Shown: piece after piece, positions 1 to 64,000 of the stretch | Numbering within the stretch: the first letter of the stretch is position 1 | Layout: each line of letters starts with the position of its first letter | Source: Microlunatus elymi | Lineage (GTDB): Bacteria > Actinomycetota > Actinomycetes > Propionibacteriales > Propionibacteriaceae | Direction of reading: 5' to 3' | Length of the DNA stretch: 64,000 bases | Assembly: GCF_007362775.1 (NCBI RefSeq) | Contig: NZ_CP041692.1 | Location: 2,666,001-2,730,000, forward strand | The notes under the pieces: generated by a model | Seen by the model: only the letters and a program-made list of their open reading frames with translations | Database searches by the model: none | What the model was told of the DNA's origin: nothing | Position numbers and translations under genes: made by a program

Positions 1-1
1 C

Positions 2-343
2 GGCCCGATCGTCGAACTCGGGCTGGCCGGCATCGCCAGTGACCTGCTCGGCGACACAGCCTTCCGGGTGCCGCCGTTGACCACGGTCGACGCCGCGGCG
101 ATGGTGCGGGATCTGCGCGCCGCGCCGACCCTGTTCGGCCGCGGCGGCAGCCCGGGTGTGGACACCTCGAAGGTGGAGGAGTTGCTGCACCGGGTGTCGC
201 AGCTCGCCGACGAGTTGCCCCAGCTGGCGTACCTGCTGCTGACTCCGTGCATCGCCACCCGGGCCGGCTTGTCGGTGCTGGGCGCCAGGATCGAGATCGC
301 GCCGATCGGGGAGCATCGCGACCCGCTGGCCCGGGTGCTGTAA
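2..343 (+). CDS. C-terminal end of an acyl-CoA synthetase (ADP-forming)/GNAT-type protein (partial)
   Basis: The reading frame is open from the window edge to the TAA at 341-343; the start lies outside. The visible 113 residues (GPIVELGLAGIASDLLGD, then a helix-rich region, then LGARIEIAP near the end) match my recollection of the end of the ATP-grasp domain of ADP-forming acyl-CoA synthetases. In actinobacteria these are often fused to a GNAT acetyltransferase and regulate or form acyl-CoA. The catalytic regions are not in view, so whether this one is the fused form is unknown. The next gene begins 56 bases downstream on the same strand. Confidence 0.7.
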   Translation, partial: GPIVELGLAGIASDLLGDTAFRVPPLTTVDAAAMVRDLRAAPTLFGRGGSPGVDTSKVEELLHRVSQLADELPQLAYLLLTPCIATRAGLSVLGARIEIAPIGEHRDPLARVL

Positions 344-399
344 TCGGGCCTGTGGATGGGGCGGCCGACCGTACTCACCCGGCGTGCAAGGATGTGCCC

Positions 400-981
400 A
401 TGCAGGCATCGACCACCATCCGGCAGGAGCTGCGCGCCGACATCGTGTCGTGCGGTTACTATCCCGACCTGGTCGAGGACGGGGTGCTGCTGGCCGCCGG
501 TGACGAGCCGATCCTCAACTTCGCGGTGCACCACGAACCCACCTTCGACCGGGACGAGATCCACCGCCATCTGACCGTGTTGCTGCTGACCGGGAGCCGG
601 CTGATCGTCGGGCACACGGATGATCATCTGGCCGAGGGCGGCGGCAACCAGACCTACGCGTCCTCGTCGACCGAATCGGTGTCGATCGGCAAGCTCTCCA
701 GCGTGGTTCTGACCCGGGTGGTCGCCGACCCTGAGCGCTACCAGTCGCAGACCTCGCCGGTGTACGAGACCTGGCTGTCGATCGGCTGGGGGGCGATGCG
801 GCGGGTCGACCTGGAGCCGGCCAGCTGTGGCGACCCGAACTGCGAAGCCGATCACGGCTACACCGGAAACCTGGTCGCCGACGATCTGACCATCCGGATG
901 AGCAGCGCCGCCGACGGCGCGGAGCGGGTGGGCCGGCTGATCCGGTTCGCCACCGATCTGCAGCGGGCGGCCGGGCTGTGA
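400..981 (+). CDS. DUF5998 family protein
   Basis: A 193-residue soluble protein without signal peptide or membrane segment. The opening (RQELRADIVSCGYYPDLVED), the central HHEPTFDRDEIHRHLTVL and the cysteine-containing GDPNCEADHGYTG segment near residue 150 are what I recall of actinobacterial DUF5998 proteins, whose function is unknown. An in-frame GTG/ATG further upstream would overlap the preceding gene, so ATG 400 is preferred. Its stop overlaps the start of the phosphodiesterase gene (GTGA at 978-981), so the two are very likely co-translated, as in other actinobacteria. Confidence 0.8.
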   Translation: MQASTTIRQELRADIVSCGYYPDLVEDGVLLAAGDEPILNFAVHHEPTFDRDEIHRHLTVLLLTGSRLIVGHTDDHLAEGGGNQTYASSSTESVSIGKLSSVVLTRVVADPERYQSQTSPVYETWLSIGWGAMRRVDLEPASCGDPNCEADHGYTGNLVADDLTIRMSSAADGAERVGRLIRFATDLQRAAGL

Positions 982-2156
982 CCGTCACCCGTGACAGCGC
1001 GCCTCCGGGAGCGTACGGCGGATCGGTGCGGCGGCTGCCGGAGATGATCCGGCCCTCGTACCAGCGGTCAACCCTGGCCGACCTGCTGCCCAGCATCGGC
1101 GCCCAGCTGGGCGTACGGGGGTGCGACGACATCCTGCAGCTGCCGCCGGCCGACCGTTACGTGGTGGTGCTGGTCGACGGGCTCGGCTGGCATCTGCTGC
1201 GTCGCGCGGTCCGCAACGCGGAGTACCTGACCAGCCTGCTCGGCGACGCCCGGCCGATCACTTCCGGGGTGCCGAGCACCACGGTGACCAGCCTGACCAG
1301 TCTGGGCACCGGGCTGACGCCTGGCGAGCACGGGATGGCCGGTTACACCTCCCGGGTGCCTGAGCTGGACAAGGTGCTCAACGCCCTCTACTGGGACGTG
1401 CCGATCAGCCCCGAGCGGTATCAGCCGCGGCCGACCCTGTTCGACCGGGCCGCCGAAGCCGGAGTCCGAGTGAGCTCGGTGTCACCGGCCCATTTCGCCG
1501 GCAGTGGGCTGACCCGGGCCGCCCAGCGCGGCGCTGAATTCGTCGGCTACCCGCCGGCAGCCGATGATCATGAACGCGCCGAACTGGTCACCCGGGCCGC
1601 GATGCAGGGTGAGCGCAGCCTGGTCTACGCGTACGAACGTGATCTTGATCATTGCGGCCACTCGCGTGGTTGCGAATCGCCGGACTGGTTGGACGTGCTG
1701 ACCCAGATCGACCGCAGGCTTGGGATGTTGCGTGATCAACTTCCCGATGAGGTGCGGATGATCATCACCGGTGATCATGGAATGATCGACATCCCGCGGG
1801 ACCTGAGGATCATCGCCGAGGACGAGTCGGAACTGCTCGTCGGGGTGGACGCCATCGCCGGCGAGGCGCGGTTCCGGCAGCTTTACGTCGACCGGGACAA
1901 CCCGCACTTGGTGGCCGCTCGATGGGCGGACCTGCTGGGCGACCGGGCCTGGGTCCGCACCCGCGGCGACGCCATCGACGACGGTTGGTTCGGCCCCGTC
2001 GACGACCGGGTGATCGAACGCTTCGGCCACGTCCTGGTGGCGATGCGCGACGACTGGGCGGTGATGACCCGGACCCAGCCGCGCGAATCGTCGCTGATCG
2101 GGATGCACGGGTCGCTCACCCCCGCCGAGATGACCGTCCCGCTGCTCGTCGACTGA
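978..2156 (+). CDS. Alkaline phosphatase superfamily nucleotide pyrophosphatase/phosphodiesterase
   Basis: A 392-residue metal-dependent phospho- or phosphonate-ester hydrolase of the type I phosphodiesterase/nucleotide pyrophosphatase family. The N-terminal metal-binding strand reads VVVLVDGLGW, the nucleophile region is GVPSTTVTSLTSLGTG, and later metal ligands lie in YERDLDHCGHSRG, ITGDHGMIDIP and LIGMHGSLTP. These are the superfamily motifs in the right order. There is no signal peptide, so it should be cytoplasmic. It starts at a GTG overlapping the stop of the DUF5998 gene. The natural substrate cannot be read from sequence. Confidence 0.85.
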   Translation: MTVTRDSAPPGAYGGSVRRLPEMIRPSYQRSTLADLLPSIGAQLGVRGCDDILQLPPADRYVVVLVDGLGWHLLRRAVRNAEYLTSLLGDARPITSGVPSTTVTSLTSLGTGLTPGEHGMAGYTSRVPELDKVLNALYWDVPISPERYQPRPTLFDRAAEAGVRVSSVSPAHFAGSGLTRAAQRGAEFVGYPPAADDHERAELVTRAAMQGERSLVYAYERDLDHCGHSRGCESPDWLDVLTQIDRRLGMLRDQLPDEVRMIITGDHGMIDIPRDLRIIAEDESELLVGVDAIAGEARFRQLYVDRDNPHLVAARWADLLGDRAWVRTRGDAIDDGWFGPVDDRVIERFGHVLVAMRDDWAVMTRTQPRESSLIGMHGSLTPAEMTVPLLVD

Positions 2157-2167
2157 CCCGCGTCCCC

Positions 2168-2268
2168 CTGCTCCCGCACCCGTTATCGCCGGGCACCCCA
2201 TCAGCCGCGCGCAAGAACTGCTCCCGCACCCGTTATTTCGGATGCGGCGGTCGATCTTGCGCGCGGCT
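2168..2268. repeat. Intergenic direct repeat plus 14-bp perfect hairpin between convergent genes
   Basis: CTGCTCCCGCACCCGTTAT occurs at 2168-2186 and again at 2218-2236. AGCCGCGCGCAAGA (2203-2216) pairs perfectly with TCTTGCGCGCGGCT (2255-2268). It lies between the stops of a + and a - gene, so it can act as a bidirectional terminator. A related sequence is at 11429-11501 (CTCCCGCACCCG, GCGCGCGGCTGT), suggesting a dispersed element. Confidence 0.65.
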
Positions 2269-2297
2269 GTGCCTGGTGGCCCGGGAGAGTGGGGCGG

Positions 2298-3317
2298 TCA
2301 GACGTGCGGGCGGAACGGGTTGTCGGCCCAGGGGCCGTCGATCACAGGGCGGTCGCCCTTGAAGCGCATGCGGGACAGCCAGACCAACCGGCCGCCGGGC
2401 TCACCACTCGGCTGCCAGGCGTGGTAGACGTACCACCAGTGCGCACCGACCTTGATCGGCATCCCGTGGCCGGGACCCTTGGCGACGTCGTTGGTGACCA
2501 ACAGCGGCTCGTCGGACGGCTTCGTCCACGGCCCGGTGAGCCGCCGCGCGGTCGCCCAGCAGACCCGGTAGGTCTCGTTCCAGTACTCGCCGGTGGAGTA
2601 GAGGCAGTAATACCGTCCCTTGTTGATGAAGACCGACGGGCCCTCGATCGTGTAGGTCTCGTACGGCTGATCCATGCCGATGATTCGCTGCGGCTCACCG
2701 ACCAACTCCAGGCCGTCGTCGCTGAGCCGTTGCAGATAGATGTACGAGGTCTGGTTGATCGCGTTGCCGTCGTTCTTCCACAGCAGCCACAAGTCACCGT
2801 TGTGATCACGGAACGGTGAGCAGTCGATGCTGCCGCCCTCGTCACTCTGACCCACCAGCGGCGTGGTCCGATTGTCGACGAACGGTCCGACCGGGCTGTC
2901 GGACACGGCCACCGACACCGCCTGCTGCGCCAGGTCGGCCCGGCGGGCGGTGTAGTAGCAGTGGTAGCGGTTGCCGATCTTGATCACTTCCGGCGCCCAG
3001 TGCCGGCCGGACACGCACCATGGCGCGATCGCCGGCATGCCGTCGCCGACCAGCGTCCAGTTGATCAAGTCCGGTGAGGTCAGCACCGGCAGCCGCTGCG
3101 CTCCGTTGGTCGAATACAGGTAGAACGTGCCGTCGTCGGCCAACACCGCCGGGTCGGGATGGCTCGTCGGTTCGACCGGGTTGTGATAGCCCGCTTGCCC
3201 AGTGGCCTCGGCGGAGGCGCTGCCGATCGCCGTCAACGCGGCAGCACCTCCGGTCGCAGCCAGCAGGCGACGACGGCTGATCGAACCGACGGATCGGTTC
3301 TGCGGATTCTCGGGCAT
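2298..3317 (-). CDS. Glycoside hydrolase family 43 protein, Tat-exported
   Basis: A 339-residue predicted five-bladed beta-propeller hydrolase of arabinan, xylan or related glycans. Residues 14-18 (SRRRLLAAT region) form a twin-arginine signal followed by an Ala-rich stretch. The mature part begins with the family's HPDPAVL aspartate near residue 47, has APEVIKIGNRYHCYYT in the middle, and TIEGPSVF with the probable acid glutamate. ATG 3317 is chosen because AAAGGAG sits seven bases upstream; longer frames upstream have no such signal. It is the last gene of a run of four with an ABC sugar importer, which fits degradation of the imported or externally processed glycan. Confidence 0.85.
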   Translation of the reverse strand: MPENPQNRSVGSISRRRLLAATGGAAALTAIGSASAEATGQAGYHNPVEPTSHPDPAVLADDGTFYLYSTNGAQRLPVLTSPDLINWTLVGDGMPAIAPWCVSGRHWAPEVIKIGNRYHCYYTARRADLAQQAVSVAVSDSPVGPFVDNRTTPLVGQSDEGGSIDCSPFRDHNGDLWLLWKNDGNAINQTSYIYLQRLSDDGLELVGEPQRIIGMDQPYETYTIEGPSVFINKGRYYCLYSTGEYWNETYRVCWATARRLTGPWTKPSDEPLLVTNDVAKGPGHGMPIKVGAHWWYVYHAWQPSGEPGGRLVWLSRMRFKGDRPVIDGPWADNPFRPHV

Positions 3318-3367
3318 GCTTCTCCTTTGAAGATCATTTGGCCTTCGATCCCTGTGTGCACAGGAAA

Positions 3368-5002
3368 TCAGCGCGACGCCTTGTACGCCGCGTACAGCTC
3401 CTCGGCGATCTTGTCGCCGCCGGACTTCTTCCACTTCTGCACGGCCGGCGCCCAGGCCGAGACCGGCTTGCGACCCTGGATGATGTCGCTCTCGACGTCG
3501 CTGAGATCGCCGCCGATCTGGCCGCCCTTGCGGTTGTCGGTCTCGGAGTACATCCCCGCCACCGGATTCTCCATCGCGTTCGGGCAGATCTCCTTCATCG
3601 CATTGAAGCAGGTCTCGGCGCTGCCCGGCCGTTCCGGCAGGAAGATCGTCCACGGGCCGTCCGCGGTGTACTGCAGCCCGAGTTGGACTTCACTGAAGCC
3701 CTTTGACGTCAATACCGGGTTGCCGTCGGTCTTCTTGTAGTCGACGCCGTCGATGCCGTACTTGCGGAACAGGTACTCCTCGGTGCCGAACGGGGTAGCG
3801 AGCCAGTTCAGGTAGGACAGCAGGGTCTCGACCCGATCCTCGGCCGCCTTGTTGATCGCGGTGACCGAGATCGTCGGCGCACCCAGGAAGGTGTGACCGA
3901 CACCCGAACCGTCGTGCGCCGGCGGGGCGATGATCGCGATCTCGGCCTGCTTGTCCATCGTCTGCAGGTAGGTCGGCCAGCCGCTGAAGGTGTCGAAGAC
4001 CAGCGGACTGGTGCCGTTGCCGAAGCGGGTCTTCAGGTCCTGGTTCTGGCCGGTGAACGCGTCCGGGTGGATGTAGCCCGATTTCCATAGCTGGTTCAGC
4101 AGCTTGAGCGCATCCTCGCGGGCGGGATCCTCGTTGGAGCTGACCAGCTTGTCGCCCTCGATGCTCCAGCCGTTCGGGATGCCCCACATGTTCTGCACGT
4201 ACTGGGTCGGGACGCTGGCCAGCGCGAAGCGGTTCTTGCGCTTGTCGGTCAGCGCCTTGCAGAGCTCGGTGAACTCGTCGGCGCTCTTCACCTCGACCGG
4301 CAGACCCTGGCCTTCGAGAATGTCCTTGCGGGCATAGAGAGCCTGCGAGCTGATCGCGCCGCGGGGGATCGGAACGCCGAAGATCTTGCCGTCGAAGATC
4401 GCCGAATTCCAGGCGGTTTCCGGCAGGTTCGCCAGGAACGGATACTTCTTGATCTTGTCGCCGGACAGGTGCGGCGTCAGGTCGACCGCGGTCGCCTCCA
4501 GCATCTGCGGTTTCTGGGGTACGCCGCCGATCATGAACACGTCGCCGAGCTTCTTGCCCGCGACCGCGGTGGCGAACTTCTGGCCGTAGTCGACCGACGG
4601 GGTCAGGTTGACCTGGACCGGCGAGCCGACTCGTTTGTTGTAGGCCTGCCAGAACTCGTTCGACGACAGCTTCGGCGGGATCGGCGTGTTGGTGAAGGTC
4701 ATCACCTTGATCGGCTTGCCGTCACCGGGTGCATCGGCGATCGCCTGCACCGGATTCGCCGGGTACTTGTTGAACGCGTCCGGGATCTTGTACTTTGCGC
4801 CGGCCATGTCCGGGGTGACGCCCTGATAGCGGACGTAGGCCGGCCGGACCTTGGACTTGGCGGCGGCGTCGTTGGCGTCCGGGCCGGCACTTCCGCCCCG
4901 GCCGGCGTTGGAGCAGCCGGCCAGCGCGCCGGTGATGCCGATGGCGGCCCCGCCGGCCAGCAGCGTACGGCGGGTGATGGATCGGGAGTCGAATTTCGTC
5001 AT
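3368..5002 (-). CDS. ABC transporter extracellular solute-binding lipoprotein (LplA/YtcQ type)
   Basis: A 544-residue carbohydrate-binding component of an ABC importer. It starts with a twin-arginine-like RSITRRTLLAGG and a lipobox LAGCS near residue 30, so it should be lipid-anchored outside the membrane. Its length (about 540 rather than 420) and the segment GVPIPRGAISSQALYARKDIL fit the LplA/YtcQ group that works with LplB and YtcP permeases. ATG 5002 follows an AGAGG site; an in-frame TTG six bases upstream is less likely. It is placed after both permease genes (25-base gap) and 50 bases before the GH43 gene. Confidence 0.9.
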   Translation of the reverse strand: MTKFDSRSITRRTLLAGGAAIGITGALAGCSNAGRGGSAGPDANDAAAKSKVRPAYVRYQGVTPDMAGAKYKIPDAFNKYPANPVQAIADAPGDGKPIKVMTFTNTPIPPKLSSNEFWQAYNKRVGSPVQVNLTPSVDYGQKFATAVAGKKLGDVFMIGGVPQKPQMLEATAVDLTPHLSGDKIKKYPFLANLPETAWNSAIFDGKIFGVPIPRGAISSQALYARKDILEGQGLPVEVKSADEFTELCKALTDKRKNRFALASVPTQYVQNMWGIPNGWSIEGDKLVSSNEDPAREDALKLLNQLWKSGYIHPDAFTGQNQDLKTRFGNGTSPLVFDTFSGWPTYLQTMDKQAEIAIIAPPAHDGSGVGHTFLGAPTISVTAINKAAEDRVETLLSYLNWLATPFGTEEYLFRKYGIDGVDYKKTDGNPVLTSKGFSEVQLGLQYTADGPWTIFLPERPGSAETCFNAMKEICPNAMENPVAGMYSETDNRKGGQIGGDLSDVESDIIQGRKPVSAWAPAVQKWKKSGGDKIAEELYAAYKASR

Positions 5003-5027
5003 GATCAAACCTCTCGGAGGGGGTGAT

Positions 5028-5978
5028 TCAGCCCTTGACGGCGCCGGTCAGGACGCCCTTGGCGAAGTGACGCTGGATGAACGGGTAGACACAGAGGATC
5101 GGGACGACGGAGATCACCAAGATCGCCATCTGGATGGTGGTCTGCGGCGGGAGTGCCTCGCCGCCGACGCCGAGGTCCTGACCGCCGAGCTCGACGCCGT
5201 TGACGACGTAGGTTCGCAGCACCAGCTGCAGCGGCCATTTGCTGGCGTCGTTGATGTAGAGCAGCGCGTTGAAGAAGCTGTTCCAGTAGCCAACGCCGTA
5301 GAACAGGCCGATCACCGCGATCACCGCCTTGGACAGCGGGAGTCCGATGTAGCGAAACATCTTCCACTCCGAGGCGCCGTCGATCCGTGCCGACTCCAGC
5401 ACCTCGCCCGGCAGCCCAGTGAAGAAGGAACGGACCACGATCACGTTGAACGCGCTGACGCAGGTGGGGACGATCAACGCCCAGATGCTGTCCAGCAGAC
5501 CGAACTGCTGGACCACCAGATAGGTGGGAATCAAACCAGGGTTGAAAAGCAGGCTGACCAGCACCAGCATCAGGAGCGTCTTGTTGCCGACCGTGCCGCG
5601 GCGGCTGAGCGCCCAGCCGAGGCTGCAGGTGAGGGCCAGCGAGATGGCGGTGCCGACCACGGTGATGAAGCCGCTGATGAGCAGGGCCTGGGTGACGGTG
5701 CCGCCGGCGAAGATCGACTTGTACGCGGTCAGGTCGACGCCCTTGGTCGGGAACATCACGAACCCGCCGGCGTGATTCACCTCGGCCGGGGTGGCCAGGC
5801 TGGTGGAGATCACGCCGATGAACGGCAGCACCACCAGGGCGCAGATCACCGTGAGGAAGATGCCCTTGATCACGCGTTCGGGCAGCTTCGGCCGCGGCAT
5901 CCCGTCGACCACGGCCTGCGGTCGGCGTTTGCCCTTGCTGGGCAGGGTTTTGCGGTCGGTTGTGGTGAGCGTGGTCAT
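5028..5978 (-). CDS. Carbohydrate ABC transporter permease (LplC/YtcP type)
   Basis: A 316-residue inner-membrane protein with about six hydrophobic segments. The EAA loop that contacts the ATPase is visible as ESARIDGASEWKMFRYIGLP near residue 215. The first hydrophobic segment follows a basic stretch (PRPKLPERVIKG). Its ATG overlaps the stop of the partner permease (ATGA, 5975-5978), so the pair is translationally coupled. No ATPase gene is next to it; importers of this group usually share an MsiK-like ATPase encoded elsewhere. Confidence 0.9.
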   Translation of the reverse strand: MTTLTTTDRKTLPSKGKRRPQAVVDGMPRPKLPERVIKGIFLTVICALVVLPFIGVISTSLATPAEVNHAGGFVMFPTKGVDLTAYKSIFAGGTVTQALLISGFITVVGTAISLALTCSLGWALSRRGTVGNKTLLMLVLVSLLFNPGLIPTYLVVQQFGLLDSIWALIVPTCVSAFNVIVVRSFFTGLPGEVLESARIDGASEWKMFRYIGLPLSKAVIAVIGLFYGVGYWNSFFNALLYINDASKWPLQLVLRTYVVNGVELGGQDLGVGGEALPPQTTIQMAILVISVVPILCVYPFIQRHFAKGVLTGAVKG

Positions 5979-6970
5979 CCTCGGTAGATCCCTTCCTCGC
6001 CGAGGCGATGGGCGAGCTTGTTGGCGCCGAGGACCAGGCCGAGTCCGATGACTCCCTTGACCAGGCCGACCGCGGCCGAGACACCCCAGGCGCCGCCGAG
6101 GATGCCGTTGTTGTAGACGTAGGTGTCGAGCACCTCACTGGCATCTCGGCCGACGGCCGGCTGCTGCAGGATGATCTGTTCGAAGCCGACCGACAGCGAG
6201 TCGCCGAGCCGCAAGATCAACAACAGGATGATGATCTGCTTCAGGCCCGGCAGGGTGACGTGCACGATCTGTTTCCACCGGCTGGCGCCGTCGACCGCCG
6301 AGGCCTCGTACAGCGAACGGTCGATCTGGGAAAGCACCGCCAGGAAGAGGATGGTCGCCCAGCCGGTGTCCTTCCAGATCACCTCGGAGGTGAGCAGCCC
6401 ACGGAAGGCGTGCGCGTTGCCGATGACGTGGATCGGGTCCAGGCCGTGGCTGCGCAGCCAGTTGTTGATCATGCCGGTGCCGCCCAGCACCTGCTGGAAG
6501 ACCGCCACCACGATCACCCAGCTCATGAAGTGCGGCAGGTAGAGGATCGACTGCACCAGCTGCCGCATCCGGTTCGACATCAACGTGTGCAGGGTGATCG
6601 CGACGATGATGGGCGCCGGGAAGACGATCACGGTCTGGATCAGGGTCAGGATCAACGTGTTCTTGACCGCGTTCAGGAACTCCGGATCACCGTTCACGAT
6701 GACTGCGAAATTCTCCACCCCGTTCCACAGGCTCTTGCTGATGCCCAAGTACGGCTGGAAGTCCTGGAACGCGATGATGTTGCCGTAGAGCGGGTAGTAC
6801 TGGAACGCCAGGATGATCAACATCCCCGGCACCGCCAACAACAGCACCGGATAGTCGGTGAGCAGGCGGCGGCGCAGCGGGATCCTGCGGCGCTTCGGCG
6901 TGCCGGCCGACGTGTCCAATTCGGCGACATCAACCGCGGGTGGCTGGGTCGAGACCTCCTGAGTCACCAT
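5975..6970 (-). CDS. ABC transporter permease (LplB type)
   Basis: A 331-residue membrane protein, partner of the following LplC-type permease. An N-terminal cytoplasmic tail of about 35 residues is followed by TDYPVLLLAVPGMLIIL and further hydrophobic segments. The EAA loop reads YEASAVDGASRWKQIVHVTL. Start choice: ATG 6970 has GGAG at good spacing, whereas an in-frame ATG at 6997 has no clear ribosome site, so the shorter form is preferred. It is the first gene of the four-gene sugar operon, read away from the LacI regulator across a 424-base region with operator-like repeats. Confidence 0.9.
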   Translation of the reverse strand: MVTQEVSTQPPAVDVAELDTSAGTPKRRRIPLRRRLLTDYPVLLLAVPGMLIILAFQYYPLYGNIIAFQDFQPYLGISKSLWNGVENFAVIVNGDPEFLNAVKNTLILTLIQTVIVFPAPIIVAITLHTLMSNRMRQLVQSILYLPHFMSWVIVVAVFQQVLGGTGMINNWLRSHGLDPIHVIGNAHAFRGLLTSEVIWKDTGWATILFLAVLSQIDRSLYEASAVDGASRWKQIVHVTLPGLKQIIILLLILRLGDSLSVGFEQIILQQPAVGRDASEVLDTYVYNNGILGGAWGVSAAVGLVKGVIGLGLVLGANKLAHRLGEEGIYRG

Positions 6971-7038
6971 GCCGGCAGCTCCGGCAGGCGTGGGCATCGG
7001 ACGCCCATGGGGAGCTTATGTAGCCGGCGACGTTGGGA

Positions 7039-7054
7039 CGTTGGTCGTACAACG
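7039..7054. promoter_or_regulatory. Putative LacI-family operator O1
   Basis: CGTTGGTCGTACAACG is an inverted repeat CGTTG-nnCGnn-CAACG with a central CG, the usual symmetry of LacI-family operators. It lies about 70 bases upstream of the permease operon start and about 340 bases from the LacI start. Its right half recurs at 7167-7179. Confidence 0.5.
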
Positions 7055-7166
7055 CTAAAAGGTTGCGGCGTATGCGGACTGAGACCCATCGCAGCTCCAT
7101 CGGTGCAATCGCTGTAGATACAGGATTTGGCTGATATGTCGTGTGCGTTCGTGCGAGGGCCATCAT

Positions 7167-7179
7167 GTCGTACAACGCT
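7167..7179. promoter_or_regulatory. Second operator-like copy (half-conserved)
   Basis: GTCGTACAACGCT repeats the 13 bases at 7044-7056 exactly. The right half CAACG is kept but the left half is degenerate (TCATG), so it may be a weaker secondary site that allows looping between the two positions 123 bases apart. Confidence 0.4.
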
Positions 7180-7394
7180 GTAAGAGTGTCAACCGTTTGC
7201 CACCACATTTCCGCACCGGCGGCGCAAGAAGCTGTTGTGATACCGGTTGCTGAGGCGTTACCGGGTTACGATCCAGGCGTTCCGCCCCGGATGGCGACGC
7301 GTCGTGGCGTACGTGTTCGGGCGAAGGGATCAGCTGTCGCGAGATCTTGGGGGAGCCGGGTGATGAGTCCGGCCGCGTTTCAGTGAGGACCGCT

Positions 7395-8411
7395 ATGCCT
7401 ACCGTTCGTCTCGTTGATGTCGCCGAACGGGCCGGCGTCTCGATCAAGACCGTGTCCAACGTCGTTCATGATCATCCGTACGTGCGGGCCGAGCTGCGCG
7501 CCCGGGTGCAGGCCGCGATCGACGAGCTGGGCTACCGGCCGAACGTGACCGCCAGGCGGTTGGCGACCGGCCGAACCGGCACCATCTCGATCGCGGTGCC
7601 GTCGATCGACGTGCCCTACTTCGGGGAGATCTGCCAGGCGTTGGATCGAAGGCTTCGGGCGCACGAGTTGCGCAGTGCGATCGAGCAGACGCTGGCCGAT
7701 CGCGACGCCGAGTCCGCCGTCCTGGAACAGCGGGAGCAGGGGCTGGTGGACGGGGTGATCTTCCATCCCGTGGCCCTGACGCCGGAAGATCTCGCCGATC
7801 GGCAGGCCGGCTTCCCGATGGTGCTGATCGGTGAGGGGCCCGCGCCGGCCAGTATCGACCACGTGATGATCGACAACGTGGTGGCGGCGCAGCAGGCGAC
7901 CGCAAGCCTGCTGTCGGCCGGGCGTCGTCGGATCGCGTTCCTCGGCTACAACCGGCCCAAGCCGTCGGAAACCACCGGGCAGCGGCTGCGGGGCTACCAA
8001 CAGGCGATCCACGCCGCCGGGCTGAAACTGGACCGCAAGCTCTACCTGCGGGTCGACAACTACGCGCCCGAGTCCGGGCGGCTGGCGGTGCACGAGGCGA
8101 CCGAGCGGGGCATCGACTTCGACGGGATCGTCTGCCGCGACGATCTGCTCGCCCTCGGTGCGTTGCACGGCCTGGCCGAGCTCGGCCGGCGAGTCCCCGA
8201 TGACGTGGCCGTGATCGGCTGGGACGACCTGGCCATCGCCGCGCACCTGACGCCGCCGTTGACCAGCATCGCCCCGGACAAGGAAGCCATCGCCCGGCGC
8301 GCCACCCAGCTGCTGCTGGAACGCATGAACGGCTACCACGGCCCCGGCCGGCACGAGATCGTCGGCCATCGCCTGATCGTCCGCGGCAGTTCCGGTGCCG
8401 ATCGCCCCTGA
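7395..8411 (+). CDS. LacI family transcriptional regulator
   Basis: A 338-residue repressor. Residues 4-50 form the LacI helix-turn-helix and hinge (VRLVDVAERAGVSIKTVSNV, then LGYRPNVTARRLATGRTG). The rest is a periplasmic-binding-protein-like ligand domain with IDHVMIDNVVAAQQA and the C-terminal VIGWDDLAIAAHLTPPLTS. ATG 7395 follows GAGG at seven bases and places the HTH at the N-terminus; an in-frame upstream GTG would add 16 unlikely residues. Divergent orientation to the sugar ABC/GH43 genes makes it their probable regulator; the inducer is unknown. Confidence 0.9.
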   Translation: MPTVRLVDVAERAGVSIKTVSNVVHDHPYVRAELRARVQAAIDELGYRPNVTARRLATGRTGTISIAVPSIDVPYFGEICQALDRRLRAHELRSAIEQTLADRDAESAVLEQREQGLVDGVIFHPVALTPEDLADRQAGFPMVLIGEGPAPASIDHVMIDNVVAAQQATASLLSAGRRRIAFLGYNRPKPSETTGQRLRGYQQAIHAAGLKLDRKLYLRVDNYAPESGRLAVHEATERGIDFDGIVCRDDLLALGALHGLAELGRRVPDDVAVIGWDDLAIAAHLTPPLTSIAPDKEAIARRATQLLLERMNGYHGPGRHEIVGHRLIVRGSSGADRP

Positions 8412-8432
8412 TCGAGACGCGCACCCGGCCCG

Positions 8433-8462
8433 TCACGGCGCGAGCCTGTCGAGAGGCCGTGA
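8433..8462. terminator. Hairpin between convergent LacI and VOC genes
   Basis: TCACGGC (8433-8439) pairs with GCCGTGA (8456-8462). The loop contains GAGCCTGTCGAGAGG, a sequence resembling the REP-like words found elsewhere in the window. No T-run follows, which is common in actinobacteria. Confidence 0.45.
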
Positions 8463-8483
8463 GCCCGACCTGGTCGGACTACC

Positions 8484-8840
8484 TCAGGACTTGCCCCAGA
8501 CCGCGAGCTGATTGCCTGCTGGATCGGCGAAGTGGAATCGCCGGCCGCCAGGAAAGTCGTACGGCTCTGCGATGATCTCTCCGCCGGCACCCCGTACCGA
8601 CTGGAGGGTGGCATCGAGATCATCGGAATAGATGATCACCAGAGGCAGCCCCGGACCCGCGGTCCCGTCAGGATTGAGCCCGCCGACCTCGCCCTCACCG
8701 TCGGCGTCCCGGATCCCGGCGTAGGCGCCGCCGTAGTCGTTGAACTCCCACCCGAACGCGCGCCGGTAGAACTCCTGCGAGGCCCGCAGATCGGGCGCCG
8801 CCAGCTCGACGTAGTCGATCGCGTGATGTGTGTTGGTCAT
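8484..8840 (-). CDS. VOC (glyoxalase/bleomycin-resistance) family protein
   Basis: A 118-residue single-fold protein of the vicinal oxygen chelate superfamily. It opens with HAIDYVELAAPDLRASQEFY and ends with RRFHFADPAGNQLAVWGKS, the usual first and last strands carrying a metal-ligand histidine/glutamine pattern. ATG 8840 is preferred over an upstream in-frame start at 8909 because the fold begins at once. Members range from glyoxalases to antibiotic-binding proteins, and the substrate cannot be inferred. Convergent with the LacI gene. Confidence 0.85.
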   Translation of the reverse strand: MTNTHHAIDYVELAAPDLRASQEFYRRAFGWEFNDYGGAYAGIRDADGEGEVGGLNPDGTAGPGLPLVIIYSDDLDATLQSVRGAGGEIIAEPYDFPGGRRFHFADPAGNQLAVWGKS

Positions 8841-8897
8841 GCTGCGGAGCCTAAAGAGCCCCACCGACACTCGGGCAAGCTCAGAAGGTCGGATGGT

Positions 8898-8913
8898 TAT
8901 ACTCATCAAGTAT
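8898..8913 (+). promoter_or_regulatory. -10 box and palindromic operator of the AbrB/PIN pair
   Basis: TATACT (8898-8903) resembles a -10 box. It overlaps the inverted repeat ATACT-CATCA-AGTAT (8899-8913), which runs into the ATG at 8912. A -10 only eight bases from the start codon suggests a leaderless transcript, and the palindrome suggests autorepression by the antitoxin. Confidence 0.5.
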
Positions 8914-9127
8914 GACTGTCCGGGTAGGCGCCAAGGGCCAAATCGTCATCCCGAAGCCGATGCGTGACCAGCTGGGTCTGCACCCCGGTGACGAGGTTGA
9001 CTTCGAACTGCGTGGCGACCAGATCGTCGTGAGAGCATCACGCCATCCGCGCTCGTTGGGTGGGCGGTTCGCGAAGAGCGGTATGGCCGGCCGGCTGCTG
9101 GACGACCGCAAGCGTGAACCCCGATGA
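8912..9127 (+). CDS. AbrB/MazE/SpoVT-type antitoxin
   Basis: A 71-residue DNA-binding protein with the swapped-hairpin motif VRVGAKGQIVIPKPMRDQLG at residues 3-22 and PGDEVDFELRGDQIVV after it. The basic C-terminal tail is the likely toxin-neutralising part. It overlaps the PIN toxin gene by four bases (ATGA, 9124-9127), the standard arrangement of a vapBC-like module. No Shine-Dalgarno is visible, in agreement with a leaderless mRNA. Confidence 0.85.
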   Translation: MTVRVGAKGQIVIPKPMRDQLGLHPGDEVDFELRGDQIVVRASRHPRSLGGRFAKSGMAGRLLDDRKREPR

Positions 9128-9531
9128 ATGTGTGCCTGGACTCGTGGGCGGTACTGGCATGGCTGGATGGCGAAGAGCCCGCAACGTCTCGGGTGAACGA
9201 GTGGATCGAGCAGCGACCGGTCATCAGCTGGGTCAACCTCGTGGAGGTCTATTACCGCGTTGAGCGCGATCACGGCCGAACATCGGCCGACGAGACACTG
9301 ACCGACCTCCGCGCTGTCCTCGCGCCGGATCTGCCGGGCACTGCGCGGATGATCGACGCTGCGCGACTCAAAGCGCGGGCAGCGATTGCGCTGGGGGACT
9401 GCTTTGCCGCAGTCACGGCAGCCGCTCACGAGTCGGTGTTGTTGACCGGTGACCCGGAGCTCATCGACCTCGCGGATGCTCCCTGCGCCATCGAAGATCT
9501 TCGTCCTGGAAGGGCCGGTGGCGAGGCCTGA
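9124..9531 (+). CDS. PIN domain ribonuclease toxin (VapC-like)
   Basis: A 135-residue predicted Mg-dependent ribonuclease. Acidic PIN residues are visible: D6 in VCLDSWAVLAWL, E41 in WVNLVEVYYRV, D92 in ALGDCFAAVTA and D110 in LLTGDPEL. The length is normal for VapC. The overlap with the upstream AbrB-type antitoxin makes a type II toxin-antitoxin pair the simplest reading. RNA target unknown. Confidence 0.85.
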   Translation: MNVCLDSWAVLAWLDGEEPATSRVNEWIEQRPVISWVNLVEVYYRVERDHGRTSADETLTDLRAVLAPDLPGTARMIDAARLKARAAIALGDCFAAVTAAAHESVLLTGDPELIDLADAPCAIEDLRPGRAGGEA

Positions 9532-9557
9532 AAGCGCGGTCGTAGCCGCCCGCGGAA

Positions 9558-9783
9558 GGCAACTCTGCCGCGCCCGGACCGCGGCAGCGGCAGGATCCCA
9601 ACAAAGGCGCCGACACCCCTGACGTAACCTACGCATGCCCGTCGAGCGCGCCAAGCGCGAGACCGGTGCCGAAGCGAAGCGGAGGCGCCGCGGCGAGGGA
9701 ACCGTGGAGGCGCCCACGCCGGGGGCCCGGGGGTCGACCCCGGAACGCAACCTGGCCGCACCCAGACCGCGGCAGCCGCAGGA
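9558..9783 (+). repeat. 38-bp imperfect direct repeat flanking the space before thymidine kinase
   Basis: Segments 9558-9595 and 9746-9783 match at 31 of 38 positions by eye; the core GACCGCGGCAGC is shared. The second copy ends 18 bases before the thymidine kinase ATG. No gene is supported between 9532 and 9801, so this intergenic repeat has no assigned role. Confidence 0.5.
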
Positions 9784-9801
9784 AAGGGACGCCAAGAGAG
9801 C

Positions 9802-10488
9802 ATGTCCGAGTTGGTGTTCTTCACCGGTCCGATGGACTGCGGCAAGTCGACCCTGGCGTTGCAACTCGATTACACCCACGGCGGTACGGGCCGGCTGGGG
9901 CGGTTGTTCACCAGCCGCGATCGTGCCGGCGAGGCGATCATCTCGTCGCGGTTGGGGCTGCGTCGCCCTGCCATCGAGGTATCGGCGGAGCTCGACTTCT
10001 GGGCCTACGTCGTGGGTCAGTTGACCAGCGGCAAACGGGTCGACTACCTGATCTGCGACGAGGCGCAGTTCTATCAACCGGAGCAGATCGATCAACTCGC
10101 TCGGATCGCCGACGAACTGCAGATCGACGTCTTCACCTTCGGCATCCTGACCGACTTCCAGACCAAGATCTTTCCCGGCTCGCAACGCCTGGTGGAGTTG
10201 TGCGACCGGATCGAAACCCTGCAGGTGCGCGCGCTCTGCTGGTGTGGCGAACGCGCCACCCACAACGCGCGAACGCTGAACGGCGAGATGATCACCGAAG
10301 GCGATCAGGTCGTGGTCGGCGACACCGAGGAGCCCGAGCCGGGGGAGCGTCCGCAAGAAGTCTCGTACGAGGTGCTGTGCCGCCGTCATCACCGCCGCCA
10401 CGTGACCCGCGCGGTCGCCAAGGCGACGTTGTCCGATCCGTTGCCGTTCGGCACCGACGAAGATCAACTCTGGTCGGGTCAACCCTGA
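9802..10488 (+). CDS. tdk: Thymidine kinase (type II)
   Basis: Phosphorylates thymidine with ATP in pyrimidine salvage. The 228-residue protein has the P-loop GPMDCGKST at residues 9-17, the catalytic glutamate E87 in LICDEAQFY, and FGILTDFQTKIFPGSQRL, the lasso/substrate region. C146 and C148 together with the later CRRHH region are in place for the structural zinc. The order and spacing match cytosolic type II thymidine kinases. It stands alone, with a repeat-rich leader upstream and the broken epimerase gene converging from the other strand. Confidence 0.92.
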   Translation: MSELVFFTGPMDCGKSTLALQLDYTHGGTGRLGRLFTSRDRAGEAIISSRLGLRRPAIEVSAELDFWAYVVGQLTSGKRVDYLICDEAQFYQPEQIDQLARIADELQIDVFTFGILTDFQTKIFPGSQRLVELCDRIETLQVRALCWCGERATHNARTLNGEMITEGDQVVVGDTEEPEPGERPQEVSYEVLCRRHHRRHVTRAVAKATLSDPLPFGTDEDQLWSGQP

Positions 10489-10513
10489 TCGTACGCACCG
10501 ATCATGATCATGA

Positions 10514-11415
10514 TCACTGCGCCGTGAATTCCCTCACGCCGTCGCGATAGCTGGGATGGTTCGGTGTCCAGCCGAGTTCGTCGCGAGCCTTCGCATTGCT
10601 GACCCGCAGCCCGCCGGTCATGATCACCGTCGCGTACGGCAACGCACCCAGCACGCAGGTCGGAATCGTCATCGGGCGCGGAGCACCGACCGCTGCGGCG
10701 ATGGCGACCATCAGGTCCGACATGCTCACCGGTTCGTCGTCGGCGATGTTGTACGCACCGGATCCACGTTCCAGGGCGGCCACGGTCGCGTCGGCTGCGT
10801 CGTCGATGTAGATCCACGGCAGTACGCCGCCGTGTCGAACGACCGGCAGCCGCCGGCGTCGCAGGCTCTGCACGAGCGAGTCGCCGGCCGGACCGGGACC
10901 GTAGAACAGTCCGTACCGCAAGGCGATTCCTTGCACCTGGTTGATCCGAGCACCCGCGCCTCGGCTGATCGCATCGCGGCAAGATGATCTTCGAACCGGC
11001 CGTGGCCTGGCGGTCCGAACTGATCATCCTCGGTCAGCACCCGCCCGCCGAAGTCGCCGTACCCGTAGCCGAAGACCATCGACTGACTGACGAATCGGGT
11101 GGCACCGGTCTGTGCGGCGGCGGCAAGCAGATTGGCGGTGCCGTCGATCCGCAATCGGTTCGTCATCGCCATGTCGGAGTGCCGGGTCGGTGCCTTCTTC
11201 AATGCGGTCAGTTCGCTGATCACGACGTCGTACCGGTGGTGGTCGAGGCCGGCCAGCAAGGCGGATCGGTCGAGGACATCGACCTGGATCGGTTCGGCCC
11301 CGGACTCGCGGAGTCGCTGGGCACCGGCCGGGTTGTGGTGGATCGCAGCGACCTGATGGCCGGCGGCAATCAATCGTTGCAGGACGGGAAGGCCGATGGC
11401 GCCGATGCGGGCCAT
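10514..11415 (-). pseudogene. NAD-dependent epimerase/dehydratase-like gene, frameshifted and 5'-truncated
   Basis: Two overlapping frames together encode an extended short-chain dehydrogenase. The first (from ATG 11415) covers the front half: GLPVLQRLIAAGHQVAA, a serine in SQSMVFGYGYGDFGG and FEDHLAAM. The second (ending at 10514) continues with GIALRYGLFYGPG and the C-terminal LGWTPNHPSYRDG. The switch falls around 10935-10975, consistent with a one-base indel. The N-terminus also lacks the first beta strand and complete GxxGxxG loop. Directly upstream lies an intergenic repeat related to the one at 2168-2268, which may have replaced the original start. Confidence 0.7.
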
Positions 11416-11428
11416 GGACCGCGTTCCT

Positions 11429-11501
11429 GCTACTCCCGCACCCGAAATCTGCCCGCGCTCCCGAAATACTGGCTGCGGGAGAAGTTTGTGCGCGCGGCTG
11501 T
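11429..11501. repeat. Second copy of dispersed intergenic element
   Basis: CTCCCGCACCCG recurs at 11433-11444, and CTCCCGCA (11433-11440) pairs with TGCGGGAG (11474-11481). GTGCGCGCGGCTGTT follows. Both words resemble the hairpin element at 2168-2268. It sits between the broken epimerase start and the end of the serine hydrolase gene. Confidence 0.5.
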
Positions 11502-11513
11502 TGTTGGGCGGGG

Positions 11514-12989
11514 TCAGCGGGGCAGGTCGATGGGGCGGGTGGCCAGCAGGTGCGGGGAGGGCGGCGCCAGCGGGGTGGTGTACCAGCCGATCTCCACCGC
11601 GCCGTCGGTGTTGCGGTGGATGCGGAGCCGGTGCGGCGCCTGGAGGAAGCTGATCTCGGCGTCGAGGGCGCCGTCGACGGAGCCGGAAACACTGCCTGCG
11701 TAGGGAAGTTCGGCACCGTCGACGTCGATCACGCCGTCCGTCCAGTGGCCGATCCCGCAGCGGAAGGTCAGCGGCACGCCGACCCCGGCGCCGGGATCGA
11801 CCCGGGGAGAGTCGGACGAGCCGTCCGACTGCTGGTCCCCTTGCACGGTGATCAGGAACTCGTCGTTGCCGACCGATTCGATCTTGGTCAGCTCCAACGG
11901 TTGGTCGGCCGTCCACTCCTGTACGGCCGGTGGTCGCCAATCCGCGGCGCCGACCGTCGGCAGGGCGAGTTGATCAAGGCGCTGACGCAGTACGGCAACT
12001 GCCGTCGGGTCGGCGGGCAGCGGGGCATCGGCGAAGCCGGGCAGCAACTCGTCCCAGACTGCGTCGAGCACCGCTTGCAGATCGTTGCTGGCCGAGGTGA
12101 TGGCCACGACTGCGTCCAGCTCCGGCAGCATGACGCAGAACTGGCCGTACGCACCGTCGCCGCGGAAACCGTGCCGTGCGATCCAGAACTGGTAGCCGTA
12201 CCCCTGCTGCCAATCCGGGCCGCCCTCGCGGTTGCTGTTGTCGGTCTGCTTGCTGGTCGCCAGCGCCAGCCACTCGGCCGGCAGCAGTTGTTGATCTTCG
12301 AAGCGGCCGCCCTGGATGATCAACTGTCCGAAGCGGGCGATCGATTCGGTGGTCAGATGCAGCCCGGAGAAGCCGAGATTGCGACCCTGGGTGTCGGTCT
12401 GCCAATAGGCGCGCTCGATGCCCAGCGGCCGGAACAACCGCGGTGTCAGGAAGCTGACGAGGTCCTCGCCGGACGCTTTCTGTACCGCAGCTCCGACCAC
12501 GAAGGTGGCTGCGTTGTTGTAGCTGAAGATGCTGCCGGGCTCCTCGTCCAACGGCACCGACAGGAACCCCCGGACAAGATCATCCGGCGCCGCCCGGTGT
12601 GCACGTTCCAGGGCGTCCTCCCGATGCCCGGTCGCCATCCGTACGCACTGCCGCAGCGTCAGCTCGCGCATCCGGTCGTCGGTGACCACATCGGCATGCT
12701 CGGCGAAGACGTCGACGACCCGATCATCGAGCGAGATCAGCCCTTCGGCCTCGGCGATGCCGGCGGCGGCCGAGGTGAAGCTCTTGCTCAACGAGTAGAG
12801 CAGATGAAGTTGATCATGGCGGTAGGGATGCCACCAGCCCTCGGCCAGCACGTTGCCGTGCCGCAGGATCATCAGGCTGTGCAGGTCGAGGTCGTTGCGG
12901 GCGTCGATGGCGTCCAGGAAGGCGTGAATGGCGGCGGAGTTCAGGCCCTGGCTTTCCGGCGTGGTCCGCGGCAGTGGGGATTTCGGCAC
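11514..12989 (-). CDS. Serine hydrolase, beta-lactamase/penicillin-binding-protein-like fold
   Basis: About 491 residues if the GTG at 12989 is the start; the start is uncertain, since no strong ribosome site is visible. The class C beta-lactamase-type SxxK motif is S66-L-S-K69 within LLYSLSKSF, and YNN in SIFSYNNAAT gives the YxN element. A C-terminal beta domain of about 120 residues follows. No signal peptide is evident, unlike true beta-lactamases. It is a paralogue of the protein at 59681-61261 (shared HSL-ILRHG, LHxxYSxSKSF, GYGYQFW). Likely an esterase or amidase of unknown substrate. Confidence 0.8.
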   Translation of the reverse strand: MPKSPLPRTTPESQGLNSAAIHAFLDAIDARNDLDLHSLMILRHGNVLAEGWWHPYRHDQLHLLYSLSKSFTSAAAGIAEAEGLISLDDRVVDVFAEHADVVTDDRMRELTLRQCVRMATGHREDALERAHRAAPDDLVRGFLSVPLDEEPGSIFSYNNAATFVVGAAVQKASGEDLVSFLTPRLFRPLGIERAYWQTDTQGRNLGFSGLHLTTESIARFGQLIIQGGRFEDQQLLPAEWLALATSKQTDNSNREGGPDWQQGYGYQFWIARHGFRGDGAYGQFCVMLPELDAVVAITSASNDLQAVLDAVWDELLPGFADAPLPADPTAVAVLRQRLDQLALPTVGAADWRPPAVQEWTADQPLELTKIESVGNDEFLITVQGDQQSDGSSDSPRVDPGAGVGVPLTFRCGIGHWTDGVIDVDGAELPYAGSVSGSVDGALDAEISFLQAPHRLRIHRNTDGAVEIGWYTTPLAPPSPHLLATRPIDLPR

Positions 12990-13041
12990 CCGCCCACGGT
13001 AGTTCGCACCGCGCCGGCACGCATGCCGGGGTCGGCAAGCC

Positions 13042-13124
13042 TCGCGAACACGATCGCCCGCTGATTGCGCCAGCAGGGCGAAAACGCCCGATCTGAGCCC
13101 AACCGCGGGTGATTGTGTTCGCGA
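13042..13124. repeat. 19-bp imperfect terminal inverted repeat with inner hairpin
   Basis: Segments 13042-13060 and 13106-13124 are inverted copies with 17 of 19 matches (core TCGCGAACACGATC versus GATTGTGTTCGCGA). Between them GGGCG-AAAA-CGCCC (13076-13089) forms a second hairpin. It lies in the divergent spacer between the serine hydrolase and rhodanese genes. It could be a small mobile-element remnant or a regulatory cruciform. Confidence 0.55.
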
Positions 13125-13234
13125 CCGTTCGCCGACCGGGCCCAGCGGGGCGGTGTCCGGCTGCCGATGCCCGCCGAACGGGAGCCGGGCCAAGGTGACA
13201 GGATGCGGGAACACGATCTTCAGAGGAGTGCGGG

Positions 13235-14071
13235 ATGGGTGTGTTGGTCGAGGTCGACGAGTTGGCGCGGCTGCTGGCGGAGGATCGACCGCCGGTGTTG
13301 ATCGACGTCCGCTGGACCCTCGGCGGCCCGTCCCGGCTGCCGGACTTCCTGAACGGGCACATCCCGGGCGCGCACTGGGTCGATCTGGAGACCGAGTTGT
13401 CCGATCATCAACGACCGGGTGGCCGGCATCCGCTGCCGGAGCGGGCCGCCTTCGAGGCGTCGATGCGGCGGGTCGGGGTCCGCAACGACTCGACGGTGAT
13501 CATCTACGACGCCGACAACGCGCTCGCGGCATCGCGGTTGTGGTGGATGCTGCGGGACGCCGGTCGGGCCGACGTTCGGGTGCTGAACGGCGGTTTCGCC
13601 GCCTGGCTGGCCGATCTCCGGCCGACCGAGAGCGGACCCGGCCAGCAGGCGGTGCCCGGGGACTTCACCGCGGATCCTGACTCCCTGCCGAAGATCGACG
13701 GGCCGGACCTGGCGGACCGGATCGCCGCCGGCAATCCGCCGGTGATCATCGACGTCCGTGGACCGGAACGCTACGCGGGCGAGTCCGAACCGATCGATCC
13801 GGTGGCCGGCCACATCCCCGGTGCGATCAACGTGCCGTCCATGATCAACATCGGCGCGGACGGCCGATTCCGCGACCCGGCCGAGATCGCCGCGAACTTC
13901 CCGGCGGGCGACGAGGCACCCGTGGTCTACTGCGGTTCCGGGATCACCGCGGCCCACACCGCACTGGCCCGCCAGGTCGCCGGACTGTCGATGCCGACCG
14001 TCTATCCCGGCTCGTGGAGCGACTGGATCAGCGATCCCGAACGTCCGGTCGCCACCGGTGCTCAACCGTGA
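13235..14071 (+). CDS. Two-domain rhodanese (sulfurtransferase, SseA-like)
   Basis: Transfers sulfane sulfur, for example from thiosulfate or 3-mercaptopyruvate. The 278-residue protein has two rhodanese domains. In the N-terminal one the catalytic loop is replaced (IIYDADNALAAS, no Cys), so it is structural. The C-terminal one carries C233 in the active loop VYCGSGITAAH. The hallmark GHIPGA precedes both loops (residues 41-46 and 192-197). ATG 13235 follows AGAGGAG. This is the usual arrangement of the thiosulfate/mercaptopyruvate sulfurtransferase family; the loop CGSGIT does not by itself settle the donor. Confidence 0.9.
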   Translation: MGVLVEVDELARLLAEDRPPVLIDVRWTLGGPSRLPDFLNGHIPGAHWVDLETELSDHQRPGGRHPLPERAAFEASMRRVGVRNDSTVIIYDADNALAASRLWWMLRDAGRADVRVLNGGFAAWLADLRPTESGPGQQAVPGDFTADPDSLPKIDGPDLADRIAAGNPPVIIDVRGPERYAGESEPIDPVAGHIPGAINVPSMINIGADGRFRDPAEIAANFPAGDEAPVVYCGSGITAAHTALARQVAGLSMPTVYPGSWSDWISDPERPVATGAQP

Positions 14072-14109
14072 GCCCGAGGGACCAGGGCTGACCTCGGTTC
14101 GAGGTCGAG

Positions 14110-15060
14110 ATGAGCGGCGTGATGACGCGCAAGTGGGGACCGGCCGGCCGCGGCAACGGTCCGCTGCCCGAGGTTTCCCTGCTGCCCGAGTCGCCCGGCG
14201 TCTACCGCTTCCGAGATGATCATGGCCGGATCCTGTACGTCGGCCGGGCACGCCGGCTGCGTCGCCGGGTCCGTTCCTACTGGAGCGACCTCAGCGATCG
14301 GCCGCGGTTGTCGCGGATGGTGCCCCAGATCGTACGGATCGAGGCTCTGGTCTGCGCCAGTGATCATGAAGCGTGCTGGCTGGAACGCAACCTGCTGGAG
14401 CATTCGCGGCCACGGTGGAACCGGGCGCTCGGTGGGGCAGAGGTGCCGCGCTATCTGGTGATCGAGGCGGACCGCCGGACGGCCAGGATCCGGCTGGTGC
14501 ACCACCCGAAGGAGGCGCCGGGCCAGCTGATCTTCGGACCCTATCTGGGCGGGACCAAGGTCAGGCTGCTGGCAGCCGCGCTGCATCGCGTGCACCCGAT
14601 CGCGTACGCGGTCGACGGGCTGACCGGAGCGGAACGCGACCTGGGCCGGATCCGCGGCGTCGAGGTCGCTGATCGCGACCAGCTCAGCCGGCGGCTGCGA
14701 GCGATTCTCGACGGCCGTCCGGCCGCGGTCGCGACGTTCCTGGATCAACTTGCCCGGCGGCGCGACGAACTGGCCGCGCAGCAGTCGTACGAACTGGCCG
14801 GTCAGGTACAGGAAGAACTGACCGCCGCCGCGTGGCTGCTGGGCGACCAGCGGATGGCGACCTTGAACGGCGGCGACGCCGAGCTGTACGGCTGGCACGA
14901 CGGGGTCCTGCTTCAGCTGAGCACGATCAACGGCTTCGTGCGCCGCTGGCAGCAGCGTCCGTGCGGGCAGCGCCGGGCAGCCGAGTTGATCATCGGCACA
15001 CCCGAGCCGTGGCAGGACTTCCTGCAGAGCAACGCCGAACTGGCGGCAGCGCTGAGCTGA
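14110..15060 (+). CDS. GIY-YIG nuclease domain protein (UvrC N-terminal-like)
   Basis: A 316-residue protein resembling the front half of UvrC: the GIY-YIG motif appears as GVYRFRD and ILYVGRARRLRRRVRSYW (residues 30-60), followed by ALVCASDHEACWLERNLL with the catalytic glutamate. A UvrB-binding-like helix (AQQSYELAGQVQEEL) is near residue 225-240. The RNase H-like second nuclease and the HhH domains of UvrC are absent. It may be a Cho-like auxiliary excision nuclease. It follows the rhodanese gene by 38 bases on the same strand. Confidence 0.8.
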   Translation: MSGVMTRKWGPAGRGNGPLPEVSLLPESPGVYRFRDDHGRILYVGRARRLRRRVRSYWSDLSDRPRLSRMVPQIVRIEALVCASDHEACWLERNLLEHSRPRWNRALGGAEVPRYLVIEADRRTARIRLVHHPKEAPGQLIFGPYLGGTKVRLLAAALHRVHPIAYAVDGLTGAERDLGRIRGVEVADRDQLSRRLRAILDGRPAAVATFLDQLARRRDELAAQQSYELAGQVQEELTAAAWLLGDQRMATLNGGDAELYGWHDGVLLQLSTINGFVRRWQQRPCGQRRAAELIIGTPEPWQDFLQSNAELAAALS

Positions 15061-15069
15061 CCGGACGAG

Positions 15070-16464
15070 CTACTTCGCCTTCGGGCTGCCGAACATGATC
15101 TCGTCCCAACTGGGCACCGAGGCGCGTTTGCGCTTCTTCGACTTCGGTGCCGGCGCGGGGGTCTCGTCGGCTCCCGGCAGCGTGTCCTGGGTTGCGCCGT
15201 CCGCGGTCTGGGAGGCGGCCGGCTCCGGCACGGGCTCAGGTGGGACCGGCTCGGACGCGTCGGGCTCCGGCTGCTCGGATTCGGCGGCCTCCGGCTGCTC
15301 GGATTCGGCGGCCTCCGCGACCTCGGTCTCGACCTCAGCTTCAGCCTCGACCTCAGGTTCCGGTTCCGCCGGGAAGTCCTGATCCTCGTCGGCCACCCAG
15401 GCGTTGTCGGCGACGTCGGGCACGGCAACCGCGTCGGTCAGACCCTCGTACACGTGGGTCGACTCCTCGGAGTAGCCGTCGCGGCCGAGCAGGTCGTAGA
15501 GCAGATCCATCGGGGACGGTTCGTCCGGCTTCTGCTGTGACTCGTCGCCGGAATCGGCGGCTGCGCCCACGATCTCGGTCTCCTCGACGACCGTGACGAT
15601 CGCGATCTCCTCGTCGACCTCGGCCTCGGCCTGCTCTTCGGCGGCCGAGGAGTGTTCGGCGACGTGTTCGTCCCCGCCATCGTCCGGTGCCGCGGACGCC
15701 ACGTCATCCGCGGAAGCCACATCGTCCGCGGACGCCACATCGTCCGCGGATTCGGGGGCCTCTTCCGAACCCGAACCGTCCTCGGTCTCCACCGCCCGCA
15801 GGAGGGCGAGTTCGTCGGCCGGGCCGGACAACTTGAGCGTCGGTTCGGTGTCGATGTCCTCGTGCAGCGAGGTGGCCGGGGCCTGCGGGGCGGCGAGCTG
15901 ATCGCCGATCGCCCACCGGCCCTCGTCGTTGCCGGCGACCGAGAACCGTCCGCGCTGATCGAAGTAGAAGACCGCCTCGCGGTCGGCCTGTTCGATCCGG
16001 TATCCGGCACTGACCGACCAACGGCCGTCGTCCATCTTGAACGCGTCCCACAGCACCGACTCCGGGTCGACCCCGCGTTCGCGCAGCCGGTCGGCGACCG
16101 CGAGCCGCAGCGTACGGTGTCCGGTCGGCTCGCCGCGACGGCGTACCGAACCGGTCTGGGCCAGGCCGGCGATGTGATTGCGTTCGGCGATCACCGGCGC
16201 GGCGAAGGCCTCGACCCGATTGATCGGCATCCCGCTGGCGTCGGCGATCTCCTCGACCGACGCACCGGCACGGATCCGCATCTGGATCTCGCGCGGCGTC
16301 ATGGGTGTTTCCATCTCGATCTCCAGCTGGGGTCGGGGCCGAACACTTCGCAGCAACTGCCGCAGCTGCGAGTCCGCCAGGATAGCGATCCGCTCACCGT
16401 CGTCGGTCTCCACGATCACGGACAGGCCGTCCTCGCTCAGTCCCACCGGACGTGCGGTGTGCAT
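15070..16464 (-). CDS. sepH: Septation protein SepH (DUF3071)
   Basis: SepH binds FtsZ and stimulates its assembly in actinobacterial division. The 464-residue protein starts with the conserved DUF3071 domain (GLSEDGLSVIVETDDGERI; TPREIQMRIRAGASVEEIAD with a helix-turn-helix; WDAFKMDDGRWSV near 145-160). The C-terminal half is long, acidic and low-complexity, with tandem repeats: three 18-base units at 15695-15748 (SADDVA) and two 24-base units at 15265-15312 (AAESEQPE). It ends in basic KSKKRKRASVPSWDEIMFG, a tail typical for the family. It converges with the GIY-YIG gene. Confidence 0.9.
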   Translation of the reverse strand: MHTARPVGLSEDGLSVIVETDDGERIAILADSQLRQLLRSVRPRPQLEIEMETPMTPREIQMRIRAGASVEEIADASGMPINRVEAFAAPVIAERNHIAGLAQTGSVRRRGEPTGHRTLRLAVADRLRERGVDPESVLWDAFKMDDGRWSVSAGYRIEQADREAVFYFDQRGRFSVAGNDEGRWAIGDQLAAPQAPATSLHEDIDTEPTLKLSGPADELALLRAVETEDGSGSEEAPESADDVASADDVASADDVASAAPDDGGDEHVAEHSSAAEEQAEAEVDEEIAIVTVVEETEIVGAAADSGDESQQKPDEPSPMDLLYDLLGRDGYSEESTHVYEGLTDAVAVPDVADNAWVADEDQDFPAEPEPEVEAEAEVETEVAEAAESEQPEAAESEQPEPDASEPVPPEPVPEPAASQTADGATQDTLPGADETPAPAPKSKKRKRASVPSWDEIMFGSPKAK

Positions 16465-16884
16465 CGATCGGTCGATCCTCGCTCTCTACTCCTCGGCGGT
16501 TTTGGGCGCGTCTGGCAATGTCTCGTCCACTGCGCGATACGCGGCACGCACCCTGGCGGCGTTGCCGCCGCTCGCGATACACCCGGTATCCCTTCGCAGC
16601 CGCGCCTTGCCAGGGCACGCGCCGCGCATCTGCTCGCTACGACGATCCATTGCCAGACGCGCCCTGGAGGACAACCTACTCGCAACGCCCCCGACCGCAG
16701 CACAGGCTCGCGGATCCTGTTCACCCGCGAGGCTCGGGACAGCAAGGTTGCGCAGAGCCCGATGCGGGCACCTTGCGCAGACGGACTAGCGTGGCAGAAG
16801 TCTCTGCACGTCTCGACGCTGCACCGCTGCCCGACCTGATCACCGGTCCGGCCGGGAGCGGGTGATCATCAGGAGCTCGATCAG
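16465..16884. other. Intergenic region dominated by a 161-bp imperfect palindrome
   Basis: No gene is supported in these 420 bases between the divergent sepH and AAA-ATPase genes. GGGCGCGTCTGGCAATG (16504-16520) is repeated inverted and perfectly at 16648-16664. Inside lie CCCTGGC/GCCAGGG, GGCGGC-GTT-GCCGCC and GATAC-ACCCG-GTATC, so most of the interval can fold on itself. Nearer the ATPase, TTGCGCAGA occurs twice (around 16750 and 16773). Promoters for both genes should be here but are not clear. Confidence 0.6.
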
Positions 16885-18291
16885 ATGAGTCAGACCATTC
16901 ACACCCCCTCGGCCGAACGGCCTCGTACCCTCGGCGAGTTGAAGTCCGCCGGTCACCGGACCCGACCGGTGAAGGAGGAGATCCGGGCGAACCTGCTGGA
17001 ACGGCTGAGATCAGGTACGCCGGCGTTCCCCGGCATCGTCGGCTTCGACGACTCGGTGCTGCCGGAGTTGGAGGCGGCGCTGCTGGCCGGCCACGACTTC
17101 GTCCTGCTCGGCGAACGCGGCCAGGGCAAGACCCGGCTGATGCGTACGGTGGCGGGCCTGTTGGACGAGTGGGTCCCGGTGGTCGAGGGGTGCGAGATCA
17201 ACGACGACCCCTACCAGCCGATCTGCGTACGCTGCCGGTCGCTGGCCGCCGAGGTCGGCGACGCGCTGCCGATCGGTTGGCTGCATCGCGACGACCGCTA
17301 CACCGAGAAGCTGGCCACTCCGGACACGTCGGTCGGTGACCTGATCGGTGACGTCGATCCGGTGAAGGTGGCCGAGGGACGGACGCTGGGCGATCCGGAG
17401 ACCATTCACTTCGGGCTGGTGCCACGGACCAATCGCGGCTTGTTCGGGCTGAACGAGTTGCCCGATCTGGCCGAGCGGATCCAGGTCGCGTTGTTCAACG
17501 TGCTGGAGGAACGCGACATCCAGGTCCGTGGCTATTCGATCCGGATGCCCCTGGACGTGATGTTGATCGCCACCGCGAATCCGGAGGACTACACCAATCG
17601 CGGCCGGATCATCACCCCGCTGAAGGACCGGTTCGGCGGCGAGATCCGCACCCACTACCTGTCCGACCTCGCCGACGAGGTCGCTCTGCTGCGGCAGGAG
17701 TCCCGGCTGGTTGCCGAAGTCGGTGATCATCTTCTCGAGGTGATCGCCCGGCTGACCCAGGGACTGCGGGAGTCGTCGTCGGTTGATCAACGCTCCGGTG
17801 TCTCGGCCCGGTTCTCGATCGCTGCCGCAGAAGGGGTTTCGGCCTCGGCGCTGCGGCGGACCGCGCGCACCGGCGACCCGGAACCGGTGGCCCGAGTGTG
17901 TGATCTTCCGCAGGTGTTGCCGACGCTGTTGGGCAAGATCGAATTCGAGATGGGCGAGGAGGGCCGGGAGGCGGCCGTCCTTGATCATCTGCTCAAGCTG
18001 GCGGTGGCCGAGACCTTCCGGGAACGGCTCGGCGGTCTGGATCTTTCCGGCTTCACTGCGATCTTCGCCGAGGGTGCGGTGGTGGAGACCGGCGACCTGG
18101 TCACCGCCGACGAGCTGCTCGGCCAATTCGGTACGGTGCCTGGCTTGGCCCGAGTGCTGGAACGACTCGGCTATTCCGGAGCCAATCGGGGCGAGGTCGC
18201 CGCGGCCGTCGAGTTCGTCCTCGAGGGGCTGTATCTGACCCGCCGGATCGAGAAGGACATCGTCGACGGCCGCACCGTCTACGGCGCCTGA
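16885..18291 (+). CDS. AAA+ ATPase of the MoxR/magnesium-chelatase subunit I type
   Basis: A 468-residue ATPase. Walker A is GERGQGKT at residues 76-83; the Walker B position reads RGLFGLNELPDL, with Asn-Glu instead of Asp-Glu. Sensor 1 is LIATANPEDYTNRG, then LKDRFGGEI. A four-cysteine-like insertion (EGCEINDDPYQPICVRC) between Walker A and B is common in this actinobacterial group. Such ATPases act with a VWA protein on metal insertion or protein remodelling. The VWA partner is the next gene, 72 bases on. There is no sign of chlorophyll genes, so a true magnesium chelatase role is unlikely. Confidence 0.85.
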   Translation: MSQTIHTPSAERPRTLGELKSAGHRTRPVKEEIRANLLERLRSGTPAFPGIVGFDDSVLPELEAALLAGHDFVLLGERGQGKTRLMRTVAGLLDEWVPVVEGCEINDDPYQPICVRCRSLAAEVGDALPIGWLHRDDRYTEKLATPDTSVGDLIGDVDPVKVAEGRTLGDPETIHFGLVPRTNRGLFGLNELPDLAERIQVALFNVLEERDIQVRGYSIRMPLDVMLIATANPEDYTNRGRIITPLKDRFGGEIRTHYLSDLADEVALLRQESRLVAEVGDHLLEVIARLTQGLRESSSVDQRSGVSARFSIAAAEGVSASALRRTARTGDPEPVARVCDLPQVLPTLLGKIEFEMGEEGREAAVLDHLLKLAVAETFRERLGGLDLSGFTAIFAEGAVVETGDLVTADELLGQFGTVPGLARVLERLGYSGANRGEVAAAVEFVLEGLYLTRRIEKDIVDGRTVYGA

Positions 18292-18297
18292 TGGACA

Positions 18298-18351
18298 CCG
18301 ACTTGTCAGCGTCAGGACGCGCTATAGCGCCTTCTCGCGCTGACAAGTCGG
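18298..18351 (+). repeat. 14-bp perfect inverted repeat ahead of the VWA gene
   Basis: CCGACTTGTCAGCG (18298-18311) is repeated inverted at 18338-18351. The loop contains the perfect palindrome GCGCTATAGCGC (18319-18330). The stem ends directly at the GGAGGAGG ribosome site of the VWA gene, so it could terminate or attenuate read-through from the ATPase gene or mask the site. Confidence 0.6.
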
Positions 18352-18363
18352 AGGAGGTGAGGG

Positions 18364-20391
18364 GTGATGGGTGAGCAGCAGGGGCCGGGGTTTCATCGTG
18401 ATCGCCACGGCCGGATTCGGTACGGGCGCTGGCGCGGCGGGCCCGATCCGCTGAAGGCGCCGTTCGACGTACGAGCGGCGGTCGATCGGCTCGGCCGCGA
18501 CGTCCTCAACTCCGGCAACATCGGCGACGCGTTACGTGATCTGTTGCGTCGCGGCACCGACGGTCGCAGCGGGCTGGACAGCCTGGCGGACAAGATCAGA
18601 AAGCTCCGTGAACAGGCCCGCCGGCGCGGCAACCTGGGCGGCACTCTTGATCAAGTACGGGCCGCTCTCGACCAGGCGCTGGCCGCCGAACACGAAACCC
18701 TGGCCGGACAGGACGGGATGGACGCCCGGATGGCCGAGATGGAGCTGGACACCATCCCCGACGACGTCGCCGGCGCGGTGCGTTCGCTGGAGAACTACAA
18801 CTGGCAGTCCGCCGAGGCGCGGCAGACCTACGAGTCGATCAAGGACATGCTGCGACAGCAGGTGCTGGACTCGCAGTTCAACGGACTGAAGCAGGCGTTG
18901 ACCAATCCCGACCCGGAAGCGATGCAACGGGTCAAGGACATGATGGCCGACCTGAATCAGCTGCTGGCCGCGCATGCCCGCAACGAGGACACACCCGAGC
19001 AGTTCGCCGATTTCATGAACAAGCACGGCGAATTCTTCCCCGACGATCCGCAGAACGTGGAGGAACTGATCGACTCGCTGGCCCGGCAGCAGGCGGCGGC
19101 GGAGCGGATGATGAATTCGCTCAGTGCCGAGCAGCGGCGGCAGTTGTCGGAGTTGATCAACGACGCCCTGTCCGATGCTGATCTTGCGTCGGAGTTGGCC
19201 CAGCTGCAGGACAATCTGCGGGCACTGCGGCCCGGGTTGGATCGGCGATCGCCGACCGGGATGCCCAACCAGGGTGAGGACGGTCTCGGCTACGGCGAGG
19301 CGGTGTCGGCGGTTGCCGATCTTGCTGATCTTGAAGCGTTGGAGGCCCAGCTGTCGCAGAACCATCCGGGCGCGACGCTGGACGACGTCGATGTCGATGC
19401 CCTGGAACGCCACCTCGGTGACGAGGCGGTCCGTGACTTCGCTCAGCTTCGTGATCTTGAACGCGAGTTGGAGCAGCAGGGTTACCTGCGCCGTGGTGAC
19501 GACGGTCTGCGGTTGACCCCCAAGGCGGTACGCCGGTTGGGCGAGACCGCGCTGAAGCGGGTGTTCGCCGAACTCGAAGCCCGTGGCGCCGGTGATCATG
19601 CCGACCGGCGTACGGGGTCGGCCGACGAACCGACCGGTCTCACCCGGCAGTGGACCTTCGGCGACGAGCTGCCCATCGACGTACCCCGTACCGTCGGCAA
19701 CGCCCTGCGCCGCCGTGCCACCGAAGGAAGATCACTGAGGTCAGGAGCCCGGGACGGTGGCCCAGGGCGCCTGCTCGAGGTGGACGACTTCGAGGTGACC
19801 GAGACCGAGCGGCGGACGAGTGCTGCGGTCGCGTTGTGTGTTGATCTGTCCTTCTCGATGTTCGCCGACGGGCGTTGGGGGCCGATGAAGCAGACCGCGC
19901 TGGCGCTGTCGCATCTGGTGGAGACGAGATTTCGGCAGGACGCGCTGGAGATCATCGGTTTCAACCTGCTCGGCCGGCGGATGTCGGCGGTCGAACTGGC
20001 CGAGGCCGAACCGGAGTGGGTGCAGGGCACCAACCTGCAGCACGCGCTGATGCTGGCGTCGCGGCATCTGCGTCGCCATCCCGACGCCGAACCCGTCGTC
20101 CTGGTGGTGACCGACGGCGAGCCGACCGCGCATCTGTCCGAGACCGGCGAACCGATCTTCCACTGGCCCACCACGCCGGAAGCGGTCCGAGCGACCATCG
20201 CCCAGGTCGATTCGCTGGCCCGCTACGGCGCGACGCTGAACACGTTCATGCTCGGCGAGGATCAGGGCCTGGCCCGCTTCGTCGACGCGATCGCCCGCCG
20301 CTGCGGCGGCCGGGTCTTCACCCCGGACATCGGCAGGCTCGGTGAGTACGTGGTGGCGGACTACCTGCGCACCCGCAACCGCGGCAGGTGA
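18364..20391 (+). CDS. VWA domain protein, ChlD-like partner of the AAA ATPase
   Basis: About 675 residues, starting at GTG 18364 or the adjacent ATG 18367 after a strong GGAGGAGG. The first 380 residues are helical and charged. The C-terminal VWA domain carries the metal-ion-dependent adhesion site: VDLSFSMF (DxSxS, near residue 490), the threonine in VQGTNLQHAL and VVTDGEPTA. This matches BchD/ChlD-type VWA proteins which pair with MoxR/ChlI ATPases. The two genes form a probable operon interrupted only by the inverted repeat at 18298-18351. Target unknown. Confidence 0.85.
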   Translation: MMGEQQGPGFHRDRHGRIRYGRWRGGPDPLKAPFDVRAAVDRLGRDVLNSGNIGDALRDLLRRGTDGRSGLDSLADKIRKLREQARRRGNLGGTLDQVRAALDQALAAEHETLAGQDGMDARMAEMELDTIPDDVAGAVRSLENYNWQSAEARQTYESIKDMLRQQVLDSQFNGLKQALTNPDPEAMQRVKDMMADLNQLLAAHARNEDTPEQFADFMNKHGEFFPDDPQNVEELIDSLARQQAAAERMMNSLSAEQRRQLSELINDALSDADLASELAQLQDNLRALRPGLDRRSPTGMPNQGEDGLGYGEAVSAVADLADLEALEAQLSQNHPGATLDDVDVDALERHLGDEAVRDFAQLRDLERELEQQGYLRRGDDGLRLTPKAVRRLGETALKRVFAELEARGAGDHADRRTGSADEPTGLTRQWTFGDELPIDVPRTVGNALRRRATEGRSLRSGARDGGPGRLLEVDDFEVTETERRTSAAVALCVDLSFSMFADGRWGPMKQTALALSHLVETRFRQDALEIIGFNLLGRRMSAVELAEAEPEWVQGTNLQHALMLASRHLRRHPDAEPVVLVVTDGEPTAHLSETGEPIFHWPTTPEAVRATIAQVDSLARYGATLNTFMLGEDQGLARFVDAIARRCGGRVFTPDIGRLGEYVVADYLRTRNRGR

Positions 20392-20394
20392 TCG

Positions 20395-21858
20395 GTGGTG
20401 ACTGATCTTGATCTTGATGAGCTCGTCGACGGGGTAGCCCGGATCGCCGCAGAATCCTTCGCTGATCTGGGATTCCTCGAATCCTGCGGTGAGCTCGACC
20501 TCCGGAGCAGCGTGCCCGGGGCTACGGCCATCCGCTTCGAACTCCCACGGATCGAGTATCTGCATCTGGCCTCGGTGATCATCGACGCGGACGGGCTGGA
20601 CGATCCGGTCCGGCAGACGACTCGAACCATGAGCAGCGTCTGGAAGGACTACGACCGGGTGCTGGAGAGCGGCGTGATCTTCGACGCCGCGAATCGGGAG
20701 AAGGGCTTCCACACCAAGAAGGAAAGCTATCCCTGGTTGGAGATCGGCTTCGACCGACCGCGTGAGCTGTCCGGAGTCAAGGTCCGCAACGTCGAGGGTG
20801 TGAACAGTGTGCGGGCGCGCGGACTGCAGGTTCAGGTCCGTACCGCGGACGGCCGCCTGATCACCGCGTACGACGGCATCGAGCGCGAGCGTCAGTTCGT
20901 CCGTGCCGCCGAGCACTTCGCCAACGGGTCTGCCGCCCCGGTCACGGACGGTCAACCGGTCGACGGCCTGCAAGCCCGCGTGCTGCACGCAGGCAAGAGC
21001 TTCCTGACCAAGGCCGCCAAGTCAGCGTCCCGGGCCAACCGCTCCGCCGCCCAGGCCCCTGAGCTTGTCGAAGCGCCGGATTCGCAACCCAAGAAGGGAT
21101 CCCGACCACCGATTCGCCCGGCCCAACCCGATGTCGTCAAGATCCTGACTCGGCTGGAATTGCGCGACTACGCCCCTGGCCGCAACGCGCTGGACCACCT
21201 CAAGCTCACTGCCGAACAGGTGTCGCACTTCCGGGCCCTGGTCAATCGCCGCTACCTGTTCGGACAGGAACTGGAGTGGACCAGCCACGGCGTCCGGCGT
21301 TCGTTCCGGTTCTGGACCGAGCAACAGCGGCAGGACTACCTGAGGTTCGCTCTCGAGGTGATCTCGGCCCTGCAGGACCTGACTCGGGACGTCTGCTTCG
21401 GGTTCGGATCGGTGCTGGCGATCGTTCGGGATCAGAACCTCATCCCGCACGATGATGATCTTGACGTGCTGATCGGCTTCGAACCCGAACAGGCCGGCAC
21501 CCTGTTCGAGGGCCGGCAGCTGGTCCGTGCCTGCCTGCAGGCCAAGGGCTTTCAGGTCACCGGCGGGATGTCGGCCTACCAATGGGTGCAGCGAGCCGGC
21601 GGCGGCCTGCGGCTGGACGTCTTCATCGGCGTGTTCGAGGCCGACAAGATCTCCTGGTATCCGGGCAAGCGCGGCGGGTTGACGAGGGCCCAGCTGTTCC
21701 CTGCGATCGAACGCGATTTCCTCGGCCGCCCGTGTCCGGTGCCGCACCGGCCGGAGGAATATCTGGAACAGATCTACGGCCCGGGCTGGCGCGATCCCGA
21801 CCCGAACTTCCAGCACAGTTGGAATCCCGCCGCGTACGCCGACATCTCCGGCACCTGA
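20395..21858 (+). CDS. LicD family protein with N-terminal discoidin-like region (copy 1)
   Basis: A 487-residue protein starting at GTG 20395 or 20398. The C-terminal LicD domain (nucleotidyltransferase-like, transfers phosphoryl groups such as phosphocholine or ribitol-P to wall or surface glycans) shows FGFGSVLAIVRDQNLIPHDD and the DDDLD metal site near residues 337-360. The N-terminal half (PWLEIGFDRPRELSGVKVRN) resembles a discoidin/F5-8C-like sandwich; this is inference. A REP-like word (21057-21074) is translated in the linker and is absent from the paralogue at 22648. The protein begins four bases after the VWA gene. Confidence 0.8.
   Translation: MVTDLDLDELVDGVARIAAESFADLGFLESCGELDLRSSVPGATAIRFELPRIEYLHLASVIIDADGLDDPVRQTTRTMSSVWKDYDRVLESGVIFDAANREKGFHTKKESYPWLEIGFDRPRELSGVKVRNVEGVNSVRARGLQVQVRTADGRLITAYDGIERERQFVRAAEHFANGSAAPVTDGQPVDGLQARVLHAGKSFLTKAAKSASRANRSAAQAPELVEAPDSQPKKGSRPPIRPAQPDVVKILTRLELRDYAPGRNALDHLKLTAEQVSHFRALVNRRYLFGQELEWTSHGVRRSFRFWTEQQRQDYLRFALEVISALQDLTRDVCFGFGSVLAIVRDQNLIPHDDDLDVLIGFEPEQAGTLFEGRQLVRACLQAKGFQVTGGMSAYQWVQRAGGGLRLDVFIGVFEADKISWYPGKRGGLTRAQLFPAIERDFLGRPCPVPHRPEEYLEQIYGPGWRDPDPNFQHSWNPAAYADISGT
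21057..21074 (+). repeat. REP-like word inside the LicD copy-1 linker
   Basis: CCCCTGAGCTTGTCGAAG matches, on the opposite strand, the TTCGACAAGCTCAGGG-type words at 49362-49400 (one or two differences). Here it is translated as part of the linker between the two domains. Confidence 0.55.
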
Positions 21859-22006
21859 CGTCGTCACGGTCGGTCGCGCGCACTCGTACGGCACGAAATC
21901 TGCGGCGTGGACAACACCGCAGCGTGGATCGGCTGTCGGTAGGATGCACGAAGTCTCGGCGCGATCGCACGGGCCGCACGCGAGCAGGAGAAGGATGAGG
22001 TAACCG

Positions 22007-22636
22007 ATGGCGTCGTCCAAGAGCGACTACTGGAATCAGTACTACGCGCGCCCGGCAACCAATGCCCGGCCGGTGCCGTCGCAGTTCGCGGTGTTCGTCG
22101 CCGGGGAGCTCGGCGGTCCGCACCGGGTGATCGAATTCGGTTGTGGCACCGGGCGCGACTCGCTCTTCTTCGCCTCGTACGGGCATCAGGTGACGGCGAT
22201 CGACAGCTCGACCACGGCGATCGAGCACGGGCAGGCGCTGGCCAGCGAGCTGGGCGAGAAGGTCGACTTCATCCAGGCCGACGTGAACACGCCCGATCTG
22301 CCGTCCTTGATCACCGAGGCGGGGGACCGGACCGCGATCTACGCCCGGTTCTTCGTCCACGCGATCACCGAGGAGGAGCAGGGCACGTTCCTGGACAGTG
22401 CGGCGGCACTGACCAAGTCCGGTGACGTGATGGCGGTGGAGTATCGGACCATCCGTGACCAGAGCGGCACCAAGGAGACCGACAGTCACTACCGCCGGTT
22501 CGTCAACCCGGCCGATTTTGATCATGCCGCCGCGCAACGCGGCTTCCGAGTGCAGTACGCGGTCGAGGGCTTCGGTTTCGCCAAGTACAAGCACGACGAT
22601 GCCTACGTCGCGCGACGGTTGCTGGTGCGAGACTGA
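22007..22636 (+). CDS. Class I SAM-dependent methyltransferase
   Basis: A 209-residue cytoplasmic protein with Rossmann methyltransferase motifs: motif I VIEFGCGTGRDSLFF near residues 42-56, motif II VTAIDSSTTAIEHG and motif post-I VDFIQADVNTPDL. No signal peptide. It is placed between two LicD paralogues (148 bases after the first, 11 before the second), so it probably modifies a sugar, choline-like group or polymer end in the same surface-glycan pathway. The methyl acceptor is not known. Confidence 0.85.
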   Translation: MASSKSDYWNQYYARPATNARPVPSQFAVFVAGELGGPHRVIEFGCGTGRDSLFFASYGHQVTAIDSSTTAIEHGQALASELGEKVDFIQADVNTPDLPSLITEAGDRTAIYARFFVHAITEEEQGTFLDSAAALTKSGDVMAVEYRTIRDQSGTKETDSHYRRFVNPADFDHAAAQRGFRVQYAVEGFGFAKYKHDDAYVARRLLVRD

Positions 22637-22647
22637 AGGCGGGTTTG

Positions 22648-24018
22648 ATGACCGACGAGAGCCCGCTGCCGCTCGCGGAGATCATCGACGAGTTCACCCG
22701 AGTGACGCACAAGTTCGAAGATCTCGACTTCTTGAATGCCGGTGGCGTTCTGGAAGTGCGTGCAGCTGTCCCCGCCGTCACCGCGGTGTGGATCGAAGTT
22801 CCCGGGCTGACTTCGCTCGAGCTCGCATCGGTGGTCATCGAGGCGGACGGGTTGGAAGATCCTGTTGCGCAGAGCACGCTGAGGACCAGCAAGGCCGCCG
22901 GTCCTGAATTCGCCGAAGTGGCGCGGACCAAGCGTTTGTTGGATCCGGCTCGACTTGCCGAATCCGAGCCGGAGTTGGGCGTCTGCACCCAGCAGCAACA
23001 ACGACCGTCCTTGAACATCGTGTTCGACGAACCCGTCGATCTGCGCAAGATCATCATCCGCAACCGTCGTGATCAAGATGCGGAACGCGCCCGTGGCATC
23101 CAGGTGCTCGTCCGCACTGCCGACGGTTGGTGGACGACTCTGTACGACGGGATCCGCCGCGAACGAGAACTGGTTCAGGCCGTCGAGCAGCATTTCGCCG
23201 GCCGTCTGGTGACCCGCCGGCTGACCGAGGCCGCTCGGCGGCGGTTCGGTCGCCCGAAGGCGGCTGAGCCGACACCCCTGCTGGCCGATCTGGTCCGGCT
23301 GCTGACCGCGATCCAACTGCGCGAAGTGCCCAAGCTGATCTTCCGGGAGCTCGATCGGCTGAGCCTGACGTCGGAACAGGCGTCGGAGTTTCGTCACCTG
23401 GTCAGCGAGAAGATCGTCGCTCGCCGGCAGCAGGAGTGGAACATCCACGGCATCAAGCGGTCCTTCCGATTCTGGTCGGAGCAGGAGAAGAAGGACTATC
23501 TCGACTTCGCGATCGACGTGATCAACTGCCTGCAGGAGTTGAACGAGAACGTCTGCCTCGGCTTCGGCTCGGTCCTGTCGGTGGTTCGTGATCATGATCT
23601 GATCCCGCACGATGATGATCTTGACGTGATCATCGCGTTCGAACCCGAGCAGGCGACGACGTTGGCCGAGGGCAAGGCGCTGATCAGGAAATGCCTTGAG
23701 GACAAGGGATTCGTGGTCACCGGCGACTTCACCTCGTACCACTGGGTCTTCCCAGCGAACGGGCGAGGGCAGAAGCTGGACGCGTTCGCCGGCATCTGGG
23801 AGGGCGACCACATCGCTTGGTATCCGGGCAAGCGCGGTGTGCTCACCCGGGACATGTTGTTCCCGGTGCAGCACCGGCCGCTGCTCGGCCGCGACTGCGC
23901 CATCCCGCACGACCCGGAGACGTACTTGGAACGCGTGTACGGGCCGGACTGGCAGACGCCCAACCCGCACTTCCGTCACACCTGGCGCCGCAAGGAGTAC
24001 GCGGACCTGCTGAAATGA
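22648..24018 (+). CDS. LicD family protein with N-terminal discoidin-like region (copy 2)
   Basis: A 456-residue paralogue of the protein at 20395. The same order is seen: N-terminal sandwich-like half (FLNAGGVLEVRAAVPAV; SLNIVFDEPVDLRKIIIRN), middle segment RSFRFWSEQEKKDYLDFAID, then LicD domain with FGSVLSVVRDHDLIPHDDDL and WYPGKRGVLTRDMLFP. It ends in HFRHTWRRKEYADLL. ATG 22648 is preferred to the preceding in-frame TTG. The linker is shorter than in copy 1. It likely acts on another acceptor of the same polymer. Confidence 0.8.
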   Translation: MTDESPLPLAEIIDEFTRVTHKFEDLDFLNAGGVLEVRAAVPAVTAVWIEVPGLTSLELASVVIEADGLEDPVAQSTLRTSKAAGPEFAEVARTKRLLDPARLAESEPELGVCTQQQQRPSLNIVFDEPVDLRKIIIRNRRDQDAERARGIQVLVRTADGWWTTLYDGIRRERELVQAVEQHFAGRLVTRRLTEAARRRFGRPKAAEPTPLLADLVRLLTAIQLREVPKLIFRELDRLSLTSEQASEFRHLVSEKIVARRQQEWNIHGIKRSFRFWSEQEKKDYLDFAIDVINCLQELNENVCLGFGSVLSVVRDHDLIPHDDDLDVIIAFEPEQATTLAEGKALIRKCLEDKGFVVTGDFTSYHWVFPANGRGQKLDAFAGIWEGDHIAWYPGKRGVLTRDMLFPVQHRPLLGRDCAIPHDPETYLERVYGPDWQTPNPHFRHTWRRKEYADLLK

Positions 24019-24243
24019 CGGTCCGACGTCCGAGCCCCGTTGCCCGACTGACCACCAGCGAATTGCAGGAGGGTGCGCACCCATACGAACGCTGGGGACG
24101 ACCGCAACCTCCTGGCATCCACCGGGGGTCCCGGCGGAGCGTCCTTCCAGCTCAGTGCTCACGCACCTGACTGCCGCGAGGGCGCAGCACCCGACGCGCT
24201 ACCACCTGCCTCGGTTCGGCGGGGGAGACAGAGACCGGGGCGG

Positions 24244-25371
24244 TTAGCCGGCGACGACCGGGGCCGCGGGTGTGTCGACCTGGCCGGCGATCGGATCTTC
24301 GCGGGCGGCGATGTCGGCGATGCCCGCCAACAGGTCGGCGCGGTTGCGGGCGAGCAACAGGTCGGCGAGCTCGGTGTTGCCGGGGGACAGGGCCTCGCGG
24401 ATGTCGTCGGTGAGGTGTTTGTCCAGGAATCCTTGGTGGGCAGCGATCCAGCGGTCCTGCAGGGCCGCCGGATAGCGCGGGAACCGGCCCGGGACGTAGA
24501 TCTTGAAGATCTTGCGACGCATCACCTCGGCGAGCAGCGCGCGGGTCATCTTCGGACCGCGGCTGAGCTCGTACACGTTCTGCGCAATCCGTTCCAGGGA
24601 AGCGACATACGGCTCCGGCTCGATCCGCTGGGAGGAGATGTTGCCGCCGTCGTCCCGACCCCGCAGGAAGTAGAGATCTCGGTCGGCCAACGCGGACATC
24701 CGATCGGCGAGCAGGTAGCAGCGGCTGAAGAAGATGCCGTCCTCCAACCGCACCTTGCCTTCCGGGAAGCGGAGCTGGTGCTGCTCGATCAGGTCCCGAC
24801 GAACCAGCTTGTGCGGGGTGAAGTTCCGGTACGCCTGCTTCTTGGTCACCGACTCCAGGGTCGTGGTGAACGGACGGCCGCCCGACCTGGTTCCGCAGCG
24901 ACAAACGCGTGGGAAGACGACCTGCGCGTCCTGCAGGTCACCGAAATCGGCAAGATCACGCAGCGCGTTCGGGGCCAGATAGTCGTCGGCATCGGCGAAG
25001 AACACCCACCGGCCGACCGCGTGCCCGAGCGCCCGGTTCCGCGGCTGCCCGGGCCAGCCGGAGTTGGCCTGATGGATGACGATCGCGGACGGATGAGTGC
25101 TTGCAAAGGCATCCAACGCCTCGGCCGATCCGTCGGTGGAACCGTCATCGACGATGACCGGCTGAAGTTGATCTTGGGCGAGACCTTGATCATCCAGCGA
25201 CGTCAGCAGCTGCCGCAGATACGGCATCGCGTTGAAGACCGGAATGATCACCGACACCCGTACGCCGCGACGCGCGGCCGCAAGCCGCCGACGCTGCTGG
25301 AAGTCGTGATTGGCTTCCTCAATCCGGGCACGCATCCGCCCGATGTCCACCGACCCCGCCTTTGGTGCCAC
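24244..25371 (-). CDS. Glycosyltransferase family 2
   Basis: A 375-residue GT-A glycosyltransferase using a nucleotide sugar. After a 35-residue helical lead-in, VSVIIPVFNAMPYLRQLL starts the fold; VDDGSTDGS carries the nucleotide-binding aspartate and FFADADDYLAPNAL the DxD motif. VRLEDGIFFSRCYLL near residue 205 provides the ED pair of the catalytic base region. No membrane segment is seen. It converges on the LicD genes with a 225-base spacer in which I see no gene. Part of the wall-polymer locus by context. Confidence 0.88.
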   Translation of the reverse strand: MAPKAGSVDIGRMRARIEEANHDFQQRRRLAAARRGVRVSVIIPVFNAMPYLRQLLTSLDDQGLAQDQLQPVIVDDGSTDGSAEALDAFASTHPSAIVIHQANSGWPGQPRNRALGHAVGRWVFFADADDYLAPNALRDLADFGDLQDAQVVFPRVCRCGTRSGGRPFTTTLESVTKKQAYRNFTPHKLVRRDLIEQHQLRFPEGKVRLEDGIFFSRCYLLADRMSALADRDLYFLRGRDDGGNISSQRIEPEPYVASLERIAQNVYELSRGPKMTRALLAEVMRRKIFKIYVPGRFPRYPAALQDRWIAAHQGFLDKHLTDDIREALSPGNTELADLLLARNRADLLAGIADIAAREDPIAGQVDTPAAPVVAG

Positions 25372-25569
25372 GGCAACCCCCGTTCACAATTCGCGGACAG
25401 CCTAATGCGCCGCAGCCATCGCCGGTCGTCGCCGCGCTCGAGCGCTCGCGTGTTCGAGCATTCCGGCGCCACCGGCCGCGCCCATTGTCACCGCTGCCTG
25501 CGGTTACGCTGCGATCGGCCGCACAGCTCGGGCACAGCGTCAGCAATCCGGTCGTCGGGCGATCGAGTA

Positions 25570-26754
25570 TCAGCCGGCGACGGCGGCGATGGCGGAGATG
25601 ACGCGGTCCAGGTTCCCCGGATTGATGGCGGCCACGCACAACCGGCCCGAATCCAGCCCGTACACCGCGTGATCATCGCGCAACGTGATCATCTGGTCCT
25701 TGCTGAGCCCGGAGTAGCTGAACATGCCGTTCTGCCGGGTGATGTGATCCTGCCCGGTGACACCCGCGGCGGCCAACCCGTCGACCAGGGCGCTCCGCAT
25801 CTGCTTGATCCGATCCCGCATGCCCGCGAGCTCGGACTCCCATTGCGTACGCAGGGCCGGATCGGTCAGCACCGAGGCGACGATCGCCGCCCCGTGCGTC
25901 GGCGGATTCGAGTACGTGGTCCGGACGATGATCTTGAGTTGGCTGAGCACCCGACCGGCCTCGTCGGCGTCGGCGCAGACCACGCCGAGGGCTCCGATCC
26001 GTTCGCCGTAAAGGCTGAACGTCTTGGAGAACGAGGTGGTGACCAGGGTGACCAGACCGGCGTCGACGAACCGGCGTACGGCGGCACCGTCCTCGGTCAG
26101 CGACTGCGCGAAGCCCTGATACGCCATGTCCAGCAGCGGCACCAAGCCACGTTCGGCGACCGCGTCGACCACCCGCTGCCAGTCGTCCGCGGTCAGGTCG
26201 TAGCCGGTCGGATTGTGACAACATGCGTGCAACACCACGACGCTGCCCGGCGCCGCCGCACGCAGCGTGTTGATCATGGAATCGACGTCGACCCGGCGAT
26301 GCTCGGCGTCGTAGTAGGGATACTCGGCGACGGTGAGACCGGCCCGAGCGAAGATCGCGCGGTGGTTCTCCCAGCTCGGCGCCGAGATCAACACCGTCGC
26401 ATCCGGCGTTGTCTGCTTGAGAAAATCGGCCGCGACCTTCAGCGCGCCGGTGCCGCCGAGGGACTGGACGACAGCAATTCGATCATGATCGGCCGCGCCG
26501 AACACCAACTCCTTGACGGCCGCGTCGTAGGCCGGCAGCCCGTCGATCGGCAGATAGCCGTACGGCTTGCCGCCGGCCGCCAGCTGCGCGTCGACGGTCC
26601 GTACGCAGTCCAGGATCGGCACCTTGCCGTTGGCGTCCTGGTAGACGCCGACGCCGAGGTTGACCTTCTCCGTTCGGGGGTCGGCGACGAACTGCTCGGT
26701 CAGGCCGAGGATCGGATCGCGCGGGGCCCGCGGGGTTTCAGCAAACACACTCAC
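25570..26754 (-). CDS. Aromatic amino acid/aspartate aminotransferase (class I, PLP)
   Basis: Transfers amino groups between aromatic or acidic amino acids and 2-oxo acids. The 394-residue protein has VNLGVGVYQDANGKVP at the N-terminus, ACCHNPTGYDLT around residue 177-188, LLDMAYQGFA and the PLP lysine K244 in TTSFSKTFSLYGER; the arginine near the C-terminus lies in DSGRLCVAAIN. These are markers of the Ialpha group (AspC/TyrB). AspC and TyrB-like functions cannot be separated by eye. It stands alone among glycan genes. Confidence 0.9.
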   Translation of the reverse strand: MSVFAETPRAPRDPILGLTEQFVADPRTEKVNLGVGVYQDANGKVPILDCVRTVDAQLAAGGKPYGYLPIDGLPAYDAAVKELVFGAADHDRIAVVQSLGGTGALKVAADFLKQTTPDATVLISAPSWENHRAIFARAGLTVAEYPYYDAEHRRVDVDSMINTLRAAAPGSVVVLHACCHNPTGYDLTADDWQRVVDAVAERGLVPLLDMAYQGFAQSLTEDGAAVRRFVDAGLVTLVTTSFSKTFSLYGERIGALGVVCADADEAGRVLSQLKIIVRTTYSNPPTHGAAIVASVLTDPALRTQWESELAGMRDRIKQMRSALVDGLAAAGVTGQDHITRQNGMFSYSGLSKDQMITLRDDHAVYGLDSGRLCVAAINPGNLDRVISAIAAVAG

Positions 26755-26880
26755 GATGCATCATCGTTGCACCCCGACGGCAAATTGCCGATTCCGTCTC
26801 GACGCGGCACGGACAGGAAGCCGGCAGATTGTGGTTAGCTGACCGAACTGTCGCATCTCAGAACTTGGGGGAGGACTCCG

Positions 26881-28029
26881 GTGAGGCGGTTACCGCGCAA
26901 GCTGGTGATGTTCGGTGCCGGCATCGTGGTCGGTCTGTTGATCCTGGTGATCGCCCTGGTCGGCCGCGGCAACCCCGACCCGACAACCGCAGGGCCGGAG
27001 TCGAGTCCGAGGGCAACGACACCGGCGTCGCCGACCCCGGCCCGCCCGGCATCCACACCGAGCCAGTCGGCCTCACCGCACCTCTCGCCAAGATCAACGA
27101 GTCCGAGCGAGACCGCTACGTCGAGGAAGCCGAAACCCGCACCGACCAAGATCACGACAAAGGCCGCACCGAAGCCGTCGGCCAGCGCGAAGCAGGGCAC
27201 CGCGTTGGCGGCCGTCGCCACCCTGCCGGTGAAGGGACGCGCACCGAAGACGGGCTACGACCGGGACGAATTCGGTCCGGCCTGGGCGGACACCGACGAC
27301 AACGGCTGCGACACCCGCGACGACGTCCTCAACCGTGATCTGAGCAGGAAGAAGTTCGACGGCTGCGTGGTGTTGCGCGGTGTGCTCGACGACCCGTACA
27401 CCGGCGAGACGATCCACTTCCGGCGCGGCATCACGACCTCGGCGAAGGTCCAGATCGATCATCTGGTGGCCGAGTCGGACGCCTGGCAGAAGGGCGCGCA
27501 GCAGTGGACTGCGAGCAAGCGGGAGAAGTTCGCCAACGACACCCTCAATCTGCTCGCGGTCGACGGCCCGGAGAACGCGTCCAAGGGAGACGGCGACGCG
27601 GCCACCTGGCTGCCGCCGCAGAAGTCCTTCCGGTGCGACTACGTGGCCCATCAGGTCGCGGTGAAGCGGCTGTACGGACTGTGGGTCACGGCGGCCGAGA
27701 AGGTCGCGATGCAGCGTGTGCTGCGCAGCTGCCCGACCATGAAACTCCCAACCAGGCAAGCGATTCCGCCGCATCCGGCCACCACGTCGCACCCGAAGCA
27801 CAGCACGCGTCCGAAGACCGGCTCCGGCTCGGACGGCAGCGGTTCGTCATCCCGTACGGGAAGCGGTGACAGCAACCCGGGTTCCGGCAGCGGAAGTGAT
27901 CAAGGAGTGGTGCATCCCGGTGCGTTCTGCGCGCCGGCCGGCGCTACCGGTCACACGGCCAAGGGCACGCCGATGGAGTGCAAGACCAAGCCAGGCGATC
28001 CCCGCAACCGCTGGCGCAGCGCATCATGA
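26881..28029 (+). CDS. Secreted/membrane-anchored DUF1524 (HNH-like) nuclease-family protein
   Basis: A 382-residue protein starting at a GTG after GGGGGAGG. A basic start and the hydrophobic stretch LVMFGAGIVVGLLILVIALV make a signal or anchor. A Pro/Thr/Ser-rich linker of about 80 residues follows. The DUF1524 core shows QIDHLVAESDAW and NDTLNLLAVDGPENASKGD, with the His-Asp pattern of HNH nucleases. The tail is Gly/Ser-rich and ends in a cysteine-framed AFCAPAGATGHTAKGTPMEC, recurrent in actinobacterial exported proteins. Likely an extracellular nuclease. Confidence 0.82.
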   Translation: MRRLPRKLVMFGAGIVVGLLILVIALVGRGNPDPTTAGPESSPRATTPASPTPARPASTPSQSASPHLSPRSTSPSETATSRKPKPAPTKITTKAAPKPSASAKQGTALAAVATLPVKGRAPKTGYDRDEFGPAWADTDDNGCDTRDDVLNRDLSRKKFDGCVVLRGVLDDPYTGETIHFRRGITTSAKVQIDHLVAESDAWQKGAQQWTASKREKFANDTLNLLAVDGPENASKGDGDAATWLPPQKSFRCDYVAHQVAVKRLYGLWVTAAEKVAMQRVLRSCPTMKLPTRQAIPPHPATTSHPKHSTRPKTGSGSDGSGSSSRTGSGDSNPGSGSGSDQGVVHPGAFCAPAGATGHTAKGTPMECKTKPGDPRNRWRSAS

Positions 28030-28072
28030 TCAACCCAGCATGATCAACTCGGCGGATTTCCGAGGGCCACGA

Positions 28073-30970
28073 TCACCCGAGTGTGCCCGCCGACCGGATC
28101 GCACTGCTGATCGCCGACCCGATGCTGTTCTTGAACGACGGCTGACCGTTGGCGTACAGGGCGATCACGTGCCGCAGGATCGGGAACGAGACACTGCCGC
28201 TGGAACGGGTGTAGACCGGCTCGACGTACAGCATCCGGCCGGCCACCGGGATCGCTTCCAGGTCACCGAGAACCACTCGGGAGTTGCCGCCCCGCTGCAG
28301 CGTCAGCGCCTCGGTGATCTTGGTGTCCGACTCGATGTCGTTCTGCACCTGGGACGGCGACTCACCACCCGAGCTCGACGGGAAGTCCAGCACGGTGAAC
28401 TTCCCGTACGACGGCCCCGGCTGGGCGTCGACCGACACGAACGCCGCCAGGTCGCGGCCGTTCAGGGTGGCCATCGGGCTGGACAACGCGTAGCGCTCGT
28501 TGCCGTACCCGTCGGCGGACTGCGACATGTACTTCGACGGCAACGGGGCGCTGATCGTCCCGGCCGATTTCGCGTTCAGCCTGCTGGTCCCACCGATCGT
28601 CGGATCGGTCGGCACCGACCAGAAGTCGTTGCCGCTGTAGAAATCCGCCGGATCGGTCACGTGATACTGCGCCAGCACGGTGCGTTGCACGTTGAACAGA
28701 TCGGTCGGATAGCGCAGCTGCGACAGCAACGCGGGGGAGATACTCGACTGCGGTTGGACCAGGCCGGGAAACACCGACTCCCACGCCTTCAACAGCGGGT
28801 CCGGATGCGACGCCTGATTCCACTCATAAAGCGTGACCGCGCCGGTGTAGGCGTCCACCACGGCCTTGACCGAATTCTGCATGTAGTTGATCTGCGTGCT
28901 CGGCTGGGCGACCGAGGCCCCGTCGGCCACCAGCGTCGTCGACGTGGCGGAGCGGAGATTGATCAGTTGCGAGTCCGGATAGTTCGAGGTGGTGGTGTAG
29001 CCGTCGACGATCCACTTGATCCTCCCGTTCACCACCGCGGGATAGACATCGCCGTCGAGGGTGAGCCAGGGCGCGATCGCGGCGACCCGGGCGGCGGGGT
29101 TGCGCACCTGGAGCAGCTGCGAGGCGTGGTTCACCTCCGAGCTGAAGAAGACGTTCGTCGAGTTCAGCCGGATGGCGAACAGCAGCCGGCGCAACGCCGA
29201 TCCGATCGGGATGCCGCCGTCTCCTCGGTACGTGGTGAAGGCCGACGTCGCGGAGCCGTCCGGGCCGGGGTGATCGAACTCCAGTTCGCGGCTACTGCCG
29301 GCCGGCTCGCCGACGATCGCATAAGACGACGAGCCGAAGCCCTGCCCGAAGTAGATCTGCTCCCGGCTGACCGGGATCTGCTGCGCCGGCGGCATTCCCT
29401 GATCCAGGAAGACCGGACTGGCGGTCGCGGGATCGATGGCGGTCGTCGGCGCGGCGACCACGCCGTAGCCGTGCGTGTAGACGACGTGCTGATTCACCCA
29501 GCTGTTCGACGGCAGCGCGCCGGGGTTCAGCTCCCGCACTGCCAGCACGACGTCCCGCGACCTCCCGCCGAGGTCGTAGTGACTGGTGTCGAGGGTCGAC
29601 TTGAACGCGTAGTACGACTGCACCTGCTGCTTGACGTTGAAGGTCGGCGACAGTTGATTCGGGTCGATCACCGACTCCTGGGCAGTGCTGGAGGCCAGCC
29701 GCACGAGCCTGGCGGAGTCGGTCGAGTTCGAGCTGCTGTACGGGACTGTGGTGAGGTCGCCGTCGAGGCCGAACGCTGCCCGGGTGGCCGCGATGTTGTT
29801 GCGGATCTCGCTGAGGTCGAGCGTCGCGGCGCCCGGCGCCTCCCGGTAGCGATACACCAGGCCGGGCAGCGCAGATCCGACCAGGTAGGCCGCGACCACG
29901 GCCACCGCGACGGTACCGACCAGCCATCGGAGGCGGCCGACCCGGCCGGCGTTCACGGCCAATGCGACGGCACAGCCGAGCGCGATGACGGTCAACCCAT
30001 AAGCCGCCGGCAGGGACGCATGGATGTCGGTGTAACCGGCGCCGGTCACCGGCCCGCGCGCGGAGGTGGTCAGGCCGTAGCGCGACAGCCAGTAGCCGTA
30101 CGCCTTCAGCAGCAGAAACGCGCCCAGCAGCACCGACAGCAACTGGATCATCGCGCGGGTGACCTTCCGCCGGCCGCGGCGGATCCGCCAGGCCGCGTAC
30201 CAGTAGCCGGCGATCACGGCGATCCAGATTGCGTACGTGACCGCCTGCTTGAGCAGGCTGACGACCAGCTGGTGGAAGGGCGCGATCTCCACATAGAACG
30301 AGGCGTCGCGGTGGAACAGCGGGTCGGTCCGACCGAACGGTGTGGCGTGCAGCCAGAGCAGATAGGTCTGCCAACCGCCGGCCGCGCTGATGCCGACCAG
30401 GATCAGCGGGACCAGCGCCGCGGCCAGGATCAGCAGCGGCCGGAACCGCGGCTCGTACTTGCGAAAGGTCCACCGGAACGTGTCGTAGTCGGGAGACAGC
30501 GCGAGCCCGTCGATCCGGGTCACGGCCAGCATCGTCAGGCCGCCGATGAGCGCGGCGATGATCCCGAACACACCGAACAGGAGGACTCGGGCCTCGAGCA
30601 TCGTCACATACGCCGAGCCGGCCCGGACCGAGTCGAACCACAGGTCGGTGGTAGCGATGCCGACGACCACCCGAAGTAGTCGCCACAGCCCGTACAGCAC
30701 GATCAGCGCGATCAGCAGTCGGGGGAGCCAGCGCTTGAGGTGGCTCTTTCCCAACGTACGTTGAAAAAGCGGCGTGCCGGACACCCGGCTGACAAAAGCG
30801 CTGGCCGCGGCCAGTTGCGCGAATCCCGCCGGGACGGCCGGCCGGGCCGGCGATCGGTTGAGTGCCGACGCCTTGTTCAGCCCAGACGCCTTGTTCAGCC
30901 CAGACGCCTTGTTCAGCCCGGACGCCTTGTTCAGCCCGGACGCCTTGTTCAACTCGGAGAGCTTCGGCAC
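28073..30970 (-). CDS. UPF0182 family membrane protein
   Basis: About 965 residues from GTG 30970 (GTG 30979 is a second option; the former has GGTGG at good spacing). The N-terminal tail carries five 18-base repeats (NKASGL). About seven hydrophobic segments follow (LLIALIVLYGLWRLLRVVVG; LLFGVFGIIAALIGGL), then a large extracytoplasmic domain. GGWQTYLLWLHATPFGRTDP and WVNQHVVYTHGYGVVAAPT are family hallmarks. The function of UPF0182 is unknown. The start lies against the stop of the ABC ATPase gene, so it may be read with the exporter. Confidence 0.9.
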   Translation of the reverse strand: MPKLSELNKASGLNKASGLNKASGLNKASGLNKASALNRSPARPAVPAGFAQLAAASAFVSRVSGTPLFQRTLGKSHLKRWLPRLLIALIVLYGLWRLLRVVVGIATTDLWFDSVRAGSAYVTMLEARVLLFGVFGIIAALIGGLTMLAVTRIDGLALSPDYDTFRWTFRKYEPRFRPLLILAAALVPLILVGISAAGGWQTYLLWLHATPFGRTDPLFHRDASFYVEIAPFHQLVVSLLKQAVTYAIWIAVIAGYWYAAWRIRRGRRKVTRAMIQLLSVLLGAFLLLKAYGYWLSRYGLTTSARGPVTGAGYTDIHASLPAAYGLTVIALGCAVALAVNAGRVGRLRWLVGTVAVAVVAAYLVGSALPGLVYRYREAPGAATLDLSEIRNNIAATRAAFGLDGDLTTVPYSSSNSTDSARLVRLASSTAQESVIDPNQLSPTFNVKQQVQSYYAFKSTLDTSHYDLGGRSRDVVLAVRELNPGALPSNSWVNQHVVYTHGYGVVAAPTTAIDPATASPVFLDQGMPPAQQIPVSREQIYFGQGFGSSSYAIVGEPAGSSRELEFDHPGPDGSATSAFTTYRGDGGIPIGSALRRLLFAIRLNSTNVFFSSEVNHASQLLQVRNPAARVAAIAPWLTLDGDVYPAVVNGRIKWIVDGYTTTSNYPDSQLINLRSATSTTLVADGASVAQPSTQINYMQNSVKAVVDAYTGAVTLYEWNQASHPDPLLKAWESVFPGLVQPQSSISPALLSQLRYPTDLFNVQRTVLAQYHVTDPADFYSGNDFWSVPTDPTIGGTSRLNAKSAGTISAPLPSKYMSQSADGYGNERYALSSPMATLNGRDLAAFVSVDAQPGPSYGKFTVLDFPSSSGGESPSQVQNDIESDTKITEALTLQRGGNSRVVLGDLEAIPVAGRMLYVEPVYTRSSGSVSFPILRHVIALYANGQPSFKNSIGSAISSAIRSAGTLG
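30867..30956 (-). repeat. Five 18-bp tandem repeats in the UPF0182 5' coding region
   Basis: Units begin at 30867, 30885, 30903, 30921 and 30939. Four are nearly identical (GACGCCTTGTTCAGCCC plus A/G) and the last has two changes. The unit length is a multiple of three, so copy number can vary without frameshift. Confidence 0.85.
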
Positions 30971-30971
30971 C

Positions 30972-31844
30972 TCATCCACCCCCGTAGGTTGTCGTCCCCG
31001 GCCGCCGACCTGACGCCCCCGGACCGGGCGGCGCCAGCCGTGCCGGCGCATGCCGTTCCTGGTAGGCGTCGACCACGGCGTCGGGATCGCCGTCCAGCAC
31101 GAGCTTGCCGTTCTCGATCCAGATCGCCCGGGTGCAGGTCTCCCGGATGGTGCCCAGACCGTGACTGACCAGGAACACCGTGGCCGCGTTCTCGCGCAGC
31201 TCGCGGATGCGTTGCGCACTACGGCGCTGGAACTCGGCGTCGCCGGTGGTCAGCGCCTCGTCGATCAACAGGATGTCGGGGACCCGGGCCGCGGCGATCG
31301 CGAAGCGCAGCCGGGCCCCCATCCCGGAGGAGTACGTGTTCATCGGCATGTGCACGAAGTCGCCGATGCCGGCGAAGTCGCAGATCGCGTCGTACTCGTC
31401 GATGATCTCGTCCGGCGTCATGCCGATGGCCAGGCAGCCGAGCAGGATGTTCTGGTCGCCCGACATCCCGCCCATCATCGCCGCGGCCACCCCCAGCAGG
31501 GACGCCTGCCCGCGGGTCCACACGACGCCGCGCGAGGGTGCCATCAGTCCGGCGATGGCGCGCAGCAGGGTCGACTTGCCGGCCCCGTTCGGCCCGATCA
31601 CGCCGATCGCCTCGCCCCGGTACGCGGTGAAGCTGACGCCGCGGACCGCGTGGATGGAGCGCTGTCCGGGCACCGGCTCGCGCAGCAGCGTCCGCCGAAG
31701 CGCCGCTGCGGCACCGCCTTGTTGTCGTTTGCCGACGATCCGGTAGTTCAGGTGGACGCGATCCACGATCACGGTCGGTTCGGCCGGCTGCGGGGTCGGC
31801 CGCCGGTCGATCGCGGACGGTCGGCCGTCGGGAGTGTCAGACAT
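30972..31844 (-). CDS. ABC transporter ATP-binding protein, polysaccharide/teichoic acid export (TagH/Wzt type)
   Basis: A 290-residue ATPase powering export of a lipid-linked polymer. Walker A GPNGAGKST is at about 84-92; the signature region reads TYSSGMGARLRFAIA and Walker B DILLIDEALTTGD; the switch histidine is in LVSHGLGTI. An AVRGVSFTAYRGEAIGVIG lead-in is typical of Wzt/TagH. ATG 31844 with AGGAG is preferred to GTG 31862. It overlaps the permease stop by eight bases. It lacks the long C-terminal carbohydrate-binding domain of some Wzt proteins. Confidence 0.9.
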   Translation of the reverse strand: MSDTPDGRPSAIDRRPTPQPAEPTVIVDRVHLNYRIVGKRQQGGAAAALRRTLLREPVPGQRSIHAVRGVSFTAYRGEAIGVIGPNGAGKSTLLRAIAGLMAPSRGVVWTRGQASLLGVAAAMMGGMSGDQNILLGCLAIGMTPDEIIDEYDAICDFAGIGDFVHMPMNTYSSGMGARLRFAIAAARVPDILLIDEALTTGDAEFQRRSAQRIRELRENAATVFLVSHGLGTIRETCTRAIWIENGKLVLDGDPDAVVDAYQERHAPARLAPPGPGASGRRPGTTTYGGG

Positions 31845-32790
31845 TGCCGTACTTCTCCTCACCGCGCCAGAAGTACGGGTAGGCGAGCGCGAGCACGCCG
31901 ACGGCCCAGGCTGCGGCGGACAGCCAGGTGGAGGCAGTGACCGGATTTCCGCCGAGCAGGGCGTGCCGGGCGAGCAGCAGGTAGACGTACCCGGGGTTGT
32001 TGGTCAGCAGGAAGGACACCCAGCCGTGGTGCGCGGCGGTGAAGTACCTGACGCTGTACATCACGCCGGAGGTGTACATCCACACCCGCGCCACGAACGG
32101 CAGCAACTGGCTCGCGTCCGGCACCCGGGCGCCGATCCGGGCGACCGTGAACGCCAGGCCCAGACAGAACAGCGATTGCAACGCGACCGCCGGCACGAAC
32201 TCCAGCCAACGCAGGCTGGGCATCACCCCGGTCAGCAGCAGGATCGGGATCAGCACGATCATCGAGTAGAGCAGGTGCTGCAGGGCGATCAGTGTGGTCG
32301 AGATCGGCAGTACGGCCCGGGGGAACTGCAGCGCCCGGACCAGCCCGAGATTTCCGGCGATCGCTCGCGAGCCCGAGACCAGAACGGTCTGGCAGAAGGA
32401 GAACACGAACACGCCGACGGCGAGGAACGGGATGTAGTTGGGAACGCCGCGGTTGATGTTCAGCAGCAGGCCGAAGATCAGGTAGTAGACGACGATCCGC
32501 AGCGTCGGTGTCAGCAGCTGCCAGGCCTGCCCGAGAAAGCTGCGTTCATAGCCGACGCTGCTGGACGCGGTGGCGTACGCGACCACGAACCAGCGTCGCT
32601 GCCACAGCCGCCGGGTGTATTCGCCGATCGGCAACCGGGCGCCGGCGCGCTGCAACCCGGGCGCCGGCGGCTCCAGGTCGTCGGTCGCGGCGATCCGGTC
32701 GGCCGGCGCAGCCGCCAGCGCGGAGCGTTGCCCGATCGGATCCCGCGCGGAGCGCCGCCCGAGCGCATTGGATGCGGCTCCATCGTCCAC
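31837..32790 (-). CDS. ABC-2 type polysaccharide/teichoic acid export permease (TagG/Wzm type)
   Basis: A 317-residue membrane protein, partner of the overlapping ATPase. A 60-residue cytoplasmic lead precedes YTRRLWQRRWFVVAYATASS and about six hydrophobic segments (LTPTLRIVVYYLIFGLLLNI, then VGVFVFSFCQTVLVSG). The pattern and the RSFLGQAWQLLTP-like motif (here ERSFLGQAWQLLTPTLR) fit the Wzm/TagG family. It moves the undecaprenyl-linked polymer made by the surrounding transferases across the membrane. Confidence 0.9.
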   Translation of the reverse strand: MDDGAASNALGRRSARDPIGQRSALAAAPADRIAATDDLEPPAPGLQRAGARLPIGEYTRRLWQRRWFVVAYATASSSVGYERSFLGQAWQLLTPTLRIVVYYLIFGLLLNINRGVPNYIPFLAVGVFVFSFCQTVLVSGSRAIAGNLGLVRALQFPRAVLPISTTLIALQHLLYSMIVLIPILLLTGVMPSLRWLEFVPAVALQSLFCLGLAFTVARIGARVPDASQLLPFVARVWMYTSGVMYSVRYFTAAHHGWVSFLLTNNPGYVYLLLARHALLGGNPVTASTWLSAAAWAVGVLALAYPYFWRGEEKYGNV

Positions 32791-32871
32791 GCTGTAAAGG
32801 AAACACCTTGCCGGCGATCAAACCTGAGGACAATGCCAGGCAGGCCGGAGCACGCGTCCTGACACGATCCG

Positions 32872-34746
32872 CTACTTGATCAACTTCCGATAGGTACGCC
32901 GAGCCCGTTTCCGAAGCGAGGTGGGCAGCAGTCGCCCGGCAGGCTTGAACACCGGCAGCACCCGCTGAGCAAGTTTCGGTGAGTTTTCCGTTGCAGGATA
33001 GGGCTTTGCGGTCGTACGGGGAGGCGTCGCATTCTTGGCCGGTGCTGCGTTCTTGGCCGGTGCAGCCTTCCTAGCCGGTGCTGCCTTCTTGGCGGCCGGC
33101 TTGGGCTCAGAAACCGTCTCCACCGAGAAGTCGCCGGCGCCGCCGATCCGTAGTTGAAGCCCGAGCTGCTGATGCTTGGCCGGTGGGAATCGGCCGCTCA
33201 GTTTGCTCACTCCGGCCAGGCCGCTGAGATAACACTCGATCCGCGCGCCACGGTCGTCGGCCTGCAGCGTCGCCGGCAGTGCGAACTTGTCCTGATAGAG
33301 CGTCCCGCGCAGCGTCGCTTCGCCGCGTACGGCCACATCGGGCAACCGCAGCGTGAGCAAGCTACCGGCGGCCGACTCGTCGATGTTCGCATCGGAGGGC
33401 CTGGCGGTGCCGAAGATCCCGTGCTTTGCCGCGCCGACATCGAGCGCGAACTGCTTCTCGTCGTCGAACGGCGTGACCGGCACGCCGTCGATGATCGCGC
33501 CTCCGGTCGGCACGTACGGCACAGCCGCCGTGGTCGGCGCATCGGAACCGCCGCCGGCCAGTCGCACCCAGAACCGCCAGACGCCACGGGACAGCGGCGA
33601 GCCGCCGGCCGCGGTGGCAACGTCGATCTCGGTCGCCAGTTCGAACGTCCGGGCTTCACCGGAGCCGTCGCGTACCGACACCTCGGCGGGCAGCTCGTAG
33701 GGGGCGGCGGTCGCCGGATTGCGCACCACCAACACGGGCACCAGGTCGGCGAATCCGTCCGGCGTGCCTGCGGCTCCGGCGGAGACCTCGACCCTGAGCC
33801 GAAGGGTCAGATTTCCGTCCCGCCAGCTGGACGACATGACCGTCGAGTTGATCTTGATCTGGGCCCAGTCGCGATGGGCAGCCAGAGCCGCGGCAAGGCC
33901 GCTGTCGGCGTCAGCGGCATCGAGCAACGCGCTCAGGGCGCCGCGATGCGCCGGCGCCACGGCCGACATGTCGGCGCCCTTGGCATGCCGGCGTACGACC
34001 TCGGTGATCGACTGGGCCGGGGTCGTGTCGCGATCGCGTCGGATCGCGGCGGCGGCGTGAGCGGCGACGAACCTGACCCGCTGGTTGCCGTCGAGCTCCT
34101 GCGCGGCTGCATCGGCGTCCCGCCAGACCTCCTCGGCAGTCTCATCGGTGCCCGCGCCGGCCCCCTGGCCGACCGGGCGGTCGACCAGCGTGCCGATGGC
34201 CTGGGCGGCCGCGAGCAGCTTGAGCCGCGCGGTCCGCCAGCCGGTGTCGGCTGAGTTCATCGACTCCCGCAGCAGGTCGGTGCGGATGAGCGCGACCGGT
34301 GCCAGCATCGCGATCGCCGCGTCGGGGTCGTCCGCCCGCCACGGCTGGGCGAGGGTCTCCGGTACGAAGCCGACCGGGCCGAGGCCCGCGGTGCGTCCGA
34401 GCACGACTTCCAGGCCGCCCTCGTCCGCCCGCTGCAGCAGCGCCGACAACGCCCACGGCTGCAGCCGATCCTTTGCATCGAGAATTACGACGAAGTCGGC
34501 GTCGGCCTCATCCACCGCGGTGCGGACCGCCGCGGAATCGGCGGCGGTCCGCACCGCGACGTTGGGCCGGTGCGTGCTCAAGTCGGCCAGCCGTTCCGCC
34601 GTGCCGTCGGTCGAGCCCAAGTCGACGAAGATCACCCGATACTGCTCGTACGGCAGATCCTGCGTGTCCAGACTCCGGACGAGCGCGCGAAGCTGCGTGC
34701 CCACGTTGAGCACCGGTACGACGACGGTGACGGTCGGTTTCGGCAT
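32872..34746 (-). CDS. Glycosyltransferase family 2 with C-terminal Lys/Ala-rich tail
   Basis: A 624-residue protein starting at ATG 34746 behind a clear GGAGG. The GT-A fold occupies the first 220 residues (TVTVVVPVLNVGTQLRALV; FVDLGSTDGTAERL; FVVILDAKDRLQPWAL, a changed DxD). About 300 residues of beta-rich sequence follow, as in TarS/TarP-like or CDP-glycerol accessory transferases. Residues about 543-585 are KKAAPARKAAPAKN-type repeats, and the end is highly basic (LRKRARRTYRKLIK), suggesting contact with an anionic polymer or the membrane. It lies 81 bases before the exporter. Confidence 0.8.
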   Translation of the reverse strand: MPKPTVTVVVPVLNVGTQLRALVRSLDTQDLPYEQYRVIFVDLGSTDGTAERLADLSTHRPNVAVRTAADSAAVRTAVDEADADFVVILDAKDRLQPWALSALLQRADEGGLEVVLGRTAGLGPVGFVPETLAQPWRADDPDAAIAMLAPVALIRTDLLRESMNSADTGWRTARLKLLAAAQAIGTLVDRPVGQGAGAGTDETAEEVWRDADAAAQELDGNQRVRFVAAHAAAAIRRDRDTTPAQSITEVVRRHAKGADMSAVAPAHRGALSALLDAADADSGLAAALAAHRDWAQIKINSTVMSSSWRDGNLTLRLRVEVSAGAAGTPDGFADLVPVLVVRNPATAAPYELPAEVSVRDGSGEARTFELATEIDVATAAGGSPLSRGVWRFWVRLAGGGSDAPTTAAVPYVPTGGAIIDGVPVTPFDDEKQFALDVGAAKHGIFGTARPSDANIDESAAGSLLTLRLPDVAVRGEATLRGTLYQDKFALPATLQADDRGARIECYLSGLAGVSKLSGRFPPAKHQQLGLQLRIGGAGDFSVETVSEPKPAAKKAAPARKAAPAKNAAPAKNATPPRTTAKPYPATENSPKLAQRVLPVFKPAGRLLPTSLRKRARRTYRKLIK

Positions 34747-35139
34747 TGATCCTCCGTGGCGATTGCTGGCTCGGGGGAGTCCGTGGTGATCCCGGTGCCG
34801 ACCGACATCGATCCGGACCCAACTTGCAGCCCGAATGTACGGCATCGCCCCGCTGCGCGCCTCCGTTGCTAAGGAGCGAGTCGGCTGAGAGCGCGGTGGA
34901 AGCAGAGCAGCCCCCCGTTGGGATGGGAATATCACGCATGAGCAAGACACGGGGCGCAAACCGCGCTGTCGTCATCGCGGCTTAGCTACGCTGCAACGAA
35001 GCTGAAGGGACGCGGAACCCGGGAACACCTCGTGGCTCAGGTCGAAGATATCGCCGGGCAGAGTCTCTCGACCTGCCGGAAATGAATACCTTCACCTCGG
35101 TCAGGTCTTGATAGACGTAGCCAGATCGAGTGGGGCAGA
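34747..35139. other. Intergenic region upstream of GT2 gene, no gene seen
   Basis: 393 bases between the GT2 start and the stop of the pyruvyltransferase-like gene, both on the minus strand. Only the GGAGG next to 34746 is recognisable. I found no open frame with coding character, repeat or strong hairpin. A promoter for the GT2/exporter genes may be here. Confidence 0.4.
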
Positions 35140-37635
35140 TCACGTATTCCCGGCGTCGCGCTCTGCGATCCACCGTTCGTTCTGATATCCGACGCCCGGC
35201 TCCCACGGCTTGGGCTGGTGGGCAAAATGCACGAGTCCAGCGTCAGCCGGCAGCTGCGTGGCGGCTGCTGTTTGAGCCCAGCGATCGGGGAGCGGGGCGT
35301 GGTTTGCGCCAATCAGCAGTAGCAACTGCTGTCGATTGCTCAATTTGAGATGCCGGGCGTACCTCCGTGCGAGTTCCCCGAGTCGCTCGGCGCGGAGCCG
35401 TGCAGCGTCAAGTACCACGACGTCTGTTCGAAGGGAGGGCAAATCACGGGGTTGGCGAATAAGTGCCTCGCGCCTGAGTTCGGCCGCGAGTTCGCGATCC
35501 CTCAATCGGGCGGCGGCACTGCGTAGCTCCTCCATGCCCGAACCGAACACATTGTCAGCTGAGCGCGCCATGGCGGCTGGCCGGCCCTCCAAATCGACCT
35601 CCGCCAACTCGGCCACGTCTGCTAGGCAGAGAGATTCCGCTGACAGTTGCACAACGCGGTCTGACTCTACGAGGTCTGGGAGACTGAGCGTCAGCGCGAC
35701 CTTTGGCACCTGCTTCGCGTCAACATTCCGCAAAGACAGGTTGTCGACTCGTCTGGCGAGGGCGCCGAGCGGGGAGCGTGCGGAAAAGGCGGACTGAGAA
35801 ACGTCGGTTGTGACGACCAGCCACTCGATCGGCCGCGTGCTCCTCGACATGACCGACTTGACCAGCACCTGGAAGGGAAGGATCTGCGCTCGGTTGATGG
35901 AGGTGACGATGGTCACCGCGGATTGTGGGTGGGCTCTGCTTTCCGTCACCGTGCGGATCGCGGCTTTGGCCTTCGCCATTCGCGCGGAATCATCCATTGC
36001 AGCAGGGAGTTCCGCGACTGGCGCGGCGAACCGACGACGGGCGGCGGCAACTCGATCGGCCGTCGCGTCTCGCCACAGCTGACGAATCGTCGACTCCTCC
36101 TCGCCGCCGAGAATTGCTGTCATGATTGGCTCAAGAAGGTCATTGATCCCGTTTCGGATGGATGTGAACTCATCATCTGTGATGCCAGCTAGACCAGGAT
36201 AGCGGGGGTCGGCTGGGTTGTTTGGAAGGAATTTCACATCCATACCGAGGGACCGCGTCGGCATGTAGCAATGAAGGCGCTTTGTGTGCACCTCAGCGAA
36301 GTGGCGGTACCCGTCGAGCATCGTGTGCACTCGGCGAAGTTGCTGGGCCGGGGATTGATCCCGCATCCCGTCGTCCATCTGGCTCGCGGTTGTTGCACCG
36401 AGTGGTGCGTCCGGGGCCTCAACATAGATTGTTTCGTCGCGATCGATCGTCCGATGGCGGTCGAAGACAGTCGAAACCGTAGACGTGATGCAGCCGCTGA
36501 AAAAGGCCGGAACACCCGCTTTGAGAAGCAGATCGACAGTTGTCCAGTCGCGGCAGCCCACCGGACCATACCGCTTCAGATAGTTGACCGCGTCGTCGGT
36601 GAGGAAGGATGGATGACGACAATAGAACGAGAGAATGATGGGCTTGATGTTCTCGTTGAGGGGGATTTGGTAGTCGAGGCCGAAGATCGGATACATCCAC
36701 CAGCCAATAACCAGCATCCAGGTGTTGGGAGGGATGTCGTTAAAGCGCGTGGCATCCCGGTCGACGATCATGACGTCGACGTCCGCCCTTGTCGGTCGAC
36801 GAAGGTCTTCGGGCACCTGAGATTGGAAGTACTCGAGGGCGTCCACCAATTCGGGATCGCCATGCAACTTGACTTGATGGCGCACCAAATGACCGAGCGA
36901 AGCAAGCGATTGAACTGGGTCGCCGAGATTCCATGAGGAACTCTTCCGCTCAGGGCTTCCGAACGAGAGAACACCGAAGCGTACATGTCCATCGGAGAGG
37001 CGCGGCGCAGGGTGCGGTCCGTGGTCTGTAATCCACGGCGCGAGCCAGTCCCGCTGAACCGCCGCTGGGCGCCATTGATCCGGGAACGAGTCAACTGCCT
37101 CTGCAAAGCGCCGATACAACGCTCTCGCGAGTTCTGAGTTCGAGCGCCCGAGCGCCGTGCCAGTTAGGTGATACCAGCTCTGCACCGGCAGATCATCAGG
37201 GGAAAGGTTGGCGAGGTTGCGAAGTATTCTCGCAGCTTCACTGGGGTCGACACGCATCGCGGCTTTGGACGCTTCCGCCGGCGCGTGTGCTGCCCACAGC
37301 CGCGAGTCGACCCCGGAGAAATGAGCCCAGGCGGCGTCTGCATCTCCCCGCCTGAACGCGATGAGACCGTGCAAGAGTGCGGCAACATCTTTTTGCCCCC
37401 CGAGCGCGCCGATCGCATTTGCAAGCGAGATTGCGTCGGCCGGCGAAGACTTCAGGCGGTCGCGCACATAGAGGACCGTGCCAGCTACTGATGGACTCTC
37501 GGCGCTGACGGTCCGGCTTGGATCAGCCGAACGGGTCCGGTCTCGCAAGACGCGGTCGAGGCCGCGCTCGAGACGCTGGCGGACATCGACGACGGATCGA
37601 GACAGGCGGAGGTCAGCGATGGCGGAGGGGATCAT
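35140..37635 (-). CDS. Pyruvyltransferase-like / GT8-like fusion protein
   Basis: About 831 residues from ATG 37635. Residues 1-200 are helical (tetratricopeptide-like in look). The middle resembles polysaccharide pyruvyl transferases (SSSWNLGDPVQSLASL; FYCRHPSFLTDDAVNYLKRY; VGCRDWTTVDLLLKAGVPAF). The C-terminal 260 residues look like a family 8-type glycosyltransferase (VTIVTSINRAQILPFQVLVK; a strand EWLVVTTD). This order is unusual and the domain calls are by eye. It may decorate the wall polymer with a ketal pyruvate and a sugar. Base composition is more A+T-rich than in flanking genes. Confidence 0.6.
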   Translation of the reverse strand: MIPSAIADLRLSRSVVDVRQRLERGLDRVLRDRTRSADPSRTVSAESPSVAGTVLYVRDRLKSSPADAISLANAIGALGGQKDVAALLHGLIAFRRGDADAAWAHFSGVDSRLWAAHAPAEASKAAMRVDPSEAARILRNLANLSPDDLPVQSWYHLTGTALGRSNSELARALYRRFAEAVDSFPDQWRPAAVQRDWLAPWITDHGPHPAPRLSDGHVRFGVLSFGSPERKSSSWNLGDPVQSLASLGHLVRHQVKLHGDPELVDALEYFQSQVPEDLRRPTRADVDVMIVDRDATRFNDIPPNTWMLVIGWWMYPIFGLDYQIPLNENIKPIILSFYCRHPSFLTDDAVNYLKRYGPVGCRDWTTVDLLLKAGVPAFFSGCITSTVSTVFDRHRTIDRDETIYVEAPDAPLGATTASQMDDGMRDQSPAQQLRRVHTMLDGYRHFAEVHTKRLHCYMPTRSLGMDVKFLPNNPADPRYPGLAGITDDEFTSIRNGINDLLEPIMTAILGGEEESTIRQLWRDATADRVAAARRRFAAPVAELPAAMDDSARMAKAKAAIRTVTESRAHPQSAVTIVTSINRAQILPFQVLVKSVMSRSTRPIEWLVVTTDVSQSAFSARSPLGALARRVDNLSLRNVDAKQVPKVALTLSLPDLVESDRVVQLSAESLCLADVAELAEVDLEGRPAAMARSADNVFGSGMEELRSAAARLRDRELAAELRREALIRQPRDLPSLRTDVVVLDAARLRAERLGELARRYARHLKLSNRQQLLLLIGANHAPLPDRWAQTAAATQLPADAGLVHFAHQPKPWEPGVGYQNERWIAERDAGNT

Positions 37636-37903
37636 GGGCCTCGTGTGTTCGGGGTCAGTAGCTGTGCGGTGTATGACATGTACCGACGCGGCTGATGGTG
37701 CGGGTAACGTCCCAGCGCGACGACTACTTGAGCCGATCCGCACGGAACAAGTGCTGAGCGTACGCCATCGAATGCGTGTCGCGACAAATGACGGCGCGGT
37801 GCCAGAGGCGCACGACATCCGTTGATACGGTACCCGCCGTGGATGAGACGAGAAGAGAAGTCGACGCGGGCAAAATCCATCGCCACTCGGAACAGGCCTT
37901 GCC

Positions 37904-39061
37904 ATGGTGACGGCAACCGTCCAGGGGCTTGCCTCGCGAGCCCAGGGCCGCCTTCGCGGACTAGACGGGCTGCGGTTCATCGCAGCAGCGGGCGTCGTCG
38001 CATACCACTACACAGGCAAGGCGATCGGCTACTGGGGTCATGTGGCGCCCGCCGCGAAGTTTCCGTCGCTTAACGAGCTGACACGGTACGGGTTTATCGG
38101 CGTTGAGTTCTTCTTCATGATCTCTGGCTTCGTAATCTTGATGACCGCCTATGGGCGCGGAGTCGAAGATTTCGTTGCTTCCAGATTCTCTCGACTCTTT
38201 CCTGCATACTGGGCGGCGGTCGTAATCACCGTCGTCCTGCAGCTGTTCTGGCATTCGGGGCGCGGCTTGAAGCCAGTAGAGGTCTTCGTCAACTTCACTA
38301 TGATGCAAGAGGGCTTCAATATCGTCAACGCGCAAGGCGCATTCTGGACATTGTGGGTAGAATTGAAATTCTACTTGTTGATCGGAATCTTCGTGCTCGC
38401 GGGAATAACTCGGAAACGGGTTATCGCATTTGCACTTATCTGGCCAGTCTTCGGACAACTTGCGGCGGCGACGCACGAGTCACTGCTCGTTTCACTGCTC
38501 GTTCCTACGTATGCTCCGTACTTTGCAATAGGCATGCTTCTCTATCTGATCTATCGGGACGGGGGTGACATCGTTGTTTGGCTCGGAGTTGCTTTGAACC
38601 TTGTGTGGTGCGTGCATCATATTTCAAATTACGCGCCAAAGGTCAGTAAGCTGGTGGGCGCGCCCGTATCCCCCATGGTGCTGTCAATCATCGTCGTCAT
38701 CATGGTAGCAGCGATCTGGTCAGTCAGTGCCGGCCCGCTGGCGATAATCGATTGGCGGTGGCTCACCGTTGCGGGGGCGCTGACGTATCCCTTGTATTTG
38801 ATTCACGGGCAGTTCGGCTTTTTTGTAATCGACCAGCTCCATAATGTTCTGCATCCTTACATCGCATTGCTTGTCGCGTTTCTCGTTTCTCTCGGCTTGG
38901 CTGCCGCGTTGCACTACGGGGTCGAGAATACACTCCACTATCGCTTGCGAAGCACCGTTCGGGCTGCCCTAAACAAGGTTGGTCGCACGGCCGAGGTGAA
39001 GCCGAAGCGTGGGAATCCGGCACCCCATCCGGAAGTCGCGCCGGGTGTCTCGGCGGAGTAG
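37904..39061 (+). CDS. Acyltransferase family 3 (OafA/YrhL-like) membrane protein
   Basis: A 385-residue integral membrane O-acyltransferase, probably acetylating a surface glycan. RGLDGLRFIAAAGVVAYHYTG near residues 13-32 is the family start, with the catalytic-type histidine in VAYHYTG. FIGVEFFFMISGFVILM follows, and ten or so hydrophobic segments reach the C-terminus. It is divergent from the pyruvyltransferase-like gene across a 268-base spacer. Codon use is clearly richer in A/T at third positions than elsewhere (for example ATT, TTT, ATA), a sign of a different origin. Confidence 0.88.
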   Translation: MVTATVQGLASRAQGRLRGLDGLRFIAAAGVVAYHYTGKAIGYWGHVAPAAKFPSLNELTRYGFIGVEFFFMISGFVILMTAYGRGVEDFVASRFSRLFPAYWAAVVITVVLQLFWHSGRGLKPVEVFVNFTMMQEGFNIVNAQGAFWTLWVELKFYLLIGIFVLAGITRKRVIAFALIWPVFGQLAAATHESLLVSLLVPTYAPYFAIGMLLYLIYRDGGDIVVWLGVALNLVWCVHHISNYAPKVSKLVGAPVSPMVLSIIVVIMVAAIWSVSAGPLAIIDWRWLTVAGALTYPLYLIHGQFGFFVIDQLHNVLHPYIALLVAFLVSLGLAAALHYGVENTLHYRLRSTVRAALNKVGRTAEVKPKRGNPAPHPEVAPGVSAE

Positions 39062-39208
39062 TTCGGCAGGCGCGTACCCATGACAGACTCCGGGTTGCGG
39101 TGCGGCAGGAGAGCTACTCGATCGCTGTTGGGACGGGTCAGGGACTCGATCGCAACCTACCTGGATCGGAACTTCCGTAATGCCGTACCAATCAAAGAAT
39201 TTGGTTTC

Positions 39209-41056
39209 CTAGAGTGCATTTGATCGGCGGGCAGTAAAACGTAAATGTCCATCCGGGGAAGCATCGGCGTCCCAGTGCACCGGTGCGACTAATGTCACGG
39301 GAGCGGAAAACGGCACTTGCCGCACTGCTCCAACCACCTCTACACGGGCCAGCGTGTTGCGTGTGCCATCAGCTTCGGATAATGCGACGCCAGGGTCCAG
39401 GCTCAGGGAGCCAGAAACACCGGATTCGATCAGGTCGTGAAGTTCGAATTGCCGAGTTAGCGCGGGACCCGATGTTTCCGGGACGATCCTCAGGCGGGCA
39501 TCGATGTCGCTCTTGTCTATCTGCCGGCCCGCGACGCACGACCAGCGTAAGTCCAGAGCAACTTCGATATGCTGATTGACGTCCTTGTGCGCCGTTGCAT
39601 TGCATTGGACGGAGGCGACGGGCGGGGCGATTTCCCGCTCTTGCCAGAGTCGTCGGACTAGATCTGCCCACGCCTGAGTGACGGATTCAGATGAACAGGC
39701 CTGCGCCCGCCTGCGACCCGCCTCCCCCATGCGCTGCGCCATGTCCTTGTCGGTGCAGATCTGCACGATGCGGTTGGCCATCGCGTCAATGTCGTTGACC
39801 GGAACGGTGAAGCCAGCTGCATCTTTGCCAATCAAGTCCGGCGGGCCATACCGCAGGTCGAAGGAGATGAGCGGGCAGCCTCTGGACAGGCTTTCGAGAG
39901 CAGCCAACGGAAACCCCTCGTACCTGCTCGTCATCAGTGAGAAGCCAGCAGTCGCGAACTCGCGAGCTGCACCCGTGACGTGGCCGTGTAGATGTACCGC
40001 ACCTTGTAGGTTCTTGCTCACGATCAGCTCTTCAAGCTCTTCCCGCTGTTCACCCTCGCCGTAGATGTCCAGGACCAGGTCAGGAACAGACTCACGTGCT
40101 AGCCGCACCGCCTCGATCGCAGCCGCCAGGTTCTTGCTCTTGGCGAGCCGGCCAATAATCACACCTCGAGCCGGATTACGCTGTGCTGCTGCCGAGTCGT
40201 CTTCCGGAATCTTGACGGGATTGGGGATGACGGCAAGGTTGGACGCAGACCCGTAACGAGCTGTGTATTCTCGGTGCTGTGTATCGGTCAGAAATACCAG
40301 CGAGTCCCATCTCCAGGACTCCTTGAATATCTTCTCGCGGTTTGGATCGAGCTCGCCGCGCTCGTGATCTCCGGCAGACTTGATATGGTTGCTGTGGATT
40401 GGCGTCACCATTAGCACATTCGGGCGATGATACCGACGCAGGATCGTTGCGGCAGACTTGTCGTCGAATATAAACGTACTGCGTTCATTTCCAGTCAATT
40501 CGTCAAGCCAGGCATAGTAGAACTGGCTCGCTCCTGCGTAGGTGCCGACTGGTTCGCCATCTTTATTGATAAGCCAAACCTGTCGCTTCGTCCGCTTGTC
40601 ATTGTTGTCGAGCTCGCTGTGGTCCACGAAGAACACGGATCCATCGGCGCGAAAGCACTCGCGGTACACAATCGCGTTCTCGTCATCTCGGAAGACGTTT
40701 GCAATTATGAGGCCGTCCTGATCGAGCAATTGCTCATGGCGGAAATCACTGCGATCTGGGCGCCGGCTCCGCCAGTCTGGAGCCTGGACTGGTTCCTGTT
40801 CACCCAGGTTGCGTTCGCGGTAGTATTCGAATACGTTGAGGACCTTATTCTCGGGAAGTAGGTAGCCGCGCTTAATGAGGGACTGCTCTAGTGCCTTGTA
40901 GCGACCTGTGAGCGAAAAGCTGAGGACCGGCGCATTGACGCCCGCATAAGTTAAGAAGTTCCGGGCTCTGGCCATGCACATCGATGTCATGCCGCCAAAC
41001 TGCTGGGCAATATTCCACATCACCATGAAGTACTTGCCCGGGGGTAGCTCGATCAT
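39209..41056 (-). CDS. Glycosyltransferase family 4, TagE-like poly(glycerol-phosphate) glucosyltransferase
   Basis: A 615-residue GT-B enzyme. The N-terminus (WNIAQQFGGMTSMCMARARN) and the long first domain with DHSELDNNDKRTKRQVWLIN are like TagE/GtfA proteins which glycosylate teichoic acid. The donor domain shows GVIIGRLAKSKNLAAAIEAV, GEGEQREELEELI, GFSLMTSRYEGFPLAALESL (E-x7-E region) and a 110-residue C-terminal extension. Base composition is lower in GC than the average here. Adjacent to the glycerophosphotransferase gene on the other strand, which supports the wall-polymer role. Confidence 0.8.
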   Translation of the reverse strand: MIELPPGKYFMVMWNIAQQFGGMTSMCMARARNFLTYAGVNAPVLSFSLTGRYKALEQSLIKRGYLLPENKVLNVFEYYRERNLGEQEPVQAPDWRSRRPDRSDFRHEQLLDQDGLIIANVFRDDENAIVYRECFRADGSVFFVDHSELDNNDKRTKRQVWLINKDGEPVGTYAGASQFYYAWLDELTGNERSTFIFDDKSAATILRRYHRPNVLMVTPIHSNHIKSAGDHERGELDPNREKIFKESWRWDSLVFLTDTQHREYTARYGSASNLAVIPNPVKIPEDDSAAAQRNPARGVIIGRLAKSKNLAAAIEAVRLARESVPDLVLDIYGEGEQREELEELIVSKNLQGAVHLHGHVTGAAREFATAGFSLMTSRYEGFPLAALESLSRGCPLISFDLRYGPPDLIGKDAAGFTVPVNDIDAMANRIVQICTDKDMAQRMGEAGRRRAQACSSESVTQAWADLVRRLWQEREIAPPVASVQCNATAHKDVNQHIEVALDLRWSCVAGRQIDKSDIDARLRIVPETSGPALTRQFELHDLIESGVSGSLSLDPGVALSEADGTRNTLARVEVVGAVRQVPFSAPVTLVAPVHWDADASPDGHLRFTARRSNAL

Positions 41057-41473
41057 TCGTCACTCTCGTTTCGGTCTGCGGTCGGGGCCGGCCGAGCTTG
41101 CGGTCCGTGCGTCGGGACCGAGGTAATGAGCAGACGGTAGCGTGATTTGGGCGGCCCAGTCGTCCAACACTCGGAATGGCTTGCGGTGTGCGCGGCGAAG
41201 AACGGTTATCGCCTTGCGTCGCGACGAGGACTCTGCCAGGAAACCAGCGGGCCAGTCGCTTGAACTGACGCCATGGCGGAGGCTCCTCACGATTCGGGCC
41301 GCCAGCGGACACATTGGGCGAACGTGAGGTGTCGTCGTTAGTATGTCGCGAGCCGCGCAGGCGTGGCCTCTGCGTGAGGTCGATGGCGAGTTGTCTAGTC
41401 TGCCCTGTCGGCCAGGCTTGAGCCCTTGAGAGAAGCACCAAGCCCTGTTCGTGGAGATCGGAGGACGGATATC
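41057..41473. other. Divergent intergenic region, GT4 / glycerophosphotransferase
   Basis: About 417 bases separating two divergent starts. GGAGG at 41460-41464 serves the + strand gene. I see no convincing small gene or long repeat; both promoters must lie here. Confidence 0.4.
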
Positions 41474-44400
41474 GTGGCGCTGGGGTCGCTGAGCTTGCGT
41501 GGGTCCCGGGTGAGCGGGGTCGCGCGACGTCTGCCGACCCCCCTGAAGCGCCGCGCTCGTGCGATTGCGGTTGCAGTGGCGCGACCGCCTGCACAAGAGC
41601 GGCCCAGCCGACTCAAGTTCAGCATCGAAGGCGACTACGCGGTCCTGAAGTTCGATGTGCGGCGCGGCCGGAAGCGTCCGACTGGTGTTTGCCTGTGGAT
41701 GCGTGACGGCCGGCACTGGTTCTACAAGGTGTCGCAGCCCGATGCGAAGGGGATGCAGAAGGCCCGGATCAACCTTCGGAAGTTGATCGAGCGACAGCAG
41801 CTCTCGGGGCAGAGCGCCGACTTGTACCTGGATTGGCGTGACACCAAGGTGCAGCCTCCGATGTTGGAGCGGCTCGGGAAGTTCGACGAGACGACGCGCG
41901 CGCGCTGCTTCGACCAGGTCGAAATCGACGGTGTCGAGGTGGTGCTTGAGCCCACTGGGTTGGGCAACCTGTCGGTGCGGTTCAATCACTCGAACGTCTA
42001 CAAGCCCAAGGTGGAGTACCGCCGTATCGACTGGCACCGGTCGAGTGTGACGCTCGTATGTCGTGTCCGGACGTACAACCGACCAATCCGCGACGCGGCC
42101 CTAGTTGTGACTGGGCGTGAGACCCAGAATCGAGCCGAGTTCTCGGTGACATACACCCTCGATAAGTCGGCAGCCCGAAAGGATTTTGGGCTGCTGAGCT
42201 ACGAGATGAAGATCGAGCTTGACTTCGAGGCGATAGCGAAAGCGCTTCACGACGACGACGCGACCTTGGACTTTGCGGTTGAGATGGCGACTCTGGGCGC
42301 AGATGCGCCACGACGTATAGGCCTCGTCCTGCCACCCGGAAAGTCCGAGCGCGATTTGCAGTCAATCCCAATAGCGTCCGGCAGGCGCGTAGCTTTTTTT
42401 GTCCCCTATCTGACGTTTCGCAACCGGCGACTGACCTTCCGCGTGGAGCGGTTCACTGAGGACAACTTCAAGCTGATGCGCAGGCTGCAGCGTGTCGGTT
42501 GGCTTGTCCCGCTGGTGAAGCCGCTGACAAAAGTCTGGTTGATTGGAGAGGTGCCGTATAAGGCGCAAGACAACGGATACCGGTTTTTCGAGTACGTACG
42601 GCGTAACCATCCGACGAAGCGTGCGTTTTACGTGCTCGATCACGACTCGCCCGATCGTGAGAAGGTAGCCAAGCTTGGCAATTTGGTCGAGCGCTTTTCT
42701 CGCGAGCACGTACTCTACTCGTTCTTGGCCTCGAGGATCGTCGGCTCGCATCACGCTGAGTATCTCTATGTCACCCGAGATCGAGCGATATCCCGGCATA
42801 TACGTGGCGTTCGTATATTTCTGCAGCATGGTGTGACGGCGACCAAAAATGTTGTGCCGAACTATGCGCGTCAGGGAACAGTGGAGAAGCCTACCGAGCG
42901 GTTTGTCGTCGTCTCCGAGCTCGAGCAGAAGATCGTCACCGAGGACTACGGCTACGCGCAACGGCAGGCGCCGGTTGCAGGCTTTGCGCGATTTGACTCC
43001 TTGTTTGGTGATCCGGTCACACCGGATCGCACAATTCTCGTCATGCCCACGTGGCGAGACACGCTCGTTCGACTCGAGAAATTCCTGGAGAGCGACTACT
43101 ACGCAAACTGGCACGGTCTGCTTGGCGATCCGCAACTACAGCGACTGGTCGAGGACCACGGCTACACCGTGACCTTTGTGGTTCACCCCAACATGCGGAT
43201 GTTCGCTGACCACTTCGATCTCCCGGGTGTGAGCCTGGTTCGGCAGGATGAGGTTGACGTTCAGGAACTACTTCGTCGCAGCTCCGTCCTTATCACCGAC
43301 TACTCAAGCGTTGCCTGGGACTTCAGTTTCCAGGGTCGTCCAGTGCTCTACTTCTTGTTCGACCTGCACAACCTGGCGAACGAGCGCGCACCGCATATCG
43401 ACTTCCACACGGAGTTGCCCGGTCCGGTCCTGTCGTCGCCGACAGACGTCATCGAGGAGCTTGCGGAGACGCTTCAGCGCGGCGCCGGCATGAAGCCCGA
43501 GTACCGTCGTCGCGCGGAGCTGTTCATAGACAACCGCGACACCGACAATTGTGCTCGGATCTACGACGTGGTGGAGAACGCCTGGACACCACTCACCGCA
43601 TGGGATCGCGTACGCAACTCGGACTGGGCCCAAGCGCAATGGTGGTCCTTCCGGAAGAGCGGTGAGACCTACTTTAAATGGGTGCGTCGCCTCTATGCCT
43701 TCGGTCAGCGGCTGCCGCGCAAGCAGACCGTCATGTTTGAATGCGACCGGGGCGCCCACTTCGGTGATGCCCCTCGTTATATCTACGAGCGTCTTATCGA
43801 GCGTGACCACGGTTTGAAGATCTTCTGGTCCAATAACACGACGCAGCGGTTCCCGGATCCCAATACGACCAAGATCAAGCGACACTCGCCTCGGTACTAC
43901 TGGGAGCTCTCACGAGCTCGCTACTGGGTTAACAACCAGAACTTCCCTGGCGATCTGAGCAAACCGAGGCGGACTCGTTTTCTTCAGACATGGCACGGCA
44001 CGCCCTTGAAGCGCATGCAGCACGACGTTCCACACATGTTGAGTCGCGATCCCGGATACCAGGAGCGGGCCGCGCGGCTGACAAGCTACTGGGATGTCCT
44101 GCTGTCGTCCGGTCCGTACGCCACCGAGTGCTTTCGAAGTGCGTTCCGATACGAAGGGCCGATCCTCGAAGTGGGATACCCGCGGAACGACCCGTTCTTC
44201 TGGGGTGACGCCGCGACACGTGCCCAAGAAGTGCGGTCCCGGCTAGGGCTCGGATCAGACAGCCGAAAGATCCTGCTGTACGCCCCGACCTTCCGTGACG
44301 ATGAGCGCAAAGGCGTTCACTGGAAGCACAAGATCGAGCTGGACCTGGACCGGCTCGTGCGTGAGTTCGGCGACGAGTACGTGGTCGTGGTGCGCTTCCA

Positions 44401-44884
44401 CCAGCTGGTCAGGCAGTCGATGACGAAGCTCAAGCTGAGCCGCGACGATGTTCTGATTGACGGCTCTACCTATCCAGACATTCAAGAGCTTCTACTTGCG
44501 ACTGATGTGCTCATTACGGACTATTCGTCAATCTTCTTTGACTTTGCCCTTCTCCGCCGTCCAATCCTGTTCTTTGCCTACGACATCGAGAAATACGAGA
44601 AGGATCTCCGCGGTTTCTATCTCGATCTCGCCGAGAGCGCGCCGGGTCCAGTGCTTCGCACGAACGATGAATTGTTCTCGGCCCTCAGTGATCTGGAAGG
44701 CCTCACCGCCGAATATGCCGATCGGTTGGCCGACTTCGCTAGACGGTACGGTCCCGCAAGTGACGGGGGTGCCAGCGATCGGGTGATCGACGCGTTCTTC
44801 GGCAACATTCCAGTCCTGAGTCAGGACGGGCCCCGCAATCGTGTGGACCCGGCCCCCGTCGACGTCAGGTTTGAGGCATCGTGA
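41474..44884 (+). CDS. Double-domain CDP-glycerol:poly(glycerophosphate) glycerophosphotransferase
   Basis: A 1136-residue wall teichoic acid-type polymerase. Two glycerophosphotransferase (TagF-like) domains occur in tandem after a 300-residue accessory region. The first has GVRIFLQHGVTATKNVV and LITDYSSVAWDFSFQGRPVL; the second has RFLQTWHGTPLKRM and LITDYSSIFFDFALLRRPIL. Each has the TWHGTPLKRM- or LQHGVT-like acceptor histidine and the ITDYSS donor motif. GTG 41474 is chosen because of GGAGG nine bases upstream. Two catalytic modules in one chain could make an alternating or mixed polyol-phosphate polymer. Confidence 0.88.
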   Translation: MALGSLSLRGSRVSGVARRLPTPLKRRARAIAVAVARPPAQERPSRLKFSIEGDYAVLKFDVRRGRKRPTGVCLWMRDGRHWFYKVSQPDAKGMQKARINLRKLIERQQLSGQSADLYLDWRDTKVQPPMLERLGKFDETTRARCFDQVEIDGVEVVLEPTGLGNLSVRFNHSNVYKPKVEYRRIDWHRSSVTLVCRVRTYNRPIRDAALVVTGRETQNRAEFSVTYTLDKSAARKDFGLLSYEMKIELDFEAIAKALHDDDATLDFAVEMATLGADAPRRIGLVLPPGKSERDLQSIPIASGRRVAFFVPYLTFRNRRLTFRVERFTEDNFKLMRRLQRVGWLVPLVKPLTKVWLIGEVPYKAQDNGYRFFEYVRRNHPTKRAFYVLDHDSPDREKVAKLGNLVERFSREHVLYSFLASRIVGSHHAEYLYVTRDRAISRHIRGVRIFLQHGVTATKNVVPNYARQGTVEKPTERFVVVSELEQKIVTEDYGYAQRQAPVAGFARFDSLFGDPVTPDRTILVMPTWRDTLVRLEKFLESDYYANWHGLLGDPQLQRLVEDHGYTVTFVVHPNMRMFADHFDLPGVSLVRQDEVDVQELLRRSSVLITDYSSVAWDFSFQGRPVLYFLFDLHNLANERAPHIDFHTELPGPVLSSPTDVIEELAETLQRGAGMKPEYRRRAELFIDNRDTDNCARIYDVVENAWTPLTAWDRVRNSDWAQAQWWSFRKSGETYFKWVRRLYAFGQRLPRKQTVMFECDRGAHFGDAPRYIYERLIERDHGLKIFWSNNTTQRFPDPNTTKIKRHSPRYYWELSRARYWVNNQNFPGDLSKPRRTRFLQTWHGTPLKRMQHDVPHMLSRDPGYQERAARLTSYWDVLLSSGPYATECFRSAFRYEGPILEVGYPRNDPFFWGDAATRAQEVRSRLGLGSDSRKILLYAPTFRDDERKGVHWKHKIELDLDRLVREFGDEYVVVVRFHQLVRQSMTKLKLSRDDVLIDGSTYPDIQELLLATDVLITDYSSIFFDFALLRRPILFFAYDIEKYEKDLRGFYLDLAESAPGPVLRTNDELFSALSDLEGLTAEYADRLADFARRYGPASDGGASDRVIDAFFGNIPVLSQDGPRNRVDPAPVDVRFEAS

Positions 44885-45100
44885 GCGTGGCGGCGTTCCG
44901 TGCGGTCACCGCTTCATCGGTCCTCGCGACCCATCAATCGGCGAGAGAGGCTGGACGACTCGCCCAGGCTCGTGGATACTCTCTGTCGGGCCGCATGCCT
45001 ACGGTAAAGGCCTGCCCAAGATGGTGGAGCGACAGTGGAGAGTTGGAAATCCGTTCAGAGCGCCCGCCCAGCGCACAGAGTAACGGGGGGTGATGAATAG

Positions 45101-46381
45101 GTGGTCGATTCAGCGACGACTATCCCATCCCGCTTGGGGCCGCACTCAGTGCGGCGCGCCCAGCGGTGGTGGCGTCGTCACCGCGACCACCAGCGGCTGC
45201 AGCGGGTGCCCGCCTATCACCGGCATCGCAACCGTCAGTTCGACGTGCTGTTGCACTTCCCGGATCAGCCGGTCAACCTGTATCAGGTCCGGCAGTGGTA
45301 TGGCCCGCTGGAGCAGCTGTCGCGACAGCGGTCGACGGCGATCCTGTGTTACGAACCGGAGACCGCCGAGATCATCCGGACCGAGACTTCGCTACCGGTG
45401 TTGCTGATTCGCGGATCGGCCGACTTCGGCCACGTACGGGACGTGCACCGGCCCAAGGTGATCTTGTATCCGAATCAGAACTACACCAACTTCGGCATTC
45501 TCGGCCTGAACACCTGTCAGCACGCTTTCATTTGTCACGGCGAGTCCGACAAGATCTACATGGCGTCCAACTGGATGAAGGTGTTCAACTACGACCTGGT
45601 CGCCGGGCAGGCAGCCAAGGACCGGCTGAGCCGGCGGCTGTTCGGTTACGACGTGGAGGCCCGGACGATCGAGATCGGCCGACCGCAGATCGACGTCGAA
45701 TACAGTTCGCCGTTCTTCCTGGACAAGTCCCGGACCACCATCCTCTACGCCCCGACCTGGGAGGGCGGCCGGACCTCCATGCGGTACGGGTCGGTGGCCA
45801 GCCACGGTGTCGCGCTGACCGAGGCGATCCTGGCCGACCGTAACTACCGCCTGATCTATCGGCCGCATCCGCGCACCGGCATCGTGCTCAGCGAGCAACG
45901 GGTCGCCGACGAACGCATCCGAGGTCTGATCTCCGCCGCCAACGCCACCGACGCGTCCGCCGGCCACCTGGTCGACGACAGCCCGTTCGGCTGGCAGTTG
46001 AGCGTCGCCGATCTGATGATCACCGACATCTCCGCCGTCGCCTACGACTGGCTGACCACCGCCAAGCCGCTGATCGTGACCCAGCCGGAGGAGACCTCGG
46101 CGGTCGTCGATCCGACGAGCTTCATTGCTGATCTTGAGTTGGTGCCGTCCGGTGACGCCGGCCGGATCGTCTCGATCGTGCAGCGGGCGTTGACCGATCC
46201 CGCCCAACTCGAGCAGATGCAGCGCTGGTGCAGCTACTACTACGGCGACACCAGTCCGGGCGCATCGATGGCGCGGTTCATCGATGCGGTCGAGCGCATG
46301 ATCGCCGAACGAGACACCTGGGTCGGAGTTGATCATCCGGTTGCCGATGATCTTGATCGGGTCGGGCAGGTGGTTGGCTGA
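45101..46381 (+). CDS. Single-domain CDP-glycerol glycerophosphotransferase family protein
   Basis: A 426-residue relative of TagB/TagF. The front half has LNTCQHAFICHGESDKIYM, with the conserved H-G dyad, and the back half has ILYAPTWEGGRTSMRYG and LMITDISAVAYDWLTTAKPL (ITDIS in place of ITDYSS). GTG 45101 is preceded by a G-run. It ends in an overlap with the next gene (TGATG at 46379-46383). It may be a priming enzyme (TagB-like) for the polymerase upstream. Confidence 0.8.
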   Translation: MVDSATTIPSRLGPHSVRRAQRWWRRHRDHQRLQRVPAYHRHRNRQFDVLLHFPDQPVNLYQVRQWYGPLEQLSRQRSTAILCYEPETAEIIRTETSLPVLLIRGSADFGHVRDVHRPKVILYPNQNYTNFGILGLNTCQHAFICHGESDKIYMASNWMKVFNYDLVAGQAAKDRLSRRLFGYDVEARTIEIGRPQIDVEYSSPFFLDKSRTTILYAPTWEGGRTSMRYGSVASHGVALTEAILADRNYRLIYRPHPRTGIVLSEQRVADERIRGLISAANATDASAGHLVDDSPFGWQLSVADLMITDISAVAYDWLTTAKPLIVTQPEETSAVVDPTSFIADLELVPSGDAGRIVSIVQRALTDPAQLEQMQRWCSYYYGDTSPGASMARFIDAVERMIAERDTWVGVDHPVADDLDRVGQVVG

Positions 46382-47205
46382 TGGTGGCTGAACGCTCCGA
46401 GATCATGATCACGCGTCGGCAGGCGAGCCGCGAACCGGTCCGGGTACGCGGCAAACGGGTAATGACCTATTTGCGGCGTTACCGCCGGCTGCAGCTCAAC
46501 CTGCGCCACCAACATCGCGTACTGCCGACCAGCCGGTCCCGCGCCGCAGACCCGGCCAACCGTACTCATTTCTTGATCAACTTCCCCGGATCGCCGAACA
46601 GCATCGACGGGCTGACCGACTGGCTGCCGGTGCTGCATCGGCTGAATCAGCACGCGCCGGTGGCGATCCTGGTCGGCGACGTCGCCGCCTACCAGGCGGT
46701 CTGCGCAGCGACACAGCTGCCGTGTTACTTCGGCCGGGCCGCCACCGAGGCCGAGTACGTCGCGCAGCAGATGCAGACCAAGGTGATGTTGTACGTCAAC
46801 CAGTCGAAGCTGAACCTGCGCGAAGGCGGCTTCCACGACATGTTCCACGTCTTCCTCGGCGCGCCCGGTGCGGCCCGCTCACGGTGGCTGAACAACCGGG
46901 TCCGGCTGTACGACTACGTGCTCGCCCCGGACGACGAATCCAAAGTCTGGTTGGGATCGCGGCTGATGGGCTTCGACGCCGAGTCCCGGGTCCGGGTGGT
47001 CGGCCGGCCTCGTACGAGTGATGGGCCGCTGGATCAGATCGGCTCCGCGCTGCGCGGCAGCGACGTGGTTTCCGGCGGAGTTGATCACGAAGCCGTGGTC
47101 GCCGAGCTGCTGCGGATCCGGGACGAGCGTGATCGCGTTGTCGCCGACCGCGACCGTCGCCTCGCCGAGCAGGGCATCGTCCTGCTCAAGGGCGGCCAGG
47201 CCTGA
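46381..47205 (+). CDS. Truncated glycerophosphotransferase-like paralogue
   Basis: A 274-residue protein aligning with the first half of the preceding gene product (HFLINFPGSPNSIDGLTDWL versus LLHFPDQPVNLYQVRQWY; KVMLYVNQSKLNLREGG versus KVILYPNQNYTNFGILG). The Rossmann-like donor half with ITDIS is missing and replaced by a short charged helix (LLRIRDERDRVVADRDRRLA). The H-G-E dyad is altered to VFLGAPG. It is therefore probably inactive as an enzyme and may be a partner of the full-length protein, with which it is translationally coupled. Confidence 0.7.
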   Translation: MVAERSEIMITRRQASREPVRVRGKRVMTYLRRYRRLQLNLRHQHRVLPTSRSRAADPANRTHFLINFPGSPNSIDGLTDWLPVLHRLNQHAPVAILVGDVAAYQAVCAATQLPCYFGRAATEAEYVAQQMQTKVMLYVNQSKLNLREGGFHDMFHVFLGAPGAARSRWLNNRVRLYDYVLAPDDESKVWLGSRLMGFDAESRVRVVGRPRTSDGPLDQIGSALRGSDVVSGGVDHEAVVAELLRIRDERDRVVADRDRRLAEQGIVLLKGGQA

Positions 47206-47251
47206 GCTCCGCACGGAGCGTGTCGCTAGCCACGAACGATTCAACGCCTCG

Positions 47252-47608
47252 TCAGAGGAACCAATGGGTTCCTGCTATGTCTGGACCCGACTCGGACCAC
47301 TCGGTGAGGGCAGCCGTCAGCGCACCGATCAGTCCGCGATTCTCCGGGAATCTGCGGTTTGCGATGCACAGTATTCCTGAGTGCCCCCGGCCCGCCGCAG
47401 CCCATTCGGTGTCGAGTTGCACGAAGTCTCCGATGTTGCGCGTCACCAGGATTCGCTTCTCAGCTGCAGCCGCCTGGAGGATCTCCGGGTCCGGGAGTGT
47501 CCGCAGGTCGGGCCTGGAGGACACTGCGACAGCGTCGATCGATCGCGCGGCCAGTTGCTCGGCAATCACGGGCGGAAGGTGCTCGTCCAGCATGAAGCGG
47601 GCGGTCAC
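47252..47608 (-). CDS. DUF5615 family PIN-like protein (putative toxin)
   Basis: A 118-residue protein beginning at a GTG that overlaps the preceding stop (GTGA, 47605-47608). It opens with RFMLDEHLPPVIAEQLAARS, the D-E pair of DUF5615/PIN-like proteins, and continues with LVTRNIGDFVQLDTEW, with the second acidic site. The family is found in toxin-antitoxin contexts. The coupled upstream gene is the candidate antitoxin. Confidence 0.75.
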   Translation of the reverse strand: MTARFMLDEHLPPVIAEQLAARSIDAVAVSSRPDLRTLPDPEILQAAAAEKRILVTRNIGDFVQLDTEWAAAGRGHSGILCIANRRFPENRGLIGALTAALTEWSESGPDIAGTHWFL

Positions 47609-48051
47609 GAGAGGAGTGCCCGACGGCGTTCCCACGCGTCCAGTGCAGCTTCTTCTGCCGCGTCGGCATCGCGAACCAGCTGGTCGATCTCGTCCGGATA
47701 GGCGAGGTAGTAGTCGATGGCGGATCGGATCTGACCTGCCGTCATGCCGGAATTCGTTGCCACCAGCTCGATCCTGGCATTGTCGGTCAGCTCAGGCTCG
47801 TGGCGCTTTGCATCGCGCAGAGAGCGAACAATCTCCCACACATCCGATCCCGCCATCAGGCCGGCGCGTCGACCGGTCGGCCCGTCGCGGAAAACGATCG
47901 CCGGATGTTCCCGCATTCGCAGTCCCTCGTCAACGAAGGAAGAAATCACCGCGGAGACTGACGTTCCCGGATGGCGGGCGGCGAACGCCCGGACCCGGTC
48001 CGGCACAGATGGATCGGTCCAGCGGACTGACGAAGGGTTTGACCGTGGCAT
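47605..48051 (-). CDS. Putative antitoxin upstream of the DUF5615 protein
   Basis: A 148-residue protein from ATG 48051. The first 50 residues (SVRWTDPSVPDRVRAFAARH, then TSVSAVISSFVDEGLRMREH) look like a ribbon-helix-helix DNA-binding region. The C-terminal part (GMTAGQIRSAIDYYLAYPDE and a charged helix) resembles DUF433-type helices. Coupling to the PIN-like gene by a GTGA overlap and its size support an antitoxin role; no direct family recognition is claimed. Confidence 0.65.
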   Translation of the reverse strand: MPRSNPSSVRWTDPSVPDRVRAFAARHPGTSVSAVISSFVDEGLRMREHPAIVFRDGPTGRRAGLMAGSDVWEIVRSLRDAKRHEPELTDNARIELVATNSGMTAGQIRSAIDYYLAYPDEIDQLVRDADAAEEAALDAWERRRALLS

Positions 48052-48083
48052 GGCTACATCGTAGTCACGAGTAGCCAAGTCGG

Positions 48084-49307
48084 TCAGCGGGCGTAGCGCT
48101 TCTCGTTGATCAGCAGGGTCACCAGCAGGCCGACGACGGGGCCGATGGCCAGCACGATGAACGCGCTGTAGACCGAACTGGTGGCGGCGTAGACCAGGCC
48201 GACGACGGTGGGCACCACGACGCTGCCGAGCTGCCAGACCGCGTTCACCGAGCCGGCGGCCGAACCGGCGGTGCCCGGGGCGGCGAGGTCCTGGATCATC
48301 GCGTTCTGCAGCGGGCTGTAGCAGTAGCCGGCGAAGCCGAGGAAGGGCGCGGCGATCAGGAACGCGGTGAAGCTGTGCAGTTGGCCGAAGATCAACAGCA
48401 TGATCGCGAACATGGCCAGGATGCCGACGATGATCAACTTCTTCCGGCCGCCGGCCCGGTAGGACACGAAACCGACCACGGGCTTGAAGATCACCGCGGT
48501 GATCGCGAACAGTGCGACCACCAGCCCGGCGTCGACCGGATCGATGCCGGAGCCCTTGATCATCAACGTGTTGGACCAGGTGACGAAACCGTACGTGCCC
48601 CACAGCGAGCCGAAGCCGGCGATCGCCAGGAAAATCAGATCGCGATCTGCCAGCGACTTCAGACTGGGCAGCCGCCGAGTGCCGGAGGGCGCGACCTCCA
48701 GCGGTCCGGTCCGCAGCACCAGCGCGATCACGACCGCCAGCACGATGCAGATGCTGCCGAACAGGAAGTACGAGGGCCGCCAGCCCGCATTCTCGATCAG
48801 GTGCGGCACGGCCAGGTTGGCGATCACGGTGCCGAGCGAGGTCGCGGTGATGTAGAAGCCGAACGCCAGATTGCGTTCCTTCGGCGCGAACCAGCTGGTG
48901 ATCGTCTTCGCCCCCGCACTGTAGTCTGCGCCGGCGAAGAAGCCGAGGATTCCCTGCAGAGCAAGGCCGAACGCGAAACTCTGCACCGTACCGAACAAGA
49001 TCATGCAGATGCCGGCGACGCCGATCGAGGCGGTCAGCACGACCCGCGGCCCGACCCAGTCGCTGGCCACTCCGCCGAGGAAGTTCGTCACCACGTAGCC
49101 GATGTAGTACGTGGTGGCGAAGATGCCGAGGGCGGCGATCGGGACCCCGAGCGCCGATCCGACCGACGGCGCGGCCGGTCCCCACACGGATCGGTCGACC
49201 GAAGTCAGGATGAACGCCAGCCAGCAGACCGTGAGCACGAGCCAGCGGTAGCCGGGTCGCTGACCGAGCGCGGAGCCGGAAACGGACTGCAGTTGTGCCG
49301 AGGACAT
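48084..49307 (-). CDS. MFS transporter
   Basis: A 407-residue membrane protein with twelve hydrophobic segments in two halves separated by a cytoplasmic loop of about 25 residues (RTGPLEVAPSGTRRLPSLKS). The A-loop-like motif after helix 2 (GGVASDWVGPRVVL) and the second-half RAGGRKKL are typical of the family. Early segment WLAFILTSVDRSVWGPAAPS resembles anion:cation or sugar-acid symporters, a weak hint. Substrate unknown. No regulator is adjacent. Confidence 0.85.
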   Translation of the reverse strand: MSSAQLQSVSGSALGQRPGYRWLVLTVCWLAFILTSVDRSVWGPAAPSVGSALGVPIAALGIFATTYYIGYVVTNFLGGVASDWVGPRVVLTASIGVAGICMILFGTVQSFAFGLALQGILGFFAGADYSAGAKTITSWFAPKERNLAFGFYITATSLGTVIANLAVPHLIENAGWRPSYFLFGSICIVLAVVIALVLRTGPLEVAPSGTRRLPSLKSLADRDLIFLAIAGFGSLWGTYGFVTWSNTLMIKGSGIDPVDAGLVVALFAITAVIFKPVVGFVSYRAGGRKKLIIVGILAMFAIMLLIFGQLHSFTAFLIAAPFLGFAGYCYSPLQNAMIQDLAAPGTAGSAAGSVNAVWQLGSVVVPTVVGLVYAATSSVYSAFIVLAIGPVVGLLVTLLINEKRYAR

Positions 49308-49361
49308 GGCGTCTTTCTTAGCCGACGTATGCGTCCTGGCGCCAATCCAGGTGCGGATCCG

Positions 49362-49400
49362 CCCTTCGGCAAGCTCAGGGGCCCTCCGACAAGCTCACGG
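49362..49400. repeat. Tandem REP-like words
   Basis: CCCTTCGGCAAGCTCAGGG (49362-49380) and CCCTCCGACAAGCTCACGG (49382-49400) lie in tandem, period 20. Related words are at 21057-21074 (inverted), 50301-50321 and, weaker, 8441-8455. Such words recur as short dispersed repeats in many actinobacteria. Confidence 0.6.
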
Positions 49401-49410
49401 ATCTTCGTGC

Positions 49411-50190
49411 TCAGCTTTGGGCTTGGAAGCTGACTTGCTGTTGCTGCGTGGTGCCGCCGACGTCGTTGGTGACCACGCGGGCGATCTGGCTGGCCAGATC
49501 ATTTCCGGCGGTCTGCGGGCTCATGCCACGGGCCTGCGGTTGGGCAGAGCGCTGGAGCAGCTGTTCGGCATTGGCCTTCAGGTCGTCGAGCTCGGCTCGG
49601 GTCTGCGCGGACGGCGTCCGGCGGGCTCCGACGATGACCACCTGGATCGCCATCGCGGCACTGTTGCAGCCGGTGCAGTTCACCGTGCTGGCACTGGCGT
49701 GGTTGTTCACCACGACGGTCTTGGCGCGGCGCGCCAGCACCACCTGGATGGACAACGCGCTCGCGTTGGCATCTGCGCCGGTGGCCTGCGACTCGGCGAC
49801 GTTGTCGCTCTGCACCGTACGACTCCAGTCGACCGTGATCAGGTGCACGGTCTCGGCGGCGGCGTTACAGCCATCGCAACCGGACGTACCGACCGCCGCC
49901 GTGTTGATGGTGGTCGGGCGTAGGCCCCAACTGCGGGCCCGCGCGTTCGTCACCGAGTCGGTGACGTTCGGCTCCGCGGAACTGGGCAGCGCGACCGACA
50001 GCAACTCCAGGCGATCGGGAGTTTGCGAACCGCCGGCTCCCCGGGACACAGGTCCAGGGGAAACCGGCGGCCGCTCGGGGGAGACCGGATGGCGCGAGGG
50101 GAACGTGAGTGACGCACCGGTGACCCCCAGCACGAGGCTGGTCGCAACGGCGATCAGGAGACGACCGATCTGGATGGGCGTGTTGTGCAT
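49411..50190 (-). CDS. Secreted protein with two CxGCN motifs, peptide-cluster associated
   Basis: A 259-residue protein of no family I recognise. Residues 9-28 (GRLLIAVATSLVLGVTGASL) form a signal peptide, then a Pro-rich stretch. Two motif blocks follow: GCDGCNAAAETVHLITVDW (C105, C108) and NCTGCNSAAMAIQVVIVG (C172, C175), around strands rich in Ala, Asn and Val (ANASALSIQVVLARR). The C-terminus is Gln-rich (TQQQQVSFQAQ). ATG 50190 follows GGAGG and lies 33 bases after the M50 gene. The Asn/Ala/Val pattern recalls the core of the two small peptides. It may bind, carry or be the substrate of the protease. Confidence 0.7.
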   Translation of the reverse strand: MHNTPIQIGRLLIAVATSLVLGVTGASLTFPSRHPVSPERPPVSPGPVSRGAGGSQTPDRLELLSVALPSSAEPNVTDSVTNARARSWGLRPTTINTAAVGTSGCDGCNAAAETVHLITVDWSRTVQSDNVAESQATGADANASALSIQVVLARRAKTVVVNNHASASTVNCTGCNSAAMAIQVVIVGARRTPSAQTRAELDDLKANAEQLLQRSAQPQARGMSPQTAGNDLASQIARVVTNDVGGTTQQQQVSFQAQS

Positions 50191-50223
50191 GATTCCTCCG
50201 GCTTATCGCGATGACGATTTCGG

Positions 50224-51717
50224 TCAGAGACTGTCCGTCCCGGCGCTGTGGCGTGGCACGCTGCCGGTCGGTTGTCGATCTTGGTTCGTAGGATCTTGAC
50301 GGCCCCTCGGCAGGCTCAGGGACCTTTGATCGGGTTGGGCTGCAGTCACGGAGCTTTGATCGGGTTGGGCTGCACTGTGATCTTGGTCGGCGGTGGAGCT
50401 GCCGAGTGCCCAGCGGACCAGCGATCGGCCGAGCCGCCAGAAGAGCACCGCGATGCCGAGCAGCGGCAGCATCAGCAACAGCACCGAGACCACGGACAAG
50501 ATCAACAAGCTGATCTCGTGGCGTTGCATCCCGACCTGGAACTGGTCCAGCTGCACACCGACCGACTGCATGGTCGTCCTGATGATCACCGGCAGATTCC
50601 ACAGCAGCCAACCGAAACTGAACACCAGCACCGGTACCACGATCAGCACCCAGATGGTGACGAACCTGCGCGCACCGGGTTTGAGATCCGAGGCCGGTCG
50701 GTCAGCGCGACGTCCCGGCCGCAGTCCCATCAACACCGGCCGGATCCGGGAGAACAGATTCGGCACGCCGGTCAGATCGGCGAGGATGTAATACCCGTCG
50801 AACCGCACCAGCGGCAGCAGCTGCTGCACCATCTCCACCTGGAGCAAGATCAACACCAGCAGGAAGAACCCGTGCCCGGTGACCAGATAGGCGATCGCCA
50901 TCCCGATCACCGTGAGCGCGTTGAAGTAGAGACCGCCGAGATCGGTACGCAGCCGGCCGTTGCGGCTGAGCCGGTACGCATCGGTCACGTCGGTGTAGAA
51001 GGCCAGGAAGACGAGGTAGATGCCGAAGCCGATCCGGCCCGGCCGTCCGCCGCTGTAACGGCAGGCCGTGGCATGACCGAGTTCGTGCACCAGCGAGGTC
51101 AGCGTCATCGTGACGTACAGCGCCAGCAGCAGCCACGGCGTACTCAACACCTCGGTCAGCGCACTGGCCAGACCGGCTCGACCGGCGCTGATCAAGGTCC
51201 ACACGTCCAGTCCGACGAGTGCGACCAGCGCGACCCAGACGACCGGCGGCCAGTAGGCCGGACGAAGCACCGACGCCAGCCGGCGGGTGACGGACGGGGG
51301 CACCAGAGTGCCGCGGAAACTCAACGAGAGAATGGGAGTTGCCCGCGGCAACGTGGTCGGCGCTTGACCCGGACCCGCCGCTGCCGACGGTCCGGCGGTC
51401 ACCTGCACATCCGTCACCTCGCCGGCTGGACTCACCAACCCCAGCCGAGATAACGCGTTCGTCAGCAGATGCAGCAGGCCGTCCGGCGTCAGCACCCGGT
51501 CGTAATCCCGGCTGACCGCTTCGGCGACCTGCGGCAACGTACGGTCGGGGGAGAGTTCCTGCAGCACGAGCTCGATCAGAGCCGACACCTGCACGACCTG
51601 GCCGTCGGAGCGCCGTACCAGGTAGGTGGCCGACTGCAGGCCCGAGTCCTGCACGGGGCCCAACAACTCCAAACCGGGCGCGGTGCGCCAGCGGTCCACG
51701 TCGTTCGACGACTCCAT
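50224..51717 (-). CDS. M50-like membrane zinc metalloprotease with N-terminal PqqD-like region (peptide maturation)
   Basis: A 497-residue integral membrane protease. The zinc motif H211-E-L-G-H215 is in LTSLVHELGHATACR and the third ligand D308 in LPLVRFDGYYILADL; this FDGYY form is shared by YydH-like and peptide-zinc-metalloprotease proteins. About 100 residues at the N-terminus (SALIELVLQELSPDRTLPQV) look like a PqqD-type peptide-binding domain. About eight hydrophobic segments are seen. The C-terminal tail has a 30-base repeat (AAQPDQ). It follows two peptide genes and precedes the CxGCN gene, so its role is probably cleavage or export of those peptides. Confidence 0.8.
   Translation of the reverse strand: MESSNDVDRWRTAPGLELLGPVQDSGLQSATYLVRRSDGQVVQVSALIELVLQELSPDRTLPQVAEAVSRDYDRVLTPDGLLHLLTNALSRLGLVSPAGEVTDVQVTAGPSAAAGPGQAPTTLPRATPILSLSFRGTLVPPSVTRRLASVLRPAYWPPVVWVALVALVGLDVWTLISAGRAGLASALTEVLSTPWLLLALYVTMTLTSLVHELGHATACRYSGGRPGRIGFGIYLVFLAFYTDVTDAYRLSRNGRLRTDLGGLYFNALTVIGMAIAYLVTGHGFFLLVLILLQVEMVQQLLPLVRFDGYYILADLTGVPNLFSRIRPVLMGLRPGRRADRPASDLKPGARRFVTIWVLIVVPVLVFSFGWLLWNLPVIIRTTMQSVGVQLDQFQVGMQRHEISLLILSVVSVLLLMLPLLGIAVLFWRLGRSLVRWALGSSTADQDHSAAQPDQSSVTAAQPDQRSLSLPRGRQDPTNQDRQPTGSVPRHSAGTDSL
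50324..50374 (-). repeat. 30-bp tandem repeat in the M50 C-terminal tail
   Basis: The 21-base core CTTTGATCGGGTTGGGCTGC plus A is at 50324-50344 and 50354-50374, encoding two AAQPDQ blocks. A REP-like word precedes it at 50301-50321. Confidence 0.65.
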
Positions 51718-51826
51718 CGTTCCCCCGAGAATGTCCTTGTTCGAACAGATTGTGTCTACGCCGGTTCCGGTCGGTCCGCTGGGTGTGTGGCCAAACCGTG
51801 ATCAACTTCGCGGGACCGGCGGTGTG

Positions 51827-51871
51827 GCAGGCGGTGCCGACAGGGCTTTCGCCGGCCGGGGCACCGCCTGC
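51827..51871 (-). terminator. Strong hairpin between peptide genes and M50 gene
   Basis: GCAGGCGGTGCC (51827-51838) and GGCACCGCCTGC (51860-51871) pair perfectly, 12 bases with a 21-base loop. It lies 116 bases after the second peptide stop and 110 bases before the M50 start. It would let the peptides be expressed in excess over the protease by partial termination or mRNA protection. Confidence 0.6.
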
Positions 51872-51987
51872 AAACTCTTGTGATGTTGGCGTTCGTGCGA
51901 ACGCCCGGTTGCTTGTGAAGCCCGCAGAAATGGCGACGGGCGGTGGTCGACACCGTTATCGACCTCCGCCCGTCACAGACCGACAGG

Positions 51988-52194
51988 TCACCGCTGCCAG
52001 GCGCCGATTTGCTGCCACGCGTACGCGGTGGCGATCGAGTTGATCGTTGCCGCGTTGACTGCGATGGCCAGATTCACTCCAACCACCGTTGCGATGTTGA
52101 CGCACCCGATCGTGCACATCGTCTCCCGCGCAGGCAGCAGGCTTGCTGTCTGGGAGTCGAGCTCTGCAGTTCCCAAGGCTGGTTGCTTTTGCAT
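51988..52194 (-). CDS. Small precursor-like peptide B
   Basis: A 68-residue peptide with a strong ribosome site (GGGGAGGTGA) before ATG 52194. Leader: ELD at 11-13 and LLPARET at 19-25. Core 26-68: MCTIGCVNIATVVG, then a hydrophobic Ala/Asn/Val-rich stretch with NLAIAVNAAT and a Trp-rich end (WQQIGAWQR). Leader spacing is identical to peptide A (five residues between ELD and LLP). The CxxxC pair may be oxidised or modified. No known family recognised. Read with peptide A, 75 bases downstream of it. Confidence 0.75.
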   Translation of the reverse strand: MQKQPALGTAELDSQTASLLPARETMCTIGCVNIATVVGVNLAIAVNAATINSIATAYAWQQIGAWQR

Positions 52195-52269
52195 TCAGAT
52201 TCACCTCCCCCCAAGCCAACTGGCGACGTGCGCTGTCGCCGGCATCACCGCCTGGCAGCGGATCCCAGG

Positions 52270-52464
52270 TCAGCCCTGGCTTACGACAACTGCCTGATTG
52301 GCAGAGGCTTGCGCGTTGGCGAGCAGGCTGCCCGCGTTGAGCGCGATGGACGAGTTCGAGGCGTAGACGTTTGCCCAGTTGAAGTTGAAGAACAGGGTCT
52401 CCCGCTCCGGCAGCAGTTCCACGTACTCGGTGTCCAACTCGATGGTGCTGATTTCCTTGCGCAT
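52270..52464 (-). CDS. Small precursor-like peptide A
   Basis: A 64-residue peptide from ATG 52464, with AGGGGG eight bases upstream; GTG 52473 is a less likely start. Leader: ELD at 9-11 and LLPERET at 17-23. Core: FFNFNWANVYASNSSIALNA followed by GSLLANAQ and NQAVVVSQG. It shares with peptide B the ELD-x5-LLPxRET leader and the IA(L/V)NA core, in which Asn/Ala/Ser alternate with hydrophobics. There is no Sec-type signal. It is the first gene of the minus-strand group and its spacer to the divergent + strand genes is short (about 135 bases). Confidence 0.75.
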   Translation of the reverse strand: MRKEISTIELDTEYVELLPERETLFFNFNWANVYASNSSIALNAGSLLANAQASANQAVVVSQG

Positions 52465-52599
52465 CTTGATCACCCCCTAACCGCTGCGCTGAGGTCTGCG
52501 ACTACTCTGACCGCCGTCCGTCACGCCAGCGTTACTGGAAATCAATGTCGTCTAAAGCCCCAGATGTGACCTTCAACGGGTTTAGAATCCGCTGCAAGG

Positions 52600-52902
52600 A
52601 TGCCCGTGTCCGGGGTCCACAGCGCCGAATTTGATCATGCTCAGAACATGATCACCGAGAGTTTTCGCGAGGGGATGAGCAACATCGTTGTCGCGAACGA
52701 TCAACCAGCCGAGACACCGCCGGCCAGCGGTGTGATGGTGATCAACGTCCGGCACCGCGGGGGTGAGGACGGCGGTCTGTTGATCAGGCTGACCAGCGCC
52801 CTGGGCGACGCCGAGCCGGACGTCACGGTGGTGACCGCCGACGACGACGTGCTGACGGCGGTGGCGTCGTTCCTGAGGCGGTTCGAGGGACCAAAGTCCT
52901 GA
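52600..52902 (+). CDS. Small protein of unknown function, divergent to the peptide genes
   Basis: Up to 100 residues from ATG 52600; ATG 52675 with GAGGGG beside it is an alternative giving 75 residues. VMVINVRHRGGEDGGLLIRL and VTVVTADDDVLTAVASFLRR suggest an alpha/beta fold. No family recognised. A -10-like TAGAAT lies at 52583-52588. The position between the peptides and the regulators, and the small gap to the latter, suggest a part in the same system. Confidence 0.55.
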   Translation: MPVSGVHSAEFDHAQNMITESFREGMSNIVVANDQPAETPPASGVMVINVRHRGGEDGGLLIRLTSALGDAEPDVTVVTADDDVLTAVASFLRRFEGPKS

Positions 52903-52970
52903 CCTGGTGAGATTTCTCCCGGGACCCACCTCGGCTGCACCCCTACGGGTGATCATGGGCGCAGGGGAAC

Positions 52971-53804
52971 ATGGTGCTTGGACAACGGGGGACCCACGTC
53001 GCAGGCAACTCAGCAACGCTGACGCTGCTGGGCCGGTGGCGGCTGCGGGTCGGCGATCAGGAAATCATCTTGGGGCGGCGCGAACGCCGGCTGTTGGCCT
53101 GCCTGGCGATCAACGGCGGTCGCAGCCGGGACTGGCTGGCCGCGACTCTCTGGCCGGACGCCACCGAAGAGCGCGCGACGGCCAGCTTGCGAACGACCCT
53201 GTGGAGCCTGCGGCGTACGGTTCCGGGCCTGACCTGCATCACCGGAAGATTGCTCAGCCTGGGAGTCGGTGTGGAGAGCGATCTCGACCGGCTCCGGCAC
53301 GACATTTCCAAGATCACCTCGCGGACGTCCGCCGAGCAGACCGACCTCGACGAGGCCGGCGTGCTGCAGGTCTCGGTGGCCCCGGAGTTGCTCCCGGGGT
53401 GGTACGAGGACTGGGTGCTGTTCGAGCGGGAACGGCTCCGCAATCGACAGCTGGAGGCGCTGAAGTCGCTGGCGGACCGGGCCTTGCGTGCCGGACAGAC
53501 TCGGCCGGCGATCACCTACGCCAACGCGGCGATCGCGATCGAACCGCACGACGACCAGAGCGTGATCATGTTGATCAGCGCCCAACTCGAGCTCGGACAT
53601 GTCGCCGACGCACTGCGCAGCTTCCATCAGTACCGGACCAGGTTGCGTGCCGAGCTCAACGCACAGCCGTCGCTGCAGGTGCGACGGGTGATCGAACAAG
53701 CCCTGCCGGCTCCGCTGCGAAGCCGCTCGGCAACACCGGTGGCAGCACCGGTGGCCCGGGTCGTACGGCTCCGAGCGGGTCGTGTGGCCGGGCCCGGGAA
53801 ATGA
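52971..53804 (+). CDS. SARP-like regulator with HTH and BTAD domain (1)
   Basis: A 277-residue regulator. The N-terminal winged-helix part (LLGRWRLRVGDQEIILGRRE, then LACLAINGGRSRDWLAATLW) has an OmpR/PhoB-like look, as in SARP proteins. The bacterial transcriptional activation domain follows (WYEDWVLFERERLRNRQLEA; AITYANAAIAIEPHDDQSVI; YRTRLRAELNAQPSLQVRRV), with tetratricopeptide-type helices. There is no NB-ARC domain, so it is a short SARP. Such activators act on biosynthetic gene clusters; the divergent peptide operon is the likely target. Confidence 0.85.
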   Translation: MVLGQRGTHVAGNSATLTLLGRWRLRVGDQEIILGRRERRLLACLAINGGRSRDWLAATLWPDATEERATASLRTTLWSLRRTVPGLTCITGRLLSLGVGVESDLDRLRHDISKITSRTSAEQTDLDEAGVLQVSVAPELLPGWYEDWVLFERERLRNRQLEALKSLADRALRAGQTRPAITYANAAIAIEPHDDQSVIMLISAQLELGHVADALRSFHQYRTRLRAELNAQPSLQVRRVIEQALPAPLRSRSATPVAAPVARVVRLRAGRVAGPGK

Positions 53805-53906
53805 TCAACTTCGCGGAACGGGGGGACCGCATGAGATCGGCTGAATCAGGTCCGGGAAGCCGGGCTCCGGTACGAACTGGCGTTTCGGTTCGCCCGGTGC
53901 GCCACC

Positions 53907-54842
53907 GTGATCACACGCCTTCGGGCACACGATTTCCTTGTCCAGCGCCGAATTGTGTTCTCGGGGCGTGCCGTGACGGAACCCCTGAGTGACCCGGCCC
54001 TGCGTGATCCAGCCCTGCGTGATCCAGCCCTGCGTGATCCAGCCCTGCGTGATTCAACTCTGCGTGATCCGGCGTCACACGACCCGGACCTGCAGGATCG
54101 ATTGATGCGGGCCGGCCGACCGGGGGTTCGGCTGGAGGTGCTCGGCCATTGGCAGTTGACGGCGGCCGGACGCTCGGTCGCGTTGGGTCAGCGCGAACAG
54201 CGGCTGCTGGGGCTGCTCGCGGTACGCCGCAACGGCTCACGCAGCCTGATCGCCGGCACGTTGTGGCCGGACTCCTCGGAGTCGCTGGCGTTGGCGAATC
54301 TGCGCTCGGCGCTCTGGCAGGTCCAGCACCGGGTCCCGGCGATGATCGAGGCGCAGCGTTCCGAGCTGACCTTGGCCGGGTTCGTGCAGAGCGACGTCGG
54401 TGACTTGTTGACCATGGTCAACCTCTGCGAATCCGAACCGGACAAGGCAACTACCGACGACATCGCGATCCTGGCGACTCGGCGACTGCTCCCCGGATGG
54501 ACCGACGAATGGGTGCTGTTGGAACGTGAACGGATCTGCAACCGGCAACTCGCCGTGCTGCAGGCGGTTGCCCGAGATCGAGCGACCGCCGGCTGTCATC
54601 GGCCGGCGATCCTGGCGGCAGAAGCAGCGACCCGGCTGGAACCGCTGAGTGAGGACACCGTCGAGTTGTTGATCACTTCTCGGCTCGCGGTGGGCGACCG
54701 AAGCGGTGCCCTGCAGGCCTACCGGCAGTGGGAGCATCGGCTGCGTCGTGATCTTCGGCTGGAACCGACACTGCAGATGCGTCGGCTGGTGCCGCGACTG
54801 ATCGGGGATGCGACCGTCGATCAGCGCGACACCGGCGGCTGA
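53907..54842 (+). CDS. SARP-like regulator with HTH and BTAD domain (2)
   Basis: About 311 residues if GTG 53907 is the start. ATG 54105, behind AGGA, would remove 66 residues including the five 15-base repeats at 53991-54065 (DPALR) and is a real option. The core is a paralogue of the preceding gene: VRLEVLGHWQLTAAGRSVAL, LIAGTLWPDSSESLALANLR, WTDEWVLLERERICNRQLAV, HRLRRDLRLEPTLQMRRLV. Tandem short SARPs may form heteromers or act in turn. It converges with the GH95 gene, with the stops five bases apart. Confidence 0.82.
   Translation: MITRLRAHDFLVQRRIVFSGRAVTEPLSDPALRDPALRDPALRDPALRDSTLRDPASHDPDLQDRLMRAGRPGVRLEVLGHWQLTAAGRSVALGQREQRLLGLLAVRRNGSRSLIAGTLWPDSSESLALANLRSALWQVQHRVPAMIEAQRSELTLAGFVQSDVGDLLTMVNLCESEPDKATTDDIAILATRRLLPGWTDEWVLLERERICNRQLAVLQAVARDRATAGCHRPAILAAEAATRLEPLSEDTVELLITSRLAVGDRSGALQAYRQWEHRLRRDLRLEPTLQMRRLVPRLIGDATVDQRDTGG
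53991..54080 (+). repeat. 15-bp tandem repeats in the second SARP gene
   Basis: Units begin at 53991, 54006, 54021, 54036 and 54051, followed by a degenerate one at 54066. GATCCAGCCCTGCGT is exact in units 2-4. The unit encodes DPALR, so the count can change without frameshift; if ATG 54105 is the true start the repeats lie in the leader. Confidence 0.85.
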
Positions 54843-54846
54843 TGAT

Positions 54847-57264
54847 CTACAGCCGCCAGGCGGTGCCGGCGGTCAGCCGAATCCTCTCCTCGTCCCGGCC
54901 GGGCATCCGCAGCCAGACCTGCTGATCATCGGCGGAGTTGATCGTCAGCTCGGTGATCCTGCCGTCGGACCAGGCGAAGTCGATGGTCAGCCCGCCCCGG
55001 GCCCGTACGCCCCGCACCGTGCCCTCCGGCCACTCGGCCGGCAGGCAGGGCAGCAGGTCGAGGATGATCTCGCCGTCCCGGCGGCCGTGTGACTGCACCA
55101 GCATCTCGATCACGCCCGCGGTGGCGCCGAAGTTGCCGTCGATCTGGAACGGAGGATGCGCGCAGAACAGGTTTCGGTAGACCCCGCCGGCGTGCCGGCC
55201 GCTCTGCTGCTCGGGCACCGGACTGAGGAACAGCCGCAGACTCTGCAGGGCATGATCAACATCGTGCAGCCGTGCGTGCAGACAGATCCGCCAGGCCAGC
55301 GACCAGCCGGTGGAATGCGGACCACGCAGGCGCAACGATTCGGCCATCGCGGCAATCCGGTGCGCCTGCTCCGGGGCGTAGACGTTGACCGCGTCGCCGG
55401 GGAAGAGGTCGTAGAGATGCGACTGATGCCGGTGCTCGGGTTCGGCCTCCCGCAGATCGTCACGCCACTCCGGATAGCTGCCGCGTGCGGTCGGCTCGGG
55501 AAGGGGCAACCGCTGGTACGCCTCCGCCACGGCTCGGCGCCGGTCCCGGTCGATGCTGTCGCCCTGGGCGCCGACGATCTCGGCCGTCTCCAGCCAGGTC
55601 CGGAAGGCGTCCCGCAACAGCGCGATGTCCATGGTGGCTGAGATGGTGACCGCCGCGGTGTCGCCGTCCTCGGTGCGGAAGCTGTTCTCCGGCGAGGTCG
55701 ACGGCACCACGCCCAGTGACCCGTCCGGCAGGATGATCAAGGTCGCCAGAGCGAACTCGACCGCGCCGTCCAGGAGTGGCCACAGCCGCTCGGTCAGGAA
55801 CTGCCGGTCCCCGGTGAATTCGTAGTGCTCCCAGAAGTGGCGCAGCAGCCAGAAGCCCGCCATCGGCCAGGTTGCCCAACAGGGCTTGGCGGTTCCGTTG
55901 CCGACGGGCAGAGTGAAGCCCCACACGTCGGCGTTGTGATGAGCCGCCCAGCCGGGACGATCGAAGACGCGGCGGGCGGTGTCCACGCCGGTCTCGGCCA
56001 TGGTTTCGACCTGCTGGTAGAGCGGTTCGGCGCATTCGGCCAGATTGGCCGGCAGGACCGGCCAGTAGTTCATCTCGGTGTTGATGTTGACCGTGTAGTC
56101 GCTGCCCCAGGGTGGCTGCAGGTGATGATTCCAGATCCCCTGGAGATTGATCGCCCGGCTGCCCGGGCGGCTGGAGCTGATCATCAGATAGCGGCCGAAC
56201 TGGACCATCAGCGCGACCAGTTCCGGGTCGAGTTCACCGGCTGCTGAACCCTGCAGCAACAGGTCGGTGCTCGTCCGGCCCGACTCGGCTGTCTCGTGCG
56301 CCTCACCGGTTCGTGCCGTCTCACCCGTGTCGGCGCGGCCGAGTCGAAGATCGAATCGGTCGAACCAGGACGCGTACTCGGCTTCATGATCATCGCGGAG
56401 CGCGTCGAACTCGGCGTCGGCCGCCGCCAGGGCCCGAGCCGATGCAGCGGCGATCAACTGGTCATGATCACCGTGGGGCAGGGTGCGGGGATCGACGAAG
56501 TCGGTCTCGGTGGCGACCGCCAGTTGCAGCCAGGTCGCGTCCCGTACGGTGATCGTCTGCGCTTCGGTGTTGATCGTGCCGTCGGTGCGGACCGCGACCA
56601 CCACGGCCGCGGTGACGGCGTGTCCTGGCGCGTCGTCGAAGCGGACCGGCTCGTCCGGCCGATCCCGATCCGGTGCCACATCCGACGGCATCCGCGTGGT
56701 CAAGATCAACAGCCGATCGTCGGTGGTGAGGGTCGACCGCCCGTACTGCTGATGCGCGGCCTGCAGCGCGATGGTGATCGTCTGCGGCGTCCGATACCGG
56801 TAGTTGCCGATGATGGCGCCGGCCGGTGCACTGGCGAAGATCTCCGCCGAGGCCGCATCGGACTGCCAGCCCGTGATCGCAGTGTTCAGATCGAGGGTCC
56901 GCCGCTGCAGGGCGCCGACCTCGCCGGCGACCTCCAGCCGCAGGTCGGCCAGCGGCTGGTAGGTCTGGGCGTGGCCGTACTGGACCTTGTGGATCTCGCG
57001 TTCGGCGGTGGCCACATCGCCGTCCAGCAAGGCATTGCGGACGCGTTCGATGACCTGTGGCGACGGCTCCTGGCTGGCCGGCTCACCGACGACGTTGCCG
57101 GGCCAGCCGGACCAGCAGGTGTCGTCGTTGAGCTGCCAATGATCATGCTGCGGATCGCCGAAGATCATCGCGCCGAGCCGACCGTTGCCGATCGGCAAGG
57201 CGTCGGTCCACTCACCGGCCGCGGACTCGTACTGCAGTCGGTGATTTCCGTGTGCCTTGGTCAT
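54847..57264 (-). CDS. Glycoside hydrolase family 95 protein (alpha-L-fucosidase type)
   Basis: An 805-residue hydrolase of alpha-fucosides or related alpha-galactosides. The N-terminus (ALPIGNGRLGAMIFGD) and NDDTCWSGWPG are diagnostic of the family. The (alpha/alpha)6 core has SRAINLQGIWNHHLQPPWGS, DYTVNINTEMNYWP (catalytic region) and FQIDGNFGATAGVIEML. No signal peptide, so it probably acts in the cytoplasm on imported sugars. One base separates it from the upstream small gene. Confidence 0.92.
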   Translation of the reverse strand: MTKAHGNHRLQYESAAGEWTDALPIGNGRLGAMIFGDPQHDHWQLNDDTCWSGWPGNVVGEPASQEPSPQVIERVRNALLDGDVATAEREIHKVQYGHAQTYQPLADLRLEVAGEVGALQRRTLDLNTAITGWQSDAASAEIFASAPAGAIIGNYRYRTPQTITIALQAAHQQYGRSTLTTDDRLLILTTRMPSDVAPDRDRPDEPVRFDDAPGHAVTAAVVVAVRTDGTINTEAQTITVRDATWLQLAVATETDFVDPRTLPHGDHDQLIAAASARALAAADAEFDALRDDHEAEYASWFDRFDLRLGRADTGETARTGEAHETAESGRTSTDLLLQGSAAGELDPELVALMVQFGRYLMISSSRPGSRAINLQGIWNHHLQPPWGSDYTVNINTEMNYWPVLPANLAECAEPLYQQVETMAETGVDTARRVFDRPGWAAHHNADVWGFTLPVGNGTAKPCWATWPMAGFWLLRHFWEHYEFTGDRQFLTERLWPLLDGAVEFALATLIILPDGSLGVVPSTSPENSFRTEDGDTAAVTISATMDIALLRDAFRTWLETAEIVGAQGDSIDRDRRRAVAEAYQRLPLPEPTARGSYPEWRDDLREAEPEHRHQSHLYDLFPGDAVNVYAPEQAHRIAAMAESLRLRGPHSTGWSLAWRICLHARLHDVDHALQSLRLFLSPVPEQQSGRHAGGVYRNLFCAHPPFQIDGNFGATAGVIEMLVQSHGRRDGEIILDLLPCLPAEWPEGTVRGVRARGGLTIDFAWSDGRITELTINSADDQQVWLRMPGRDEERIRLTAGTAWRL

Positions 57265-57265
57265 G

Positions 57266-57595
57266 TCAGGCGTTGGTCTCCACCAGTCGTTCGAAGAAGA
57301 ACTCGTACGGCAGGTAGGCCACGTCGTACTCGTGGCCGGGCTGATGGGCCTGCAACTGGGAGGCCTGGATCAGCCGCCAGCCGTCGATCAGCGCGTCCAC
57401 ACCGGTGGCGTACGGCGGTTCGTCGCTGTCGCCCATGGTGGGCTTGGACCGTCCGGTGCCATCGTAGCGACTCCAGCCGATCACGTTGGAATCCAGCGCG
57501 GAGGTGCCGAGGTAGAGGACCAGGACCTGCTGGCGCAGATGCGGGTCGATCGGCCGGGCGGTGAAAGACTCTTCAACGGTGATGCTCATGTTCAT
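57266..57595 (-). CDS. Small protein of unknown function in the GH95 operon
   Basis: About 109 residues from ATG 57595, or 107 from ATG 57589 with AAGGG at better spacing. It has no signal peptide or membrane segment and no motif I recognise; VLVLYLGTSALDSNVIGWSR and EYDVAYLPYEFFFERLVE suggest an alpha/beta fold. It is squeezed between the dioxygenase (29 bases) and GH95 (1 base) genes, so it is co-transcribed with them. Function unknown. Confidence 0.65.
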   Translation of the reverse strand: MNMSITVEESFTARPIDPHLRQQVLVLYLGTSALDSNVIGWSRYDGTGRSKPTMGDSDEPPYATGVDALIDGWRLIQASQLQAHQPGHEYDVAYLPYEFFFERLVETNA

Positions 57596-57624
57596 CCCTT
57601 CCAGGTGGAGTTGATCAAGGCTCG

Positions 57625-58503
57625 TCAGCGCTGCTGACCCTGCGCCTGCTGGGTCGAACCGAGACGCAGGTCGGTCGCGCCGGGCGCGATGAACTGCGGT
57701 CGCAACTGTTCGCGAGTCAGGTAGTTGTCGATGTCGAAGAATTGATCACCGGTCAGCGTGCGCCACAGCTTGGCCCGGTTGACGAGCTCCAGCCGGCCCT
57801 CGTTGGCGGCGGTCCAGCCGAAACTCGCGGTGAGCTCCTTCAGCACGGCCGGATCGTCGATGTCGTCGGTGTTCCACAACCGCAGTTGGCGCACGGTCGG
57901 GTTGAACCTGATCTTGAACATGTAGCGCCGGTGATCGGAGTCGTTGCGACGGCCGCCGTGCCAGATGCCGTGATGGAGGAAGACGACGGTGCCGGCCGGG
58001 CAGGTCAGCCGGGTCTGGCCGGCGAGGTTCTGGTAGCGACCGATCCCGGTCTGATTGATCTTGCGCAGGTGGGTGCCGGGGACGCTGAGGGTGCCGCCCT
58101 GCTCGAGGGTGACCTCGCGCGGGTAGTACATCAACTGCATGTCGAACGCGTCGGTGCGGGTGTCCAAGATCGCGTCGCCGTGCATGTTCTGGGCCTCGCC
58201 ACCGTGCGGCGGGCGGACGTGCACGGCATGATGATCAATGACCGGGTTCGGTCCGACCAGGCTCTGCACGGCTCCGGCGATCGCCGGCAGGTCCAACAGT
58301 TCGCGGACGAACGTGCCGGCCGGGAAGGCCTCGTCCAGCGGCGTTCCGAAGGGGTAGCCGGGAATGCCGGCATCGAAGACGTCGATTGCACGCTGGTTCA
58401 TCGAGTCCGGCACGACGGCCTCCAGGGCAAAACTGCCGTGAGAGACGAAGTGGGCCATTTCTACCGAACTCATCAGGTGCTTCCGATCGACCAGGGCGGT
58501 CAT
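57625..58503 (-). CDS. Phytanoyl-CoA dioxygenase (PhyH) family protein
   Basis: A 292-residue Fe(II)/2-oxoglutarate-type oxygenase. Iron ligands are H108 and D110 (NMHGDAILD) and H182 (GIWHGGRRND); an arginine for 2-oxoglutarate is likely in HRRYMFKIRF. The double-stranded beta-helix is seen in MYYPREVTLEQGGTLSVPGT. It is the first gene of the GH95 operon and is divergent from an AraC regulator. This pairing is common in carbohydrate-use loci, where the oxidised compound is usually unknown. Confidence 0.85.
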   Translation of the reverse strand: MTALVDRKHLMSSVEMAHFVSHGSFALEAVVPDSMNQRAIDVFDAGIPGYPFGTPLDEAFPAGTFVRELLDLPAIAGAVQSLVGPNPVIDHHAVHVRPPHGGEAQNMHGDAILDTRTDAFDMQLMYYPREVTLEQGGTLSVPGTHLRKINQTGIGRYQNLAGQTRLTCPAGTVVFLHHGIWHGGRRNDSDHRRYMFKIRFNPTVRQLRLWNTDDIDDPAVLKELTASFGWTAANEGRLELVNRAKLWRTLTGDQFFDIDNYLTREQLRPQFIAPGATDLRLGSTQQAQGQQR

Positions 58504-58645
58504 GGAGCGATCCTTCCATCGGGGTGTCTGGTGCGTCCGCCGCCACGCCTGGGCTCAGGTTCGGCGGCGACTCGACCATTGACGCTAGGGGAGTGAGCAT
58601 CGGATGTCGTGGCGCTGATCCGGCAACCAGTGGTTGAATTCCGGC

Positions 58646-59458
58646 ATGGACCTTCCGGGGCGGGACGACACCGACGTTCCCCGGGTGTGGTTGGACCTGA
58701 GCGAGCCGCCGGTGGTGGTGAACCAGGGACGCGGCAGCCACGGGGTACGAAGCCTGGTCGACGAATTCCAGTTGCCGCAGTTGTGGTCGCTGCATCTGTA
58801 CGGCTACCACGCGACTCTGGAGGTGGCCGCGCACTCGTACCAGATCGCGCCGGGCACGGTGTCGCTGGTGCCGCCCGTCGAGCGGATCCGCTACGTGTAT
58901 CGGGGTCCGTCCAAGCATCTCTACGCACACTTCCGGCCGGCGGTCGGTCGCGACACTTCCCTTGACCACAAGGAAGAACTCGCGTTGATCATGTCGCCGG
59001 GTGCCGAGTTGCCGATGATCACCGACCTGATGGAGTCTGCAGTGGCAGCGGCCCCGGTCTCGCCGGCACGGACCCGCGCCGACATCTGGAGCGTGCTGCT
59101 GCGGCTGGCCGACCGCTCGTTGCTGCCGCGGGCGTCGCGCCCCAGCCGTGATCATCTTCGGGTCGCTCTGTCCCACATCGAGTCGCGACTGCCGGAGCCG
59201 GTGTCGGTCCCCGAGGTCGCTGCGGCCGCCGGCATCTCACCCGGCCACCTGGCCCGAGTTTTCGCCGCCGAGATGAACGAGACCGTGGTCGGCTACATCC
59301 GCCGTCGCCGGATCGAACACGCCCGCCGCCTGCTCGCCAGCAGCACCATGTCGATCGGCGCCATCGCCGTCAGCGTCGGTTACCCCGACCTCCAAGCCTT
59401 CAACAAGGCCTGCCGCCGCGTCACCGGCCGGTCACCCCGGCAGCTCCGCGACGGCTGA
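58646..59458 (+). CDS. AraC family transcriptional regulator
   Basis: A 270-residue regulator from ATG 58646; an in-frame TTG at 58634 is less likely. The first 160 residues are a cupin-like ligand-binding part (LHLYGYHATLEVAAHSYQIA). The C-terminal AraC helix-turn-helix pair shows VPEVAAAAGISPGHLARVFA and IAVSVGYPDLQAFNKACRRV, ending TGRSPRQLR. It is divergent from the PhyH-GH95 operon across 142 bases, so it is their likely activator, responding to the sugar. Confidence 0.9.
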   Translation: MDLPGRDDTDVPRVWLDLSEPPVVVNQGRGSHGVRSLVDEFQLPQLWSLHLYGYHATLEVAAHSYQIAPGTVSLVPPVERIRYVYRGPSKHLYAHFRPAVGRDTSLDHKEELALIMSPGAELPMITDLMESAVAAAPVSPARTRADIWSVLLRLADRSLLPRASRPSRDHLRVALSHIESRLPEPVSVPEVAAAAGISPGHLARVFAAEMNETVVGYIRRRRIEHARRLLASSTMSIGAIAVSVGYPDLQAFNKACRRVTGRSPRQLRDG

Positions 59459-59490
59459 TTGGAGCAGCTGCCGACCTCGCACTAACCGTC

Positions 59491-59662
59491 CGTTTTCCGT
59501 CCAGTGTTCGGTTCGGTCGGGGTGCTGGGTGCTGGCGGCGTTCGTTTTCCATCCGGGGGTGCGTTCGGTCGGGGTGGTGGGTGCTGTTGGTGTTCGTTTT
59601 CCATCCGGGGGTGGGTTCGGTCGGGGTGGTGGGTGCTGTTGGTGTTCGTTTTCCATCCGTGG
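59491..59662. repeat. 52-bp tandem repeat, 3.3 copies
   Basis: The word CGTTTTCC starts at 59491, 59543, 59595 and 59647, exactly 52 bases apart. Copies 2 and 3 are almost identical and copy 1 has several changes. It lies between the AraC stop and the serine hydrolase stop, so it is intergenic between convergent genes and may act as a terminator or vary in number. Confidence 0.85.
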
Positions 59663-59680
59663 AGACGGGGCGCGAGGGCG

Positions 59681-61261
59681 TCAGTCGTTCATCGGTGGCG
59701 AATCGGCCGGCCGGGACGTGGCGATTCCCTGGTAATGCTCGAGGAACGCTTCGGCGGCCTTGATCATCTGCACGGTGATCGAACCGTCCGGAGCGAACAC
59801 CAAGATCATCTCGACGCTGCCGAGATAGTTGCCGTGGATGCGGAAGCTGAGCCTGAGCCGATCGGCACTGTCCCACCAACCGATCGCCAGCGCGGGGTAG
59901 CCGTACTCGCCGAAGGTGATCGACTGCCAACGACCGAGGCCGAAACAGAAGTCGAGGTCGCCGCGGTCGGTGATCAACTTCAGCCGGCCCGCGTCCGGAC
60001 CGGAGGCGATGTCGAGTGCGCGCAGTCCGAGGGTGTTCGGCTCGAACTCGACCGACCGATCGACCTGCTCGACCCACCGGAGCCGATCTGAATCCGTGTC
60101 GTCGTAGGGAAGCACCGCCGGCAGCTGACCGAAGAACCGGCCGGTTTCATGATCATCGGCCGCCGAGTCCGGGTCGGTGAGTTTCGGCAGCAATTCGTCC
60201 CAGACGGCTCGGGAGAGAGTGTCGTTGGCGTCGCCGGTCAGTTGATCATCGGCCGTCGTGACTACCACGAGATCATCATCGGGATGCACCAGCGCCAGTT
60301 GACCACCCATGCCCTGGCAGGCGAACCCGTAGTACGGCGTACGCCAGAACTGATAGCCGTAACCGGGATCATCGTACGGATCGGCTCCGAGTCGTGGCCC
60401 GGTGCCGACGCGTCGCGAGGTGGCGGCCCGAACATATTCGGCCGACAACAGTTGCCGACCGTCCACCCTGCCGCCGGCGAGGCAGAACAACGCAAACCGA
60501 GCAAGATCACGAGGAGTGCACAGAATGCCCGAGCCGGCATGATCAACTCCGGCAGGATTGTCCTCAACCTCTCGCCACCACGGACTGCTGCCGGCATGAT
60601 CACGAGGGAGGCCGGTCGGGGTCTTCATCGCTCGCAGGGGATGTTCGCAGCCGAGTGGCGTCCACAGCTGCTCCTGCAGGAATGCGGTCATCGACCTCCC
60701 GGTAACCCGTTCGATCAGCGCACTGAGCACCACCGATGCCGAGGTGTCGTAGGCGAACAGCCGTCCCGGCGGCCTGGTCGGCGGCACCGTGAAGTAGGTC
60801 CGGACCAGATCGGTGTCCTCGGTCTGTTTGTAGGTGCTGAAGCCGTGCGCGGTGGACATGGTGAGGAGGTGTTCGACGGTCATCGCCGCGGTCCACGGAT
60901 GGACATCGTCGGGCACCAGCTCACCGAAGTAGCTGATGATCTTGTCGTCCAGCCGGATCATCCCGGCATCGACGCAGAATCCGATCGCGACCCCGGCGAA
61001 GCTCTTGCTGACTGAGTACATCCGATGCAGGGTGTCGGGGCCGTACGGCTGCCAATACAGCTCGGCCACCAGCCGGCCGTGCCGGATGATCAACAGGCTG
61101 TGCAGGTTGAGGTGCCGCGATCGGACTCGACCCAGCAGCGCATCCAGACTTCGCACCGGCACGCCGACCGCTTCGGGTGCGACGCGCTCCAGGGGCATCC
61201 CGACGGTCTGCGTCACCGCATCTGCCTTCCCGCCGGCCCAGCCCGGCTCAATCGTGATCAT
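59681..61261 (-). CDS. Serine hydrolase, beta-lactamase-like fold (paralogue 2)
   Basis: A 526-residue protein from ATG 61261; starts further in are possible. The SxxK motif is S83-V-S-K86 in RMYSVSKSF; in the YxN position LFAYDTSASV has changed residues. It shares LHSLLIIRHGRLVAE, the GYGYQFW segment and the C-terminal domain layout with the protein at 11514-12989. Together the two make a small lineage group of intracellular serine hydrolases of unknown substrate. Read toward the 52-bp repeat. Confidence 0.8.
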   Translation of the reverse strand: MITIEPGWAGGKADAVTQTVGMPLERVAPEAVGVPVRSLDALLGRVRSRHLNLHSLLIIRHGRLVAELYWQPYGPDTLHRMYSVSKSFAGVAIGFCVDAGMIRLDDKIISYFGELVPDDVHPWTAAMTVEHLLTMSTAHGFSTYKQTEDTDLVRTYFTVPPTRPPGRLFAYDTSASVVLSALIERVTGRSMTAFLQEQLWTPLGCEHPLRAMKTPTGLPRDHAGSSPWWREVEDNPAGVDHAGSGILCTPRDLARFALFCLAGGRVDGRQLLSAEYVRAATSRRVGTGPRLGADPYDDPGYGYQFWRTPYYGFACQGMGGQLALVHPDDDLVVVTTADDQLTGDANDTLSRAVWDELLPKLTDPDSAADDHETGRFFGQLPAVLPYDDTDSDRLRWVEQVDRSVEFEPNTLGLRALDIASGPDAGRLKLITDRGDLDFCFGLGRWQSITFGEYGYPALAIGWWDSADRLRLSFRIHGNYLGSVEMILVFAPDGSITVQMIKAAEAFLEHYQGIATSRPADSPPMND

Positions 61262-61279
61262 GGAACGTGGCCGCTGTGA

Positions 61280-62311
61280 TCAGGGGACGGCGACCGTGAT
61301 TCCGGGACTTGCGCTCGGATCGGCCATCGCGGCGAGGGCACGACCGGCGCCGGCGAGATCGGTGATGGTCGTGATCATCCGTTCCGGGTGCACCTTGCCG
61401 GACGTCACCAAGTCCAGCAAACCGCGGTAGTCGGCGGCGGCGATGCCGTGCGATCCGTGGATCGACAACTCCCAGGAGATCACCCGGTCCATCGGGATCG
61501 GCGGCGTTGCGGCATCGTCGAACAGCAGGCCGACCTGGACGTGATGGCCGCGGCGCCGCAGACTGCGTACCGATTGAACTGCCGTGGTCGCGGTCCCGGC
61601 GCAGTCCAGGCTGAGCGGTACGCCGCCGGTCAGCTCGGTGATCGCCGCGACGGGATCGTTCTGATCGGCTCGAACCACACGGTGAGCACCGACCGAGGAG
61701 GCCAGCCGCAACGCCGGCTCGGACACGTCGACCGCGATCACCCGTAGCCCGAGCGCGGCGCCGATCATGATCGCCGACAGACCCGCGCCACCGGCCCCGT
61801 ACACCGCCATCGGTTCGCCGGAGTTGATCTTGGCGTGGCCGGTGACCGCGCGGTAGGCGGTGGCGAAGCGGCAGCCGAGCGCCGCGGCGGTGGTGAAGTC
61901 AAGATCATCGGGGAGCCGGACCAGATTGAAGTCGGCCGCGTGGATGATCACCTGCTGGGCAAAGGATCCCCATCCGGTGAATCCTGGTTGGGTTTGCTGC
62001 GGGCACACCTGCGGATCACCGGCCCGGCAGAAGTCGCAGCGTCCGCAGCCACAGACGAACGGGGTGGTGACGCGATCTCCGATGTGCCACCGGGACACGT
62101 CGCGTCCGATCTTGATGATCACCCCGGCCAGTTCGTGCCCGCCGACGTGCGGAAACTCAACCGGATCGTGGCCGACCCAGGCGTGATAGTCCGAACGGCA
62201 CACCCCGGTGGCCCGGACCTCGATGATCACGCCGTCGTCCGGACAGGCCGGCGCTGCGACCTCGACCACCCGCGGCAGTTGGCCGACCCGGTCGTACGTC
62301 AACGCTCTCAT
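61280..62311 (-). CDS. Zinc-dependent alcohol dehydrogenase
   Basis: A 343-residue medium-chain dehydrogenase. The catalytic zinc ligands are in TGVCRSDYHAWVGHD and VGGHELAGVI; the structural zinc cysteines are in VCGCGRCDFCRAGDPQVC. The NAD(P) fold has the loop VYGAGGAGLSAIMIG, with GAGGAG, and the aspartate in VIAVDVSEPALR suggests NAD. Substrate unknown. It lies 18 bases before the serine hydrolase gene and may be transcribed with it. Confidence 0.9.
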   Translation of the reverse strand: MRALTYDRVGQLPRVVEVAAPACPDDGVIIEVRATGVCRSDYHAWVGHDPVEFPHVGGHELAGVIIKIGRDVSRWHIGDRVTTPFVCGCGRCDFCRAGDPQVCPQQTQPGFTGWGSFAQQVIIHAADFNLVRLPDDLDFTTAAALGCRFATAYRAVTGHAKINSGEPMAVYGAGGAGLSAIMIGAALGLRVIAVDVSEPALRLASSVGAHRVVRADQNDPVAAITELTGGVPLSLDCAGTATTAVQSVRSLRRRGHHVQVGLLFDDAATPPIPMDRVISWELSIHGSHGIAAADYRGLLDLVTSGKVHPERMITTITDLAGAGRALAAMADPSASPGITVAVP

Positions 62312-62329
62312 GGCGACATCCTGCCCTGA

Positions 62330-62734
62330 TCAGTCGGTCCAGGTCTCGATCGCGATCGTCGTGATCGGCGCGCCACGGTACTTCTTGTCACCGGTGAACA
62401 GCGGAGCCTTGACCAGTTCCGCGAGTGCGACGTAGAAGCCGTCATAAGCGGTGAAGTGGTTGCGCAGTTCCAGCACACGTCGCTGCAGTGGCTGCATCGG
62501 ATACCGCTGCAGTGGGAGGTCGGCGTAATCCGCAATCATTTCGTCGGCGCGCTCAGCACTGATGCTCTGCCCAGAGGACGTGAGTAGCAGGCCACGAATG
62601 GCGGAGGCGACCTCTGCGTCGATCAGGCCGGGCGCCTCCAGCGCCGTGAGCTTGGCGAATCGGTCGCGCAAGTCTTGGTCGCGACGTCGATTGAGCAGCA
62701 ACCGGACCACGATCGAGGCGTCGACGACTGTCAT
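62330..62734 (-). CDS. PIN domain ribonuclease toxin (VapC-like)
   Basis: A 134-residue predicted ribonuclease with D5 (TVVDASIVVRLLL), E41 (LIDAEVASAIRG), D98 (TAYDGFYVALAE) and D116 (FTGDKKYRG) in PIN order. Its ATG overlaps the antitoxin stop (ATGA, 62731-62734). It lies 18 bases before the alcohol dehydrogenase start on the same strand. Confidence 0.88.
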   Translation of the reverse strand: MTVVDASIVVRLLLNRRRDQDLRDRFAKLTALEAPGLIDAEVASAIRGLLLTSSGQSISAERADEMIADYADLPLQRYPMQPLQRRVLELRNHFTAYDGFYVALAELVKAPLFTGDKKYRGAPITTIAIETWTD

Positions 62735-62961
62735 CGACGGCCATCGTCGATCGAAGCACGGATCTCATCGCCGTGTACCTCAACACGGTCGCGGGAGGAG
62801 ATGCGCCCGATGACCTCGGTCATCGACGGTCGTGACACCTGGTCGTGGATAAGTTCGCGGAGGTATTGGGAGAGCGAGACCCCGCGCTCTGCCGCACGCT
62901 GCCGCAAAACAGCGACCTCAGTTGCTGGCACCTCGCGGACCTGGATGATTTCCGTTTTCAC
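62731..62961 (-). CDS. Ribbon-helix-helix antitoxin (FitA/VapB-like)
   Basis: A 76-residue protein from GTG 62961. VREVPATEVAVLRQRAAERG and VSLSQYLRELIHDQ form the ribbon and two helices of an RHH DNA-binding domain, and the tail RISSRDRVEVHGDEIRASI is the likely toxin-binding part. Coupled to the PIN gene by ATGA. Longer in-frame starts upstream would add residues without any coding character. Confidence 0.8.
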   Translation of the reverse strand: MKTEIIQVREVPATEVAVLRQRAAERGVSLSQYLRELIHDQVSRPSMTEVIGRISSRDRVEVHGDEIRASIDDGRR

Positions 62962-62981
62962 ACTCCGTAGCGTAGTCCGAC

Positions 62982-63000
62982 TGCATGAACGTTGCATGCA
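62982..63000. promoter_or_regulatory. Palindromic site upstream of the RHH antitoxin
   Basis: TGCATGAACGTTGCATGCA is a near-perfect inverted repeat (TGCATG / CATGCA around AACGTT), 21 bases upstream of the antitoxin start. Toxin-antitoxin genes are usually autoregulated through such sites. Confidence 0.5.
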
Positions 63001-63062
63001 CCCGATTTCGAGTCCCGGTCCGTGTGCGTTGTCGACCTTCGATTGGTAGAGAGGGTTGGGCC

Positions 63063-63769
63063 ATGATCGACATCCCTGCCGCGTACCCGATGCACAAGCA
63101 CGCCTCCCAGGAGGCGCGGACGATCGGCGAGGGCCCCAGCGGCTGGATCCGGTTCGAGCAGTACGAACGGCACAGCGCCTGGGATCGCGGCGGCCTGCGA
63201 GAACGCTCCGAGGCCGGTGACCTGGACACCCTGATCTACGGGGCGCGGAAGTGGGCCCGGCTCGCGCTGGAAGGTAACCCGACCGTGTTGCTGCCGCTGT
63301 TCGCACCGGACGACGCGGTGGTGTTGTCGACGCCAGCCGGTGATTCCCTGCGTGGCAACGGATGGCGCTTGGCCAGCAAGCAGTCGGTGCAGTGCTTCCT
63401 CGGCTACTTGCGTAGCCAACGCGAGGCGATGACGGGGAGCGGTCCAAGCGCACCAACCGGCCCGAGTTGATCGCGATCCACGGCTACGACACGAAGTTCG
63501 CGATGCACGCGCTCCGGCTCGGCTTCCAGGGCGTGGAGTTCGCCACCACCGGCCGGATCAGTCTGCCGATTCCCGAACCGGTACGAGGCCGGTTGCGCGC
63601 CGTCCGCCGGGGCGAGATCGACCTGGCCGCGGTGCTGGCCGAGATCGCCGCGTACGAGCAGCAACTGACCGTCCTGTTGGACGATCCGCAGCTGCCCGAC
63701 TGCGGCGACCTGGCTTGGCTGAACGACTGGCTGATCGAAGGCTACGAAACCTTCTGGACTCGACGTTAG
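63063..63769 (+). pseudogene. Nucleotidyltransferase-superfamily protein gene (RlaP-like), frameshifted
   Basis: Two frames join into one protein of about 235 residues. The first (ATG 63063) has TLIYGARKWARLALEGNPTV and ends in QREAMTG; the second, ending at 63769, continues with IAIHGYDTKFAMHALRLGFQ. One extra G in the run GGGG at 63434-63437 would restore the frame. The GSR nucleotidyl-transfer motif expected at the N-terminus is absent, so the gene is truncated or diverged even without the frameshift. A sequencing error in the G-run is possible. Confidence 0.6.
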
Positions 63770-64000
63770 GCCTTCACACCGGAGAAGCGCAGCGAGACGA
63801 TCTGGAACGGACGGACCGCGACCTCGGCGGACTCGGCACCGGCCTCGACCAGCGCCGGCTTCACGTCGACCTGCTCGATCGGACGCTCCAGAAGATCAAC
63901 TTCGCTGACCGAGCCGTAGCCGAAGCCCGGGGTGATCTTGGCCCGGCCGCGGCCGCCGAACGGCTCGTACAGCCGGACGATCACGTCGCCGGATTGATCT
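63766..64000 (-). CDS. Alpha-mannosidase (GH38) C-terminal end (partial)
   Basis: The frame is open at the window edge and ends with TAA at 63766-63768, overlapping the stop of the preceding + gene. The visible residues (VIVRLYEPFGGRGRAKITPG and later VRPFQIVSLRF) match the last beta-sandwich of bacterial family 38 alpha-mannosidases. The catalytic domain lies outside the window. Confidence 0.75.
   Translation of the reverse strand, partial: DQSGDVIVRLYEPFGGRGRAKITPGFGYGSVSEVDLLERPIEQVDVKPALVEAGAESAEVAVRPFQIVSLRFSGVKA

Follow-up and report, generated by a model that had tools for sequence, protein, structure and literature searches.

The described systems closest to the locus presented here are daptides, epipeptides and curli. 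According to PMC10036551, daptides combine an RRE fused to the site-2 protease MpaP with several short precursors adjoining it. The epipeptide M50 protease EpeP is thought to cleave and export EpeX, whose production was not fully abolished by deletion of epeP, as reported in PMC10885120. Curlin, for its part, carries the published motif N-$-Psi-$-Psi-$-Q (PMC10192328).

The locus lies in the window, that is, the whole stretch of 64,000 nucleotides of Microlunatus elymi that was analysed. We prefer, with an even chance of being right, the explanation that the locus encodes a secretion module guided by peptide leaders, whose small structural products, probably left unmodified, would form amyloid-like fibres.

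Gene content of the locus

All the genes named in a preliminary description of this DNA were found at 49411-54842 (Table 1). A Shine-Dalgarno-like purine-rich stretch stands 5' of the start in each of the four minus-strand genes (GGAGGTGA precedes the ATG of pepB, and GGAGGAATC that of the CxGC gene), and third-position GC is high in all of them (pepA 0.86, pepB 0.76, M50 0.83, CxGC 0.84). Translation of pepA could begin at the ATG at 52464, which gives 64 aa and is preceded by AGGGGG, or at an in-frame GTG at 52473, the former being the likelier start; in the second regulator, an internal ATG at 54105 is possibly the true one. A scan for sigma-70 promoters found none, and terminator-like sites numbered one, against a shuffled mean of 1.8.

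Table 1. Features of the locus, in window positions
Feature	Positions	Strand	Remarks
pepA, 64-aa precursor peptide MRKEISTIELDTEYVELLPERETL...NSSIALNAGSLLANAQASANQAVVVSQG	52270..52464	-	profile E 2.4e-24, profile built including pepA
pepA leader motif LLPERET	52396..52416	-	L, P, R, E invariant in 16 aligned peptides
pepA core, 27 residues, N0...Q26 register	52276..52356	-	
pepB, 68-aa precursor peptide	51988..52194	-	profile E 7.1e-28, profile built including pepB
pepB leader motif LLPARET	52120..52140	-	
pepB core, 27 residues, same register as pepA	51994..52074	-	
M50 (site-2-type) membrane metalloprotease, 497 aa, N-terminal RRE-like domain	50224..51717	-	
Protease RRE/PqqD-like domain, residues 8-99	51421..51696	-	
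Protease site-2 core, residues 134-336	50710..51318	-	
Secreted CxGC repeat protein, 259 aa	49411..50190	-	N-terminal signal-like segment read by eye
CxGC protein, predicted all-beta strand-turn-strand repeats, residues 59-187	49630..50016	-	AF2 block pLDDT 82-98
CxGCN motif 1, residues 105-109, predicted turn	49864..49878	-	
CxGCN motif 2, residues 172-176, predicted turn	49663..49677	-	
100-aa protein of unknown function, divergent from the peptides	52600..52902	+	
Short SARP/BTAD regulator 1, 277 aa	52971..53804	+	BTAD E 2.5e-16
Short SARP/BTAD regulator 2, 311 aa as listed	53907..54842	+	BTAD E 1.9e-13

The protease had been read as an M50 enzyme with an FDGYY-type motif and a PqqD-like N-terminal region. 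In an alignment of 39 sequences including that of the window, H211, E212, H215, R305, D307, G308 and Y309 are invariant, the HExxH and DGY motifs thus being kept. In the AF2 model (pLDDT 82.5, pTM 0.78), the first ~100 residues are predicted to form a small RRE/PqqD-type domain and residues 134-336 an S2P-like core, which supports the proposed N-terminal region, though the Pfam PqqD model gave no match to this protease at E<=1. The model thereby points to an RRE fold on the processing enzyme, as in RRE-guided peptide maturation. In some genera the protease and the CxGC domain form one fused protein, while in the closest relatives a MinD/ParA-like ATPase domain is fused to the protease (8 of 80 relatives' loci, and L042-L044). 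This ATPase domain is missing from the protease of the window and is therefore not essential.

The two CxGCN motifs of the secreted protein were confirmed, and Pfam matched a BTAD domain in each of the two proteins described as SARP/BTAD regulators. SARP relatives adjoin the module in 9 of the 80 loci and in L042, and regulators also stand alongside it in a Streptomyces locus. The 100-aa protein had no relative at E<=1e-3 in the 80 loci and L042, nor did Pfam or NCBIfam give a match to it at E<=1. Like the SARP regulators, it is a local component.

Distribution and neighbourhood of the module

Of 394 genomes sampled from the class, 59 have the protease family, 58 of them at E<1e-50. This figure was reached from 103 genomes with a match at E<=0.001 by excluding the 44 with distant matches only; the remaining genome, G084, was retained because its short match is interrupted by a contig end. 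The peptides occur in 51 genomes, at least four of which (G000, G008, G101, G130) contributed sequences to the peptide profile, and all 51 have the protease (Fisher 4e-56). The CxGC domain occurs in 38 genomes, four weak matches (G016, G141, G161, G275; E 5e-4 to 8e-4) being excluded, and all 38 have the protease as well (Fisher 4e-38), the CxGC and protease profiles also including sequences from searched genomes. The co-occurrence of peptides, M50 protease and CxGC protein that the preliminary description had proposed to look for is thus found across genomes. It had also named, as grounds for giving up the idea, peptides that are not conserved next to the protease in any other genome. The opposite is seen: all 51 genomes with peptides have the protease, and 78 of 85 peptide matches lie within 4 kb of it. 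Of the CxGC matches, 41 of 44 are equally close.

Around the protease in relatives, 59 of 80 loci encode a peptide with the motif [LIV]Px[RK][EQ] upstream of the protease and on its strand, which exceeds chance: the count for the other strand upstream is 10 of 80, and that for the downstream side 1 of 64. Four of the 80 loci have <1.3 kb of upstream sequence, a few of the matching ORFs are clearly spurious, and the two locus sets overlap in some genomes. The strict motif missed 21 of the 80 loci. Eight of nine missed loci inspected hold variants (LPSRD, LPGRD, LPERAAM, or LPARTV with Gly-rich or other cores); for the ninth, L089, no variant is listed, yet it belongs to the ELPDRE peptide cluster. 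The CxGC domain is present in 62 of the 80 named loci, with one ORF each.

The scanned peptides and CxGC proteins matched no Pfam or NCBIfam family, and when the peptide and CxGC profiles were run against the sequences of solved structures, the best E values (0.27 and 0.1) pointed to no meaningful relative. A plasmid search with a large precursor as query gave no match, and in a RefSeq plasmid record the module genes are labelled 'hypothetical protein'. The module is widespread in actinobacteria. It is apparently undescribed, as the preliminary description had supposed.

No modification chemistry is indicated, contrary to the new chemistry considered at first. By eye, no modifying enzyme was recognised among the listed gene clusters common to several neighbourhoods, which were built from the calls of a simple GC3 gene finder, and Pfam found none in 20 of the 21 called ORFs flanking the region in the window (37.9-49.3 and 54.8-64.0 kb). 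An FtsX-type ABC pair, recognised by eye, lies near some loci (permease in at least 14 of 80, ATPase in at least 12 of 80) and was left out of the module because its position is not fixed; another ABC-type cluster is found in at least 6 of 40 neighbourhoods. The module as one more RiPP with unknown chemistry was rejected as the leading view. Export had likewise been thought new for want of an ABC gene; this does not follow from the missing exporter alone, because the two roles of cleaving and exporting EpeX have already been proposed for EpeP (PMC10885120).

Peptide cores, the CxGC partner and the proposed mechanism

The peptides share a leader with LPxRE, followed by a gapless core where variable positions alternate with conserved ones occupied by small or amide residues, as in the beta-arches of curlin. 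Their description as precursor-like is supported. Several copies per locus are encoded among relatives, as in the window. The core register is common to all 105 distinct peptides among the 123 motif-selected from relatives, the register pattern itself demanding N, D or G at position 0, N or Q at 6 and Q at 20. In a set of 15 cores sharing <=60% identity, with inward and outward positions chosen by the analyst and turn positions 7-11 omitted, mean entropy is 0.68 bits inward and 2.77 outward, a difference reached in 0 of 20000 permutations. Leaving out the three positions partly fixed by the register pattern gives 0.93 inward against 2.77 outward, again with 0 of 20000, and charged or aromatic residues make up 0% of inward and 18.7% of outward positions in the same cores. 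The cores grade into repeat proteins of 220-502 aa adjoining the same protease family, and by eye they are not hydrophobic transmembrane segments.

Site-2 proteases frequently have regulatory roles. The M50 protein could thus be mainly a regulatory intramembrane protease, with peptides that are regulatory membrane peptides or M50 inhibitors rather than products, and the regulators adjoining the module in the window and in one Streptomyces locus would fit such a role. The leader-plus-core layout, the multiple copies, the large-repeat variants and the non-hydrophobic cores argue against it, so that it is considered very improbable.

The repeats of the CxGC protein keep the register of the peptides, their Cys falling on core positions 9 and 12. 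A matrix built from 103 peptide cores alone, applied without choosing repeats by their Cys, places Cys at 9 and 12 in its best-scoring position in 49 of 53 CxGC proteins, against a mean of 0.72 and a maximum of 7 with permuted columns and at most 2 with cyclic rotations. In the CxxC repeats that were tabulated, by comparison, these columns are fixed by selection, because the repeats were picked with the pattern C..C.......Q. The CxxC pairs are near-invariant and stand at predicted turns. The CxGC protein is modelled as an all-beta repeat, and the best PDB matches of this model, to the fibrils of FapC and CsgA, fall below significance.

Near-invariant CxxC pairs at turns would also suit a protein that acts on structural cores outside the cell as chaperone, inhibitor or redox sensor, through disulfide exchange and not as a template, as would the secretion of CxGC as a protein of its own in the window and in Streptomyces. 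This role is judged unlikely, since the repeat register of the peptides is what would be expected of a template and the fused forms keep the domain at the membrane beside the protease.

The same register bears on a RiPP-like antibacterial or signalling system, in which M50 would free a soluble bioactive core and CxGC would serve in immunity, as a receptor or as a carrier. Known daptide systems have RRE-M50 proteases and known epipeptide systems M50 proteases, multiple peptide copies per locus are reported for daptide clusters (PMC10036551, PMC10885120), and the protease of the window is closest to the daptide and epipeptide protease models. A core register common to the secreted partner, cores that grade into large repeat proteins, unlike small antibiotics, and the lack of a modifying enzyme among the listed shared neighbours or in 20 of 21 flanking ORFs leave this system with a rather low probability.

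In the preferred explanation, fold and conservation suggest that the N-terminal RRE of M50 binds the peptide leader, with LLPxRE as the likely recognition or cleavage motif. Within or at the membrane, M50 would then cleave off the leader and release the core, as proposed for EpeP; leader cleavage is considered likely. Outside the cell, the core of ~27 residues may fold into a strand-turn-strand beta-arch whose N, A/S and Q point inward. Fibre assembly is inferred from sequence: given the residue alternation and the resemblance to curlin, the arches of many peptides would stack into an amyloid-like fibre. The CxGC protein would likewise be built from similar arches, stacked and bearing Cys at two positions in the turns, possibly acting as nucleator, cap or surface anchor, like CsgB for CsgA. 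In the clade of the window, the divergent SARP regulators probably activate the operon, as their position suggests.

If true, this explanation would tie RiPP-type leader processing to extracellular fibre assembly, and provide both a compact example of protease-mediated export and a source of short, genetically simple self-assembling peptides. Peptide export by an M50 protease alone would become a directly testable question. The protease is found in 59 of 394 genomes, yet the scanned peptides and CxGC proteins belong to no Pfam or NCBIfam family.

Comparison with described systems

Daptides share with the locus an N-terminal RRE on an intramembrane protease, multiple short precursors and hosts that include actinobacteria, as described in PMC10036551. 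However, the leader carries LPxRE here and ELExMEAP in daptides, a CxGC partner is present here, and the invariant C-terminal Thr of daptide precursors is missing from the window peptides (pepA ends in ...SQG and pepB in ...WQR; the 105 relatives include peptides with a terminal Q, N, G, R, M, P or T). Pfam found no iron-type alcohol dehydrogenase, aminotransferase or methyltransferase in 20 of 21 flanking ORFs, and this enzyme trio was not recognised by eye among the listed shared neighbours of relatives; the sole dehydrogenase in the flanks (61280-62311) belongs to the zinc type and lies 6.4 kb outside the region. The protease scores 109.8 bits with NF041824, whose cut-off is 300, and is the sole match to this model in the whole genome, at 108.5 bits. 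Score, C-terminus and missing trio led to the rejection of daptide membership.

Epipeptides resemble the locus in having a membrane M50 protease (EpeP, YydH/LiaK) thought to cleave and export a ribosomal peptide (PMC10885120), and differ in their core, in the CxGC partner present here and in their radical SAM gene. No radical SAM epimerase was recognised in the seven genes of the region, in 20 of 21 flanking ORFs or among the listed shared neighbours, and NF058609 scores 58 bits against a cut-off of 225, so that membership of the YydH/LiaK type was rejected too.

To our knowledge, the chaplins and rodlins of Streptomyces have neither an LPxRE leader nor an M50 partner. They are likened to the module as secreted fibre-forming actinobacterial proteins (PMC5314377).

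Membership in the curli system was rejected: the curlin repeat PF07012 had no Pfam match in the window peptides at E<=10, its two sub-threshold matches in the genome being located elsewhere, and CsgG had no match in the genome in a search whose control found it in E. coli. The passing remark that the core is faintly curlin-like turned out to be the best lead. The motif N-$-Psi-$-Psi-$-Q resembles strand 1 of the peptide core, inward N, A and Q alternate in the strand-arc-strand repeat of curlin as they would in the arch proposed for the core, and a second protein has the same repeat, CsgB in curli and the CxGC protein here (PMC10192328); the top matches of the CxGC model to FapC and CsgA, below significance, extend the likeness to Fap. 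The module is set apart from curli and Fap by a longer second strand, by putative single-arch subunits that carry a leader, by its RRE-M50 protease and by its Cys-bearing partner. It is possible, at somewhat less than an even chance, that the module represents a further way in which bacteria, here actinobacteria, build amyloid-like fibres, joining single-arch subunits with a RiPP-type leader, recognised by the RRE and both cut and exported by the one site-2 protease without an ABC or CsgG-type channel, to a seed that is a Cys-stapled copy of the same arch, fused to the protease in some genera, with Gly-rich cores and those of 220-502 aa taking the same route.

Co-occurrence of the peptides, the protease and the CxGC protein

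When the same 394 genomes of the class were searched with the RRE-M50 protease, a CxGC profile and a peptide profile, the protease family was found in 59, the leader-bearing peptides in 51 and the secreted CxGC protein in 38, and at the thresholds applied none of the 394 contained peptides or CxGC proteins without the protease. Fisher values for co-occurrence with the protease are 4e-56 for the peptides and 4e-38 for the CxGC protein, although they overstate independence because the genomes are related. Among the 59 protease genomes, the peptide profile returned nothing in 8 and the CxGC profile nothing in 21. Most matches are also physically close, with 78/85 peptide and 41/44 CxGC matches lying within 4 kb of a protease. 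The other seven peptide matches comprise five on contigs lacking a protease and two distant on the protease's own contig, while the other three CxGC matches are all on protease-less contigs (C4 of genome G136, C122 of G021 and C138 of G199), whose genomes encode the protease elsewhere.

In addition, 80 protease relatives were kept as named loci; since at least 573 were reported, the family is larger than the set examined. These loci come from Nocardioides, Streptomyces, Kitasatospora, Arthrobacter, Sinomonas, Pseudonocardia, Mycobacterium, Mycolicibacterium and others, as well as from MAGs labelled Thermoleophilia, Acidimicrobiia, Rubrobacteraceae and Chloroflexi. Motif peptides are encoded upstream on the same strand in 59/80, compared with 10/80 and 1/64 in controls, and the CxGC domain is present in 62/80.

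Organization of the module and its variants

In Microlunatus elymi, each of the four minus-strand genes of the module is preceded by a Shine-Dalgarno-like stretch and is GC-rich at third codon positions. The peptide genes pepA and pepB are the only matches to the peptide profile, which includes both, at E<=1 in the genome (a single 5.12-Mb contig). Judging from its sequence, the second SARP regulator may actually start at a downstream ATG, because its listed N-terminal part contains a DPALRDPALRD repeat. In the surroundings, the DUF5615 PIN-like protein and the frame overlapping it could possibly form a toxin-antitoxin pair, and genes of the teichoic-acid wall polymer type are found a few kb from the module.

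Coordinates of the module, its neighbors and selected features of related loci
Feature	Sequence	Position	Strand	Remark
Two CDP-glycerol glycerophosphotransferase-domain proteins	window	41426-46378	+	one also with a TarS-like part
DUF5615 PIN-like protein	window	47252-47635	-	
148-aa frame	window	47605-48051	-	immediately upstream of, and overlapping, the DUF5615 gene
pepA (64 aa), pepB (68 aa), membrane protease (497 aa), secreted CxGC protein (259 aa)	window	49411-52464	-	
100-aa protein and two short SARP/BTAD regulators	window		+	divergent from the peptides
DPALRDPALRD repeat	window	53980-54100		in SARP 2 as listed
ATG, possible start of SARP 2	window	54105		
Glycoside hydrolase family 95 gene	window	54847-57264	-	convergent with the second SARP gene
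Protease with C-terminal ATPase domain	L042	6617-8902		
Protease with C-terminal ATPase domain	L043	7483-9861		
Protease with C-terminal ATPase domain	L044	7834-10125		
502-aa precursor	L071	10094-11602		central repeat between two core-like ends
CxGC domain	G136, C4	27243-27806		contig without protease

The closest relatives (genome G008 and several Nocardioides, Intrasporangium and Actinomycetales loci) encode pepA- or pepB-like peptides, followed by a protease-ATPase fusion and then the CxGC protein; a SARP frequently lies close by. The fused domain is MinD/ParA-like with a KGGVGKTT-type loop, and occurs in the tabulated examples and in 8/80 named loci; in its place, the protease of the window has a short terminal tail modeled with low confidence. 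Streptomyces loci combine one to three peptides of about 70 aa with the protease and, in most loci inspected, a separate CxGC protein. In Frankiaceae, Acidimicrobiaceae and Thermoleophilia MAGs, peptides bearing ELPDRE or ELPERA are arranged in rows and have cores of the NANLAAPVNAAVAANVLSDNS type. In some Nocardioides, Arthrobacter, Mycobacterium and Mycolicibacterium loci, ALPxKE precursors of 220-502 aa carry repeated NVAAPIDAAVAAN units, and there the CxGC domain forms the C terminus of the protease. The central repeat of the L071 precursor scores 37.7 bits against the Pfam 5-fold beta-flower family, just under the cut-off of 38.

In a further group, LLPxR leaders are joined to Gly-rich or other cores; peptides with Gly-, His/Gly- or Asp/Gly-rich cores adjoin the same protease family in L104, L116, L073, L149 and L163. 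Low-complexity cores of more than one kind therefore appear to use the RRE-M50 route.

Inspection by eye of the listed neighbor clusters revealed no gene type common to all groups beyond peptides, protease, CxGC and local regulators. ABC-type genes are found near some loci in variable positions. An FtsX-like permease, named by eye, is present in 14/80 and an ATPase in 12/80, for instance 2915 bases downstream from where the match begins in L084 and about 2-3 kb upstream in L118, possibly reflecting shared synteny only.

Proposed mechanism and conservation of the core

By analogy with the daptide protease MpaP and the epipeptide protease EpeP, the RRE likely binds the leader and the M50 domain likely cleaves it. 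The same protein would then export the core; cleavage and export by EpeP is a published proposal, although epeP deletion did not fully abolish the product (PMC10885120). The exported cores could stack into fibers nucleated by the CxGC protein, as suggested by their sequence pattern, the register they share with it, the protease-CxGC fusions and weak structural matches.

One gapless register fits 105/105 distinct motif-selected peptides. Across 15 cores at <=60% identity, mean entropy is 0.68 bits at positions predicted to face inward and 2.77 at those predicted to face outward, a difference reached in 0/20000 permutations, and charged or aromatic residues make up 0% of the former and 18.7% of the latter. 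Omitting positions 0, 6 and 20, which are partly fixed by the search pattern, gives 0.93 versus 2.77 (again 0/20000).

Relation to known systems

No Pfam or NCBIfam family exceeded its cut-off in the peptides or CxGC proteins scanned. On a RefSeq plasmid of Streptomyces sp. NBC_00557 (NZ_CP107797.1), the genes for the peptide, the protease and the CxGC protein are each annotated "hypothetical protein", and three more distant proteases in the same plasmid collection carry the name mpaP. Titles and abstract openings on daptides, RRE-M50/site-2 proteases, functional amyloids and RiPP fibrils, including few subscription journals and no supplements, contained no description of the module. A term search of the main text of a 2025 RRE survey (PMC12710340) found no mention of site-2 proteases, daptides or amyloid. 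The daptide survey (PMC10036551) picked one cluster set from several RRE families, so the module's family may be among those left unreported.

Neither a Pfam curlin repeat in the window's peptides nor CsgG in the genome was found, and the relation to curli is therefore one of resemblance, not membership. The curlin motif is described as N-$-Psi-$-Psi-$-Q (PMC10192328), with two strands linked by a short arc. Strand 1 of the module's cores, N-x-[AS]-x-A-x-N, matches this pattern, whereas their strand 2 is longer than that of curlin.
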